A program made the translations under genes and the position numbers. DNA of 47,205 nt from an uncultured Verrucomicrobiota bacterium (GTDB lineage Bacteria > Verrucomicrobiota > Verrucomicrobiia > Chthoniobacterales > JACTMZ01): assembly GCA_903934135.1 (NCBI GenBank), contig CAIZMQ010000017.1:1-47205 (forward strand), given 5' to 3'. The stretch's first letter is position 1. Each line of letters starts with the position of its first letter. The notes below the pieces were generated by a model. That model was not told the DNA's origin, ran no database searches, and worked only from the letters and a program-made list of their open reading frames with translations. Below, piece after piece: positions 1 through 47,205 of this stretch.

Positions 1-1434
1 GACCGACACGGCAATGGTCACGGCGAATTGCTGGTAGAGGCTGCCGGTGATGCCGGGAATGAAAATGGTCGGGATAAAGACGGAAGAAAGGACGAGCGCA
101 ATGGCGACGACGGGACCGGAAACCTCCTGCATGGCCTTGAGCGTGGCATCACGCGGGGTCATACCCTGCTCGATATGGTGCTCGACCGCCTCGACCACGA
201 CGATGGCATCATCGACGACCAAGCCAATGGCCAGCACGAGGCCGAAGAGTGAGAGGGTGTTGATCGAAAAACCGAGCAGAGGGAAAATGGCAAAAGTCCC
301 GATGAGCGAGACCGGCACGGCCAGCAACGGGATGAGCGTGGCACGCCAGCCCTGCAGAAAAATGAAGACAACAATGATGACAAGAAGCAAGGCCTCGAAG
401 AGCGTCTTGACGATTTCCTCGATGCCCGCCGTCACGGCCAGCGTCGTGTTGAGCGATTCCGTGTATTGCATACCCGGCGGAAAACGCCCGGCGAGATCGG
501 CCATCAGCTTCTTGGCGGAAGCGGCGGCGTCGAGGGCATTGCTGCCCGGCGTCTGGTAGAGGGCGATGATGGCCGAGGGCTTGCCCTGAAACCGTCCTTC
601 GACATTGTAATTTTGCGCGCCGAGTTCGATGCGGGCCACGTCCTTGAGGCGCAAAATGGAACCGTCGGAATTGGCACGAACCACGATATTGCCGAAATCC
701 TCCACCGTGGTGAGGTAGCCCTCACCAATAACCGTGTAAGCGTATTCTTGTCCATCGGGGACGGGTTTGGCGCCGACTTTTCCAATCGGATTGACGCGGT
801 TCTGCTGCTTGACCGCATTGATGATTTCCTGCGCGGTGACGTCGAGCTTGGCCAGTTGGTCCGGGGTGAGCCAGATGCGCATGGCGTATTGACCAGCGCC
901 GAAGATCGCCACGTTGGAGATTCCCGGCAGGCGGGCCAACTCGTTGTTCAGGTTGATAAAGGCGTAATTGGCGAGGAAGAGGGCGTCGAAGGTCTTGTCC
1001 GGCGAAAAGAGCGAAAAAAGAAGCAGCGGGGCGGAGGTGCTTTGCTGCACGGTCGTGCCGTATTCGACGACCGGAGCGGGCAACTGCGAATTGGCCTGAC
1101 TCTGCCGCATCTGGGTCAAGATCTGGTCGTCGGTCGGCGCGGTGTCGACGCCGAAAAAGACATTGAGCGTCATGCTGCCGTTGTTGGCATTGACCGAATA
1201 CATGTATTCCATGCCCTCGACGCCATTGACTTGCTGTTCGATCGGCGTGGCCACGGATTGCTCGACAGTGAGGGCATCGGCGCCGACGTAGGTCGCATTG
1301 ACCTGAATCTGCGGGGGAACAATATTCGGGTATTGCGCGATGGGAAGGCGCGCCATGGAAACAAGACCGACAATGACCGTGATGATGGCGATGACCATCG
1401 CCACGATCGGACGGTTGACGAAAAACTGGGGCAT
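1..1434 (-). CDS. RND multidrug efflux permease, HAE1/AcrB family (C-terminus beyond window)
   Basis: Inner-membrane proton-driven drug exporter of a tripartite efflux pump. The frame is open from an ATG at 1434 to the window edge, giving the first 478 residues of a family usually about 1040 long. The N-terminus MPQFFVNRPIVAMVI is classic AcrB TM1. It is followed by the porter region (QVNGVEGMEYMYS) and by TM4 with the proton-relay pair in LVLAIGLVVDDAIVVVEA. The gene lies 15 bp downstream of its periplasmic adaptor and is surely co-transcribed with it. No outer-membrane TolC-type gene is visible, but it could lie beyond the left edge. Family assignment is firm; substrate is unknown. Confidence 0.95.
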   Translation of the reverse strand, partial: MPQFFVNRPIVAMVIAIITVIVGLVSMARLPIAQYPNIVPPQIQVNATYVGADALTVEQSVATPIEQQVNGVEGMEYMYSVNANNGSMTLNVFFGVDTAPTDDQILTQMRQSQANSQLPAPVVEYGTTVQQSTSAPLLLFSLFSPDKTFDALFLANYAFINLNNELARLPGISNVAIFGAGQYAMRIWLTPDQLAKLDVTAQEIINAVKQQNRVNPIGKVGAKPVPDGQEYAYTVIGEGYLTTVEDFGNIVVRANSDGSILRLKDVARIELGAQNYNVEGRFQGKPSAIIALYQTPGSNALDAAASAKKLMADLAGRFPPGMQYTESLNTTLAVTAGIEEIVKTLFEALLLVIIVVFIFLQGWRATLIPLLAVPVSLIGTFAIFPLLGFSINTLSLFGLVLAIGLVVDDAIVVVEAVEHHIEQGMTPRDATLKAMQEVSGPVVAIALVLSSVFIPTIFIPGITGSLYQQFAVTIAVSV

Positions 1435-1449
1435 GGTCGGACGCGCGCC

Positions 1450-2772
1450 TCAAGCGGGCTTGGCGGAAGCTTCGGGCAAAGGAGTCGGGGTGGGCGACGG
1501 AGCGGGCGGGGCTGCGGGGACGACCGGGATTTCCGGCGCCGCCGCACCTTCCAGTGCCGCTTCTGGCGGCAACTCCACATAGTCGCCCCCGCTCGACGGG
1601 GGAATCTCCGGTTGCGGCAGGTTGGGTTCCACGTTGAAACCTTCGGGCATTTTCCACGGGGTGGTCTTCACTGTCATGCCCTGGCGCAATTTCTGCATCC
1701 CTTCGACAACCACCTGCTCGCCCGGTTGGAGCCCGCCGGTCACGACTTGCATCGAGGCATAGGTCGGGCCGATCTGCACGATGCGCAGGTCGACCTTGCC
1801 GTCGCTGCCGACCACGGCAATTTGCGATTTGCCTTGAAGGTCGTTGACCGCGCGTTGCGGGACGAGCAACGCATCGTCGATCCACTGCGTCACACCGCGC
1901 ACGCGGGCGAACTGACCGGAACGCAGCAGGTTGCCCGGATTGGGAAATTGTGCTTCCAACTCGAGGGCACCGGTGTCCTTGCCGACCGCATTGTTCACCG
2001 CCATGAGGCGGCCGGGATGCGGGTAGACTGTGCCGTCGGCGAGGAGAATCTGCAGGCCGAATCCGCCCTTTTCCTCGGCTCGAATCAGTTTCTCCGGATC
2101 GCCATAGTAAGGATTGATGTAGTTCAAATATTGGTAGTCGCTGATGTAAAAATTCGCCTTGATCGGATCGACCATCGTGACGCTGGTCAACGTACCGGTC
2201 TGCGGTCCGATGAGGTTTCCGACCTGCGCGATGTTGATGCCGACAAGACCGTCGATCGGCGAGGTGATGCTGGTAAATTCGAGGTTGAGGCGGGCTTGCT
2301 CCACGGCGGCTTGGGCGGCGGAAACCGCGGCCTTGCTTGCTTCGAAGGCTTGGATTTCATCGTCGTATTGCTCTCGGCTGATGACATTTTTAGCCAGCAA
2401 ATCGACGGCGCGCTTGGCATTGGCCTCGTCACGGACGAGACGCGCCATGGCCTCTTCGAGTTGGCCGGTGGACTGGTCGAGGACAGCTTTGAAAGGCCGG
2501 GGGTCGATTTGGAAAAGAAGTTGGCCTTTTTTGACCAGCGACCCGTTCTCGTAATTTTGCGAAACAAGATAGCCGCTGACCTGGGCCACGATGTTGGCAT
2601 TGACCAAGCCGGAAAGCAGGCCGACCCATTCGCGAATGACGGGAACTTTTTGCTGGAGCGGAGCGGTCACCGGCACAGTGAGTTCCGGCATCGCGGGCTT
2701 CTCTTTTTTCGGACAACCCGTAAGGAGCGAAGGAAGCAGTCCGAGCAGCAACAGCAAGCGGAAGCGTGACAT
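1450..2772 (-). CDS. RND efflux periplasmic adaptor lipoprotein (MFP/HlyD family)
   Basis: Membrane-fusion protein bridging the RND permease and an outer-membrane channel, about 440 residues. The chosen ATG at 2772 gives MSRFR, a hydrophobic stretch and the lipobox LLTGC with the lipidated Cys at residue 20. A second ATG two codons upstream (2778) is equally possible, while the much longer upstream frame has no signal sequence at its start. The order is barrel-sandwich hybrid (GSLVKKGQLLFQIDPRPF), alpha-hairpin, second barrel-sandwich half (TSPIDGLVGINIAQVG), beta-barrel and membrane-proximal domain. The C-terminus is an unusual Pro/Ala-rich tail. It precedes the permease gene by 15 bp. Confidence 0.93.
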   Translation of the reverse strand: MSRFRLLLLLGLLPSLLTGCPKKEKPAMPELTVPVTAPLQQKVPVIREWVGLLSGLVNANIVAQVSGYLVSQNYENGSLVKKGQLLFQIDPRPFKAVLDQSTGQLEEAMARLVRDEANAKRAVDLLAKNVISREQYDDEIQAFEASKAAVSAAQAAVEQARLNLEFTSITSPIDGLVGINIAQVGNLIGPQTGTLTSVTMVDPIKANFYISDYQYLNYINPYYGDPEKLIRAEEKGGFGLQILLADGTVYPHPGRLMAVNNAVGKDTGALELEAQFPNPGNLLRSGQFARVRGVTQWIDDALLVPQRAVNDLQGKSQIAVVGSDGKVDLRIVQIGPTYASMQVVTGGLQPGEQVVVEGMQKLRQGMTVKTTPWKMPEGFNVEPNLPQPEIPPSSGGDYVELPPEAALEGAAAPEIPVVPAAPPAPSPTPTPLPEASAKPA

Positions 2773-3104
2773 CAGCATGACAGCACCAATGAAACCGCCT
2801 CCGGTGCACCTTGCACAGCAGAAAACGGACACTACAGCCGCGCTGGCCACCCGCTTGTCCGACCCGGCGGGAGCGGGGAATGTTTCACCCTTCGCTTCCC
2901 GCGCGGCCCAGGAACAGACTCTTGCCATCGGGTCGGCTCCGGAGACAGGATAAAGCATCTCGGTCCCCAAACTCTGCCCGTTTCGGGGCAAGATCTCCCC
3001 ATGGTTGCCGCCTTTCATCGTGCTGAACACCCTCAAAGGGATGCTGTTTTTCGGGGGGCCTTGCGGCAAGGGGAAGAGAAACAGGATCACCGAGCTTCGA
3101 CCGC
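2773..3104. other. Divergent intergenic region
   Basis: This 332-bp stretch separates the efflux adaptor (leftward) from the SGNH-TPR gene (rightward), so it should hold both promoters. I see no convincing -35/-10 pair, riboswitch or regulator-binding dyad. Small reading frames here lack recognisable protein character. Confidence 0.4.
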
Positions 3105-4964
3105 GTGAAAAAGAAACCGAAGCAACGACGGGCGGTGAAGGCGCCCGGAGCGACCAAGACAAGTGGCGTCCGGGAGCAACCTGCCAGCCCCTGCCGCCGC
3201 CGGTGGATGCGACTGGCCGCCGCCACCTTGGTACCGCTCATGATTTTCGGCGGACTTGAGCTGGGCTTGCGGCTGGCGGGCTACGGCTACTCGACCCGCT
3301 TGTTTCTCCCCCGCACCATCGGCGGCGAGGAATTTCTCATTCCCAACGAAAAGTTCACCCACCGGTTCTTCCCGCCGGCCCTGGCCCGCGCCCCGCTGTC
3401 CGGCAGGATGGCTGCGCACAAGCCGGCGGGGACCTACCGGATTTTCCTGCTCGGCGAGTCCGCCGCCTACGGAGACCCCGATCCTTCCTTCGGGGTAGGT
3501 CGCTATTTGGAGGCCCTCTTGGAGACCCGGTATCCTTCCACCGATTTCGAGGTGGTTTGCGTCGCCATCACCGCAATCAACTCCCACGTGCTTCTCCCCA
3601 TCGCCGAGGAATGCACCAAGCACGACGGGGACATGTGGATTGTTTACATGGGGAACAACGAAATGATCGGCCCTTACGGAGCAAGCACAGTGTTTGGAGA
3701 AAAAGCGCCGGGCCTTGGCTTTGTCAGAACCGTTCTGGCACTCAAGACGACCCGAGTGGGACAGCTTATGGATCAGCTGATCACCAGCGTCCGTAGAGGA
3801 TCCCCGGCGCCGGAATCGTGGGACGGCATCAACATGTTTAGCAAAAACCAACTGCCTTATGACGACCCGAAAAGACTGCGGACCTATGAAAACTTCAAAG
3901 GTAACCTCGATGACATCCTCGACGCCGGGAAAAATGCCGGTGTCCCGGTCATTCTCAGCACGGTGGCGGTCAACCTGAGGGATTGCTCGCCGTTTTCCTC
4001 ACTGCACAAGGTTGGACTGGAACCGTCGCAGCTGGCCGAGTGGGAAGACCTGTTCCAGCAGGGTCTGTCCCTCGAAGCCGCCGGTTCGTTCCAGGCTGCC
4101 CTCGATGTTTACGCGAAAGCCGCCGCCATCGATTCCGATTTCGCCGAGTTGCAATTTCGCATCGGCACCTGTCAACTCGCCTTGAACGACCGCAGTGCAG
4201 CGCGGACATCCTTCGAGCGGGCTCGCGATTGCGACGCCCTCCCTGTCCGAGCCGATACCCGGATCAACCGGATCATCGAGGAGGCCGGCGCATCGGCGGC
4301 TGGGGTGGACGCCACGCAGGAACTCTCCAAGCAAACGCCCGATGGGATTCCGGGCAAAGAACTGTTTTACGAACATGTCCATTTCACCATGGCCGGAAAC
4401 GAACTCCTCGCCCGCATCCTGGCCGAGAAAGTGGAAGAACAACTTCCGGCGGCGATCACCAGCCAGGGCGGCCCGCTGCCTGCCGAAGTCGAGTCCGAGG
4501 CCTGCCAGCGGCGTCTGGCTGCGACCGGCTGGGATCAAAAACGGGTTTGGGAAGTAGCGCTCGGACGGATTTCCGCTGCACCCTTCAACTCACAATCCAG
4601 CCACCCCGACAACCTGCAATACTGCAAGGACCGTGTGAAAGAAGCAGATTCCCAGGCAACCCCCCTGTCTCCCTTCCGCGATGAACAAATGTATGAAGCA
4701 GCACTGGAAGGCCAGCCCGACGATACTTTGCTGAGGTGGAATTATGCCCAGTTCCTCGAGCGGGCCGGACGTCTATCGGAAGCGGTCAATCAGGGGATAT
4801 TGGTTTGCGAACTCCTGCCGCATGCCGCTTGGCCGCATTTTTTCGTCGGCTCGGTCATGGCCAGATTGGGAAGAAGGTCCGAGGCGGCCGACTACCTGCA
4901 ACGCGCCCTGCGGATCAGTCCGGATTTAACCATCGCCCGCCAAGAGCTTGCTAACATCCGTTGA
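3105..4964 (+). CDS. Membrane-anchored SGNH/GDSL-like hydrolase with TPR repeats
   Basis: A 619-residue protein starting at GTG 3105. A basic N-terminus is followed by one membrane segment (near residues 38-58), which probably anchors an extracytoplasmic domain. The SGNH signature is split: LLGESAAYG (nucleophile Ser119 in a GES variant of GDS), YMGNNEMIGPYG (oxyanion block), and the C-terminal His block YEHVHFTMAGN (E423, H426), where the family usually has DHVHF. TPR-like helices lie between the blocks (about residues 310-390) and at the C-terminus (about 530-619). Members are known near exopolysaccharide acylation loci, so a polysaccharide O-acyl transfer or hydrolysis role is inferred, not shown. 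The convergent neighbour is a DUF5989 protein, a family often found with such SGNH genes. Confidence 0.8.
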   Translation: MKKKPKQRRAVKAPGATKTSGVREQPASPCRRRWMRLAAATLVPLMIFGGLELGLRLAGYGYSTRLFLPRTIGGEEFLIPNEKFTHRFFPPALARAPLSGRMAAHKPAGTYRIFLLGESAAYGDPDPSFGVGRYLEALLETRYPSTDFEVVCVAITAINSHVLLPIAEECTKHDGDMWIVYMGNNEMIGPYGASTVFGEKAPGLGFVRTVLALKTTRVGQLMDQLITSVRRGSPAPESWDGINMFSKNQLPYDDPKRLRTYENFKGNLDDILDAGKNAGVPVILSTVAVNLRDCSPFSSLHKVGLEPSQLAEWEDLFQQGLSLEAAGSFQAALDVYAKAAAIDSDFAELQFRIGTCQLALNDRSAARTSFERARDCDALPVRADTRINRIIEEAGASAAGVDATQELSKQTPDGIPGKELFYEHVHFTMAGNELLARILAEKVEEQLPAAITSQGGPLPAEVESEACQRRLAATGWDQKRVWEVALGRISAAPFNSQSSHPDNLQYCKDRVKEADSQATPLSPFRDEQMYEAALEGQPDDTLLRWNYAQFLERAGRLSEAVNQGILVCELLPHAAWPHFFVGSVMARLGRRSEAADYLQRALRISPDLTIARQELANIR

Positions 4965-5064
4965 AGTCATTCTTCCGCCGTCTGCGGGGTGCGCCTGCTG
5001 CCTCGGAGAAACCACGGTGACACCCGGATTTGTCGGCGGTAGTTCGCCCCGCTGGCGAGAGGAG

Positions 5065-5217
5065 TCAAAGGACCGGGTACATAAAAGGCGCGAGCACCGC
5101 ACTGCCATTGAATAACAGCACTGCCGCGAGAAGAGCGAGGATGACGATGAGCGGAACCAGCCACCATGCTTTCTCTTCGCGCAGGAAAAGCAGGAAATTC
5201 TTGACGTGACGCCACAT
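5065..5217 (-). CDS. DUF5989 small membrane protein (50 aa)
   Basis: Short frame from ATG 5217 to TGA 5065. It starts MWRHVKNFLLFLREEKAWWL, then a single hydrophobic segment, and ends NGSAVLAPFMYPVL. The pattern of F-L-R-E-(K)-x-W-W, one membrane helix and a final SxxAPFxY is that of the DUF5989 family, small proteins usually encoded with SxtJ-type membrane proteins, carbamoyltransferases and SGNH hydrolases in surface-glycan loci. Here it is convergent with the SGNH-TPR gene and without the other partners. Function is unknown; the family call rests on the conserved ends and size. Confidence 0.75.
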   Translation of the reverse strand: MWRHVKNFLLFLREEKAWWLVPLIVILALLAAVLLFNGSAVLAPFMYPVL

Positions 5218-5462
5218 GGTCGCTGGAAATTATCCGAATGTTGCTGGGCCGGCGGAGGCGAAAACCGGGACTCCGCACGGCACTAAGAAAACAATAGCTC
5301 CAGCCGTCCGGGAATCCAGTTAAAGCACGCGCTCACGGGCGGGCTCTGTCAGAAACGGCCACGTCATAGCGCAACCGATCAAGCCGCCTTCCGGCCGGCT
5401 TTGCCTAGGAGAAGGCAGCAGGACGGCTGGCCAGCTGCACAGACGCGTGCTCTATTGGAGCG

Positions 5463-6746
5463 GTGAAACGTTGGCAGATCCCGGCCGCTGTCGTCGCGGC
5501 GCTCTTGATCGCCGCGGGTGCGGCCTTCTTGATGCGCGAGAACATCGCGAACTACTGGATCAAGCGCCAGCTGGCCGCAACACTGGCCGACGCTCTCGGC
5601 GCAGCGGTAGATTTGCAGGGCGTGGCATGGAAAGACGGTGTTCTCCAGGCGCGTGTTTTTCGGATGTCCGGCGGGGACTATGCTTTCGAGAGCCTCGAGG
5701 CACGAGAATTGCGTGCGGTGGTCGACTGGAGGGACCTGCTGGGTGCCTCGTCGCAACCCCTGCAGGTCGAGGTGGCCGCAGTGGACGTGGTCTATCCGCC
5801 CCAGCTCGAACCGGGCAAGAAGCCGGGCAAACCGTCCTACCACGCTTCCGCTGCACGACCGCTCGACTTGCGGGTGGCAAAAAGCCGGCTCCGGCGCGCC
5901 GACGGCCGGGGGTGGACAGTCGACGGCGCCCAAGTCCATGCCGTGCAGAGCGCGGACGCCTGGACGTTTTCCGTGGCGGGCGGTTCGCTTAGCGCGGAGG
6001 CCCGTTCCCCACTGCAAATCGAACGCTTGGCCGCGGAAAACAGGGGAGGAACCTGGAGTATTGACGGCTTTGCCCTCAAGGATGTGAGAGGCGGCACCAT
6101 GGCCGGTTCGGCCGCCAACCGCGGGGGGATCTGGTCGGCCAAAATTTCATGGCAGGACCTCGACCCCGCCGTGCTTGTACCTCCCGATGTCTCCAGCCAC
6201 CTCGGCGGACGGGCCACAGGCGAGGCCGTGCTCAAAGACGGTGTGATCCGCGGAAAAATAGAAGTCGCGGGTGCGGAAACCAAATCCGTCGGTCTTTTTG
6301 TCAAACTGGCCGGCCTTCTCGACCACGAAGACTGGGAGTGCATTCCGTGGCGCATTTTCCGTTTCAATTTCAGCAGGCAGCCCGACGGCCAGATGAAGGT
6401 AGCTGACCTGCTGGCCGTTTCCCCCAAAGGATTGGCCGTGCGCGGAAAAGGAGCCTTTGCCACCGACTGCATCGATGCCGACCTGCATGTCGGGGTACAA
6501 GCTGCGGGCCGGCCCATCCTCGCCGCCTTCGTGCCAGTGCTCTTCAGTAGCCGGGAAGACGGCTATTATTGGACGCGGGTCAGGATCGGGGGGACACCCG
6601 CGGCACCGACGGAAAACCTCAGCGCGCGGGTAGCCGCCGCGCTCGCGCTCGCCCCGGCCGCGGGTGCAGCCAAATCTGTGGTCGAAATTCCAGACGTCGC
6701 ATCCGAAGCCATCGGCGGGTTGTTGCGTGAGATGATGCCCCGGTGA
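5463..6746 (+). CDS. AsmA-like secreted/anchored protein
   Basis: A 427-residue protein from GTG 5463, preceded by a GGAG-type ribosome site. An N-terminal signal anchor (AAVVAALLIAAGAAFLM) leads into a long beta-rich region with repeated segments of the kind VDLQGVAWKDGVLQ and LAVRGKGAFATDCIDADL, typical of AsmA/TamB-like proteins that span the periplasm. The C-terminal part contains an FRFNFSRQPDGQMKVADLLA block, as in verrucomicrobial AsmA-like C-terminal domains. It stands alone on the plus strand and converges with the S41 homologue gene. A role in envelope lipid or protein assembly is inferred from the fold only. Confidence 0.6.
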   Translation: MKRWQIPAAVVAALLIAAGAAFLMRENIANYWIKRQLAATLADALGAAVDLQGVAWKDGVLQARVFRMSGGDYAFESLEARELRAVVDWRDLLGASSQPLQVEVAAVDVVYPPQLEPGKKPGKPSYHASAARPLDLRVAKSRLRRADGRGWTVDGAQVHAVQSADAWTFSVAGGSLSAEARSPLQIERLAAENRGGTWSIDGFALKDVRGGTMAGSAANRGGIWSAKISWQDLDPAVLVPPDVSSHLGGRATGEAVLKDGVIRGKIEVAGAETKSVGLFVKLAGLLDHEDWECIPWRIFRFNFSRQPDGQMKVADLLAVSPKGLAVRGKGAFATDCIDADLHVGVQAAGRPILAAFVPVLFSSREDGYYWTRVRIGGTPAAPTENLSARVAAALALAPAAGAAKSVVEIPDVASEAIGGLLREMMPR

Positions 6747-6768
6747 GCGTCGGGGTATATCCGGCGGA

Positions 6769-6785
6769 ACGGAATCAGTCCGTTT
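6769..6785 (+). terminator. Weak hairpin between convergent genes
   Basis: A 6-bp stem (AACGGA / TCCGTT) with a 5-nt loop followed by two further T residues, just after the AsmA-like gene and overlapping the stop codon of the convergent S41 homologue. It could end transcription from the left; the T-tract is short, so confidence is low. Confidence 0.3.
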
Positions 6786-7809
6786 TGCGAAAAACCCGCA
6801 AGGCGGTGACGAGATCCACAGCGCGCTGCAGTGGACGGTCGATCAACCCCGGTTTGACCGCTACGCTGCCGATCTCGGGATTGGTGCCGGCGACAAGCGA
6901 TGCCTCATCAAATTGCGCACGTTCTTTTTCGAAGACAAAGCCCGCTGAGCCATCCACCAGCGCCGCAGCCAGGATCGTCTCGCGCTCGGCGGGATCCTGC
7001 GGGATCTCGATGTCGGGCCGCAGCCCGCGCGGATAAACCTCTTGCCCAGCGACCAGGACCTCGGCCACGGCAACGCGCAAACTCGTCTTCTCCCCGACGG
7101 GGACCTCGGCAAATGCGACACAACGCCCGCTCGAGCGCGTTCCGACCAACAGAGCACGGGCGTTCCATCGCAACGTCGCGGCAAGGGCCTCCGCCGCGCC
7201 CGCGGTGTTTTCGTCGATCAGGACAACCAGTGCGCCGCGCGACAGGTTGTCGCCCGCAGAAACAAATTCCTCGCTCTCGTCGCGACCCGGACCAGCCAGC
7301 GTGAACAACGCGGTTCCCGGCGGGCAAAACCGGCTGGCCGACTGCGCGGCGGCGGCAAAGTCGGAGGACTCCGGGGTGGCACGCAGATCAAGAATGACGC
7401 CATGCACGTCCTTTGCCGCGAAGTCCCGCAAGGAGGCGTCGAGTTCGGCCAAGTTTTCCGTTTGCAGCGACCCAAGTCGGATATATCCGGCGCGGCCGTC
7501 GAGGATTTCAGCCCGGAAAGGCGAAGGGGGGACAGGCGCGGGGGCGTCGGCCGCAAGGGCCGCACCGGGTGCGAGGCTTTGGATCAAACCCTGCAGCGTC
7601 GCGCGCCCGAGGGCCGCATCATCGATCTTTGCCCCGCGCACGTGATCCCGCCGGAGGATGGAGATGGCTTGCTCCACCTGCCCGCCGTCGAGCGTTAGGA
7701 ACGGGTCGGCGGCCGGCGCCACACCGGGCGAAGGAGTTGTTAATTCCGCGGCGTAAATCGGAGCGATAGCGGTCGAGGCCACGAAAATAAGGCCGAGTAA
7801 ATTTTTCAT
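6775..7809 (-). CDS. S41 (C-terminal processing) protease homologue, probable pseudoenzyme
   Basis: Exported 344-residue protein (signal MKNLLGLIFVASTAIAPIYA, start ATG 7809). The S41 core is recognisable: GYIRLGSLQ, GVILDLRATPE, ALVVLIDENTAGAAEALAA and ALLVGTRSSGR, ending with a PRGLRPDIEIP block typical of CtpA/Tsp proteins. The residues that should carry catalysis are changed. The TASASE-type serine motif reads TAGAAE (G204), the TFGKG lysine motif reads SSGRC, and the NPGG after LDLR is missing. No PDZ domain is evident. The start overlaps the thiD stop (ATGA), so it is the last gene of a long leftward operon. A scaffold or inhibitor role is possible; proteolysis is unlikely. Confidence 0.75.
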   Translation of the reverse strand: MKNLLGLIFVASTAIAPIYAAELTTPSPGVAPAADPFLTLDGGQVEQAISILRRDHVRGAKIDDAALGRATLQGLIQSLAPGAALAADAPAPVPPSPFRAEILDGRAGYIRLGSLQTENLAELDASLRDFAAKDVHGVILDLRATPESSDFAAAAQSASRFCPPGTALFTLAGPGRDESEEFVSAGDNLSRGALVVLIDENTAGAAEALAATLRWNARALLVGTRSSGRCVAFAEVPVGEKTSLRVAVAEVLVAGQEVYPRGLRPDIEIPQDPAERETILAAALVDGSAGFVFEKERAQFDEASLVAGTNPEIGSVAVKPGLIDRPLQRAVDLVTALRVFRKTD

Positions 7810-8630
7810 CGGCCCCTTCCGTCCGCCCGGTGCTGCAGGGCGCGGGTGTGAACCCGGCCGCGTTTCCAGACGAGTTGGCGCGCGATGGCTTGGTGGAGGA
7901 ATTTTTTCGCGCCTGCCACGGCCACCGCGAGGGATTGACCGCGGGCCAGGCCCGCGGCAAGAGCTGCGGAAAGCGTGCAACCGCTGCCGTGGGTTTCGCA
8001 ACCGTTCAGTCGCGGCAGTGAAAATTCGCGCACGCCACGGCGGTCGCATAGGATATCGACTGCATCGTGGCCGCGCAAATGCCCTCCTTTGAGCAGGACC
8101 GCGGCTCCGTATCTCCCGTACAATTCCTCCGAAGCCGGGACCATGGCGCGATGCGAGGAGATTTTACAGCCGAGCAGGACGGCGGCCTCGTCGAGATTTG
8201 GGGTGATGACATCGGCAAGCGGGAGCATTTCCTCCTCGTAGGCGCGCACGGCGTCCTTTTTCAGCAGCGGATCACCGCTGCTTGCCACCATGACCGGGTC
8301 GACCACGAGATGAAACATGCCGAGGCGATCGGCCAATTCTTCGGAAACCACGCGGAGCAAGGCGCGGGAATAAAGCATGCCGGTTTTCACCGCAACGATC
8401 GGGTAGGCCTCGAAGAGGATGCGGATCTGCGAGCGCAGGACCTCAGGGGTGACAGCTTGCACTTTCTCCACCCGCCCCGGAACCTCGGAGACTACGCAGG
8501 TGACAGCGGTGAGACCGTAGACGCCATAGGCGCCGAAAGTTTTGAGGTCTGCCTGGATTCCTGCCCCACAGGAGTTGTCGGAACCCGCGATGGTCAGAAC
8601 GACCGGTGGCGACGCGGCGCGCCTACTCAT
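7806..8630 (-). CDS. thiD: Hydroxymethylpyrimidine/phosphomethylpyrimidine kinase
   Basis: Cytosolic kinase that phosphorylates HMP and then HMP-P in thiamine pyrophosphate synthesis. It has 274 residues from ATG 8630, which overlaps the 3' end of the upstream protease gene by 8 bp. Ribokinase-family motifs are clear: VLTIAGSDNSCGAGIQADLK, VKTGMLYS, VVDPVMVASSGDPLL, VITPNLDEAAVLLG and the anion-hole block THGSGCTLSAALAAG (usually GTGC). No other thi gene or TPP riboswitch is visible nearby. The final 40 residues are Arg/His-rich and less conserved. PdxK-type pyridoxal kinase is the main alternative but fits less well. Confidence 0.93.
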   Translation of the reverse strand: MSRRAASPPVVLTIAGSDNSCGAGIQADLKTFGAYGVYGLTAVTCVVSEVPGRVEKVQAVTPEVLRSQIRILFEAYPIVAVKTGMLYSRALLRVVSEELADRLGMFHLVVDPVMVASSGDPLLKKDAVRAYEEEMLPLADVITPNLDEAAVLLGCKISSHRAMVPASEELYGRYGAAVLLKGGHLRGHDAVDILCDRRGVREFSLPRLNGCETHGSGCTLSAALAAGLARGQSLAVAVAGAKKFLHQAIARQLVWKRGRVHTRALQHRADGRGR

Positions 8631-9300
8631 GGCGACGCGCCATGATAAGATAAGCAAGATTGCCGAGGGCCGCGACAAAGGCCGCCACGTAGGTAAGCGC
8701 GGCGGCATTGAGCACGCTGTTGACCCCCGCCGCTTCGCCGCCGGGTTGGACCATACCCATTTGCTGGAGAATGACCTTGGCACGTTTGGAGGCGTCGAAC
8801 TCGACCGGCAAAGTGATCAATTGGAATACGGCAAGCACGGCGTAGCAAATGATGCCGAGCGTAATCAGGCCGCTGATTTGGAAAATGAAGCCACCGATGA
8901 TGACCACCGGCAGGATCTGGGAAGCGAACTGCGTGACCGGGACAATGGCCATGCGCCATTTGAGCGGGGCGTACGCGCGGGCATGCTGGATGGCGTGACC
9001 CGCTTCATGGGCCGCGATACCCAATGCGGCCACACTCGGCGTATGGTAGACGTCGGACGAAAGGCAGAGGCGTTTCTTCATCGGGTCATAATGGTCACCG
9101 AGCATGTCGTTGATTTCCCGGACTTCGACATCGTGAATTTTGGCCGCATTGAGAATTTCCCGGGCGGCCTGCGCACCGGTCACGCCAGAGGTTGCCGCCA
9201 CCTTTTTGTAGCGGCCGAAAGCGGAGGACACGCTCATCTGGGCATAAAGGCCGAGGGCCAGAGGAACGCCGATGAGGAGGAGGTAGATGGACATGTTCAT
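8623..9300 (-). CDS. YugP-type neutral zinc metallopeptidase (membrane)
   Basis: A 225-residue protein from ATG 9300 with an N-terminal membrane helix, a soluble part containing the zinc motif AHEAGHAIQHA, and two to three further hydrophobic helices (FASQILPVVIIGGFIF, LGIICYAVLAVFQL and the C-terminal LTYVAAFVAALGNLAYL). The DVYHTPSVAALGIAAHEAGH context and LPVEFDASKRAK block are hallmarks of the Zn_peptidase_2/YugP family. The family is widespread but its substrates are unknown. It overlaps thiD and follows the M24 peptidase gene by 57 bp. Confidence 0.9.
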   Translation of the reverse strand: MNMSIYLLLIGVPLALGLYAQMSVSSAFGRYKKVAATSGVTGAQAAREILNAAKIHDVEVREINDMLGDHYDPMKKRLCLSSDVYHTPSVAALGIAAHEAGHAIQHARAYAPLKWRMAIVPVTQFASQILPVVIIGGFIFQISGLITLGIICYAVLAVFQLITLPVEFDASKRAKVILQQMGMVQPGGEAAGVNSVLNAAALTYVAAFVAALGNLAYLIMARRHE

Positions 9301-9357
9301 GGAATTGGCAGAATTACCCGTTCAGACAACCAAGCCGTAATCTTGTTCAAAATCCGC

Positions 9358-10455
9358 TCAAAGTTCCAGCGGAACCCGTAGGCGGGAAAGGAGGCGGCAA
9401 CCACTGGCGGTCACCGTGACCACATCCTCGTGCCGGGCGCCGCCAATCTCCGGATAATAAAGACCCGGCTCGACCGTGAAAACCTGACCCTTCCGGAAAA
9501 CGGTGACCCCAAGACGCGGTTCCTCGTGCAGATCCAACCCCAAACCATGCCCCGTGCCGTGGAAGAATCCGGTCCAACGTCCGTCCCGGCGTTCCGTGGG
9601 ATAGCCGCGGGCGACAAAAAATTCCTGCACCGCTTTGTGCACCGCGGCTCCTTTGGCCCGGGGCTTGATCGCACGGATGGCCAGACGTTGTGCGGCACAC
9701 ACCGTGTCCCAGAGCTGGCGCTGGGCGGTATTGGCGCGTCCGCGCACCACGGTGCGGGTTAGGTCACCGAAGTAGCCGGTGCAGGCATCGCGCGGAAAAA
9801 TATCGAGAATGATCAATTCGTGCGCTCGCAGCGGACCATGCCCGCGCTCGTGGGGGTCGCACGCTTGCCGCCCGCCCGCCACAATTGTTCCCTCGGGAAC
9901 ACCGCCCGCGCGAAGCACGGTGGAATCGGCCTCGGCGCGCACTATTTCACTGGTCAGGGGTTTCCCTTTCCACTGAAGCAGTCCGGCACGGACGATCTTG
10001 GCCGCGCGCAGGACCTCGACCGCGCGCTCCAGCCCGACCGCGGCGAGCCGCGTGGCGCGGCCAATCGCGGCCAACTCGCTCTGATCCTTAAGCTCGCGCC
10101 CCGGCCAAAAATGTCCTTCGACCGGAACGACACGCAGACCCGCTTTTTCCAGCACGCGCGCGGGGCCGAGCGGGAAATCCGACGGCACATCGACACTGCG
10201 AATTTTACGCCGGAGCAAAAGACCGGCGGCAAGCACGGCAGGAGAGTTGCTGCCGAATTCGCGGGCGAGTTCCGAAGCGGAGAGAACCTCGTCGACCTCC
10301 GCCTCGCGCCGGCCCCGGTCGATCTCAAGATCATTGAGCACGATGGATTTCCGGCCACGATGTTCGAGGAAAAGAAAGGCATCCGGAGCGTGAAAGCCGG
10401 TGGCGTAAAGCATGTCGGCCGAACGGGGGCTCGCCGCATAAATCAATTTGCTCAC
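9358..10455 (-). CDS. M24 family metallopeptidase (Xaa-Pro aminopeptidase-like)
   Basis: A 365-residue cytosolic enzyme from GTG 10455. The N-terminal creatinase-like domain (about residues 1-140) is followed by the pita-bread catalytic domain. The five metal ligands are in place: two Asp in DIFPRDACTGYFGDLTRT, His in GTGHGLGLDLHEEP, Glu in FTVEPGLYYPE and Glu in ARHEDVVTVT. Removal of N-terminal residues before proline is the family activity; the exact specificity cannot be read. It is 33 bp downstream of the MenH-like gene in the zinc-transport run. Confidence 0.9.
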   Translation of the reverse strand: MSKLIYAASPRSADMLYATGFHAPDAFLFLEHRGRKSIVLNDLEIDRGRREAEVDEVLSASELAREFGSNSPAVLAAGLLLRRKIRSVDVPSDFPLGPARVLEKAGLRVVPVEGHFWPGRELKDQSELAAIGRATRLAAVGLERAVEVLRAAKIVRAGLLQWKGKPLTSEIVRAEADSTVLRAGGVPEGTIVAGGRQACDPHERGHGPLRAHELIILDIFPRDACTGYFGDLTRTVVRGRANTAQRQLWDTVCAAQRLAIRAIKPRAKGAAVHKAVQEFFVARGYPTERRDGRWTGFFHGTGHGLGLDLHEEPRLGVTVFRKGQVFTVEPGLYYPEIGGARHEDVVTVTASGCRLLSRLRVPLEL

Positions 10456-10488
10456 GGTTTGCAGCCTCCCCTTTTCGACGCCTGCGGA

Positions 10489-11157
10489 TCAAGCAACCAG
10501 ATCATCAAGCGCCCCCGCGACCGCCTCGGGGGCTTCGAGCAGGAGGCGATGACCGGCCTCGCCGACCACCGGGAACGTGCCGGGAAACCCCGCGTCGCGC
10601 ATCTGATTTTGCAGGCGGACAAATTTTCCGTCGCGGCCGCCGGCCATCCAAACCAACCGGGTCGGCAAGCGCAGAGGGTCGGTGAATTGCTCGGCCGCGG
10701 AGTGATCCGTAAAAGCCGCGGAAAGTTTCGGCCGGTCAAAATCTCTCTCTTCGCGCTGCGGCGCGGACCCTCCACGAAAAACCGCCTGCCCGTTCCAACG
10801 CCTCGTCACCGACTCCCACCGCTCTGCGGCAAAAGCGGCGGCCCATACGGTATCGGACTTTCTCCGCGCCACGCGTTCCTCCTCGGTTTGGAAATTCCCG
10901 GGGTTCGCCGAAAGCAGCAAAGCGCCCCGCCACCTCTCGGGATGATCCTGCAGCCAGCGCAAGGCGAGACGCGCGCCGAAGGAATAACCAGCCAGCCAAC
11001 ACGGACCATCTGCAGCCGGCGGCCCGACCGGTTCCTCGCCGGCCGCAAAAAGGTCCGGGCAAACCCAGAATAACCCCGCCTGCGAAGCGGCCCGCACACC
11101 ATCCCAATCGCTGCCCCTCCCGAGAAAGCCGGGCAGCGCAACCACAGTTCCGTTCAC
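10489..11157 (-). CDS. Alpha/beta hydrolase, MenH-like
   Basis: A 222-residue alpha/beta hydrolase starting at GTG 11157, which overlaps the znuB stop (GTGA). It resembles MenH (2-succinyl-6-hydroxy-2,4-cyclohexadiene-1-carboxylate synthase) of menaquinone synthesis: ALPGFLGRGSDWDGV, nucleophile elbow WLAGYSFGARLAL, SANPGNFQTEEERVARRKSD and terminal GHRLLLEAPEAV carrying the catalytic His. The TEEERxxRRxxD block after the elbow is a MenH trait. It is short for the family, and no other men gene is present, so a generic hydrolase is possible. Coupling to the zinc importer has no obvious functional meaning. Confidence 0.7.
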   Translation of the reverse strand: MNGTVVALPGFLGRGSDWDGVRAASQAGLFWVCPDLFAAGEEPVGPPAADGPCWLAGYSFGARLALRWLQDHPERWRGALLLSANPGNFQTEEERVARRKSDTVWAAAFAAERWESVTRRWNGQAVFRGGSAPQREERDFDRPKLSAAFTDHSAAEQFTDPLRLPTRLVWMAGGRDGKFVRLQNQMRDAGFPGTFPVVGEAGHRLLLEAPEAVAGALDDLVA

Positions 11158-12002
11158 GGGACCACCCGCCGCAGCAAGGTGAGCAGGTAAACTGCCATGG
11201 CGGCGAGCACGATGGTCGCGCCGGTGGCGGTCGAGGCGTAGAACGAGGCGATCAGTCCGACCATCCCGGTGACCAAAGCCACGACGATCGACCAACCGAA
11301 AAATCCGGCCGTGTTGCGGGCCAGATTCCGGGCCGCGGCGGCCGGGAGAATGAGGAGGGCGTTGATCACGAGGATTCCGATCCAAGGTAGGGCGCAGGTC
11401 ACGACCACGGCGAGCAGACAGGCGAAGACCAACTCGGCCACGCCCGCATGCTTGGTCCGGCTGCGGGCCAAGGACGGACTCATCGTGGCGAGGAGCAAGC
11501 GGTTGAAGAAAACAAGAAAGAGTCCGGCCGACACGGCCCCGAGCGCGGCCAGCCAGACCACATCGCGCGGCGAGATGGCCAGCATGTCGCCAATCAGGAA
11601 GTTCGTGTAGCGCGCGAAGTCCCCACCCCGCGAGAGAATGACGATGCCGAGCGAGACGGTGAAGGCCATGACCAATCCGATCGCGGTATCGGAGGACAAA
11701 CCCCCGCGCCGCCGCACCCAGGCAATGGCCAAAGTGAGGACGAGGGCGAAGCCGATCATCGACCACATGGGATCGGCCAGACCGAGAATCACGCCGATGG
11801 CGATGCCGGTGAAAGCGGCATGCCCGACCGCTTCGGAAAAAAAGGCCATGCGATTGGCCACCACCACGGTCCCGAGCGCGCCGAGCAAAGGCGAAATGAG
11901 GAGCACCGCGAGCAAAGCGAGCCGCATGAACTCGTAGCCGGCCCACTCGAAAGGCAGCGAGGACACCGCACGGTGCCAGAAGGCGAGCAGGGATTCGATC
12001 AT
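11154..12002 (-). CDS. znuB: Metal (zinc/manganese) ABC transporter permease
   Basis: Integral membrane subunit of a ZnuABC-type importer, 282 residues. It has 7-8 hydrophobic helices, with characteristic ABC-3 blocks ISPLLGALGTVVVANRMAFF, SEAVGHAAFTGIAIG and LLILPAAAARNLARN. The start ATG at 12002 overlaps the ATPase stop (ATGA) and its own stop overlaps the next gene (GTGA), so the run is translationally coupled. Metal choice (Zn rather than Mn) is inferred from the Fur/Zur gene 4 kb away and from the binding-protein type. Confidence 0.92.
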   Translation of the reverse strand: MIESLLAFWHRAVSSLPFEWAGYEFMRLALLAVLLISPLLGALGTVVVANRMAFFSEAVGHAAFTGIAIGVILGLADPMWSMIGFALVLTLAIAWVRRRGGLSSDTAIGLVMAFTVSLGIVILSRGGDFARYTNFLIGDMLAISPRDVVWLAALGAVSAGLFLVFFNRLLLATMSPSLARSRTKHAGVAELVFACLLAVVVTCALPWIGILVINALLILPAAAARNLARNTAGFFGWSIVVALVTGMVGLIASFYASTATGATIVLAAMAVYLLTLLRRVVP

Positions 12003-12775
12003 GACAACGAATGCAGGCTGAAAGCCTCGCGCACCTGCGGATCGTGCAGCACTTCGGCCGGCGTGCCCTCGCAGACGATCCGCCGGTCGAGAAAGACCAT
12101 CCGGTCGGCGAAGCGGGCCAAGGTGGCCAGATCATGCGAGACAAGGAGCACGGCCAGGTCGTATTCGCGGCGCAGTTTGGAGAGCAGTCCGTAAAATTGT
12201 TCGCGCCCGCTGTGGTCGACCCCGGACATCGGTTCGTCGAGCACGAGGATGTTGGGTACCGGGGTGAGAGCCAGCCCGAGCAAGACGCGTTGCAACTCGC
12301 CGCCGGAAAGGGTGCCGACCTTGCGGTCGACCAGCAGGTCGGCCCCGGTGCGTTGCAAGCCGTCCAGCGCGGCTTGCCGCACCGAGGCGGAGACACCCAG
12401 GCACGCGGGTCGCGCCGAGAGCGACGCGGCGAAGAGGTCGAGCACGCTGACCGGCGCCTCTTTGTCGAAACTGTTGTGCTGGGGCACGTAACCGATGACC
12501 GGGCTGTCTTTGCGCCGACGGGCCGCGTCGAGAAAATGCACTTCGCCGGCGTACGGCATTTCGCCGAGCAGACATTTGACCAAGGTCGTCTTGCCCGCCC
12601 CGTTCTCGCCGATCACCGCGGTCAGTTCGCCGCAATGCAAATGAAGGTTGATCTCCTCGAGCACCGTCACCCCGTTGCGCCGCGCGGTCACACCCCGCAT
12701 CGTGGTGCAACACTCTCCGCAACGATGCGGGGCGATGCCGTGATGGGCGGGGGCGTCATCCGGGGGAACATGCAT
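11999..12775 (-). CDS. znuC: Metal ABC transporter ATPase
   Basis: A 258-residue ATPase of the Zn/Mn importer. Walker A is GENGAGKTT, the signature is LSGGELQR, Walker B is ILVLDEP and the switch His is in LLVSHD. Before the usual ABC start there are about 28 extra residues with a His/Cys cluster (MHVPPDDAPAHHG, PHRCGECC) that could bind a metal. A later ATG (residue 26, before RGVTARRNGV) would remove most of it. It lies 13 bp after znuA and overlaps znuB by 4 bp. Confidence 0.93.
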   Translation of the reverse strand: MHVPPDDAPAHHGIAPHRCGECCTTMRGVTARRNGVTVLEEINLHLHCGELTAVIGENGAGKTTLVKCLLGEMPYAGEVHFLDAARRRKDSPVIGYVPQHNSFDKEAPVSVLDLFAASLSARPACLGVSASVRQAALDGLQRTGADLLVDRKVGTLSGGELQRVLLGLALTPVPNILVLDEPMSGVDHSGREQFYGLLSKLRREYDLAVLLVSHDLATLARFADRMVFLDRRIVCEGTPAEVLHDPQVREAFSLHSLS

Positions 12776-12788
12776 GCCGGCAGGTCTA

Positions 12789-13685
12789 TCAGCGCAAGGC
12801 CTCCTGCAAAACCTCCAGATTTTTCTCCATGGCCTGCAGATAAGCCCCGCGCGCCGCGGCGGGATCGGACGGACCCGTCACCACGGGGTCGAGACTGTAG
12901 ACCCGGACGCCTGTTTCGCGCGCCACGACCTGCGCGCTTTGGTCGGGGAACTGGGGTTCGGCAAAGAGCGCCTTGACCTTGCGTTCACGGACCAATTTCA
13001 CAGTGTCAGCCAGCTCGCGCGCGCTCGGCTCGGCCCCGGGCTCGCGCTCGATCACTCCGGCCAGATCAAGGCCGAAATCGCGGGCGAAGTAGGGAAAGGC
13101 CTCGTGGAAGGTGACAATCGGTGTGCCGGCATACGGCGCGAGTGCGGCGCGCATTTTTTCTTCCAGCGCCGACAACGACGCGTTGTAGGCCGAGGCGTTG
13201 GCGCGGAAAGCATCTGCGCGGTCGGGGGCCGCTGCGGCCAGGGCGGCTGCGATGTTCTCCGTCTGACGCCGCGCTCCCTCGAGGCTCACCCAGACATGCG
13301 GATTGCCCTCCAGAAGCGGAATTCCCTCGCTTACTTCCACCACGCGGACCTTGGGAGATTGCTGCGCCACCTTGCCGAGGAAAGGTTCCATCCCCGCCCC
13401 ATTGACCAGCAGAATGTCCGCATCGGCCAGCCGTCGTACGTCGCCCGCCGTCAGTTGGTAATCGTGCAGACACCCGACATGCGGGCTGGCCAGATTGGAA
13501 ACCTCCACGCCAGGAATTCCAGCGGTGACATTCAACGCGGCAATATAGACCGGATAAAACGAGGTCACAACGCGCAGCGATTGGTTGGCCCAAAGGTGCG
13601 CTGGCCACAACACAAAGACCACGGAAACAAGCGCGACGCTCAATTTGATCTTCAAGTGATTAGCAATTGAATTCCTCATTCTCAC
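12789..13685 (-). CDS. znuA: Zinc/manganese ABC transporter substrate-binding protein
   Basis: Exported cluster-9 solute-binding protein, 298 residues. A signal peptide (LKIKLSVALVSVVFVLWPAHLWA) is followed by VVTSFYPVYIAALNVTAGIPG, a metal-site stretch LASPHVGCLHDYQL, NPHVWVSLEGA, VTFHEAFPYFARDFGL and a terminal block with LFAEPQFPDQSAQ. The usual long His-rich loop of ZnuA is reduced to a few residues. The frame opens at GTG 13685; ATG 13679 and a TTG at 13652 (right before LKIKLS) are alternative starts. It heads znuA-znuC-znuB and lies 62 bp downstream of the GH1 gene. No convincing Zur box was found. Confidence 0.92.
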   Translation of the reverse strand: MRMRNSIANHLKIKLSVALVSVVFVLWPAHLWANQSLRVVTSFYPVYIAALNVTAGIPGVEVSNLASPHVGCLHDYQLTAGDVRRLADADILLVNGAGMEPFLGKVAQQSPKVRVVEVSEGIPLLEGNPHVWVSLEGARRQTENIAAALAAAAPDRADAFRANASAYNASLSALEEKMRAALAPYAGTPIVTFHEAFPYFARDFGLDLAGVIEREPGAEPSARELADTVKLVRERKVKALFAEPQFPDQSAQVVARETGVRVYSLDPVVTGPSDPAAARGAYLQAMEKNLEVLQEALR

Positions 13686-13747
13686 CAGAATCTATTAGTT
13701 CGCCCGAGCGGCAAGGCAAGATTGTGCCGCGGTGCATTTCGCCGTTC

Positions 13748-15070
13748 TCAGGGATTGGGGTGAGTCTTGACGTAGGCCGAAAACCACCTGCCGGTCGGTT
13801 CGAGGATACGGGCCTTGGTGCGGCGGTCGAAAGAAAAGAGGCCGAACTGTCCGTGCCATCCTTCTTTCCACTCATAGTTGTCGACCAGCGTCCACGGAAA
13901 GTAGCCCCGCACATCGACCCCATCGGCCATGGCCCGGCGCATCTGGGCGATGTGTTCGCGCAGGTAACGGATGCGTTTCTGCTCGCTCTGCGTGCCGAGG
14001 CCGTTCTCCGAAACGACAACGGGCTTCCCGTAGCGCTGGTGCACCTTAGTGAGCACATTGTAGAGACCTTCGGGCACGATCTCCCAGCCCAGTTGCGTGT
14101 AGTCGGATGACAGCTCGCCGTGGCCGCGGCTGAGGAAGCGGACCAGACTGGCATCCTGCGCGTAGTAATAGTTCACCCCGATGATATCCATCGAGTCGGC
14201 CACCATGTCGAGTTGATCGAAATTCTGGCGCTGCACGATATTGTAAACCAGTGCCGTGGGATCGGCGAGATGGCTGCGGCGCCAGTCGGGCAAGGAATAG
14301 ATTCCCATGACAATGGCACCGGGCCGCTCGCGGCGGATGATTTGTGCCGCATCACGGAACATATCGGCCGAGGCACGCAGGGCGTGCTTGTAGCCGAAAG
14401 GATTCAGGAGCAAACCGGGGGGCCAGTGTCCGGCAATCCAACCGAGATTGATCGCGCCGTTCGGTTCATTTTGCGGAACGTAGATACGCACGTAGGGCTT
14501 CATGGCCCGCACCACGCGGGTCACGTGCGCCTGCCATGCTTCCTTGGCGTCGGGATGGAGGAAATTGACGCGGCGCTTGTCTTTTTTGTCATAGAGCCAG
14601 TCGGGGAAAGTGAAATGCCAAAGGGTGACAATCGGTTCGATACCCGAGGCACGCAGTTGCCGCGCCATCTCGACATAACGGGCCAGCGCCTTCTCGTTGA
14701 TCACCCCGGGCCGGGGCTCGATCCGCGCCCACTCCACCCCGAAGCGGAAGTGCGACACGCCGAGTTGTTTGACCGCCCCGAGGTCGAGATCGAAGCGCGT
14801 CCATGATGACACCGCCTTGTCACCCCGCGCCGGCGTTCTGCCCTCCTCCGCGAAAACATCCCAGTCGGTGCGGAAATTCATGGGATCGTCCGGCGCGAGG
14901 CCGCGGTCCTCGTTCTGGAAGCTGGCGGTCGATGTTCCCCACCAGAATTTTTCCTTGGGCAACGGTTTCAGCACCACCGCCCCCGAGGGGGGTTGGTAGC
15001 CGCCGGGCGGGGTCACACATCCGGCTAGCGCGGCCAGCGCAACGATAAGAAAAAACCGGGCAGCTTGCAT
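13748..15070 (-). CDS. Family 1 glycoside hydrolase lipoprotein (beta-glucosidase-like)
   Basis: A 440-residue GH1 enzyme preceded by a lipoprotein signal (MQAARFFLIVALAALAGC, lipobox LAGC), so it should be anchored to an extracytoplasmic membrane face. It has FWWGTSTASFQ at the start, GVSHFRFGVEWARIEP, the acid/base Glu in VPQNEPNG (usually TxNEP), IIGVNYYYA, and the nucleophile Glu in VVVSENG, ending with GYFPWTLVDNYEW. Both catalytic glutamates are present. GH1 proteins are usually cytosolic or simply secreted, so the lipobox is unusual. The gene is divergent from the secreted unknown at 15100 and may share a transcript with znuA. Confidence 0.93.
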   Translation of the reverse strand: MQAARFFLIVALAALAGCVTPPGGYQPPSGAVVLKPLPKEKFWWGTSTASFQNEDRGLAPDDPMNFRTDWDVFAEEGRTPARGDKAVSSWTRFDLDLGAVKQLGVSHFRFGVEWARIEPRPGVINEKALARYVEMARQLRASGIEPIVTLWHFTFPDWLYDKKDKRRVNFLHPDAKEAWQAHVTRVVRAMKPYVRIYVPQNEPNGAINLGWIAGHWPPGLLLNPFGYKHALRASADMFRDAAQIIRRERPGAIVMGIYSLPDWRRSHLADPTALVYNIVQRQNFDQLDMVADSMDIIGVNYYYAQDASLVRFLSRGHGELSSDYTQLGWEIVPEGLYNVLTKVHQRYGKPVVVSENGLGTQSEQKRIRYLREHIAQMRRAMADGVDVRGYFPWTLVDNYEWKEGWHGQFGLFSFDRRTKARILEPTGRWFSAYVKTHPNP

Positions 15071-15099
15071 GACGTCGGAGACGTTAGTATTCTCCCTCT

Positions 15100-15990
15100 G
15101 TGTTGGCAACCCGCCTGGCTTTGGCCACCGCCTGTCTGCTCCCCCTCGATGCAGGGGCGCTCCCCCGCTTCGACCGGGCTCCGGATCAAGTGAGGATGAA
15201 TGACGGCACCGAGTTGCGCGGGCTCATTATTCAAAACACCCCCGATCTGGTTGTGCTTGAGACCGACCGGGGTGAAGCCCGAATCCCCAAGGAATACATC
15301 CGCCGCATCGACGACGCGCCGAACGGCGAAGCCATCTTTGCCGACATCACGGACCGCGATGCTTTGCCCTCGTGGCGTTCGATCGTCCACGATTTGCGGA
15401 CCCATGACGGCATTTGGCGCTTCGAACAAATTCCCCCCACAGCAATCGACAACGGCCTGCTGCGCAACATCCCTTACCTTTCCTTCCGCGCGAACAAACA
15501 ATGGGAAATTAATGTTTACGGTGACCCGCAGAAACCGGTCGCCATCGAATTCGGCATTTACGGTTCCGGGCGGCCGCGTCAGAAGACGCGGCAACTGTTC
15601 CGCGAATTCCTCGCCGGCCACCTGCACGACAAGAACCAGATCCGCGCACTATACAGCCTCAGCCTCAAACAGCGCGACGCGCGAGGGGGGAAGCTCGCCT
15701 TCCGCCTCATTGCACCCGATGACCCCGACGGCTATGGCGGCACTTGGATTGTGGTTTACCAGCCCGAACTTCTGGCGGCCGCCCGCCTCTCTGATAAAGC
15801 CTACGCCGCCATCACGCGCCCGTTTGAGAAAGTGAACAATCCGGATGGCAGCCTGCGGGCCGATCAATGGGAAGAAAATGGAAACTGGCTCGACCAAGCC
15901 ATGCAGGCCCTAACCGGCAAAAATCGTGAATTGAGAGGATTTTATCGTGATCAGAATGGTGTCTTCCAAGTTCTCACCGGCGGAACATAA
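15100..15990 (+). CDS. Secreted protein of unknown function
   Basis: A 296-residue protein from GTG 15100 with a short signal-like N-terminus (MLATRLALATACLLPLDAGA). After it comes a small beta-barrel-like stretch (MNDGTELRGLIIQNTPDLVVLET then RIPKEYIRRIDD), reminiscent of Sm/SH3-like repeats seen in PVC secreted proteins. A mixed region follows with LRFEQ-type and GGTWIVVYQPELL motifs, and it ends DQNGVFQVLTGGT. I do not recognise a family. The GTG lies inside the 5' region of the divergent GH1 gene, so their promoters overlap. Confidence 0.7.
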   Translation: MLATRLALATACLLPLDAGALPRFDRAPDQVRMNDGTELRGLIIQNTPDLVVLETDRGEARIPKEYIRRIDDAPNGEAIFADITDRDALPSWRSIVHDLRTHDGIWRFEQIPPTAIDNGLLRNIPYLSFRANKQWEINVYGDPQKPVAIEFGIYGSGRPRQKTRQLFREFLAGHLHDKNQIRALYSLSLKQRDARGGKLAFRLIAPDDPDGYGGTWIVVYQPELLAAARLSDKAYAAITRPFEKVNNPDGSLRADQWEENGNWLDQAMQALTGKNRELRGFYRDQNGVFQVLTGGT

Positions 15991-16130
15991 TCGCCTCGTA
16001 ATTAGGAACGTAGAGGGGCGGTCGGTGCTTTTCTGGAATCGCAAGGCCGGGGAATTCATTTGTAAATTGACACCGGATAACGGAGGTTTGTCGTTGTGAC
16101 ACTCACGTCACATCAACCACCAACAAAGAA

Positions 16131-16532
16131 GTGAACTACGCTACCAGACAAAGATCAGCAGTACAAAAAACGCTCGAGGACGCGGGCCGCCCCATGACCC
16201 CGGCCGACATATGGACCACCGCCCGCACCCTGTCACCAGGGTTGGGCATCGCCACCGTTTACCGCGCTCTCCGTATCCTGATGGATATGGGTGCAGTGGA
16301 AGTGGTGGAAATCCCGGGGGCCCCTCCCCATTACGAGCGCAAGCATCCCCACCATCACCACCACTTTCTGTGCGAAACCTGCCAGAAAGTGTTCGAAGTT
16401 GAGGCTTGCACCTCGGGGATCGACCAATTGGCTCCCGCCGGATTCACGGTCAAGCGCCACTCGTTGACACTTTACGGTGTCTGCAACGATCCCTCGTGCG
16501 CCCATCGACCTGCCGTAGCCGCATTGGCCTGA
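16131..16532 (+). CDS. Fur-family metal regulator (Fur/Zur-like)
   Basis: A 133-residue DNA-binding repressor from GTG 16131. The winged-helix half contains PMTPADIWTTAR and ATVYRALRILMDMGAVE. The metal half has HPHHHHHFLCETCQKVFEVE and a second Cys pair in YGVCNDPSC, which together form the structural zinc site. The His run HPHHHHH at the sensing site suits Zn or Fe. Proximity to znuACB (about 2.5 kb) favours Zur, but the sequence does not decide it. A strong hairpin follows the stop codon. Confidence 0.88.
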   Translation: MNYATRQRSAVQKTLEDAGRPMTPADIWTTARTLSPGLGIATVYRALRILMDMGAVEVVEIPGAPPHYERKHPHHHHHFLCETCQKVFEVEACTSGIDQLAPAGFTVKRHSLTLYGVCNDPSCAHRPAVAALA

Positions 16533-17236
16533 GGCCAACCACGAAAGCGGCAGCGGCCGGAGCGGTCCGTCCGGGAGGACGGATCGCTTTTTCCTATCCC
16601 GGGGGATTCACCTTGGTCGAGATTCTCGTCGTCACCGCCATCGTGGCGGTCCTCGCCGGGTTGACCGCCGGCATGCTGCCGGGTCTCTTTGCTCGGGTCC
16701 AAAGGGCGGATGCCTTGGCCAAGACCCGCACCATGGGTCTTGCCGTCCTGCAATATCCGGCGGACCACGGGGGCAGGTTGCCACCGCTTTTTCCCGGGCA
16801 AGTGCTGGAATACGAAGAAGGCCGTGGTGGCCGCATCGTCACGGAGTGTGCCGCTTACCTCGGAGTGCCAACTTCTCCGCCGAAATACCTGGTCCGCTCC
16901 CTTATGCCCCGCGCTTACGCGCGACAGACCGTTCCGGCCGACCCGGCACAAATGCGCGTTTGGGTCATGAACACCAGGCTGACCAACAACGGGGCCGTTA
17001 TAAATCCATTCGGCGGGGTGACCACACCCGGCGAACCACCGACCGGCAATAGCGTGCTCGGCGCTCTCTCGGAAGTTTCGGCGCCGTGGATGATAACCAC
17101 CGCGGACCAAAAGCAACCCAACGTGGCCTCTGCCCCATGGAGGGCAAACACCCCGCCGGCCCCTCCCTTGGGTGATGCCCGCGCCGTTTTCCGCTTCGAC
17201 GGATCGGCCGGCTTGGTCAAGATTGACCAGCCGTGA
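16496..17236 (+). CDS. Prepilin-type (type II secretion/pilus) pseudopilin
   Basis: A pilin-like protein of about 246 residues. The class III signal is clear: PGG followed by FTLVEILVVTAIVAVLAGL, with Phe+1 and Glu+5. Downstream it has a GLFARVQRADALAKTRTMG helix and a variable beta-rich domain as in PVC pseudopilins. The start is uncertain: the only GTG in frame (16496) lies inside the fur gene and gives a leader of about 37 residues. A start after the fur stop would need a non-standard codon, for example the ATC at 16583, which has GGGAGG 5 nt before it and gives an ordinary 8-residue leader. The stop overlaps the next gene's GTG. Confidence 0.7.
   Translation: MRPSTCRSRIGLRPTTKAAAAGAVRPGGRIAFSYPGGFTLVEILVVTAIVAVLAGLTAGMLPGLFARVQRADALAKTRTMGLAVLQYPADHGGRLPPLFPGQVLEYEEGRGGRIVTECAAYLGVPTSPPKYLVRSLMPRAYARQTVPADPAQMRVWVMNTRLTNNGAVINPFGGVTTPGEPPTGNSVLGALSEVSAPWMITTADQKQPNVASAPWRANTPPAPPLGDARAVFRFDGSAGLVKIDQP
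16562..16592 (+). terminator. Rho-independent terminator-like hairpin after fur
   Basis: An 11-bp stem (GCGGTCCGTCC pairing with GGACGGATCGC, one G-U), loop GGGA, followed directly by TTTTT. It lies 30 bp after the fur stop and would normally be called its terminator, but it also sits just before the conserved prepilin motif of the next gene in the same strand. Confidence 0.65.
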
Positions 17237-18345
17237 GATTCGTGCCGCTCATCTTGCTCCTCGCGTTTGCCGATTGTCGGGCCAAAGCGGTGGACTCCTC
17301 CGCCCACCGCTTCCGCATCGAGACCGTCGCCGAAGGACTCAAGCGCCCGTGGGCGATGGCACAACTCCCAGACGGACGGTTCCTCGTCAGCGAACGGGGG
17401 GGACGACTCCTTCTTTTCGCCGCCGCCTCCGCGGAACCGCACGAGGTCGCCGGCGTTCCGCAGGTTGTGGCCTCCGGCCAAGGCGGGCTTCTCGATGTCG
17501 TGCTTCACCCCGATTATGAAAAAAATGGCTGGATCTACCTTTCGTTTTCCAAACCGTCCGGCAAGGGCGCGCACACCGCCATCGTGCGCGGCAAGCTGGA
17601 GGGAGACCGCCTCACCCATGTCGAGACCGTATTCGATCCGCCCGAGGATCAGGCGCATTCCGGCGCGATCCATTTCGGCTCACGCCTCGCTTTCGACGGG
17701 CGCGGACACTTGTTTTTCTCCGTCGGGGATCGCGGCGGGCCGACCTCCCCGGAGAATCCGGCGCAGGACCTCGGACAGGCCGCCGGAAAAATCCATCGCC
17801 TCGGGGACGACGGACAAATTCCGGACGACAATCCTTTCGTCGGCACGACGGGTGCCATGCCTTCAGTCTGGGCCTTGGGTACACGCAACGCCCAGGGCTT
17901 GGTTTACGATCCGACAACCGGGCGATTGTGGGCTACCGAGCACGGGCCGCGCGGAGGAGACGAACTCAATATCATCCGCAAAGGTGCCAACTACGGTTGG
18001 CCGCTTGTGACGCACGGCATCAATTACAACGGGACGACGATCAGCGAAGACAAGTCAGCCCTCGGAATGGAAGATCCTGTCGTGCAATGGACTCCCGTCA
18101 TTGCCGCGTCCGGGCTCGCCCTTTACCGGGGCGATAAATTCCCGCGCTGGCGCGGCAACCTTTTTGCCGGTGGACTTGCCGGTCAAAGGTTGGTGCGTCT
18201 TGAACTCAACGGAACCAGCGTGGCCAAACAGGAGATTCTTCTCCGCGAGACCGGGCGCATCCGCGACGTCCGCTCGTTCGACGACGGTTTCCTCTACGTC
18301 GTCTACGACGAACCCGGCAAAGTCGTGCGGCTCGTGCCCGAGTAA
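17233..18345 (+). CDS. PQQ-dependent sugar dehydrogenase-like protein (YliI/Asd family)
   Basis: Exported 370-residue six-bladed propeller enzyme from GTG 17233, overlapping the pseudopilin stop (GTGA). A short signal (MRFVPLILLLAFADC) ends in a possible lipobox-like LAFADC. Family marks are VAEGLKRPWAMAQLPDGRFLV, GQGGLLDVVLHPDYEKNGWIY, SGAIHFGSRLAFDGRGHLFF, ALGTRNAQGLVYDPTTG and the signature EHGPRGGDELNII-KGANYGWP. Soluble aldose sugar dehydrogenases oxidise sugars with PQQ in the periplasm. No pqq biosynthesis gene is in the window. Confidence 0.92.
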   Translation: MRFVPLILLLAFADCRAKAVDSSAHRFRIETVAEGLKRPWAMAQLPDGRFLVSERGGRLLLFAAASAEPHEVAGVPQVVASGQGGLLDVVLHPDYEKNGWIYLSFSKPSGKGAHTAIVRGKLEGDRLTHVETVFDPPEDQAHSGAIHFGSRLAFDGRGHLFFSVGDRGGPTSPENPAQDLGQAAGKIHRLGDDGQIPDDNPFVGTTGAMPSVWALGTRNAQGLVYDPTTGRLWATEHGPRGGDELNIIRKGANYGWPLVTHGINYNGTTISEDKSALGMEDPVVQWTPVIAASGLALYRGDKFPRWRGNLFAGGLAGQRLVRLELNGTSVAKQEILLRETGRIRDVRSFDDGFLYVVYDEPGKVVRLVPE

Positions 18346-18397
18346 AGGCGGTTACGGGATCCATCGATCCGCGAAGCCCTCTGCCACCACGCCGGGC

Positions 18398-18688
18398 TTA
18401 CATTCGGGTGTAGAGATCGCCCAGGACCCAGATGGTTCCTCCAATCATGAGGAACAGGATGAAACCGGTGAACAAAACCAGTTGGAGATCTTCCTTCTGC
18501 TGGCCTCTGAACGAGAGGTGCAGGAAGAAGCGGAAATGGACGATCACTTGCAGGATGGCACAGAAGACGAGAACGATATAGCTGCGCGCCCCTCCCACCG
18601 ACGCCACGAGGGTGAAGGGGATGATCGTAAGAACCGCCGCCAGGGCGAAGCCGGTCAGGTAGTGGTGAAGTTCCTTGGATTTTTTCAT
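18398..18688 (-). CDS. cyoD: Cytochrome bo3-type quinol oxidase subunit IV
   Basis: A 96-residue membrane protein with three helices (LHHYLTGFALAAVLTIIPFT, SYIVLVFCAILQVIVHFRFF, LQLVLFTGFILFLMIGGTIW) that match CyoD, an assembly subunit of the oxidase. The stretch VIVHFRFFLHLSF is typical. The ATG at 18688 overlaps the cyoC stop (TGATG). It is the last gene of cyoABCD. The 52-bp gap to the convergent dehydrogenase gene holds no clear terminator. Confidence 0.93.
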   Translation of the reverse strand: MKKSKELHHYLTGFALAAVLTIIPFTLVASVGGARSYIVLVFCAILQVIVHFRFFLHLSFRGQQKEDLQLVLFTGFILFLMIGGTIWVLGDLYTRM

Positions 18689-19329
18689 CAGAGCAATCCT
18701 CCCAAGAAGACGAAGCTGAAGATAAAGATCCAGACGACATCGAGAAAATGCCAGAACACCGCCCAGCGCAGCAGGGCCAACTTCCAGCGGCGGTCGACCC
18801 CCCGAACCAGGACCCCAACGACAATGACCAGACACCAAATGATTCCGCCGGTCACATGCAGACCGTGGAGTCCGACCAGGGACCACAAGGCGGAGAGGTA
18901 GCCACTGCGGGTCGGCGGTCCACCGGCGGTGGCCATGGAGATGAAGTCGGAAATCTCACGATAAAGGAATCCGCACCCGAGCAGGACCGTGAGCAGGAGC
19001 CAAAACACCAATTTTTTGGTGCAGGCACCTCGGCCGCCATGTTCCTGCTTCATGGTCAAGACCGCCATTCCGCTGGTCACACTCGAGAGGAGAAGAAAGG
19101 CGGTTTGCCAGGCGATGCTGCCGAAGTCGAAGAGTTCCTTGGGGCCGGGGCAACACGCGAGAGGCACGGTGGTGGCGAAGACGGCAAAAAACATCCCGAA
19201 CGTCACCAGATCGCTCATCATGAAAACCCAGAACCCGAAGACGGAGGTCTCCGCCTCGAGGTGGTCGTCGCCGTGCTCTTCGCCCAGATTCAGGCCGGGA
19301 TGGAGTGATTGTCCGGTCGGGGCACTCAT
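18688..19329 (-). CDS. cyoC: Cytochrome bo3-type quinol oxidase subunit III
   Basis: A 213-residue membrane subunit from ATG 19329 (MSAPTGQSLHPGLNL), overlapping the cyoB stop by 4 bp. It has five hydrophobic helices with the subunit III marks ETSVFGFWVFMMSDLVTFGMF and WSLVGLHGLHVTGGIIW. The N-terminal His/Asp/Glu-rich stretch GEEHGDDHLEAE precedes the first helix. The upstream extension of the frame beyond 19329 lacks subunit III similarity. Confidence 0.95.
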   Translation of the reverse strand: MSAPTGQSLHPGLNLGEEHGDDHLEAETSVFGFWVFMMSDLVTFGMFFAVFATTVPLACCPGPKELFDFGSIAWQTAFLLLSSVTSGMAVLTMKQEHGGRGACTKKLVFWLLLTVLLGCGFLYREISDFISMATAGGPPTRSGYLSALWSLVGLHGLHVTGGIIWCLVIVVGVLVRGVDRRWKLALLRWAVFWHFLDVVWIFIFSFVFLGGLL

Positions 19330-21404
19330 GGGTTGGTGATGATGTCGGGACGGGCCAGCCCTTGGTTGGCCTCGTTGCACTCGTCGTCGCGCGTGACGCC
19401 CCGGCTTTCGCGGGCCGCCCGGCGCCAGGCTTCATCGATCTCGCGCACCTCGGCGGCGGAAATGATTTTTTTTCTTTCCGGCAGAAAGGCGTAAGTGATG
19501 ACCGTCACGATGCAACCCAGGAAGCAGATGATGGCCAACCACCACATATACCAGACCAAGCCGAAGCCGAGCCCCGAGCCCAGTGCCGCAATAATCAAGC
19601 CGTAGTAGGTGTTGGCGGGCATCTCGATGTCTTCGTATTTCTCGATCGGCTGGTAGGCCGTGCCCTTGGCCTTTGCCTCCGTGAAGGCATCCCGGCCATC
19701 GACCTTGGGCAGAACCGCAAAATTCCATTCGGGAGTCGGCGCCGGGGTCCACCACTCGAGAGTTCGCCCGTCCCAAGGATCACCAAAAGGAACCATCAAT
19801 TTCTTCCGGTTCACAACGCTTCGCCAGAGAGTCAGGAGCACGAAAGTGAAGGCGAGACCCAGAAAGAGCGCGCCAATTCCCGAAACCACCATCCAGGGGA
19901 CCAGCGCCGGATTCTCGTAGGCGACCGTCCGCCGGGTCATTCCCATCATTCCGACTTGGTAGAGAGGTAGGAAGGCCAGAATGAAGCCGAACGCCCAGAG
20001 GAAGGCCGTGATTCGGCTGTAACCGTCGAGGAGCCGGAACCCGTAAATTTTCGGGAACCAGTAGTAAATGCCCGCGAGAACCCCAAACAGAGTTCCGGGA
20101 ATGATCACATTGTGGAAATGGGCGACCAGAAAAAGGCTGTTGTGCAACTGGTAGTCCAGCGTGGGGTTGGCCAGGATCACCCCGCTGAGACCGCCGATGG
20201 CAAAGAGGACGAAAAATCCGCACAGGTAGAGCATCGGCGTAGTAAAACGGACCCGCCCGCCCCACAAAGTCGCCAACCAATCATAGATTTTCACCCCCGT
20301 CGGGATGGCAATCAGCAGCGTCGCGATGCCAAAAGCGGCGTTCACCGTGGTCGACTGCCCCATGGTGAAGAAGTGGTGCAGCCAGACCATGAAGGAAAGA
20401 ACCGCGATGCACATCGTCGCCGCCACCAACCCGACGTAGCCGTAAAGACGCTTCCCGGAAAAGGTGGCCGCGATTTCCGACATCACCCCGAAGGCCGGAA
20501 GGATGAGGATGTAAACCTCCGGGTGGCCGAACATCCAAAACAGGTTGATGTAGTTCATCAAATTCCCGCCCATGTCGTTCGTGAAAAAGTGAAAGCCAAG
20601 GTAGCGGTCGAGCCCGAGCATGAGGCAGCAGGCGGTGAGTGGCGGCATGGCGAAGATCAGCAGGATGGAGGTGCAGAGGGCCGTCCACGTGAACAGCGGC
20701 ATCCTCATGAAACTCATCCCCGCCGTGCGCATCTTGTAAATGGTCACCGCAAAGTTGACCCCGGTGAGGGTGGAGCCGAGGCCCGCAATCCCGATGGACA
20801 GAATGTAATAATCCGGGCCGACTCCGGGATTGATCAAGCGACCGGTGAACGAAGGATACCCGGTCCACCCACCCGTCGAAAACTCCCCGACCAGCAACGA
20901 GATCATGATGAGGAATCCGCCGACCGCCGTGAGACCCAGGCTGATTTGATTGAGCTTCGGAAAGGCCACGTCCCTGGCACCGATCTGCAAGGGGACGACG
21001 ATATTGATCAGACCGATCAGGAACGGCATCGCCACGAAAAAGATCATGTTGGTGCCGTGGGTCGTGAAGAGTTGGTTGAAATGATCGGACGAGAGAAACC
21101 CGCCATTGAGGCCCACCGCCTGGTTGACCCGCATCAAAATGCCCTCGACCACCCCGCGGAACAACATGATGACCGCGAAGATGATATACATCGTGCCGAT
21201 TTTCTTGTGATCGACACTCGTCAGCCATTCGAAAAGAGGTTTCCACCACTTCATCCAAAAAAGAAGCGCAACCACCAACGCCCCTCCCACCGGCAGCATG
21301 GCCGCCGCACCGGCGGTGATGAAGGTATTCAAATTGGGATCTTCAAACTCCTGGACGAGAATGATCGAGTCCCATGTCAATCTGCCAAAAAGCGCCTCGA
21401 ACAT
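19326..21404 (-). CDS. cyoB: Cytochrome bo3-type quinol oxidase subunit I
   Basis: A 692-residue catalytic subunit that reduces O2 to water with quinol and pumps protons. Heme/Cu ligands are seen in THGTNMIFF (H116), WMFGHPEVYILILPAFG with HHFFTMG (CuB), and VAHFHNVIIPG. The D-channel Asp is in GARDVAFP. The quinol pocket equivalents of E. coli R71/D75/H98/Q101 are R83, E87, H108 and Q111, so three of four are identical and Asp is replaced by Glu. Together with the subunit II type this marks a quinol rather than cytochrome c oxidase. The start lies 1 bp after the cyoA stop. Confidence 0.97.
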   Translation of the reverse strand: MFEALFGRLTWDSIILVQEFEDPNLNTFITAGAAAMLPVGGALVVALLFWMKWWKPLFEWLTSVDHKKIGTMYIIFAVIMLFRGVVEGILMRVNQAVGLNGGFLSSDHFNQLFTTHGTNMIFFVAMPFLIGLINIVVPLQIGARDVAFPKLNQISLGLTAVGGFLIMISLLVGEFSTGGWTGYPSFTGRLINPGVGPDYYILSIGIAGLGSTLTGVNFAVTIYKMRTAGMSFMRMPLFTWTALCTSILLIFAMPPLTACCLMLGLDRYLGFHFFTNDMGGNLMNYINLFWMFGHPEVYILILPAFGVMSEIAATFSGKRLYGYVGLVAATMCIAVLSFMVWLHHFFTMGQSTTVNAAFGIATLLIAIPTGVKIYDWLATLWGGRVRFTTPMLYLCGFFVLFAIGGLSGVILANPTLDYQLHNSLFLVAHFHNVIIPGTLFGVLAGIYYWFPKIYGFRLLDGYSRITAFLWAFGFILAFLPLYQVGMMGMTRRTVAYENPALVPWMVVSGIGALFLGLAFTFVLLTLWRSVVNRKKLMVPFGDPWDGRTLEWWTPAPTPEWNFAVLPKVDGRDAFTEAKAKGTAYQPIEKYEDIEMPANTYYGLIIAALGSGLGFGLVWYMWWLAIICFLGCIVTVITYAFLPERKKIISAAEVREIDEAWRRAARESRGVTRDDECNEANQGLARPDIITNP

Positions 21405-21405
21405 T

Positions 21406-22338
21406 TTACATTTTCATATCCATCATGGGTTTCTCCGGGGCGGCTGGAAGGGGGGATTTCGCGGGATCGTAAGAGGGGCTGCCCGGCTGGCTTTCCGGAG
21501 TCATGTCCTCGACCATGTAGCGGGCCAGCACGCGTTGAAAAATTTTCGAGTCCCCGAGGACCATTTCAATCGGACCTTTTCGGTCCTTGATGTGGAGGGA
21601 TTTTTTGGCCTCTTCCGCAGTGCCCTGCACGGCCAGGAGGGCGTATGTGTCGGCGGTGAGCGCGAGGTCGCTCGCTTGTGCCTTCTTCATCCGGGCCTCG
21701 TATTCCTCCTGGGAAACCGAAAAAACTTGGAATTTCTGCTTCCAGAATCCGTTCCCCGTGAACTGCGTATTCATCCCGGTGGCCTCACCCTGCCGGGCGG
21801 CAAGGAAGTTCAACTTCGTGGTCATGGCCGGCATGGCATAAATCTGACCCACAATCGCCGAAATCCGCAGGCTCTGCATCACGGTATCGGTCGTCAAGGT
21901 CAACTCGACCGCACGCCCCTCGGGCACGACCAACTCGTCCACCAGCGCAACTCCCTCGTCCGGATAGATGAAGATCCATTTCCAATCGAGTCCTATGACA
22001 TGGATTTGCAGCGGGTCTTTGCCCAGTTCCTTGTAGGGGTCGAGACGAAAGGTCATGTTCCAAAGACTCACCCCCATCAAAGTGACGACAAGAATCGGCA
22101 CGCCCCACATCAACGATTCAAGGACCCGGTTCGACTCCCAGTTCGGGCGATATTTGCCCGTCGGCTTGCTTCGACGATACCTCCACAGAATCCACGGTGT
22201 GGCGACCAGGACGGGAACCACCGCGATCATCGTCAGAAGGGTGACAAGTTTGAGATGCCGCAACTGCTCCGCCGCCACGGGCCCCATCGGCTGCAGAAAA
22301 GATTCCGCAATGGCTAGGGTTAAAGGTGGGTCGGTCAT
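21406..22338 (-). CDS. cyoA: Cytochrome bo3-type quinol oxidase subunit II
   Basis: A 310-residue subunit with two N-terminal membrane helices (LVTLLTMIAVVPVLVATPWIL and SLMWGVPILVVTLMGVSLW) and a cupredoxin-like domain. The CuA cysteines and histidines are absent (VMQSLRISAIVGQIYAMPAM), as in quinol oxidases. Unlike E. coli CyoA there is no lipobox Cys near the start. ATG 22338 is chosen because GGAG lies 11 nt upstream; a TTG two codons earlier is possible. It heads the cyo operon. The C-terminal tail is Pro/Met-rich (PAAPEKPMMDMKM). Confidence 0.94.
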   Translation of the reverse strand: MTDPPLTLAIAESFLQPMGPVAAEQLRHLKLVTLLTMIAVVPVLVATPWILWRYRRSKPTGKYRPNWESNRVLESLMWGVPILVVTLMGVSLWNMTFRLDPYKELGKDPLQIHVIGLDWKWIFIYPDEGVALVDELVVPEGRAVELTLTTDTVMQSLRISAIVGQIYAMPAMTTKLNFLAARQGEATGMNTQFTGNGFWKQKFQVFSVSQEEYEARMKKAQASDLALTADTYALLAVQGTAEEAKKSLHIKDRKGPIEMVLGDSKIFQRVLARYMVEDMTPESQPGSPSYDPAKSPLPAAPEKPMMDMKM

Positions 22339-22754
22339 TGCCAAAAGAACTCCGATCTTTGTTTGTCAGCTTTGCCCCGGGCTCACCAGCGAAAATTGGC
22401 TGCTTGGAAAAAAGGAATGAGCGTGCCGCGGACCCCCGCTCCAGATCCTGCGGATCATCGCGGCGGTGAATTCCACGGGATCGATCGGGCCGTCTTTGGC
22501 CGGAGGAGTGAGATCCATTCCCAAAATCACGCCCGCGCCGCCGCTGCCCACGACTCCACCGATGGTGCGGAAGCCAACCCCTACACGTAGGACATGAAGG
22601 CCACCTCAACGCCGAAGATCCACATGATCACGCGCATCATCCTATCCTACACGGTCAGCGTCCATCTCATCTTCCGCGGGAAGGTCAAACTCACTTCGCA
22701 CAGCTACTAGGACAACGATCCGCTGTCTTGCTCCTCGCTCTTGGACCTCCGGAA
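22339..22754. other. Intergenic region upstream of cyoA
   Basis: A 416-bp stretch between cyoA and the DUF3347-like gene, both leftward. It should hold the cyo promoter near its left end. It has partial coding character (an 60-residue leftward frame with GSGGAGVILGMDLTPP and a short rightward frame ending RGKVKLTSHSY), but neither has a good start or a family I recognise, so a decayed gene is possible. Confidence 0.35.
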
Positions 22755-23150
22755 TCAAGAGGACTCCGGCAACTTGTCCGCATGCTTCTGCATCAACCGG
22801 TGCAAGCGCCGGAAAGCCCGCCGCGCCGACTCGACGTCCTGCTCATCGGCCAGGCGCTTGGCCAGCGAGGCAATGCGTTGATCCTCCCTGGCAAAAGCGC
22901 GGGCGATCACGGTGGACTGATCTCCCACCCCTTCCAACGATTCGCGCAGGAGAGTCTCCCGGATTGCTTCGTAAGCACCGATCGCGGTGACAACATAAGG
23001 CGGCACCTCGGCGAAACTATGTTTCTGAAGATACGGACAAGGCGGCAGATCGTCGCCCGGCGGCGGAGCCAACCAAGGTCCGGCAAGCATCGCTGCAGCG
23101 GCACCCACGAGGAAACAAACCAGACCAACGGTGAGAATCTTCCCGCCCAT
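22755..23150 (-). CDS. Small exported protein, DUF3347-like
   Basis: A 131-residue protein from ATG 23150. The N-terminal helix LTVGLVCFLVGAAAAMLAGPW is a signal anchor or signal peptide. The rest is helical: VPPYVVTAIGAYEAIRETLL, a central acidic/basic stretch, and ESARRAFRRLHRLMQKHADKL. The spacing of YxAIxxTL and RxxFRxLxxxL blocks resembles the DUF3347 domain found in periplasmic copper/heavy-metal efflux partners. That call is tentative. It begins 7 bp after ispD ends and probably shares its transcript. Confidence 0.55.
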   Translation of the reverse strand: MGGKILTVGLVCFLVGAAAAMLAGPWLAPPPGDDLPPCPYLQKHSFAEVPPYVVTAIGAYEAIRETLLRESLEGVGDQSTVIARAFAREDQRIASLAKRLADEQDVESARRAFRRLHRLMQKHADKLPESS

Positions 23151-23157
23151 GAGGATC

Positions 23158-23871
23158 TCAGTCCTCTTTGCGCCCGCGCAAAACGAGGCGGGCCAGTTCC
23201 AGGTCCGCCGGGTAAGTGATCTTGCCATTCCACTCCGGAGTCTCGACCAGGGCAACCGGGGCCCCGGCCGCTTGAACCGCGGATGTCTCGTCCGGAACCT
23301 GGCCGCCGGTGGCGATGACTTCGGCGTAAGCGTGGCGTAGCAATTCGGCGCGGAAAATTTGCGGGGTCTCGACAGCCCAGAGTCCATCGCGTTCGACGGA
23401 CTCGACAATAAAGCCCTCGTCGTTAATCCGCTTGAGCGTATCGGTAACCGGCCTGGCACAAGCCGCGGCGCCATTGTTGCGTGCACTCTCGAGGCAGCGC
23501 TCGATCATGGCGCAAGTGACCAATGGACGGGCCGCATCGTGCACCGCAATGATGGCAGCATCTTCGGGTACGCACTCAAGACCTTCGGCCACGGACAAAT
23601 GGCGGTGTGCTCCACCTTCCACCACGGCTTTGAGCTTGGTCGGGGCCGCGGTCCGGGCAATCTCCTCCAGTTCGGCCCGCGCGCTGGCCGCACAGACTAG
23701 GACAATCGCATCGATGAGCTTTGACTGGTTGAAGGCCGCCACACTGCGGCCGAGCACGGGCTGACCCTCCAGTTCGGCCGTCAATTTGTTGAAGCCCATG
23801 CGACGGCTGGAGCCGGCGGCCACGATGACAGCCCATACCGCGCTTTTTTTCGGGGGTGTTTTTTTAGCCAA
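23158..23871 (-). CDS. ispD: 2-C-methyl-D-erythritol 4-phosphate cytidylyltransferase
   Basis: Cytosolic enzyme of the MEP isoprenoid pathway, joining CTP and MEP to CDP-ME; 237 residues. The nucleotide loop is VWAVIVAAGSSRRMGFNKLT. Other marks are VVEGGAHRHLSVAEGL, AIIAVHDAARPLV, RPVTDTLKRI, VETPQIFRAELL, DETSAVQAAGAPVALV and ITYPADLELA. The start is a TTG at 23871 inside the yqeY stop region (8-bp overlap), with an 11-residue Lys/Pro lead before the core; no better start exists downstream. Confidence 0.95.
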   Translation of the reverse strand: MAKKTPPKKSAVWAVIVAAGSSRRMGFNKLTAELEGQPVLGRSVAAFNQSKLIDAIVLVCAASARAELEEIARTAAPTKLKAVVEGGAHRHLSVAEGLECVPEDAAIIAVHDAARPLVTCAMIERCLESARNNGAAACARPVTDTLKRINDEGFIVESVERDGLWAVETPQIFRAELLRHAYAEVIATGGQVPDETSAVQAAGAPVALVETPEWNGKITYPADLELARLVLRGRKED

Positions 23872-24319
23872 GTTGCTTGAGAACCTCCGTATTGACGGCC
23901 TTGCCCTCGGTCCGTCCGCCCGCTTTGACCATGACGATTTTCATCACCGCACCCATTTGTGCTTTGCCGGTCGCCCCCGACTCCGCAATGGCCTCACGCA
24001 CCAGCGCGGACAACTCGTCGGCCGAGAGCGGAGCGGGCAAATAGGTCTCGAGCAAAACGAGTTCGGCCTTTTCTTTGGCCACCTGCTCGTCACGTCCACC
24101 CTTGGCGAAACCCTCGATGGCGTCTTGGCACTGCTTGATCCGGCGGCGGAGAACCGTGATGACGTCCGCATCGGCCAGAGCGGCATCGGTTGCCGCCCCT
24201 TTTTCGATCACGGCGTATTTCAGTGACGACTTGAGCATACGCAGGGCGCCGAGTTTGTCGGCATCCTTGGCTTTCATCGCCGCTTTGATGTCCTCGTCGA
24301 TCCGGACGGTCAGGCTCAT
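23864..24319 (-). CDS. GatB/YqeY domain protein
   Basis: A 151-residue helical protein from ATG 24319: MSLTVRIDEDIKAAMKAKD, LGALRMLKSSLKYAVIEKG, LRRRIKQCQDAIEGFAKGGR, EKAELVLLETYLPAPLS and a C-terminal block with MKIVMVKAGGRTEGKAVN. This is the YqeY family, related to the tRNA-binding tail of GatB. Its cellular role is not settled, though links to tRNA amidation are assumed. It overlaps ispD by 8 bp. Divergent promoters for it and the glycan operon must lie in the 94 bp to its right. Confidence 0.92.
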   Translation of the reverse strand: MSLTVRIDEDIKAAMKAKDADKLGALRMLKSSLKYAVIEKGAATDAALADADVITVLRRRIKQCQDAIEGFAKGGRDEQVAKEKAELVLLETYLPAPLSADELSALVREAIAESGATGKAQMGAVMKIVMVKAGGRTEGKAVNTEVLKQLG

Positions 24320-24413
24320 GGGCGGCAGCCTAAGCATGAGTGGGGCCCGGAGCCAGCGGTTTCCCGCCCCACCATTGCCGCCGGGGGTCTGCTCCATTAG
24401 TTTGGCCGGGGGC

Positions 24414-26306
24414 ATGAGAGCGGCACCACGCAAGATTACAATCCTCGGAACTCCGGTGGCGGTGGTCGATTACGATGCGGCCATCGCGGAAAGCATCCGG
24501 CTGGCCGGCGAGAAGCATCCCGCCGCCGTGGCGGCCAGCAATACCCACATCGTCGCGTTGGCCCGCCACCAACGCGATTTCGGCGAAGTCATGCGGAAGT
24601 TTGACCTCATCCTGCCCGATGGCATGCCGCTGCGCTGGAGCCTCAACGCACACGGAGCCGCCCTCAAGGACCGCGTCTACGGCCCGTATTTCATGGAGAA
24701 AATGATCCGTGCCACCCCGCGTCCGTGGCGCCATTTTTTCTTCGGCGGAACGGAGGAAACACTCGAGGCCCTCGTGGCGCACTTGGGTGAGATCCAACCC
24801 GGCCTCGAAATTGCAGGTACTTTGTCGCCGCCCTTCCGGACGTGGACCGAGGACGACGAAAAGGCCTTCGCCCGGACCATCACGGAGGCCAAGCCTGATT
24901 TCATCTGGGTCGCCCTCGGCGGCGAGCGGCAGGAGCGATGGATCATCGACAACCTGGCGCGCCACGCCCGCGGGGTCTTCTTCGCGGTGGGCGATGCCTT
25001 TGTCCTGCTTGGTGGACAGCGGGCTTTCGCACCACAGTGGATGCAGCGCTCCGGCACCACGTGGGCCTACCGCCTTTGGCAGGAGCCCGGCCGTCTCTGG
25101 AGGCGCTACACCCAGTTCAATTCGCTCTTTGTCTACTACACCATCCGCGAAGCTTTGGGCGGCCAACCGAAGGAAAAACCCGCCGGCGCCGGAAAACCCA
25201 GCATCGCCTTTCTCGGTTCCCGCGGCGTACCGGCCCGCTACTCGGGATTCGAGGTCGTCGTCCAGGAGCTCGGCAAACGCCTCGCCGCGCGGGGACATGA
25301 CGTGACGGTCTACAACCGCCTACCCCACCACGGGGCACCCCAGCCGGTCTGGGAGGGTATGCACATCATCGGACTGCCGACCATCCCGACCAAGAGCCTC
25401 GACACCATTGTGCACACCACCCTGTCGATGCTCGATGCGATGCGCAGGAACTATGACATCATCTATCTCTGCGGAGTGGGCAATGCCATTCTCGGTCGCC
25501 TCGCCCGATGGCGCGGCACCAAGGTGATCATCAATGTGGACGGGGCGGACTTCAGCCGCAAAAAGTGGCGCGGATTCGCCCGGTTCTGGTTGAAACACAG
25601 CGAGCGCTGGGCCACGCAGTCTGCTGACTGCATCATCGCGGACAACGCCACCATTGCCGACCGCTATGCGGACCGTCATGCCACGCGAACCGAGCACCTC
25701 TCCTACGGGCTGACCATACGCGATGCGCCCGTGCGCTCCGGGGAGTTGGAACGCTGGGGGCTTCAGCCGGACAACTACTTTCTTTATGTTTCCCGCTTGA
25801 CCCCGGAGAACGAGGCGGAGTTGCTGCTGCGCGCATACCGCGAGTTGGCCGATCCACTGCCGCTGGTCATGGTGGGCGGTGATCCCTACGAACAAGCCTA
25901 CCACCGAAAGCTGGCGGCTCTGGCCACCGATCGGGTGATTTTTACCGGGCTGCGGTTTTCCGATGCCTACATTGAGCTGAGCCAGCATTCACGGGCTTTC
26001 ATCATGCCCGCCACCATCGAGGCCACGCGATTGGTTCTGCTCGACCAGCTCGGCATGGGCAAGGCGATCATTTACCACGACTGCACGGCGACACGCGAAG
26101 TCATCGGTGATGCCGGTATCCCTTTCGGTCCGGACCGTCCGGTCGAAGCACTGGCCGAGAAACTCGGTTGGGCCGCGGAAAATCCGGAGGGCTGTGCGGC
26201 GGCGGGGCGACGCGCCCGCCACCGTGCGGAACAATTCCGGTGGGAGTCGGTGCTCGACCGGTATGAGGAAATCTTCCGTCGTATCGGTGCGGCCGGCACA
26301 ATATGA
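24414..26306 (+). CDS. Fused glycosyltransferase: WecG/TagA/CpsF domain + GT4 (DUF1972) domain
   Basis: A 630-residue two-domain enzyme from ATG 24414. Residues 1-245 are a WecG/TagA family transferase (ILGTPVAVVDYDAAI, ASNTHIVALA, LILPDGMPLRWSL, RVYGPYFMEKMI, WVALGGERQERWI), which adds a sugar to a lipid-linked acceptor. After an Ala/Pro/Lys linker (about 246-261) comes a DUF1972/GT4 transferase (IAFLGSRGVPARYSGFEVVV through the GT-B C-terminal half VIFTGLRFSDAYIEL). In the GT4 EX7E-like region the second Glu appears as Asp (IEATRLVLLDQLG). It is the first gene of a coupled operon with GT2, GT9, RmlD and exosortase, so it probably builds early residues of a surface polysaccharide. Confidence 0.9.
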   Translation: MRAAPRKITILGTPVAVVDYDAAIAESIRLAGEKHPAAVAASNTHIVALARHQRDFGEVMRKFDLILPDGMPLRWSLNAHGAALKDRVYGPYFMEKMIRATPRPWRHFFFGGTEETLEALVAHLGEIQPGLEIAGTLSPPFRTWTEDDEKAFARTITEAKPDFIWVALGGERQERWIIDNLARHARGVFFAVGDAFVLLGGQRAFAPQWMQRSGTTWAYRLWQEPGRLWRRYTQFNSLFVYYTIREALGGQPKEKPAGAGKPSIAFLGSRGVPARYSGFEVVVQELGKRLAARGHDVTVYNRLPHHGAPQPVWEGMHIIGLPTIPTKSLDTIVHTTLSMLDAMRRNYDIIYLCGVGNAILGRLARWRGTKVIINVDGADFSRKKWRGFARFWLKHSERWATQSADCIIADNATIADRYADRHATRTEHLSYGLTIRDAPVRSGELERWGLQPDNYFLYVSRLTPENEAELLLRAYRELADPLPLVMVGGDPYEQAYHRKLAALATDRVIFTGLRFSDAYIELSQHSRAFIMPATIEATRLVLLDQLGMGKAIIYHDCTATREVIGDAGIPFGPDRPVEALAEKLGWAAENPEGCAAAGRRARHRAEQFRWESVLDRYEEIFRRIGAAGTI

Positions 26307-27064
26307 AACTTTCGGTCGTCACCCCGTCACTCAACCAGGCACGCTATCTCGGAGCGTGCCTTGATTCGGTCCGCCTAGCCGCGGAACATGCTCCCTCGCA
26401 CGAAATCGAGCACATCGTCATCGACGGAGGATCGACCGACGGAACGACCGCAATTCTGCGCCAACAGGCCGGGGTGCGTTGGGTCTCGGAGAAGGACAAC
26501 GGACAGTCCCAAGCCATCAACAAGGGGCTCGGCCTAGCCAACGGGGACATCCTCGCCTACTTGTGCGCCGACGACCTTTACGAACCGCCGGCCCTACAGC
26601 GTGTCCTTGATGTCTTCAGCCGTGAGGAGACCGTTGATGTTGTTTATGCCGATTTTTTTTTCCTTGAAGGGAATTCCGGACGGAAACGGCGCAAGTCGGC
26701 GGCCAAATTTGTCCCGACCGGGCTGATCAAGAGCAACCCGCTCGGACAACCCGCGGTCTGGTGGCGGCGCAGGGTGTATGAAAAATTCGGCGGTTTCGAC
26801 GAGACGCTTCATTACTGCATGGATCATGAATATTGGCTCCGGCTGGGTGCCAAGGTGCAATGGCACTACATTCCCGAGCCTCTGGCCGTTTCGCGTTTGC
26901 ACGCAGACGCCAAGACGAGCCGTCAACTTTCCAAAATGTGGTGCGAGACCGCACGGATGCTCACGCGTGAAGGATGGCGGTTCGGGCCTTGGTGGAACGC
27001 TTTCTCCATGGCCGTCTGGGGACGTCACTACTATCTGCTCAAACGACGCTGGTTCGCCCGATGA
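26303..27064 (+). CDS. GT2 family glycosyltransferase
   Basis: A 253-residue GT-A enzyme starting at ATG 26303, overlapping the previous stop (ATGA). It shows MKLSVVTPSLNQARYLGACL, IVIDGGSTDGT, WVSEKDNGQSQAINKGL, the metal-binding variant LCADD (usually DxD), FGGFDETLHYCMDHEYWLRL and a C-terminal basic helix. It matches the WcaA-like transferases that extend polysaccharide repeat units on the cytosolic face. No membrane helix is seen. Donor and acceptor are unknown. Confidence 0.93.
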   Translation: MKLSVVTPSLNQARYLGACLDSVRLAAEHAPSHEIEHIVIDGGSTDGTTAILRQQAGVRWVSEKDNGQSQAINKGLGLANGDILAYLCADDLYEPPALQRVLDVFSREETVDVVYADFFFLEGNSGRKRRKSAAKFVPTGLIKSNPLGQPAVWWRRRVYEKFGGFDETLHYCMDHEYWLRLGAKVQWHYIPEPLAVSRLHADAKTSRQLSKMWCETARMLTREGWRFGPWWNAFSMAVWGRHYYLLKRRWFAR

Positions 27065-28128
27065 AGCCCCGTCTCCTTGTGGTTGAACTTCATCACCTCG
27101 GAGATGCGGTGATGAGCCTCCCGTTTGTCCGCGGGGCGGCAGCCCGTTACGAAGTCCATGTCCTCTGCCGCCCGGCGAGCAGCGAAGTTTACCGATTGCT
27201 TTCCCACCCCCCGGTAATTCATGAGTGGGAAACACCCTGGGAAAACGCTCAACCATCCGGCTTGGGGCCAGCGCTCGTGGCGGCCCGCGACAAAGGCCGT
27301 GCGCTGCGGCTCTTGTCTTTCGATGCTGCCGTCTGCGCGTGGGCGGATGCGAGGGTTGGCGTTATCATGGCGGAAACCCACGCCGTACGACGGATCGGTT
27401 TTCCCATGACGCGCGGCAACTACTATGCCGCCGACTTGCCATGGCGCCGGAGGCGGCGGCTTTTCGGTCGCGCTTTGGAAAATCTCTGGCGGTTGCTCCA
27501 CCCCGGCCGTCCCCTGCTCACCCAAGAGCTGGATCGCGAGTCACCGCGGCAAACGCACTTCCATTGCTGGCACCAGATTGCCGGGGCGCTGGATCTTTCC
27601 TGCGATGTTTCCGTGCCTTGGATCGCGGCAACCGGCGCGCCGGTCCAAGAACGCCGCGGGCGTCCAGTGCTCGTCGTACACGCACAGGCCCGCCTTCCGA
27701 GCAAACAATGGCCGCTCAGTCGCTGGCGCGAACTCGCCGCTTCGGATCGGGTCGCGGAGAAATTCGAACTGGTCGAGGTGCTTCCGGAGGGAGCCGAGCC
27801 CGTGACCCCGGACCACGCCCGCAAAGTGCCAACACCCGATCTTTTGTCCCTCGTGACTGTGCTGCGGGGCGCCGACGTGGTGCTCTGCCACGACTCCTTT
27901 CCGGCCCATCTTGCCGGCGCCCTGGACAAACCGGTGGTGACAATTTTCGGCTCGGGTGAACCCGATTGGTTCGCACCATGGAACAATCGCCATCGCGTGG
28001 TGCAGCGCCGGGCCTGTCCCCTGCACCCGTGTATCGACCGTTGCGGCATGGACAGCTACCTTTGCCTTGATGCCGTGACCTCCGGTGACGTGCTCGCACA
28101 ATTGGAACGCCTGAAGTTCAACCCATGA
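27061..28128 (+). CDS. GT9 family (heptosyltransferase-like) glycosyltransferase
   Basis: A 355-residue GT-B protein from ATG 27061, overlapping the GT2 stop by 4 bp. The N-terminal block LLVVELHHLGDAVMSLPFVR and the C-terminal VLRGADVVLCHDSFPAHLAGAL plus PVVTIFGSGEPDWFAPW are typical of ADP-heptose:LPS heptosyltransferase-like enzymes. A Cys-rich tail (RRACPLHPCIDRCGMDSYLCL) matches the CxxxxC pattern often present in this family. Donor sugar is not inferable. Confidence 0.9.
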   Translation: MKPRLLVVELHHLGDAVMSLPFVRGAAARYEVHVLCRPASSEVYRLLSHPPVIHEWETPWENAQPSGLGPALVAARDKGRALRLLSFDAAVCAWADARVGVIMAETHAVRRIGFPMTRGNYYAADLPWRRRRRLFGRALENLWRLLHPGRPLLTQELDRESPRQTHFHCWHQIAGALDLSCDVSVPWIAATGAPVQERRGRPVLVVHAQARLPSKQWPLSRWRELAASDRVAEKFELVEVLPEGAEPVTPDHARKVPTPDLLSLVTVLRGADVVLCHDSFPAHLAGALDKPVVTIFGSGEPDWFAPWNNRHRVVQRRACPLHPCIDRCGMDSYLCLDAVTSGDVLAQLERLKFNP

Positions 28129-28997
28129 ATATTCTTCTTCTCGGGTCCGGAGGTTTGCTCGGCCGTTATCTGGCCAAGGAATTGGCCGCCGGGCATGCCC
28201 TGGTCGCACAAACACACCAAGACGCCGATATCACCGACGCATCGCGCCTCGACGGGTTGTTCGCGCGGCGGTGGGATGCCGTCATCAATGCGGCAGCGGT
28301 ATGCGATTTCGACGCCTGCGAGAAGAACCCCGGGGAGACCGGACGCATCAATCGCGAGGCGCCCCTTGACCTGGCCCGGCGCTGCGCGGCGCAAGATGCG
28401 CTATTCGTCCAATACAGCTCGGACTACGTTTTCGGCGGAGAAGACGACCGGTTGCTCTCTGAGTCCGATGCTCCCCATCCGCTCTCGGTGTACGGACGCC
28501 AAAAGGCCGATCTCGAGCAGCTCATTCCATCCGCTTGTCCGCGCAGCCTGATCTTGCGCGTGTCCTGGCTTTACGGGCTGGGAGGAAAAACCTTCATGAG
28601 CCGCATGCCCGGTCTTCTCATGCAGCAGCAATCTGTTCGCACCGCAGCGGGTAAAAAAGGCTGCTGCCTTTACGCCGCCGACGGTGCGTTCTGGACACGC
28701 CAACTGATCGAGGCCGGCCAGACCGGATTGCTCAATTTGGTCAACCCCGGTGCAACATCTTGGGAAGAATTCGCCCAAGCGACCTTGGTCCAGATGAATG
28801 CTATGGGCCTGGCTCCAAAATGTGGGGACATTCAAACCGTACCTTATAAGCAACTCGGACCCGATTGGGCCAAGCGGCCGCGCCACTCCTGCCTCGATGC
28901 CGGGAAGCTTGCCTCGGTCCTTCCGCCCGGGCCGCGAAGGTGGCAGGAGGCTCTGGGTGAATTCCTTTCCGCGTGGAAATCGGTTGCCGCCGCGTAA
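28125..28997 (+). CDS. RmlD-like dTDP-4-dehydrorhamnose reductase / NAD-dependent sugar epimerase family
   Basis: A 290-residue short-chain dehydrogenase of the extended type, from ATG 28125 (4-bp overlap with GT9). It has the NAD(P) loop ILLLGSGGLLGRYL, DITDASRLDGL, VINAAAVCDFDACEKNP, the active-site YSSDYVFGG, YGRQKADLE with the catalytic Tyr/Lys, and LRVSWLYG. RmlD makes dTDP-L-rhamnose, but no rmlABC genes are present here, so other nucleotide-sugar reduction is possible. It belongs to the glycan operon; the exosortase gene follows 25 bp later. Confidence 0.88.
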   Translation: MNILLLGSGGLLGRYLAKELAAGHALVAQTHQDADITDASRLDGLFARRWDAVINAAAVCDFDACEKNPGETGRINREAPLDLARRCAAQDALFVQYSSDYVFGGEDDRLLSESDAPHPLSVYGRQKADLEQLIPSACPRSLILRVSWLYGLGGKTFMSRMPGLLMQQQSVRTAAGKKGCCLYAADGAFWTRQLIEAGQTGLLNLVNPGATSWEEFAQATLVQMNAMGLAPKCGDIQTVPYKQLGPDWAKRPRHSCLDAGKLASVLPPGPRRWQEALGEFLSAWKSVAAA

Positions 28998-29022
28998 ACA
29001 GTGTGAAAGCTTCTGGTTTCCC

Positions 29023-29994
29023 ATGAACTCCACCGCTGTGGCCCCCGACTGGCGAGCCTCCCTGGCCGCGCCGAACATTTTTGCGGCTCTCACCGCGGCC
29101 GGTATTTTCTACGCCCTCTTTTTCTGGTTCCCCTACGCCTCGGGCTACGGGGCCACGCGGGTCGGCATGTTCGAGTTCATGGGCTGGATTTGGAAAAACA
29201 ACACCGAGTGGGAACACTGCTGGCTGGTGCCCCTCTTCGCCCTCGGACTCGTCGTTTACCGCCGCAAAGCACTCGCCGCGCTTCCGGTCAGCGGTTCGTG
29301 GCTCGGCTTGGCTGCTCTGCTCGGAACCCTCTTTATCTATTGGGTCGGCTATTTGGCGGACAATATCTACGTCGGTTATGCCGCCATGCTCGGGTTTATC
29401 GGCTCACTCGTCCTTTGGTTCCTCGGATGGCAATGGCTCAAGGCGCTTTCCTTCCCCATCGCCTTTCTGGCGTTCATGTTTCCTTTGCCGTTCATGGACA
29501 ACTTTCTCGCCTTCCCCCTGCGTATTTTCATGTCCACGGTCAGCGTCGGTTTCCTCAATCTGATCGGTCTTCCCTGCCTGCAACAAGGCACTGCCATTGT
29601 CTCGACGCCCGACTTCGCCGCAGGCCTCGCGGCCGGTGAACGCTTCGCGGTCGATGTGGCTGATCCTTGCAGTGGCATCCGTTCGCTCTTCGCCCTCATG
29701 ATGGTCAGTGCCCTCTACGGATTCATCGCCATGGATAAATCGTGGCAAAAATGGGTCGTCTTCCTTGCCTCGGTTCCCCTAGCCGTGGCCGGCAACTTTG
29801 CCCGCATCATCATGCTCACCATCGGCACCATCGCGCTCGGGCCCGAAACCGCCATCGGTACGCTGGAGGAACCGACCACTTTCCACATGCTTTCCGGATT
29901 CCTCGTCTTCGCCGTCGCGCTCGGCGGCATGCTTGGGGTGGGATGGTTGCTGCAACGCTTCACCCCCCAACCCCACACCGCACCAACCCCATGA
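29023..29994 (+). CDS. Exosortase (transmembrane cysteine transpeptidase-like)
   Basis: A 323-residue protein with eight or more hydrophobic helices, from ATG 29023. The exosortase triad is visible: Cys216 in DVADPCSGIRSLFAL, Arg261 in AGNFARIIML and His288 in FHMLSG. Exosortases process proteins with C-terminal sorting tails (PEP-CTERM and relatives) and are nearly always next to exopolysaccharide genes. The ATGA overlap with the EpsI gene and the upstream glycosyltransferases fit that. No target protein with a PEP-CTERM-like tail is found in this window. Confidence 0.93.
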   Translation: MNSTAVAPDWRASLAAPNIFAALTAAGIFYALFFWFPYASGYGATRVGMFEFMGWIWKNNTEWEHCWLVPLFALGLVVYRRKALAALPVSGSWLGLAALLGTLFIYWVGYLADNIYVGYAAMLGFIGSLVLWFLGWQWLKALSFPIAFLAFMFPLPFMDNFLAFPLRIFMSTVSVGFLNLIGLPCLQQGTAIVSTPDFAAGLAAGERFAVDVADPCSGIRSLFALMMVSALYGFIAMDKSWQKWVVFLASVPLAVAGNFARIIMLTIGTIALGPETAIGTLEEPTTFHMLSGFLVFAVALGGMLGVGWLLQRFTPQPHTAPTP

Positions 29995-30710
29995 TCCGCG
30001 CCATCGACATCCCCTGGTGGCGCTCCGGTACGGTGATCGCGCTGGCCGCTCTCACCATCTGGCTGTGCCGCGAAAGCGCGCCACCCAACATCTCGCCCGA
30101 ATCCGGGGTCATCATGGATCTTCCCACCTTGGTCGGCGAGTATTGGGGCACGAGCGAGCCGGTCTCACCGAGCGAACTGGCTCTCCTGCCCGGTGACACC
30201 GAGTTCGAGAAAAAAATTTACCAGGACCTCACCGGCAATTCGCTCACTGCCCAAGTTGTGCTCAGCGGCGGCGAAAAGCGCAGTATCCACCGCCCCGAGG
30301 TCTGTCTCCCGGGGCAAGGTTGGTCGGTCCAAGCGGGCGAAGTGGTTCCCATCACCCTGGCCAACGGCCGCACGCTCGACGTGATGAAACTCACCCTCAA
30401 CCGCGAAATCGAAACCGGCCCCGGTCAGAGGGTCAATTTGAAGAGCTATTTCCTTTACTGGTTCGTCGGCAAAGACACCTCCACCCCTCACCACTGGGTT
30501 CGCTTGGCCAAGACCAATTGGGACATGGTGGTGAAAAAACTCCAGCATCGCTGGGCCTACGTGATCGTCAGCGCTCCCGTGCTCGAAGGACTCCGGCCCG
30601 GGGCCAAGACCGACCAGCAGACTCTCGATATGCTCAAGGATTTCATCCGCCAATCGGTGCCCAAATTCCAACTGGCCGAAATGCCCTACGACGAACGTCC
30701 GGCTTCGTAA
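29991..30710 (+). CDS. Exosortase-associated EpsI family protein
   Basis: A 239-residue protein from ATG 29991 with a single N-terminal helix (TVIALAALTIWLC) and a soluble extracytoplasmic domain. It has LPTLVGEYWG, the characteristic HRPEVCLPGQGW, and LKSYFLYWFVGKD followed by a C-terminal helix. EpsI domains are found fused to or beside exosortases; their activity is unknown. Its 3' end overlaps the convergent polymerase gene by 68 bp, an unusually long tail-to-tail overlap. Confidence 0.9.
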   Translation: MIRAIDIPWWRSGTVIALAALTIWLCRESAPPNISPESGVIMDLPTLVGEYWGTSEPVSPSELALLPGDTEFEKKIYQDLTGNSLTAQVVLSGGEKRSIHRPEVCLPGQGWSVQAGEVVPITLANGRTLDVMKLTLNREIETGPGQRVNLKSYFLYWFVGKDTSTPHHWVRLAKTNWDMVVKKLQHRWAYVIVSAPVLEGLRPGAKTDQQTLDMLKDFIRQSVPKFQLAEMPYDERPAS

Positions 30711-33700
30711 GCTCCCGCGCCCGCCGCACTTCCTCCACCCGCAGCACGCCACCGCGCCCGCCCGGGGTCTCCACCTTCCCCGTCACCTCGACCACCGGCC
30801 ACCGTGCCAGCACCCCGCCGCACTTCCGGTAGACCTCCGCGAAGATCTCGCACTCGAGGATATCGGTGCGGTCGCAAATGCTGATAAATTTCATGGTGCG
30901 CCCGTCCGACTGACGGTGCAAACGCTGCGCCACAACCAACCCGCACGTCGTGACCCGTTGACCCGCAAACTTCCGCACCTCGCCGACCGGACAATAGGTC
31001 TCCCATCCCACCTCCGGCCAAAGCTCCACCGGATGTCCATGGACCGGAAAGCCGAGCAGCTCCATTTCATCACGTAATTTTTCCAGCCGTCCCGGCTCCG
31101 TCCTGCAGTCCGGCAACGCCGCACCCCGCGCCTCCAAAAGCAGACCTTGTCCCGTCACGCAGGGCGCCAAGGCGCGCAATTCCCAAAACATCTCCGTGCG
31201 CGATGGCCCGAACGCGTCAAACGCCCCCACCCTCAATAAAGCCGCCGCTTCATCCGCCTGCGGCGCGCAACGCCGCCAAAAATCCGCCAAAGAAATAAAG
31301 GGCCGTCTTTCCCCGATTCTCCGCAACAATCCCTCCGACAATCCCTTGATCATCCCCAATGGCACTTGAATTCTCCCACCCGACGCGCCTTCGGCAGTTT
31401 TTCTCCGGCTCATTGGACACCGAACACGGCCAACGGAAAACTTCGTTGTCTCCCCATTGATGTCCGGCCTCCCGAACAAAACCCCCAACCGTCGCGCCTC
31501 GATCGTGTAAAACAACCGGGAATAAAATCCCTTCCCGTGGGTCAGCACGGAGGCCAGAAATTCCGCTGGCCAATACCGTTTCAACTGCGCCGCTTCGTAA
31601 GCCTCCAAACCATAAGCGGTCGAATGGGCCCGGCAAAAGGCATACCCGCGGAACTTCATAAGCAAGTCCCACACATCCGCAATCTCACCTTCCGCGCGCC
31701 CCGCAAGCCGCGCGGCCGCGGCAAATTCTTCGCGCCACGAATCCACCTGCGCCATCCGGTTTTTCACCAGCAAGCGCCGCAATTGGTCCGCCCGCCCCGC
31801 ATCCCATCCGGCGAACACCTCACAAATTTGCAGCACATGCTCTTCGTAAGCGACCACGCCATAAGTCGAACGCAAGACCTGTTCCAAGCTCGGATGGATA
31901 TAGGTCACGGGCTCCTCGCCGCGCGCGCGCCGCGCGAACTGTTCCTTGCGCAGACTGTTGGCCGCGCCCGGACGGATGACCGAGACAATAGCGATCAACT
32001 GGTCGATGGCCCGTACCCCGGACATCCGGGCCAAAGATGTCATGGCCGGACTCTCGATATGATGCGCCCCGCGTGCCTCGCCTTCGGCAATCATCCGCCA
32101 CACCTGCGGATCATCCCATGCCCCGGGCTCCGGCGGATCGAATCCGCGGGCGCGTAATGCCGCGCGCGCGTCGCGAAGCACAGAAAGTCCGCCCTGCGCG
32201 AGAATATCGAGCTTGACCAACCCCATCGCCTCGACCGCTTCCATCTCGAATTGCGTGGTCGCCCGCCCGCTCGCGCTGGTGAATAACGGTGTCAATTCCC
32301 CGACCGGTTCGCGCGAAATAACCACACCGCAGGGATGCATCTTGGCATGACGCGGGAACCCGTCGAGCCGCGCCGCCAACTTCAGCGCCGCCCGGTAAGG
32401 ATTCTCCTCCCAGGTCAAACCACCCGATTCCACCCCGTCCCGTGCCACCTCGGCCACATCACGGGCCGAGGTGTGCGGCAATTTTTCCGTCATGCGCCGG
32501 ATCTGGAGTTCGGAAACCCCCAGCGCTTTGGCGATATCGGCAAAAGCGGAACGGCCTTGGTACGTGTTGAATCCCCCCACCACGGCCGCATGGTGAGGCC
32601 CGTATCGGACAAAGATAATATCCACCACCTCGTCCCGCCGGTCATGGGGAAAATCAAGGTCGATATCCGGCAACTTCTGCAGCTTCATCCGTTCCGGATT
32701 GAGAAAGCGCCGGAAATACAATTCAAACCGCACCGGACACACCGTGCTGATCCCAAGGCAATAACAGACCAGCGAATCCGCCGCGCTGCCCCGCGTGATC
32801 CATTCGATCCCGCGCTCCCGGCAACGCTGGAGCAAATCCCAGACGACCAGAAAATATTCCTCATAGCCCACCTCGCCGATGATGCGTAGTTCCTCTTCCA
32901 CCTGACGCCGCACCCCGTCGGACGGCGCCGCCCCGTAACGCCACTTCATTCCCTCGCGGGCCAACCGCGCTAAAAACTCCCGCGGCAAAGATCCATCCGG
33001 CGGGGCAAACCGCGGAAACTTCAATCCGCCGGTCGGCAAGACAAACTCGCACCGTTCGGCCATCTCCTCCGCATCCCGCATCATCCCCGGCGACGCCTTC
33101 ATTTCCCGCCCCCACGAAAAATCCCCCCGCCGCTTTCTCCCCTGCATCTGTCCCGCCAAGGACAAAGTCCGGATACTCTGCACGACCTCGTAAAATTTCG
33201 CCTCCCGCGTAGCCGCATACCGCACCTCCGGAAACGCGGTGACCGGCCGCAGGATCAATCCCTCCAGCACATCCTTATTCGTCCCGCTGAGCAGACCGCA
33301 CAGATGCCGGTAACCCGCGGCATTCTCGACATAGGCCAAATACCTCATCCCCCCCACCTTCACCTCCGCCCCCACGATCGGCTTGATCCCGGCTTCCTTC
33401 GCCGCGGCACAAAACTCCACCGCCCCGTGCAAATTCGGATCGGTCATCGCCACCGCCTTTATCCCCCGCTCCCCCGCCAAACGCACAATGTCCCCCGGCC
33501 GGAGCAACGAATCCATAAAGCTGAAGCAACTTTTCACATTCAGCGCAGGGAAGGACACGCGGCCCGCAGGTCCGCTCTTCACCGCACGGATGAGCGAGCC
33601 GCTCGTCCCAGCCTCTTTCTGAACACGGCCAACGGAACACTGAACACTTTTAATCTGATGCCCCCTGACCACACTCCCGGCGCCGTATTTTACCCGCGCC

Positions 33701-34821
33701 TCATCCATGACCCGCGCCAAGACCCGCCGCGTCTCCCTCTCATAGCCCGTGCCCGGCAAATCCAGCCCCGTCTGACGCCACCCGCCGCCGTCATAGACCC
33801 GCGACAATTTCAACCCGACCAAACGCAAACTGACCCGCCGGTCCCAGGCCCGCCGTACCAAACGGTCGATCACCCCGTAAACATCCGTCTCCAAATCCGT
33901 CGGTTCCTCCAGACTCTCGCTCCGCCGGCTTTGCTCCATGTCATTGTAACGCAACCGCACCTCGACACACCGGATCATCTTTCCGTCCGCCCGCACCTTG
34001 GCCATCAAATGATCCGCCATCCCGCGCAGCACCCGGCGCACAAATTCTTCATCCGTGGTGTCCTCGTCGAATGTCTCTTGCTTCCCGTAAGACTGCACAT
34101 CCTCACGCTCGGTCACGATCGGACGCTCGTCGATCCCCTGGGAAAATTCCCGCAACCGCCCCGCCCCCGAGCCCGCGATCAATTCCAGACTCTCCACCGT
34201 AGTCTCCGCCACTTGCGCGATGCGGTGTAAACCTGCCGCTTGGAATATGCGTTCCAACTTCGCCCCCACCCCCGGCAGCCACTTCACCTCGAGCGGCGCG
34301 ATAAATTCCCGCTCCGTCCCCGCCGGCACCTCGAGAAAATTGTCCGGCTTGCGAAGTTTTGACGCCACCGCCGAGACCAACTTGCTCGTCCCCAACCCCT
34401 GCGAGACCGACAAACGCAAATGCTCGCGGATATTACGCCGCAAACGCTCCGCCGCTTCGCGCGGCCTCCATTTCGTCACCCCCGACAAATCCCCGTAGCC
34501 CTCGTCAATCGACCCCACCTCCACGACCGGCGTGTAATCGTGAACCAAGGAAAACATCAGCCGCGAAAAATGCTCATACTTCTCGTAATCTCCCGGCAAC
34601 ACGATCAAGTGCGGACAAATCTTCAAAGCCCGCGCCGTCGGCATGGGCGTGTAAACCCCCAGCTTCCGCGCTTCATAACTCGCCGAGGCAATAATCCCCC
34701 GCTTCATTCCCCCCACCGCCACCGCCTTCCCCCGCAACCGCGGCTCGGACGCCACCTCGCACCCGACAAAAAAGGCATCCGCATCCAAATGGATCGCCGC
34801 CCGCTGTTCCGTCCGCTTCAC
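30643..34821 (-). CDS. Fused Y-family (DinB) and C-family (DnaE2-like) DNA polymerase
   Basis: A single 1392-residue frame from GTG 34821. Residues 1-389 are a complete DinB/Pol IV. It has AAIHLDADAFF (D13), SIDEGY (D106, E107), an HhH thumb (LGTSKLVSAVASKL, WLPGVGAKLE), a little finger, and a QTGLDLP stretch where DinB-type proteins carry a clamp motif. Residues ~390-423 are a linker, partly encoded by a 7-bp repeat. From ~424 on it is a DnaE-type alpha subunit: shortened PHP domain, TRGSAADSLVCYCLG, RFLNPERM, catalytic LPDIDLDFP (D719, D721), GLVKLDIL (D872), fingers with YGVVAYEEHVLQI, and an OB-fold (about 1285-1370). Both active sites look intact. No exonuclease or tau-binding tail is seen, as in DnaE2/ImuC. 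Role inferred: translesion synthesis with both polymerases in one chain. Confidence 0.9.
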   Translation of the reverse strand: MKRTEQRAAIHLDADAFFVGCEVASEPRLRGKAVAVGGMKRGIIASASYEARKLGVYTPMPTARALKICPHLIVLPGDYEKYEHFSRLMFSLVHDYTPVVEVGSIDEGYGDLSGVTKWRPREAAERLRRNIREHLRLSVSQGLGTSKLVSAVASKLRKPDNFLEVPAGTEREFIAPLEVKWLPGVGAKLERIFQAAGLHRIAQVAETTVESLELIAGSGAGRLREFSQGIDERPIVTEREDVQSYGKQETFDEDTTDEEFVRRVLRGMADHLMAKVRADGKMIRCVEVRLRYNDMEQSRRSESLEEPTDLETDVYGVIDRLVRRAWDRRVSLRLVGLKLSRVYDGGGWRQTGLDLPGTGYERETRRVLARVMDEARVKYGAGSVVRGHQIKSVQCSVGRVQKEAGTSGSLIRAVKSGPAGRVSFPALNVKSCFSFMDSLLRPGDIVRLAGERGIKAVAMTDPNLHGAVEFCAAAKEAGIKPIVGAEVKVGGMRYLAYVENAAGYRHLCGLLSGTNKDVLEGLILRPVTAFPEVRYAATREAKFYEVVQSIRTLSLAGQMQGRKRRGDFSWGREMKASPGMMRDAEEMAERCEFVLPTGGLKFPRFAPPDGSLPREFLARLAREGMKWRYGAAPSDGVRRQVEEELRIIGEVGYEEYFLVVWDLLQRCRERGIEWITRGSAADSLVCYCLGISTVCPVRFELYFRRFLNPERMKLQKLPDIDLDFPHDRRDEVVDIIFVRYGPHHAAVVGGFNTYQGRSAFADIAKALGVSELQIRRMTEKLPHTSARDVAEVARDGVESGGLTWEENPYRAALKLAARLDGFPRHAKMHPCGVVISREPVGELTPLFTSASGRATTQFEMEAVEAMGLVKLDILAQGGLSVLRDARAALRARGFDPPEPGAWDDPQVWRMIAEGEARGAHHIESPAMTSLARMSGVRAIDQLIAIVSVIRPGAANSLRKEQFARRARGEEPVTYIHPSLEQVLRSTYGVVAYEEHVLQICEVFAGWDAGRADQLRRLLVKNRMAQVDSWREEFAAAARLAGRAEGEIADVWDLLMKFRGYAFCRAHSTAYGLEAYEAAQLKRYWPAEFLASVLTHGKGFYSRLFYTIEARRLGVLFGRPDINGETTKFSVGRVRCPMSRRKTAEGASGGRIQVPLGMIKGLSEGLLRRIGERRPFISLADFWRRCAPQADEAAALLRVGAFDAFGPSRTEMFWELRALAPCVTGQGLLLEARGAALPDCRTEPGRLEKLRDEMELLGFPVHGHPVELWPEVGWETYCPVGEVRKFAGQRVTTCGLVVAQRLHRQSDGRTMKFISICDRTDILECEIFAEVYRKCGGVLARWPVVEVTGKVETPGGRGGVLRVEEVRRARELTKPDVRRRAFRPVGIWAPIGG
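31413..31447. repeat. Heptamer array inside the polymerase gene (DnaE half)
   Basis: Five consecutive 7-bp units in phase, variants of CTGAACA (read on the plus strand: CCGAACA, CGGCCAA, CGGAAAA and others). It encodes residues ~1126-1137 (FSVGRVRCP region), in the loop just before the GRIQVPLGMIKGL strand, where relatives normally have a short turn. It shares the 12-mer ACACGGCCAACG with the other array in this gene. Confidence 0.7.
33619..33653. repeat. Heptamer array encoding the DinB-DnaE junction
   Basis: Five consecutive 7-bp units in phase on the plus strand, including two exact CTGAACA, one CGGAACA and one CGGCCAA. Translated leftward it gives SVQCSVGRVQ at residues ~390-401, exactly between the end of the DinB homology (KYGAGSVVRGHQ) and the PHP start. 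The same family occurs between genes at 44.2 and 45.1 kb. Confidence 0.8.
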
Positions 34822-34846
34822 CCCGCAGATTTACCATATCCGCCGG

Positions 34847-34868
34847 ATACTGTTCAAATGTTCAGTAT
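34847..34868. promoter_or_regulatory. SOS-box-like dyad upstream of the fused polymerase
   Basis: Perfect outer inverted repeat ATACTG-N10-CAGTAT, whose core CTG-N10-CAG has the geometry of the E. coli LexA box. The inner part holds TGTTCA twice as a direct repeat (34851 and 34859). It lies 25 bp upstream of the GTG start, touches the stop codon of the aminotransferase gene, and overlaps a TTGAAC that could be a -35 element. Which motif LexA reads in this organism is not known from the window. Confidence 0.45.
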
Positions 34869-36238
34869 TATCCCAGTTTGGCCAACCCCACCTCGATCAC
34901 ATCCAACCCTTCGTTCAGCTGCTCTTCGGTGGCGATGAGCGGAATCAAAAACCGGAGCACATTGCCATGCGTCCCGCAGGACAAAGTGATCACCCCGTTT
35001 TCGTAGTTGTGCTTCACCAAGGCAGCCGCCGCCGGCTTGTCCGGTTCTTTCGTCGCCCGGTCCTTGACCAATTCCATCGCCCGCATCGGACCAAGACCCC
35101 GCACCTGTCCGATTTTGGGGAATTTCTTGCACCAAGACTCCAACCGGTCTTCCAAGAGTCTCCCGAGCTGGCGGGCGTGTTCCAAAGTCTTGGGATCGTC
35201 GAATTTGTCCATCACCGCCAACGCGGCCGCACACGCCACCGGATTTCCGGCATAGGTTCCGCCCACGCCCCCAACCCCGACCGCATCGATCACCTCCGCT
35301 TTACCCACCACCGCGGAGAGCGGCAGCCCGTTGGCCAAACCCTTGGCCAAAACGAGTAAATCCGGCGCCACCCCGGATTGCTCACAAGCGAAAAGCGTTC
35401 CGGTCCGACCGAAGCCCGTCTGGATCTCGTCGAAAATCAGCACCACGCCATGCTTATCGCACCATTCGCGAAGCATGCGCAAAAACGGTGCCGGCACCGG
35501 GATGAACCCGCCCTCGCCGGTCACCGGTTCGATGATCACCGCCGCCACATTTGTCTCGCCGATGTCGGCCTGGGCTATTTCGATGAATCGCGCGAAGGCC
35601 TCAGAGCACAAACACCGCGACAGCGAACAAGGCAACTTCCCCGGACAAACCGGTGCCTCGCCGTCAACCCCCGGCCAGCGGTAAAAATCCGGAAACGGCG
35701 CGCGATAAATTTCCGCCGGAAACGGACCGAACCCACTTTTGTAAGGATTCGCCTTCCCGGTCAAAGCCATCGCCATATAGGTGCGCCCATGGAAGGCATG
35801 CTCGAAGCAAATCACCGCCTGACGCTTCGTAAAGGCCCGGGCAAACTTGATCGCATTCTCCACCGCCTCCGCCCCCGAGTTGGCCAGAAATGTTTTCTTG
35901 GCAAAATCCCCCGGCGCCCGCTCATTGAGCCGCCTCGCCACGTCCACATAACCTTCGTAGGCCACCACATTGATGCTCGTGTGGAAAAATTTATCCGCCT
36001 GCGCCTTGGCCGCCGCCACGACTGACGGTTCGCTATGCCCCAAATTCGCCACCCCGATCCCGCAGGCAAAATCCAAAAATGTATTTCCATCCACATCAGT
36101 GATCGTCGCCCCCTCCGCCCGCTCCGCGACAATCGGCGTGGTATGAAAAGGCCCCGGCGCCACGTGCTTGACCCGCTCGGCAAACACCGCCCGACTCCTC
36201 GGCCCGGGGACCGCTGTGCGCAAATTGATCGATGACAT
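34868..36238 (-). CDS. Class III aminotransferase (4-aminobutyrate aminotransferase-like)
   Basis: A 456-residue PLP enzyme from ATG 36238 (a TTG four codons earlier is also open). It has the DVDGNTFLDFACGIGV start, ANSGAEAVENAIKFARAFT, FEHAFHGRTYMAMALTG, AAVIIEPVTGEGGFIPVP, LIFDEIQTGFGRTG and the PLP-lysine stretch LLVLAKGLANGLPLSAV, then GTYAGNPVACAAALAV. The fit is to GabT. Between the small and large domain parts there is a Cys-rich insert (VCPGKLPCSLSRCLC) that could hold a metal or disulfides. It lies 46 bp upstream of the fused polymerase gene and 57 bp downstream of a lipoprotein gene. Confidence 0.9.
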   Translation of the reverse strand: MSSINLRTAVPGPRSRAVFAERVKHVAPGPFHTTPIVAERAEGATITDVDGNTFLDFACGIGVANLGHSEPSVVAAAKAQADKFFHTSINVVAYEGYVDVARRLNERAPGDFAKKTFLANSGAEAVENAIKFARAFTKRQAVICFEHAFHGRTYMAMALTGKANPYKSGFGPFPAEIYRAPFPDFYRWPGVDGEAPVCPGKLPCSLSRCLCSEAFARFIEIAQADIGETNVAAVIIEPVTGEGGFIPVPAPFLRMLREWCDKHGVVLIFDEIQTGFGRTGTLFACEQSGVAPDLLVLAKGLANGLPLSAVVGKAEVIDAVGVGGVGGTYAGNPVACAAALAVMDKFDDPKTLEHARQLGRLLEDRLESWCKKFPKIGQVRGLGPMRAMELVKDRATKEPDKPAAAALVKHNYENGVITLSCGTHGNVLRFLIPLIATEEQLNEGLDVIEVGLAKLG

Positions 36239-36295
36239 AACTGCCTTCAATATACCCGCTTCCCCCCAAGACGAAAGCTCGGGGCGGCCGTGGCT

Positions 36296-36583
36296 TTACT
36301 CCCCAATCCTGCTAATCTTTTCCTCCACCGCCGCCCGCCATTCCACCGAGCCAAGATCTGCCTCATCGCCCTCCTTGTCCGCCAGCCCCAACTTTCGAGG
36401 CAGCACCCGCGCCCACTCCTCCGATCCCACATCTGGCCCATGCCCCTCGGCATCCGCCGTCGGAAATTTCTTCTCCACCTCGCGTGCCCATTGGTCCCAT
36501 TCGTCAGATTTCCCCTTCGTCTCATCGATACGCTCCCCACAACCCGCCGTAGCCAGGGCCAAAAACATCACGACCGGCTTCAT
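36296..36583 (-). CDS. Small predicted lipoprotein
   Basis: A 95-residue protein from ATG 36583, which overlaps the mnmG stop (ATGA), so it is probably translated by coupling. The leader [17 protein letters not shown] has a lipobox (TAGC). The mature part is acidic and Trp-rich, with an internal repeat: [28 protein letters not shown] and [12 protein letters not shown] follow the same (S)xEW pattern about 30 residues apart. No known family recognised; the three EW helices may form a small bundle. Confidence 0.7.
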
Positions 36584-38472
36584 TTCCGCGCCAGCTTGCC
36601 CTCTCCTCCCCCCAGTTTGCGAATCCAAACGGCCAAGAGTCCCACGTCGGCCGGCGTCACCCCACTGATCCTCGAGGCTTGGCCGAGGGTCGCCGGCCTT
36701 ACCTCCGCCAGTTTCTGCCGCGACTCGTTGCGCAGCCCAGGAAGGCTCGCGTAGTCCAAATCGAGCGGCACGGACTGATCTTCCTGGCGCCGCTGACGCG
36801 CGACCGACTCCATCTCGCGGCGGATATACCCTTCGTATTTCAGGTCGGTCTCCACCTGCGACCAAATCTCCTCCGGAGCCAACCGCCGCATCTCCTCCGG
36901 TAGAAACGTAACAAAATTCTCCGGCCGCCGGATCCATTGTGCCAGCGTAATATTATCATAGCGAACCACTTGTGACTTTTGTTTCAACTCCTCGATGGCC
37001 ACCGCTTTCGCCGCCGTCTTAGCGGCCCGCTCCGCGGAAATCAGCCCCGCTCCCCTCGCCTTCACCGCGAGACGCAGATCGGCATTGTCCTGCCGCAGGA
37101 GCAAGCGGAACTCCGCCCGGCTGGTGAACATCCGATAAGGCTCCGGCGTCCCGCGTGTGACCAAATCATCGATCAAGACCCCAATATACCCCTCCGAACG
37201 TTCCACGTGGAACGCCGGCTTGCAGTCCAATTTCAAGGCCGCATTCGCCCCCGCGACCAAGCCCTGCGCTGCCGCCTCCTCATACCCGGACGTCCCGTTG
37301 ATCTGTCCCGCGAAATACAAACCCTCAACCAGCTTTGTCTCGAGCGTCGGATGCAATTGCGTCGGCGGACAGTAATCATACTCCACCGCATACCCGGCCC
37401 GCAAAATGTGGGCCGCCTCCAGTCCCGGCACCGACCGGATAAAGGCCAACTGCACCTCAAAGGGCAAACTGGTCGAGACTCCGTTCACATAATACTCACC
37501 GGTCTGACGCCCCTCGGGTTCGAGAAAAAGCTGATGCCGGTCCCGGTCGGCAAAGCGCACCACTTTGTCCTCGATCGACGGACAATACCGCGGCCCAACC
37601 CCCTCGATAATTCCCGCGTACATCGGAGACTTGTCGAGGTTAGCCCGGATCAGGTCATGGGTCTGCGCATTGGTGTAAGTTATCCAGCAAGGCATTTGTT
37701 CCACGTGGAACGACTCACCATCCCAGCGGTTCAAAGTAAACGGACCCCCTTCGCCGCCAGCCCATTCCTCGGGGGCAAAGCTGAACATCGGGGCAGGGGA
37801 GTCGCCGTCCTGACGCTGACATTTGGTAAAATCGATCGACCGCCCCAGCAACCGGCAGGGCGTCCCCGTCTTGAACCGTTCCACCGCCAAGCCCAGTTCC
37901 TTCAAAGAATCACTCAAAGTTGAGACCGCATCACCCATCCGTCCGCCGACCGCGCTCTGCAGCCCGACATGCATCAGTCCCCGCATAAACGTCCCCGTGG
38001 TTACCACGACGGACCGCGCCCGATAGCGCAGTCCAAGGTTGGTCTCCACCCCGACGACCTGGTCATTCTCGACCAAAATCCGCACCGCGTTCCCTTGGAG
38101 CAAATGAAGGCGAGGGGAGTGCTCCAGCACCCACTTCAAACGGAATTGATAGGCCTTCTTGTCGCACTGGGCCCGTGGCGCCTGCACGCTCGGGCCCTTT
38201 CTTGCGTTGAGCATCCGGAATTGGATCCCCGTGGCGTCCGTGTTCTGACCCATCACCCCCCCGAGCGCATCAATCTCCCGCACCATGTGCCCTTTGGCCA
38301 GGCCCCCGATAGCCGGATTGCAAGACATTTGCCCGATGGTGTCCAAGTTCTGGGTCAAAATCCCGGTGTGCGCCCCCAACCGAGCGGCCGCCAAACCCGC
38401 CTCCACTCCCGCATGCCCCGCACCCAACACGAGAACGTCAAATGTCTCCGGATACTCGTACATGCTAGTCAT
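36580..38472 (-). CDS. mnmG: tRNA uridine-5-carboxymethylaminomethyl modification enzyme, FAD subunit
   Basis: A 630-residue enzyme that with MnmE modifies U34 of certain tRNAs. It has [22 protein letters not shown] (FAD), [75 protein letters not shown] and the C-terminal helical domain ending EGKLARK. Length is normal. The start is ATG 38472, with an alternative at 38463. The gene carries parS-like palindromes: two inside and one straddling the start. In many bacteria this gene lies beside the origin and parAB. Confidence 0.97.
37199..37214. promoter_or_regulatory. parS-like ParB-binding site (inside mnmG)
   Basis: Perfect 16-bp palindrome CGTTCCACGTGGAACG, matching the bacterial parS pattern TGTTNCACGTGNAACA except at the two outermost bases. 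It lies within the mnmG coding sequence. ParB-CTP clamps load at such sites to organise origin segregation. Confidence 0.8.
37697..37712. promoter_or_regulatory. parS-like ParB-binding site (inside mnmG)
   Basis: TGTTCCACGTGGAACG, 15 of 16 bases as in the parS consensus with C/G at the variable positions. Second of three copies, about 0.5 kb from the first, in coding sequence. Confidence 0.85.
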
Positions 38473-38487
38473 GTTCCACGTGGAACC
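38472..38487. promoter_or_regulatory. parS-like ParB-binding site (mnmG start)
   Basis: TGTTCCACGTGGAACC, again a 14-bp perfect palindrome in the parS pattern. It touches the mnmG start codon, so ParB binding here could also affect mnmG expression. Third of three copies. Confidence 0.85.
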
Positions 38488-38556
38488 TAGCAGCGGCGCC
38501 GCGGACCTTGTGTCCGCGGACCAACAAAGGCTCCGGGTAATCCCTCCATAAATCCC

Positions 38557-38958
38557 TCAGCTCCGATCCAAAATCCCCGCCGTGGGGCGGGGGAGGAGCT
38601 TAGAAAGCCGGAACATCTCCGTCTGGCCCCGAAAGTTCGCCAACACAATCTCGAGGTCAGGATCAAATTCTGCCAGCACCTGCCGGCAAGCCCCGCAAGG
38701 CGAGGCCGGCACCTCGGTATCCGCCACAATGACGATCTTCTCGAACTCCCGACACCCCGCCGCCACCGCAGCAAAGACCGCATTGCGCTCCGCACAAATC
38801 GTCAGCCCGAAACTGATATTCTCCACATTGCACCCAGCAAAAATCCGGCCATCCCTCCCAACCAAGACCGCTCCAACCAGGAACTTGGAATAAGGCGCGT
38901 AAGCCCGCCCAGCTACCTCAATCGCTTGTGCAACTAATTGCTGTTCAGTATTTTGCAT
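38557..38958 (-). CDS. cdd: Cytidine deaminase
   Basis: A 133-residue homotetramer-type enzyme converting (deoxy)cytidine to (deoxy)uridine in pyrimidine salvage. It has YAPYSKFLVGAVLV, the active site GCNVENISFGLTICAERNA (zinc Cys55, proton-shuttle Glu57) and PCGACRQVL (zinc Cys88 and Cys91). Length is normal. The first codons (ATGCAAAATACTGAACAG) contain the heptamer-like word CTGAACA. It is the first gene of the leftward run cdd-mnmG-lipoprotein-aminotransferase-polymerase; 84 bp separate it from mnmG. Confidence 0.95.
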   Translation of the reverse strand: MQNTEQQLVAQAIEVAGRAYAPYSKFLVGAVLVGRDGRIFAGCNVENISFGLTICAERNAVFAAVAAGCREFEKIVIVADTEVPASPCGACRQVLAEFDPDLEIVLANFRGQTEMFRLSKLLPRPTAGILDRS

Positions 38959-39287
38959 ATAAAATATTGTCGATTAAGGACTTAACCTAGATCCAAAAGA
39001 TTTATCATCCTAATTCCAACCCGAGCCGCAAGCAAGGACGTCAAAGAATGTCATAGCAGCCCCACGGTCATGTGAAATTTCGGATCTCCAGTCCCGATCT
39101 CCTCCCGCTCCGCGCCCCTCCCACTCAGGCTTCGAACTCAAGTCTCCTCCTTCTTTTTCCCTCTTCATTTCCGTTTGCCAAAAGCCGCGGAATTTTCCAC
39201 TATTCCTCGTTCTTGCCAAGGTGCCCTCCGCCCTTCGCATCTGCGGTCAGACCGCTACCCGTAACCAACCGAACCCGATATCCCAAC
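38959..39287. other. Divergent region between cdd and pdhA
   Basis: A 329-bp stretch. The left end is AT-rich (TATAAAATATTG near 38958-38970) and probably holds the cdd promoter. The rest is strongly pyrimidine-rich on the plus strand up to the pdhA start. A rightward frame runs through it in phase with pdhA, but its residues are low-complexity (Ser/Pro/Phe/Leu) and not E1-like, so I treat it as leader. Confidence 0.45.
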
Positions 39288-40388
39288 GTGAGTGTTACCC
39301 GAGCCGAAAAGCCCAAAAAAACCGGTCGCAACCCGGTCGACTACGCCACGGCCGCCATCAACGCCGACCTGACCAAGGAGCAAAAACTCGGCTTCCTCGC
39401 CGATATGCTCCGCATCCGACGCTTCGAGCAGGCCTCCCTCAAGCTTTACCAGCAAGGGAAAATGGGCGGTTTTCTGCATCTTTACATCGGACAAGAATCG
39501 GTCGCCGTCGGCACCCTCGCGCTGATGGGCGAGAACGACCACGCCATCACAGCCTACCGCGACCACGGCCACGCCCTCGTGGTCGGCATGTCAATGAACG
39601 AGTGCATGGCCGAACTCCTCGGCAAAGCCACCGGGTGCTCGAAAGGGAAGGGGGGCTCGATGCACTTTTTCGCGCCGGATAAAAATTTCTGGGGCGGCCA
39701 CGGGATTGTGGCCGGTCAAACCCCGCTCGGCCTCGGCATTGCCTACGCCCTCAAATATCAGGGCCTCAAGGGTTGTTGCCTCACCTATCTCGGCGATGGT
39801 GCAGTCAACCAAGGCGTCTACCACGAGTCCCTCAACCTCGCTTCGCTCTGGGACATCCCGGTGGTCTACATCATCGAAAACAACCAGTATTCCATGGGCA
39901 CCAGCCTGGCCCGCTCCTCCGCGAGCAAATCCTGTTTGGCCGAACGCGCCGAGGGCTACAACATCGATTGGGACATCGTCAATGGTGAGGACCTCTATGA
40001 AGTCCGGGCCAAAACTTGGGACGCCATCGAGCGCGCCCACGAGAAGTGCCGGCCCACCGTCCTCGAGATCGACACCTACCGTTACTACGGACACTCCGTG
40101 GCCGACGCCAACGCGAAGAAATACCGCAAGCCCGAGGAGATCGAGTTCTACAAGCAGAACCACGACCCCATCACGCTCTGGGAAAACCGCCTGAAAGAGG
40201 AGGGGATCCTCGACGACGCCGGGCTGAAAAAAATCGACGAGGCCGCCAAGAAAGAAGCCGCGGCCGCCGTGCAATTCGCCGAAGACAGCCCGTTCCCCGA
40301 AGTGGAAGACATCTTCAGCGACATTTATTATGAAGTCGATATGGGTACCGAGTCCGGCCAAACCGGCCGTCACTTCTTTAACGACTAA
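39288..40388 (+). CDS. pdhA: Pyruvate dehydrogenase E1 component, alpha subunit
   Basis: A 366-residue subunit of the alpha2beta2-type E1 that decarboxylates pyruvate. It has LRIRRFEQASLKLYQQGKMGGF, IGQESVAVG, YRDHGHALVVGM, GGHGIVAGQTPLGLGIAYA and the thiamine motif GDGAVNQG to IIENNQYSMG, with the regulatory-loop region TYRYYGHSVAD. GTG 39288 is chosen because homology starts close after it (EKPKKTGRNPVDYAT leader); the upstream extension is low-complexity. It heads pdhA-pdhB-pdhC, with lpdA 2.5 kb downstream. Confidence 0.95.
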   Translation: MSVTRAEKPKKTGRNPVDYATAAINADLTKEQKLGFLADMLRIRRFEQASLKLYQQGKMGGFLHLYIGQESVAVGTLALMGENDHAITAYRDHGHALVVGMSMNECMAELLGKATGCSKGKGGSMHFFAPDKNFWGGHGIVAGQTPLGLGIAYALKYQGLKGCCLTYLGDGAVNQGVYHESLNLASLWDIPVVYIIENNQYSMGTSLARSSASKSCLAERAEGYNIDWDIVNGEDLYEVRAKTWDAIERAHEKCRPTVLEIDTYRYYGHSVADANAKKYRKPEEIEFYKQNHDPITLWENRLKEEGILDDAGLKKIDEAAKKEAAAAVQFAEDSPFPEVEDIFSDIYYEVDMGTESGQTGRHFFND

Positions 40389-40439
40389 AGCCGCCCACAC
40401 TTCTTCCTTCATCCTTCCCACTTCCTACTTTTCTCCGCC

Positions 40440-41414
40440 GTGCCCGTCATCACCTACCGCCAGGCCCTCAACGACGCGCTAGCCGAAGAACTCGAGCGCG
40501 ACGAAAACGTCGTTGTCATGGGCGAGGAAGTCGCCGAATACAACGGCGCCTACAAAATCACCGAGGGCCTCTGGAAACGCTTCGGTGGCAAGCGTGTCAT
40601 AGACACCCCGATCAGCGAAGCCGGCTTCATCGGCCTCGGGGTGGGGGCCGCCATGATGGGCATGCGCCCGGTGATGGAACTCATGTTCTGGAGTTTCGCC
40701 TACGTGGCCTACGACCAGATCATCAACAACGCCGGTTGCGTGCGCTACATGTCCGGCGGACTAATCAACTGCCCCCTGGTCATCCGCGGCCCGGCCAACG
40801 GGGGCACCAATGTCGGCGCCACCCATTCGCACACCCCGGAAAATTTCCTGGCCAACACCCCGGGCCTCAAAGTCGTCTCACCCGCCACGCCTTATGACGC
40901 CAAGGGCCTGATGAAAGCGGCCATCCGCGACAATGACCCAGTCTGCGTCATGGAAAACACCCTCCTCTACGGCGACCAAGGTGAAGTACCCGAAGGCGAA
41001 TACCTCATTCCCATCGGCGTGGCCGACGTCAAACGCGAAGGCACCGACGTCTCCCTGATTGCCCACGGACGCGCCGTGCTCACCGCCCTCGCCGCCGCCC
41101 ACCGTCTGCACGAGGAATTCAACATTTCGGCCGAAGTCGTCGACCTCCGCAGTATTCGTCCGTTGGACGAAGAAACCGTCCTGGCCAGCGTGCGAAAAAC
41201 CCACCGCGCCGTCCTGGTCGACGAAAACAAACCCTTCTGCGGCGTCTCCGCCCAGATCGCCAGCATGATCCAGGAACGGGCCTTCGACGACCTCGACGCC
41301 CCCGTCCAGCGTGTCTGCTCCCTCGACGCCCCCGCCATCTACAGCCCCCCGCTCGAAGCGCTGCAGCTCCCCACCGCCGATCGCATCATCCAAAAAGTCC
41401 TCGCCATCTCCTGA
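40440..41414 (+). CDS. pdhB: Pyruvate dehydrogenase E1 component, beta subunit
   Basis: A 324-residue partner of PdhA from GTG 40440. It shows ITYRQALNDALAEELERD, VVVMGEEVAEYNGAYKITEGL, DTPISEAGFIGLGVGAAMMG, MELMFWSFAYVAYDQIIN, ATHSHTPENFLANTPGLKVV, PLDEETVLASVRKTHRAVLVDE and a terminal block with the P-L-E motif of transketolase C domains. The 51-bp gap from pdhA is almost pure C/T on the coding strand with no Shine-Dalgarno. Confidence 0.95.
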   Translation: MPVITYRQALNDALAEELERDENVVVMGEEVAEYNGAYKITEGLWKRFGGKRVIDTPISEAGFIGLGVGAAMMGMRPVMELMFWSFAYVAYDQIINNAGCVRYMSGGLINCPLVIRGPANGGTNVGATHSHTPENFLANTPGLKVVSPATPYDAKGLMKAAIRDNDPVCVMENTLLYGDQGEVPEGEYLIPIGVADVKREGTDVSLIAHGRAVLTALAAAHRLHEEFNISAEVVDLRSIRPLDEETVLASVRKTHRAVLVDENKPFCGVSAQIASMIQERAFDDLDAPVQRVCSLDAPAIYSPPLEALQLPTADRIIQKVLAIS

Positions 41415-41468
41415 TCCGCGGGCCCCCGCCCGCGCCGACATTCCACTCGTCACTCATCACTTCCCACC

Positions 41469-42713
41469 ATGCCACTCGTCACCATGCCCAAACTCAGCGA
41501 CACCATGGTCGAGGGCACTCTCGTCAAATGGGTCAAAACCAAAGGTGACAAGGTTGAAGTCGGCGACATTCTGGCCGAAGTCGAGACGGACAAAGCCACC
41601 ATGGAAATGGAGGCCTTCGACGAAGGAATATTGAGCGAACTTTACGTCGCAGAGGGCGGCATGATTAAAGTCGGTGACAAAATTGCTCTCATCCTCGCCG
41701 ACGGCGAAACGGCCGACACCGCACCCGCAGCGCAATCCACTCCGACTGCGGAAAAACCGAAAGCCTCTGCGCCCGCGGCCACCACTCCCCTTGCTCCCGC
41801 ACCCCGCGCCGCTGCACCGGCCACCACCGGCCGGATCAAAGCCTCTCCTCTCGCCCGCAAAATCGCCGCCACCCGCGGGGTGAATCTTTCCTCTATCGCC
41901 GGCACCGGACCCGGCGGACGCATCGTCAAGAAGGACGTCGAAAATGCGCCGACCGGCGGGGGTGGGGGAGTGGCATCTCCAGCCAAACCCGCCATTCGCG
42001 CCGCCCACGGCATCGCCGGGGAAGAAAAAATCATCGCCCTGACCGGCATGCGCAAGACCATCGCCGAGCGCCTCCTCGCCAGCAAAACACAGATCCCGCA
42101 TTTCTATCTCAGCGTGACGATGGACGGCGGACCGCTCATGGCCCTGCGCAAGGAACTCAATGCCATGGCGGAAAAGGACGGGGGACAAAAACTCACGGTC
42201 AACGACTTCATTCTTCTGGCCGCCGCCCGCGCCGCGGCCGAAGTGCCGAAAATCAATGCGGCTTACGATGGCGATACCATCATCGAATACGCCGAGGTGA
42301 ATCTCGCGGTGGCTGTGGCGATCGAAGATGGGCTGATTACTCCGGTGATCAAAAAAGCCAACACCCTCAGTTTGCGTGAAATCAGCGCGCAGATGAAAGA
42401 GCTCGCGGCCAAAGCCCGCGGCAAAAAACTCAAGCCAGAGGAATACCAGGGCGGAACAATCACGCTCTCCAGCCTCGGCGGCTTCGGCATCGACAGCTTC
42501 CTGCCCATTATCAATCCGCCGCAAGCCTTCATCCTCGGCATCGGCGCCATCATCAAACAGCCGGTGGTCAACGAGCAGGATCAAATCGTGGTCGGTCACC
42601 GCCTCGTTGTCTCCGGCAGCGGAGATCACCGCGTGGTCGACGGCGCCGTCGCGGCGGAATACATGAATGCCCTCCGCCGCCTCGTCGAAAAACCCGCGCT
42701 CCTTCTGCTCTGA
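41469..42713 (+). CDS. pdhC: Pyruvate dehydrogenase E2, dihydrolipoamide acetyltransferase
   Basis: A 414-residue core enzyme. One lipoyl domain (residues 1-77; lipoylated Lys42 in ETDKATME), an Ala/Pro-rich linker, a peripheral subunit-binding domain (KASPLARKIAATRGVNL, GTGPGGRIVKKDVE) and the catalytic domain (MRKTIAERLLASKTQIPHFYL to the CoA-transfer motif SGDHRVVDGAVAAEYM, with catalytic His and Asp). A single lipoyl domain is usual outside enterics. It lies 54 bp after pdhB. Confidence 0.96.
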   Translation: MPLVTMPKLSDTMVEGTLVKWVKTKGDKVEVGDILAEVETDKATMEMEAFDEGILSELYVAEGGMIKVGDKIALILADGETADTAPAAQSTPTAEKPKASAPAATTPLAPAPRAAAPATTGRIKASPLARKIAATRGVNLSSIAGTGPGGRIVKKDVENAPTGGGGGVASPAKPAIRAAHGIAGEEKIIALTGMRKTIAERLLASKTQIPHFYLSVTMDGGPLMALRKELNAMAEKDGGQKLTVNDFILLAAARAAAEVPKINAAYDGDTIIEYAEVNLAVAVAIEDGLITPVIKKANTLSLREISAQMKELAAKARGKKLKPEEYQGGTITLSSLGGFGIDSFLPIINPPQAFILGIGAIIKQPVVNEQDQIVVGHRLVVSGSGDHRVVDGAVAAEYMNALRRLVEKPALLLL

Positions 42714-42795
42714 TTTTCGACCTCCGCTTTGATTCGGTTTTTCCGGCGGAGCCGAGTCTGCGAACCGTAGATAGCCCTCAGGCAAACGGGCCCTA

Positions 42796-42816
42796 GCCAA
42801 AACTGAACATTGTCCA
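42796..42816. repeat. Short heptamer array before the pseudouridine synthase gene
   Basis: Three units in 7-bp phase (GCCAAAA, CTGAACA, TTGTCCA) directly upstream of the start region of the pseudouridine synthase gene. A weak, degenerate member of the CTGAACA family. Confidence 0.4.
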
Positions 42817-42818
42817 CT

Positions 42819-43382
42819 GTGCTTCTGGCGCTGAACAAACCCTACGGCGTCCTCTCGCAATTCACGCCAGACCATCCTGAACAGCGCACCCTGTCCGAAT
42901 TCGGGATGCCGGAAAATGTCTACCCGCTCGGACGCCTCGACCGCGACAGCGAAGGCCTTCTTCTCCTCTCCGACGAAGCCGGACTTAACACCAAACTCCT
43001 CGACCCGAAAAACGTCCATCCCCGCACTTACCGGGCACAAGTGGAAGGGTCGGTGACGGAGAACGCGCTACAAAAGCTGCGCCGTGGCATCGTCCTCGAA
43101 GGAACTATGACCCGCCCCGCCGAGGTGGCACCCATCCACCCCGACCTTGCTCCGCGCGATCCACCCATCCGCCATCGTCTGAACATCCCAACCAGCTGGA
43201 TCGAACTCACCCTGCGCGAAGGCCGCAACCGCCAAGTCCGCAAAATGACTGCCGCCGCCGGCTTCCCGACTCTCCGACTCCTCCGCGTCGCCATCGGTCA
43301 GTTCCATCTCCCCCCAAGCCTCGCTGCCGGCCAGTGGCGCGAACTGACGGAAAACGAGCGCCATTCCGTCTTTGCCCGATAG
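42819..43382 (+). CDS. 23S rRNA/RluE-type pseudouridine synthase (RsuA family)
   Basis: A 187-residue enzyme lacking the S4 domain, as in RluE. Motifs: LALNKPYGVLSQF, VYPLGRLDRDSEGLLLLSDE with the catalytic Asp in GRLDRDS, RTYRAQVEG, and LREGRNRQVRKMTAAAGFPTLRLLRVAIG. GTG 42819 is preferred; TTG 42810 would put the start inside a heptamer repeat. Members modify single rRNA uridines (RluE U2457). It lies 105 bp after pdhC and seems functionally separate. Confidence 0.92.
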   Translation: MLLALNKPYGVLSQFTPDHPEQRTLSEFGMPENVYPLGRLDRDSEGLLLLSDEAGLNTKLLDPKNVHPRTYRAQVEGSVTENALQKLRRGIVLEGTMTRPAEVAPIHPDLAPRDPPIRHRLNIPTSWIELTLREGRNRQVRKMTAAAGFPTLRLLRVAIGQFHLPPSLAAGQWRELTENERHSVFAR

Positions 43383-43420
43383 GGGCAGCGGCCAGCCTCT
43401 CACCACCTTCGTCTCTTCGT

Positions 43421-43448
43421 TTGCGTTTGTTAAAAATCTGGCTATACT
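43421..43448 (+). promoter_or_regulatory. Promoter of the toxin-antitoxin operon
   Basis: -35-like TTGCGT (43421-43426), 16-bp spacer and a good -10 TATACT (43443-43448). Transcription would start about 43455, only 1-2 nt before the ATG at 43457, so the message is probably leaderless; no ribosome site is visible. Confidence 0.6.
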
Positions 43449-43452
43449 AGCC
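43440..43452. promoter_or_regulatory. Operator-like inverted repeat over the -10 box
   Basis: GGCTA-TAC-TAGCC, a perfect 5-bp inverted repeat with a 3-nt centre, covering the TATACT -10 element. It is placed as expected for self-repression by a Phd-type antitoxin or its complex. Confidence 0.55.
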
Positions 43453-43456
43453 ATAT

Positions 43457-43744
43457 ATGAAGACCGCTAGCGTCTCCGACCTCAAAAACAACCTCTCCGC
43501 CCGCCTCAAGTCCGTCATCGCCGGCGAACCCCTGATCATCACCGACCACCGCAAGCCCATCGCTGTGGTCTATCCACTGGAGCAAGATCTTATGGATGAA
43601 CATGTTCGCTCACTTGTCGCGGATGGCCTAGTCACTCCGCCAAAATGTAAACCCAATGCGCGCGCTGTACTCGACTTACCGCTACCGAAGAGCAACGCCC
43701 GCCTCACGGAAGCGATCCTCGAAGAACGCTGCGAAGACCGATGA
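43457..43744 (+). CDS. Phd/YefM-family antitoxin
   Basis: A 95-residue protein from ATG 43457. The N-terminal domain MKTASVSDLKNNLSARLKSV with GEPLIITDHRKPIAVVYPL is the Phd/YefM DNA-binding fold. The C-terminal half (NARAVLDLPLPKSNARLTEAILEERCEDR) is the usual flexible, charged toxin-binding part. The stop overlaps the toxin start (ATGA). Phd antitoxins repress their own operon together with the toxin. Confidence 0.9.
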   Translation: MKTASVSDLKNNLSARLKSVIAGEPLIITDHRKPIAVVYPLEQDLMDEHVRSLVADGLVTPPKCKPNARAVLDLPLPKSNARLTEAILEERCEDR

Positions 43745-44160
43745 ATTTCTGGGACAGCTCGGCTTTGGTTCCGCTACTCGTCACCGAGGCATCGTCCGAC
43801 CTGCGAAGAAAGCAATACGACGCGGATCCTTGGGCCGTGGTGTGGTTTGGTACCCTCGCGGAAATCGAGTCCTCGCTGGTCCGCCGCCAACGCGATGGTC
43901 AGTTGCCAGCGGACGTCGAACATGCGGCACGGAAACGCTTGCATGAAATGACCAAGCAATGGACCGAAGTCACCCCGACTACCGAAGTCCGCGCCCGCGC
44001 CATCCGTCTCCTCCGCGTCCATCCGCTCCGTGCCGCCGCCGCCTTCCAACTCGCCGCTGCCCTCATCTTCTGCCGCGAGCAACCCCAGCACCTCCCTTTC
44101 CTCACCGCCGACCAGCGCCTCCGCGACGCAGCCAACCTCGAAGGCTTCCCCGTCGAATAG
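43741..44160 (+). CDS. PIN-domain toxin (VapC-like), one catalytic Asp missing
   Basis: A 139-residue PIN domain from ATG 43741. PIN nucleases cut RNA with 3-4 acidic residues holding Mg. Present are Asp5 (FWDSSALVPLL), Glu41 (TLAEIESSLVRR) and Asp124 (FLTADQRL). The third acidic residue, normally Asp in a RAADAFQLA-type helix, is Ala100 (LRAAAAFQLAAAL; codon GCC at 44038-44040, one base from GAC). Activity may therefore be low or lost. It follows the antitoxin with a 4-bp overlap. Confidence 0.88.
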   Translation: MNFWDSSALVPLLVTEASSDLRRKQYDADPWAVVWFGTLAEIESSLVRRQRDGQLPADVEHAARKRLHEMTKQWTEVTPTTEVRARAIRLLRVHPLRAAAAFQLAAALIFCREQPQHLPFLTADQRLRDAANLEGFPVE

Positions 44161-44225
44161 CCCGTTGGCCTTCCTCGTGTCCGAGCCCATGAGACAGCCC
44201 TGAGCAATTTCCGTCTACGTCTTTG

Positions 44226-44253
44226 CTGAATACTAAAGACTGAGCACTGCAAA
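44226..44253. repeat. Intergenic heptamer array
   Basis: Four units in exact 7-bp phase (CTGAATA, CTAAAGA, CTGAGCA, CTGCAAA), preceded by GTCTTTG. It matches the array at 45086-45113 in order and flank (both run GTCTTTG, four units, ending CTGCAAA). It lies between the converging toxin and glycosylase genes. Confidence 0.75.
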
Positions 44254-44272
44254 CTCGCGGCTCCGCGGCGGT

Positions 44273-45064
44273 TCACTTCCCCTGGCACTCCGCACACCAG
44301 GCCGTGGTCCGACCGCCAATTGTCGCGCGCTCAAGCGTGGCTCCGTCCCGCGGACACTTCCCGCCGCGCCGCCAACGGTGTCGGAAAAGCCAGGAGGACG
44401 GGGGACGTCCGTAGTTTGAGCCGATGATTTTCAGCGCATCGCGGCAAAGTTGTCTCGTATTCCGGAAGAAAATTTCTGCTTCTTCCTCGCTCAATGTTCC
44501 CGCCCTGCGTCCGGGATGGAAACGGCAACGCCAGAGGATTTCATCCGCCATCCAATTGCCCACCCCCGGAAACCGCTCCTGCTGGAGCAGGACCGCCTTG
44601 AGCGGACTTTCCTTGCGCCGGCGCAAATAGGCACTCACCACCTTGGAGGTGAACGATCGCGAGACGACCTCCGGTGGTAGCTTCACCCACCAGTCAGGTT
44701 CCTCACGCGGATCGAATTTGAGAGCCCCGAACATCCGCGCATCGCGGAAAACAAGCGAACGCTTGGTCTGCCGGATGACCAGATGATCATGACGCCCGGG
44801 CTCATGGTCTTGGCCTTTGACCAGAAGTTTGCCCGTCATCCCGAGATGCAGCCCGAGGCTCGCCTCCTCGAACACGAAACGCATTTGCTTCCCCTTGGTC
44901 TCGATGCCGGTGAGCTTCTTCCCTTCCAGTCCGCGCCGGATTTCCGCCGGCACCGCCGTCCGGTAAATCCGTGCCCGCTCCCGGCAAATCACTTCCGTGA
45001 CACGATCCCCGAGCCCGGGTGCCCACTTCCTGGAATAAAAAGCCACCTCGGCGAGTTCCGGCAT
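44273..45064 (-). CDS. Fpg/Nei-family DNA glycosylase
   Basis: A 263-residue base-excision enzyme from ATG 45064. The N-terminus MPELAEVAF keeps the catalytic Pro2 and Glu3 (family: PELPEVE). It has LHLGMTGKLLVKGQ, LVFRDARMFGALKF, the H2TH region (LLQQERFPGVGNWMADEILWRCRFHPGR) and a C-terminal zinc-finger-like block. In that block the first pair reads CPRD instead of CxxC, while the second (WCAEC) is normal. Whether Asp can serve as a ligand is unclear. It acts on oxidised purines or pyrimidines; the split between Fpg and Nei is not resolved. Confidence 0.9.
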   Translation of the reverse strand: MPELAEVAFYSRKWAPGLGDRVTEVICRERARIYRTAVPAEIRRGLEGKKLTGIETKGKQMRFVFEEASLGLHLGMTGKLLVKGQDHEPGRHDHLVIRQTKRSLVFRDARMFGALKFDPREEPDWWVKLPPEVVSRSFTSKVVSAYLRRRKESPLKAVLLQQERFPGVGNWMADEILWRCRFHPGRRAGTLSEEEAEIFFRNTRQLCRDALKIIGSNYGRPPSSWLFRHRWRRGGKCPRDGATLERATIGGRTTAWCAECQGK

Positions 45065-45085
45065 CCGGGCATCCTAATGTCTTTG

Positions 45086-45113
45086 CTCAATGCTGAAAAC
45101 TGAACACTGCAAA
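45086..45113. repeat. Intergenic heptamer array
   Basis: Four units in 7-bp phase (CTCAATG, CTGAAAA, CTGAACA, CTGCAAA), preceded by GTCTTTG as in the 44.2-kb copy. It lies between the divergent glycosylase and lpdA genes, so it may also lie in a promoter region. Confidence 0.75.
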
Positions 45114-45173
45114 TTTTTACGGACCATTCCTTCTTGAGTCCGCATCCCGAAAACAGGCATCCTCCACGTTCCT

Positions 45174-46550
45174 ATGGCATACGACCTCATTGTGGTAGGC
45201 GGCGGCCCCGCCGGATACGTCGGCGCAATCCGCGCCGCGCAACTCGGCAAAAAGGTGGCTTGCGTCGAACTGGAACGTGTCGGCGGCACTTGCCTCAACT
45301 GGGGTTGTATCCCGACCAAATCGCTCATCCGCAACGCGGAGCTTTACCAGATGATGTCCAAGCATGCCGCCGAGTTCGGTATGATCTTCGAAAAGCTCTC
45401 CTTCGACTGGCCCAAAGTGATCAGCCGGAGCCGTGGCGTGGTCGACAAACTGGCCGGCGGTATCGAGGTGCTCCTTAAAAAGAACAAGGTTGATTACCTC
45501 CGCGGCACCGCCGCCATTCCCAAGGCCGGGGTGGTGGAAGTCACCGACGCCGAGGGCAAAAAAGTCACGCACACCGCATCGAAAATCCTCGTCACCACCG
45601 GCGTCGTCTCCCGCGAAATGCCCGGCTTCCCCTTCAACGGAAAGAGCGTCATCGGCAGCAAACAAGCCATGGTTCTGCCCGAGCAACCGAAAGAAATCAT
45701 CATCATCGGTGCCGGCGCCATCGGTATCGAATTCGCCTACTTTTTCAACGCCTTCGGCACCAAGGTCACCGTGGTTGAAATGCTGCCCAATATTCTCCCG
45801 GTTGAAGATACCGATGTCTCCGTGGCCTTGGAAAAATCCCTAACCAAGCAAGGTATCCGCTTCCTCACCGGCACCAAAGTCGACAAAGCCGAGGCGACCC
45901 ACAAAGGGGTCAAACTCATGGTCAGCGGCAAAGCCAACGAAACGCTCGAAGCGCCCATTGCCCTCGTGGCCATCGGGGTGGCTCCGCTCCTGCCCGAAGG
46001 ACTAAAAGTCAAACTCGACCCGAAAGGCTGGATCCAAACCAACGACCGCTACGAGACTTCGATGCGTGGTGTCTTTGCCGCCGGCGATATCATCGGGCCA
46101 CCATGGCTCGCCCACGTGGCCAGCTTCGAGGCCATCCAGGCCGTCGAAGGTATGTTCGCCGGCAAATCCCCTCGCAAAGTGGATGTCTTCCCGGGCTGCA
46201 CCTACTGCGAACCTCAAGTGGCCAGCGTCGGGCTGACCGAACGGGCAGCGAAAGAAAAAGGCCTCAAATACAAAGTCGGCAAATTTCCTTTCATGGCCAG
46301 CGGCAAAGCCCTTGCCGTGGGCGAAAGTGAAGGCTTCGTCAAAATCATTTTCGGCGAACCGCACGGAGAAATCCTCGGCGCCCACATCCTCGGTGCCCAC
46401 GCCACCGAAATGATCGCCGAACTCGGTCTGGCCATCGAGATGGAAGCAACCCACGAGGAACTTATCGCGACCATCCACGCTCATCCCACACTCAGCGAAT
46501 CGATTCACGAAGCGGCCGAACAATCCCGCGGTCACGCCATCCACATCTGA
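45174..46550 (+). CDS. lpdA: Dihydrolipoamide dehydrogenase (E3)
   Basis: A 458-residue flavoenzyme that reoxidises the lipoyl groups of E2. It has the FAD motif LIVVGGGPAGYVGAIRAAQ, redox disulfide VGGTCLNWGCIPTKS (C40-C45), the NAD loop IIIGAGAIGIEFAYFF, GVFAAGDIIGPPWLAHVASF, and the C-terminal His-Glu pair in HAHPTLSESIHEAAEQ. It presumably serves PdhABC encoded 2.5 kb upstream on the same strand, although the pseudouridine, toxin-antitoxin and glycosylase genes interrupt the set. Confidence 0.97.
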   Translation: MAYDLIVVGGGPAGYVGAIRAAQLGKKVACVELERVGGTCLNWGCIPTKSLIRNAELYQMMSKHAAEFGMIFEKLSFDWPKVISRSRGVVDKLAGGIEVLLKKNKVDYLRGTAAIPKAGVVEVTDAEGKKVTHTASKILVTTGVVSREMPGFPFNGKSVIGSKQAMVLPEQPKEIIIIGAGAIGIEFAYFFNAFGTKVTVVEMLPNILPVEDTDVSVALEKSLTKQGIRFLTGTKVDKAEATHKGVKLMVSGKANETLEAPIALVAIGVAPLLPEGLKVKLDPKGWIQTNDRYETSMRGVFAAGDIIGPPWLAHVASFEAIQAVEGMFAGKSPRKVDVFPGCTYCEPQVASVGLTERAAKEKGLKYKVGKFPFMASGKALAVGESEGFVKIIFGEPHGEILGAHILGAHATEMIAELGLAIEMEATHEELIATIHAHPTLSESIHEAAEQSRGHAIHI

Positions 46551-46655
46551 ACATCCCTCGAAGGGCTGGAACTGGCTTTTTTTTAGGCTGTGGCGGATCA
46601 GTGGACCCAGCATTCCTAGGTTAAAAGTTGCTGCCCAGTTTCTCCCGGAACACGG

Positions 46656-46997
46656 CTAAAAGCCCTTCATCCGTTCAAGATTGAAACGAAGTCCGGCCTT
46701 GTCCACGCGGCCCTGACGGATCCGGCGCACGACGACAAAACAAAGCAAACATCCCAGCGCGGCACTCGCGGCACACGTCGCGGCGGAAAGAACAAGGTAA
46801 GTGAAGCGGCCTTGGGGAGGGATGGGTAGCATTACTCCGACCAACAAAACAGCAGTCCCTAAACCGCACGCTGCGGCCAGCCAGGTCGATTTGTTTCGAA
46901 CATTCCTCCATGTGGCCCGTGGGTCGCACCCATAATGGGCCAGCAAGGCGGCCATAAATCCCACACCCAAACCGGTCAAAATACTGACGGTGAACAA
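46656..46997 (-). CDS. Small predicted membrane protein
   Basis: A 113-residue frame (start TTG 46997) with three hydrophobic segments: FTVSILTGLGVGFMAALLAH, LAAACGLGTAVLLVGVMLP and YLVLSAATCAASAALGCLLC, ending in a basic tail (VVVRRIRQGRVDKAG). A similar hydrophobic lead (HFTLYL) precedes the TTG in frame, so a non-standard or distant start is possible. An overlapping frame in another phase (to 47025) is Arg/Pro-rich and less protein-like. No family recognised. Confidence 0.5.
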   Translation of the reverse strand: MFTVSILTGLGVGFMAALLAHYGCDPRATWRNVRNKSTWLAAACGLGTAVLLVGVMLPIPPQGRFTYLVLSAATCAASAALGCLLCFVVVRRIRQGRVDKAGLRFNLERMKGF

Positions 46998-47135
46998 ATA
47001 AAGGGTGAAGTGGTTGCTCCGCCATCGCGTCAGCGTGGACGAGGCATCTCCGAAGAAAGATTTTACGGTAGAATCTAAAAGAAGCTCATTGGCCGGTGCG
47101 CTGCTGCAGTTAAGGATCCAATTAAAGGCTGGAGA

Positions 47136-47205
47136 ATGCTACGTGGGGATGAGTTAGGTGTAATCCTTGGTGAAACCATCGCTCGAGCAACAAGTAAGGG
47201 CATCC
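47136..47205 (+). CDS. Possible start of a gene running off the window
   Basis: ATG 47136 with a GGAG immediately upstream opens a frame to the window end (MLRGDELGVILGETIARA...). The region is less GC-rich than the rest. Only 23 residues are visible and no family can be named; it may be chance. Confidence 0.25.
   Translation, partial: MLRGDELGVILGETIARATSKGI

Follow-up and report, generated by a model that had tools for sequence, protein, structure and literature searches.

Many Verrucomicrobiota appear to make an error-tolerant repair polymerase as one chain of two unrelated polymerases. In the window, by which we mean the whole 47,205-nucleotide stretch of DNA that was analysed, a single protein is encoded that contains a Y-family and a DnaE2-type polymerase. 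Both look active from their residues, and the DnaE2-type one has lost its PHP nuclease motif. The best reading is that of an SOS-controlled, one-chain version of the recently proposed DnaE2B-PolY-RecA mutasome, and we put at roughly three in four the probability that this is a LexA-controlled translesion polymerase, a PolY-DnaE2 mutasome turned into one chain. The partnership of PolY and DnaE2 is not in itself new; the novelty lies in their covalent joining and in how widely it is spread.

The fusion gene lies at 30643..34821 on the reverse strand and begins with GTG. As an initial sequence-only reading had claimed, it is a single open frame, with 1392 codons and no internal stop; orthologues of the 1392-residue product were found. 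The protein comprises a DinB-like Y-family polymerase, a disordered linker of about 37 residues and a C-family (DnaE) polymerase. All Pfam matches exceed their cut-offs (coordinates here and for the motifs below are on the reverse strand). The Y half contains the catalytic region (IMS, residues 12-155, 34357..34788) and the little finger (IMS_C, 243-351, 33769..34095). The DnaE half contains a reduced PHP domain (427-517, 33271..33543), matching positions 2-95 of 164 and with the HxH metal motif lost, the palm region (DNA_pol3_alpha, 616-875, 32197..32976), the finger (901-1038, 31708..32121), a helix-hairpin-helix region (HHH_6, 1118-1210, 31192..31470) whose loop has a lineage-specific insert and an OB fold (1290-1365, 30727..30954). 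The six catalytic acids named in the same reading, D13, D106 and E107 in the Y half and D719, D721 and D872 in the DnaE half, are all where it placed them. AlphaFold models show the expected folds for residues 1-620 (mean pLDDT 78.6, pTM 0.43) and 424-1392 (pLDDT 85.9, pTM 0.84). The linker (residues 390-426, 33544..33654) is predicted to be disordered, and a low-confidence stretch at 392-427, with pLDDT below 50, separates the two modelled halves. With Foldseek the Y half, little finger included, matches Pol IV, Dpo4 and other Y-family structures, and the DnaE half matches structures of Pol III alpha. Among solved structures, the best relatives of the Y half are Pol IV.

Conservation was assessed in a set of 42 non-identical fusions, counting the sequences that cover each site. 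D13 is kept in 41 of 41, D106 and E107 in 42 of 42, and D719, D721 and D872 in all 39 fusions that reach them. Estimates of dN/dS over five pairs lie at 0.077-0.113 in the Y half, at 0.106-0.163 in the DnaE half and at 0.25-0.83 in the linker, the length of which ranges from 32 to 195 residues with a median of 41. The PHP HxH motif is lost in the window protein and in most relatives, although a few retain LHVHS. The window chain stops after the OB fold, without the tau-binding C-terminus, a feature which, like the disrupted PHP motif, is expected of DnaE2. These data bear on the idea that one active site is a structural relic, the Y half acting, like ImuB, as the loader of a DnaE2 that is active. 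There are precedents, in that ImuB is described as the Y-family loader for the active polymerase of the ImuB-DnaE2 system in PMC12926913, and in that the PolY partner in a Desulfosarcina operon is without catalytic acids. Nevertheless, the presence of D13, D106 and E107 in every fusion covering them, the low dN/dS of the Y half (0.08-0.11 in round figures) and the lack of any ImuB-C domain in Pfam or NCBIfam scans of the window protein, where the linker is disordered, make this distinctly improbable.

The fusion is a family spread over Verrucomicrobiota. Within the genus, seven genomes have it in one frame (G000, G002, G003, G004, G006, G008 and G010, with the 5' end lost at a contig edge in G008), two have pieces at contig ends (G001 and G005) and two, both of them incomplete, are without it (G007 and G009). 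At the level of the order, 15 of 213 genomes have both halves within a single frame free of stops. Of 387 genomes drawn evenly over the phylum, five, our own included, have a match with an E-value of 1e-120 or lower: two are further one-frame fusions (G394 and G542), in one the junction is in frame as far as the contig end (G499) and one has a DnaE2-like protein alone (G216). Finally, two peptide patterns were searched for in 84,980 species genomes and gave 43 loci; more distant fusions, also outside Verrucomicrobiota, may have escaped these two patterns. Where the phylum is readable from their titles they are all from Verrucomicrobiota, two titles reading only 'bacterium' and 'PVC group'. A further 18 pattern matches in viral contigs included no relative. 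The Verrucomicrobiota concerned are known mostly from uncultured genomes.

It had been set out beforehand that the idea of a fusion should be abandoned if the junction contained a stop or if relatives consistently had two genes in its place. What is seen is the reverse: the junction is kept in one frame in 35 of the 43 loci of named assemblies, a set that overlaps that of the order, and a single locus is split. Among the 35, two go out of frame further on, within the DnaE half (L088 and L093), and two are truncated by the contig end (L058 and L086). Of the other eight, five are cut by a contig end (L061, L082, L090, L091 and L097), two break inside the Y half (L092 and L096), the stretch from RecA-NT-like motif through linker to PHP domain being again one frame in L092, and one, L095 in genome G021, is the only split locus of the 43. 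In the linkers of the 42 non-identical fusions the two alternative frames contain 57 and 51 stops and the coding frame none; since these rows were chosen as open in frame, 35 of 43 is the fairer measure. Most of the source genomes are metagenome bins, which might raise the suspicion that two neighbouring genes were joined in error during assembly or annotation. We consider this extremely improbable given the many independent assemblies, one of them a single-cell genome (L083), in which the sequences diverge to around 50% identity, and an artefact of single cause is rejected on the strength of the one frame in 35 of 43 loci of many assemblies. A different possibility is that two proteins arise from the one frame, the DnaE half being made from an internal start or released by cleavage in the linker. 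The linker is indeed disordered, free in length and weakly constrained, and an in-frame GTG lies shortly ahead of the PHP domain in the window gene. However, the junction frame is kept in those 35 loci despite very different linkers, and this speaks against separate products because halves made apart would not need a shared frame; we therefore regard such an arrangement as unlikely.

Regulation by LexA is suggested by the surroundings of the gene. A palindrome, TACTG-N10-CAGTA, resembling a LexA-type operator, lies at 34848..34867, 27 nt ahead of the start codon. Although the 2.27-Mb genome contains no second copy of the pattern, a reversed control pattern is present three times, and the count alone therefore proves nothing. 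The argument for the box is rather one of place and conservation: it is kept, with no or one mismatch, in the five other genus sequences of the non-identical set that have upstream DNA. A related palindrome extends across the start of lexA in all nine of nine genus genomes, with 2-7 mismatches in 20; when compared with 300 shuffles, none was as good in eight of the nine genomes and four were as good in the remaining one. More broadly, 22 of the 41 fusions with upstream sequence lie directly behind lexA, a LexA-type box with at most one mismatch is upstream of 15, and four have neither. Fusions of other lineages have a TGTTC-N4-GAACA box, which we take to be a verrucomicrobial LexA motif; the LexA motif of Verrucomicrobia was reportedly the subject of a 2016 study in Front Mol Biosci. 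Of the 11 genus genomes, the nine in which LexA is detected are the very nine that have the fusion, whole or in part. The fusion polymerase is apparently switched on by DNA damage. In seven of the genus genomes it is the only match to the IMS family. In the two incomplete genus genomes without the fusion, LexA was undetected and other Y-family proteins are present instead.

After the little finger, the Y half ends in a motif resembling the N-terminal motif of RecA (residues 365-388, 33658..33729), which was recognised by profile alignment and overlaps a helix at 358-379 in the model. When a profile of this tail was compared with that of whole RecA, the best local match fell exactly at the N-terminal motif, with an E-value of 0.0095 and an hhalign probability of only 4.3%. 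One of 200 column shuffles reached the same score, and none did so at the N-terminal motif. As regards the clamp, the putative site in the Y half reads Q-T-G-L-D-L (33757..33774) and is degenerate. The site of the DnaE clamp motif is probably the Q-G-L-L-L at 31135..31149, where the replicative DnaE (DnaE1) of the same genome has QQSLF. The pattern Q-x-x-[LMI]-[LFW] is found there in 22 of 38 fusions, so not in all, and in seven of seven from the genus. Contact of the fusion with the clamp would depend on degenerate motifs.

The origin of the two halves was addressed with trees. In a C-family tree of 80 proteins, made by a quick method and rooted at the midpoint, 39 fusions form one clade (SH-aLRT 99). 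Nearest to them are unfused proteins of Verrucomicrobiota (G021 and G216), and next out come DnaE2 of Bacteroidota and of Desulfosarcina (SH-aLRT 97, in what is a quick tree with long branches). The DnaE half lies outside the clades of DnaE1, the replicative DnaE of the order, and of DnaE2 linked to ImuA and ImuB. In the Y tree a single clade (100) unites the fusions with five unfused PolYs of Verrucomicrobiota, and the fusions need two changes there because the split G021 protein is unresolved from them. In G021 (L033, L034 and L035) the DnaE2-like protein is divided between two genes on separate contigs, one for a PHP module and the other for a polymerase core that lacks PHP; PolY sits behind lexA. 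Other genomes of the order (L117, L118 and L134) have a row of lexA, an unfused polY related to the Y half and a third protein that, by eye, resembles a free-standing 5'-3' exonuclease of the Pol I type.

These relationships also bear on the choice between known systems. The DnaE2 character that the sequence-only reading gave to the C-terminal half stands, the tree placing it beside Bacteroidota DnaE2, while the system it used for comparison, ImuB-DnaE2, does not prove the closest. Closer are operons of Bacteroidota in which dnaE follows an active dinB, seen on plasmids of Emticicia (overlap of 1 nt), Adhaeribacter (overlap of 4 nt) and Chryseobacterium (gap of 13 nt); in each case the dinB product has the active-site residues and a RecA-NT-like tail. 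From phylum, gene order and partners we infer that these plasmid proteins are the DnaE2B group of the published papers. PMC12926913, which in 2026 surveyed over 3000 species, distinguishes eleven mutasome types, including one of DnaE2B, active PolY and RecA in Bacteroidetes; this putative mutasome also appears in the earlier PMC6511836, and a dinB-dnaE operon under SOS regulation in PMC8565304. The fusion shares with the Bacteroidota system an active-looking PolY followed by DnaE2 in the same order, a RecA-NT-like tail, apparent SOS regulation and, in the genomes surveyed, the absence of ImuA and ImuB. The two genes of Bacteroidota are replaced in the window by one chain with a disordered linker, and because it is one chain, not separate subunits, the fusion is a variant of DnaE2B-PolY-RecA rather than a plain member. 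Equally, cooperation of two active polymerases is not new, since it is already proposed for DnaE2B-PolY-RecA in PMC12926913.

The ImuA-ImuB-DnaE2 system has in common with the fusion a Y-family homologue, a DnaE2-type polymerase and a link to LexA. It differs in that ImuB is catalytically dead whereas the Y half of the fusion keeps its active site, in its ImuB-C domain, to which the window protein has no match in Pfam and NCBIfam scans, and in the clade of its DnaE. Furthermore, a second, ImuA-like match besides that of RecA was found in none of 17 fusion genomes, whereas such an extra match, a short one, is present in 10 of 12 comparison genomes; no match in either set passed the curated cut-off. 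A plain ImuB-DnaE2 reading is rejected on the grounds of the retained Y-site acids, the other clade of the DnaE half and the lack of an ImuA match in the 17 fusion genomes. The Desulfosarcina ovata plasmid operon lexA-DUF72-PolY-DnaE, of the DnaE2B-iPolY-RecA type, shares the LexA operon and the RecA-NT-like tail, and its DnaE2 is related to the DnaE half of the fusion at 33% identity, but its PolY is separate and inactive, the catalytic acids being missing. With DinB (Pol IV) the Y-family core is shared; the fusion adds the RecA-NT-like tail and the fused DnaE polymerase. The belief that no such protein had been described has so far held: no PolY-DnaE fusion was found in the open-licence literature searched, nor in the accessible portions of PMC12926913, PMC6511836, PMC3919608, PMC3765255 and PMC8565304. 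In PMC12926913 the word 'fusion' does not occur, and 'fused' occurs twice, both times of other proteins.

In the mechanism that we propose for a one-chain mutasome, DNA damage would lead RecA to relieve LexA repression of the fusion gene. RecA may then bind the RecA-NT-like tail of the Y half, by analogy with proposals for UmuC and other PolYs, and the clamp would be held via the DnaE half (QGLLL), perhaps also weakly via the Y half. The Y site, as presumptive inserter, would place a nucleotide opposite the lesion, after which the flexible linker would allow the tethered DnaE2 site, as presumptive extender, to take over and to extend without proofreading. The linker would substitute for the protein-protein contact of separate mutasome subunits and fix their ratio at 1:1. 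The fuller picture, of a natural single-polypeptide mutasome with insertion and extension in cis, gated by RecA at the junction side of the Y half, serving as the only Y-family polymerase of the cell and of single origin in Verrucomicrobiota from an overlapping polY-dnaE2 pair, is offered tentatively, as a possibility with almost as much for it as against.

The fusion bears on how inserter and extender polymerases are selected and exchanged in translesion synthesis. With the two tied at a fixed 1:1, a single purified protein and a pair of point mutants would suffice to test each step. The fusion is also of the Rosetta-stone kind, lending support to the idea, which previously rested on gene neighbourhood and modelling, that DnaE2B-type PolY and DnaE2 act as one complex. 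In some Verrucomicrobiota a single chimeric enzyme may carry out all Y-family translesion synthesis.

Both variable sites of the fusion protein, the linker and the helix-hairpin-helix loop, carry one common short insert, TTCCGTTGGCCGTGTTC. This 17-mer has exactly two copies in the whole genome, at 33621-33637 (linker) and 31422-31438 (loop), and because both are within the fusion gene a dispersed genome-wide repeat is rejected as the cause of the fusion. A relative of 1584 residues (L010 / L079) has three near-identical in-frame repeats of about 40 residues in the same loop. Lastly, the 3' end of the fusion gene overlaps tail to tail, by 68 nt (30643-30710), an open reading frame on the forward strand (29742-30710). 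The latter follows an exosortase gene (28798-29994, Pfam Exosortase_EpsH), whose EpsI-like partner it may encode.
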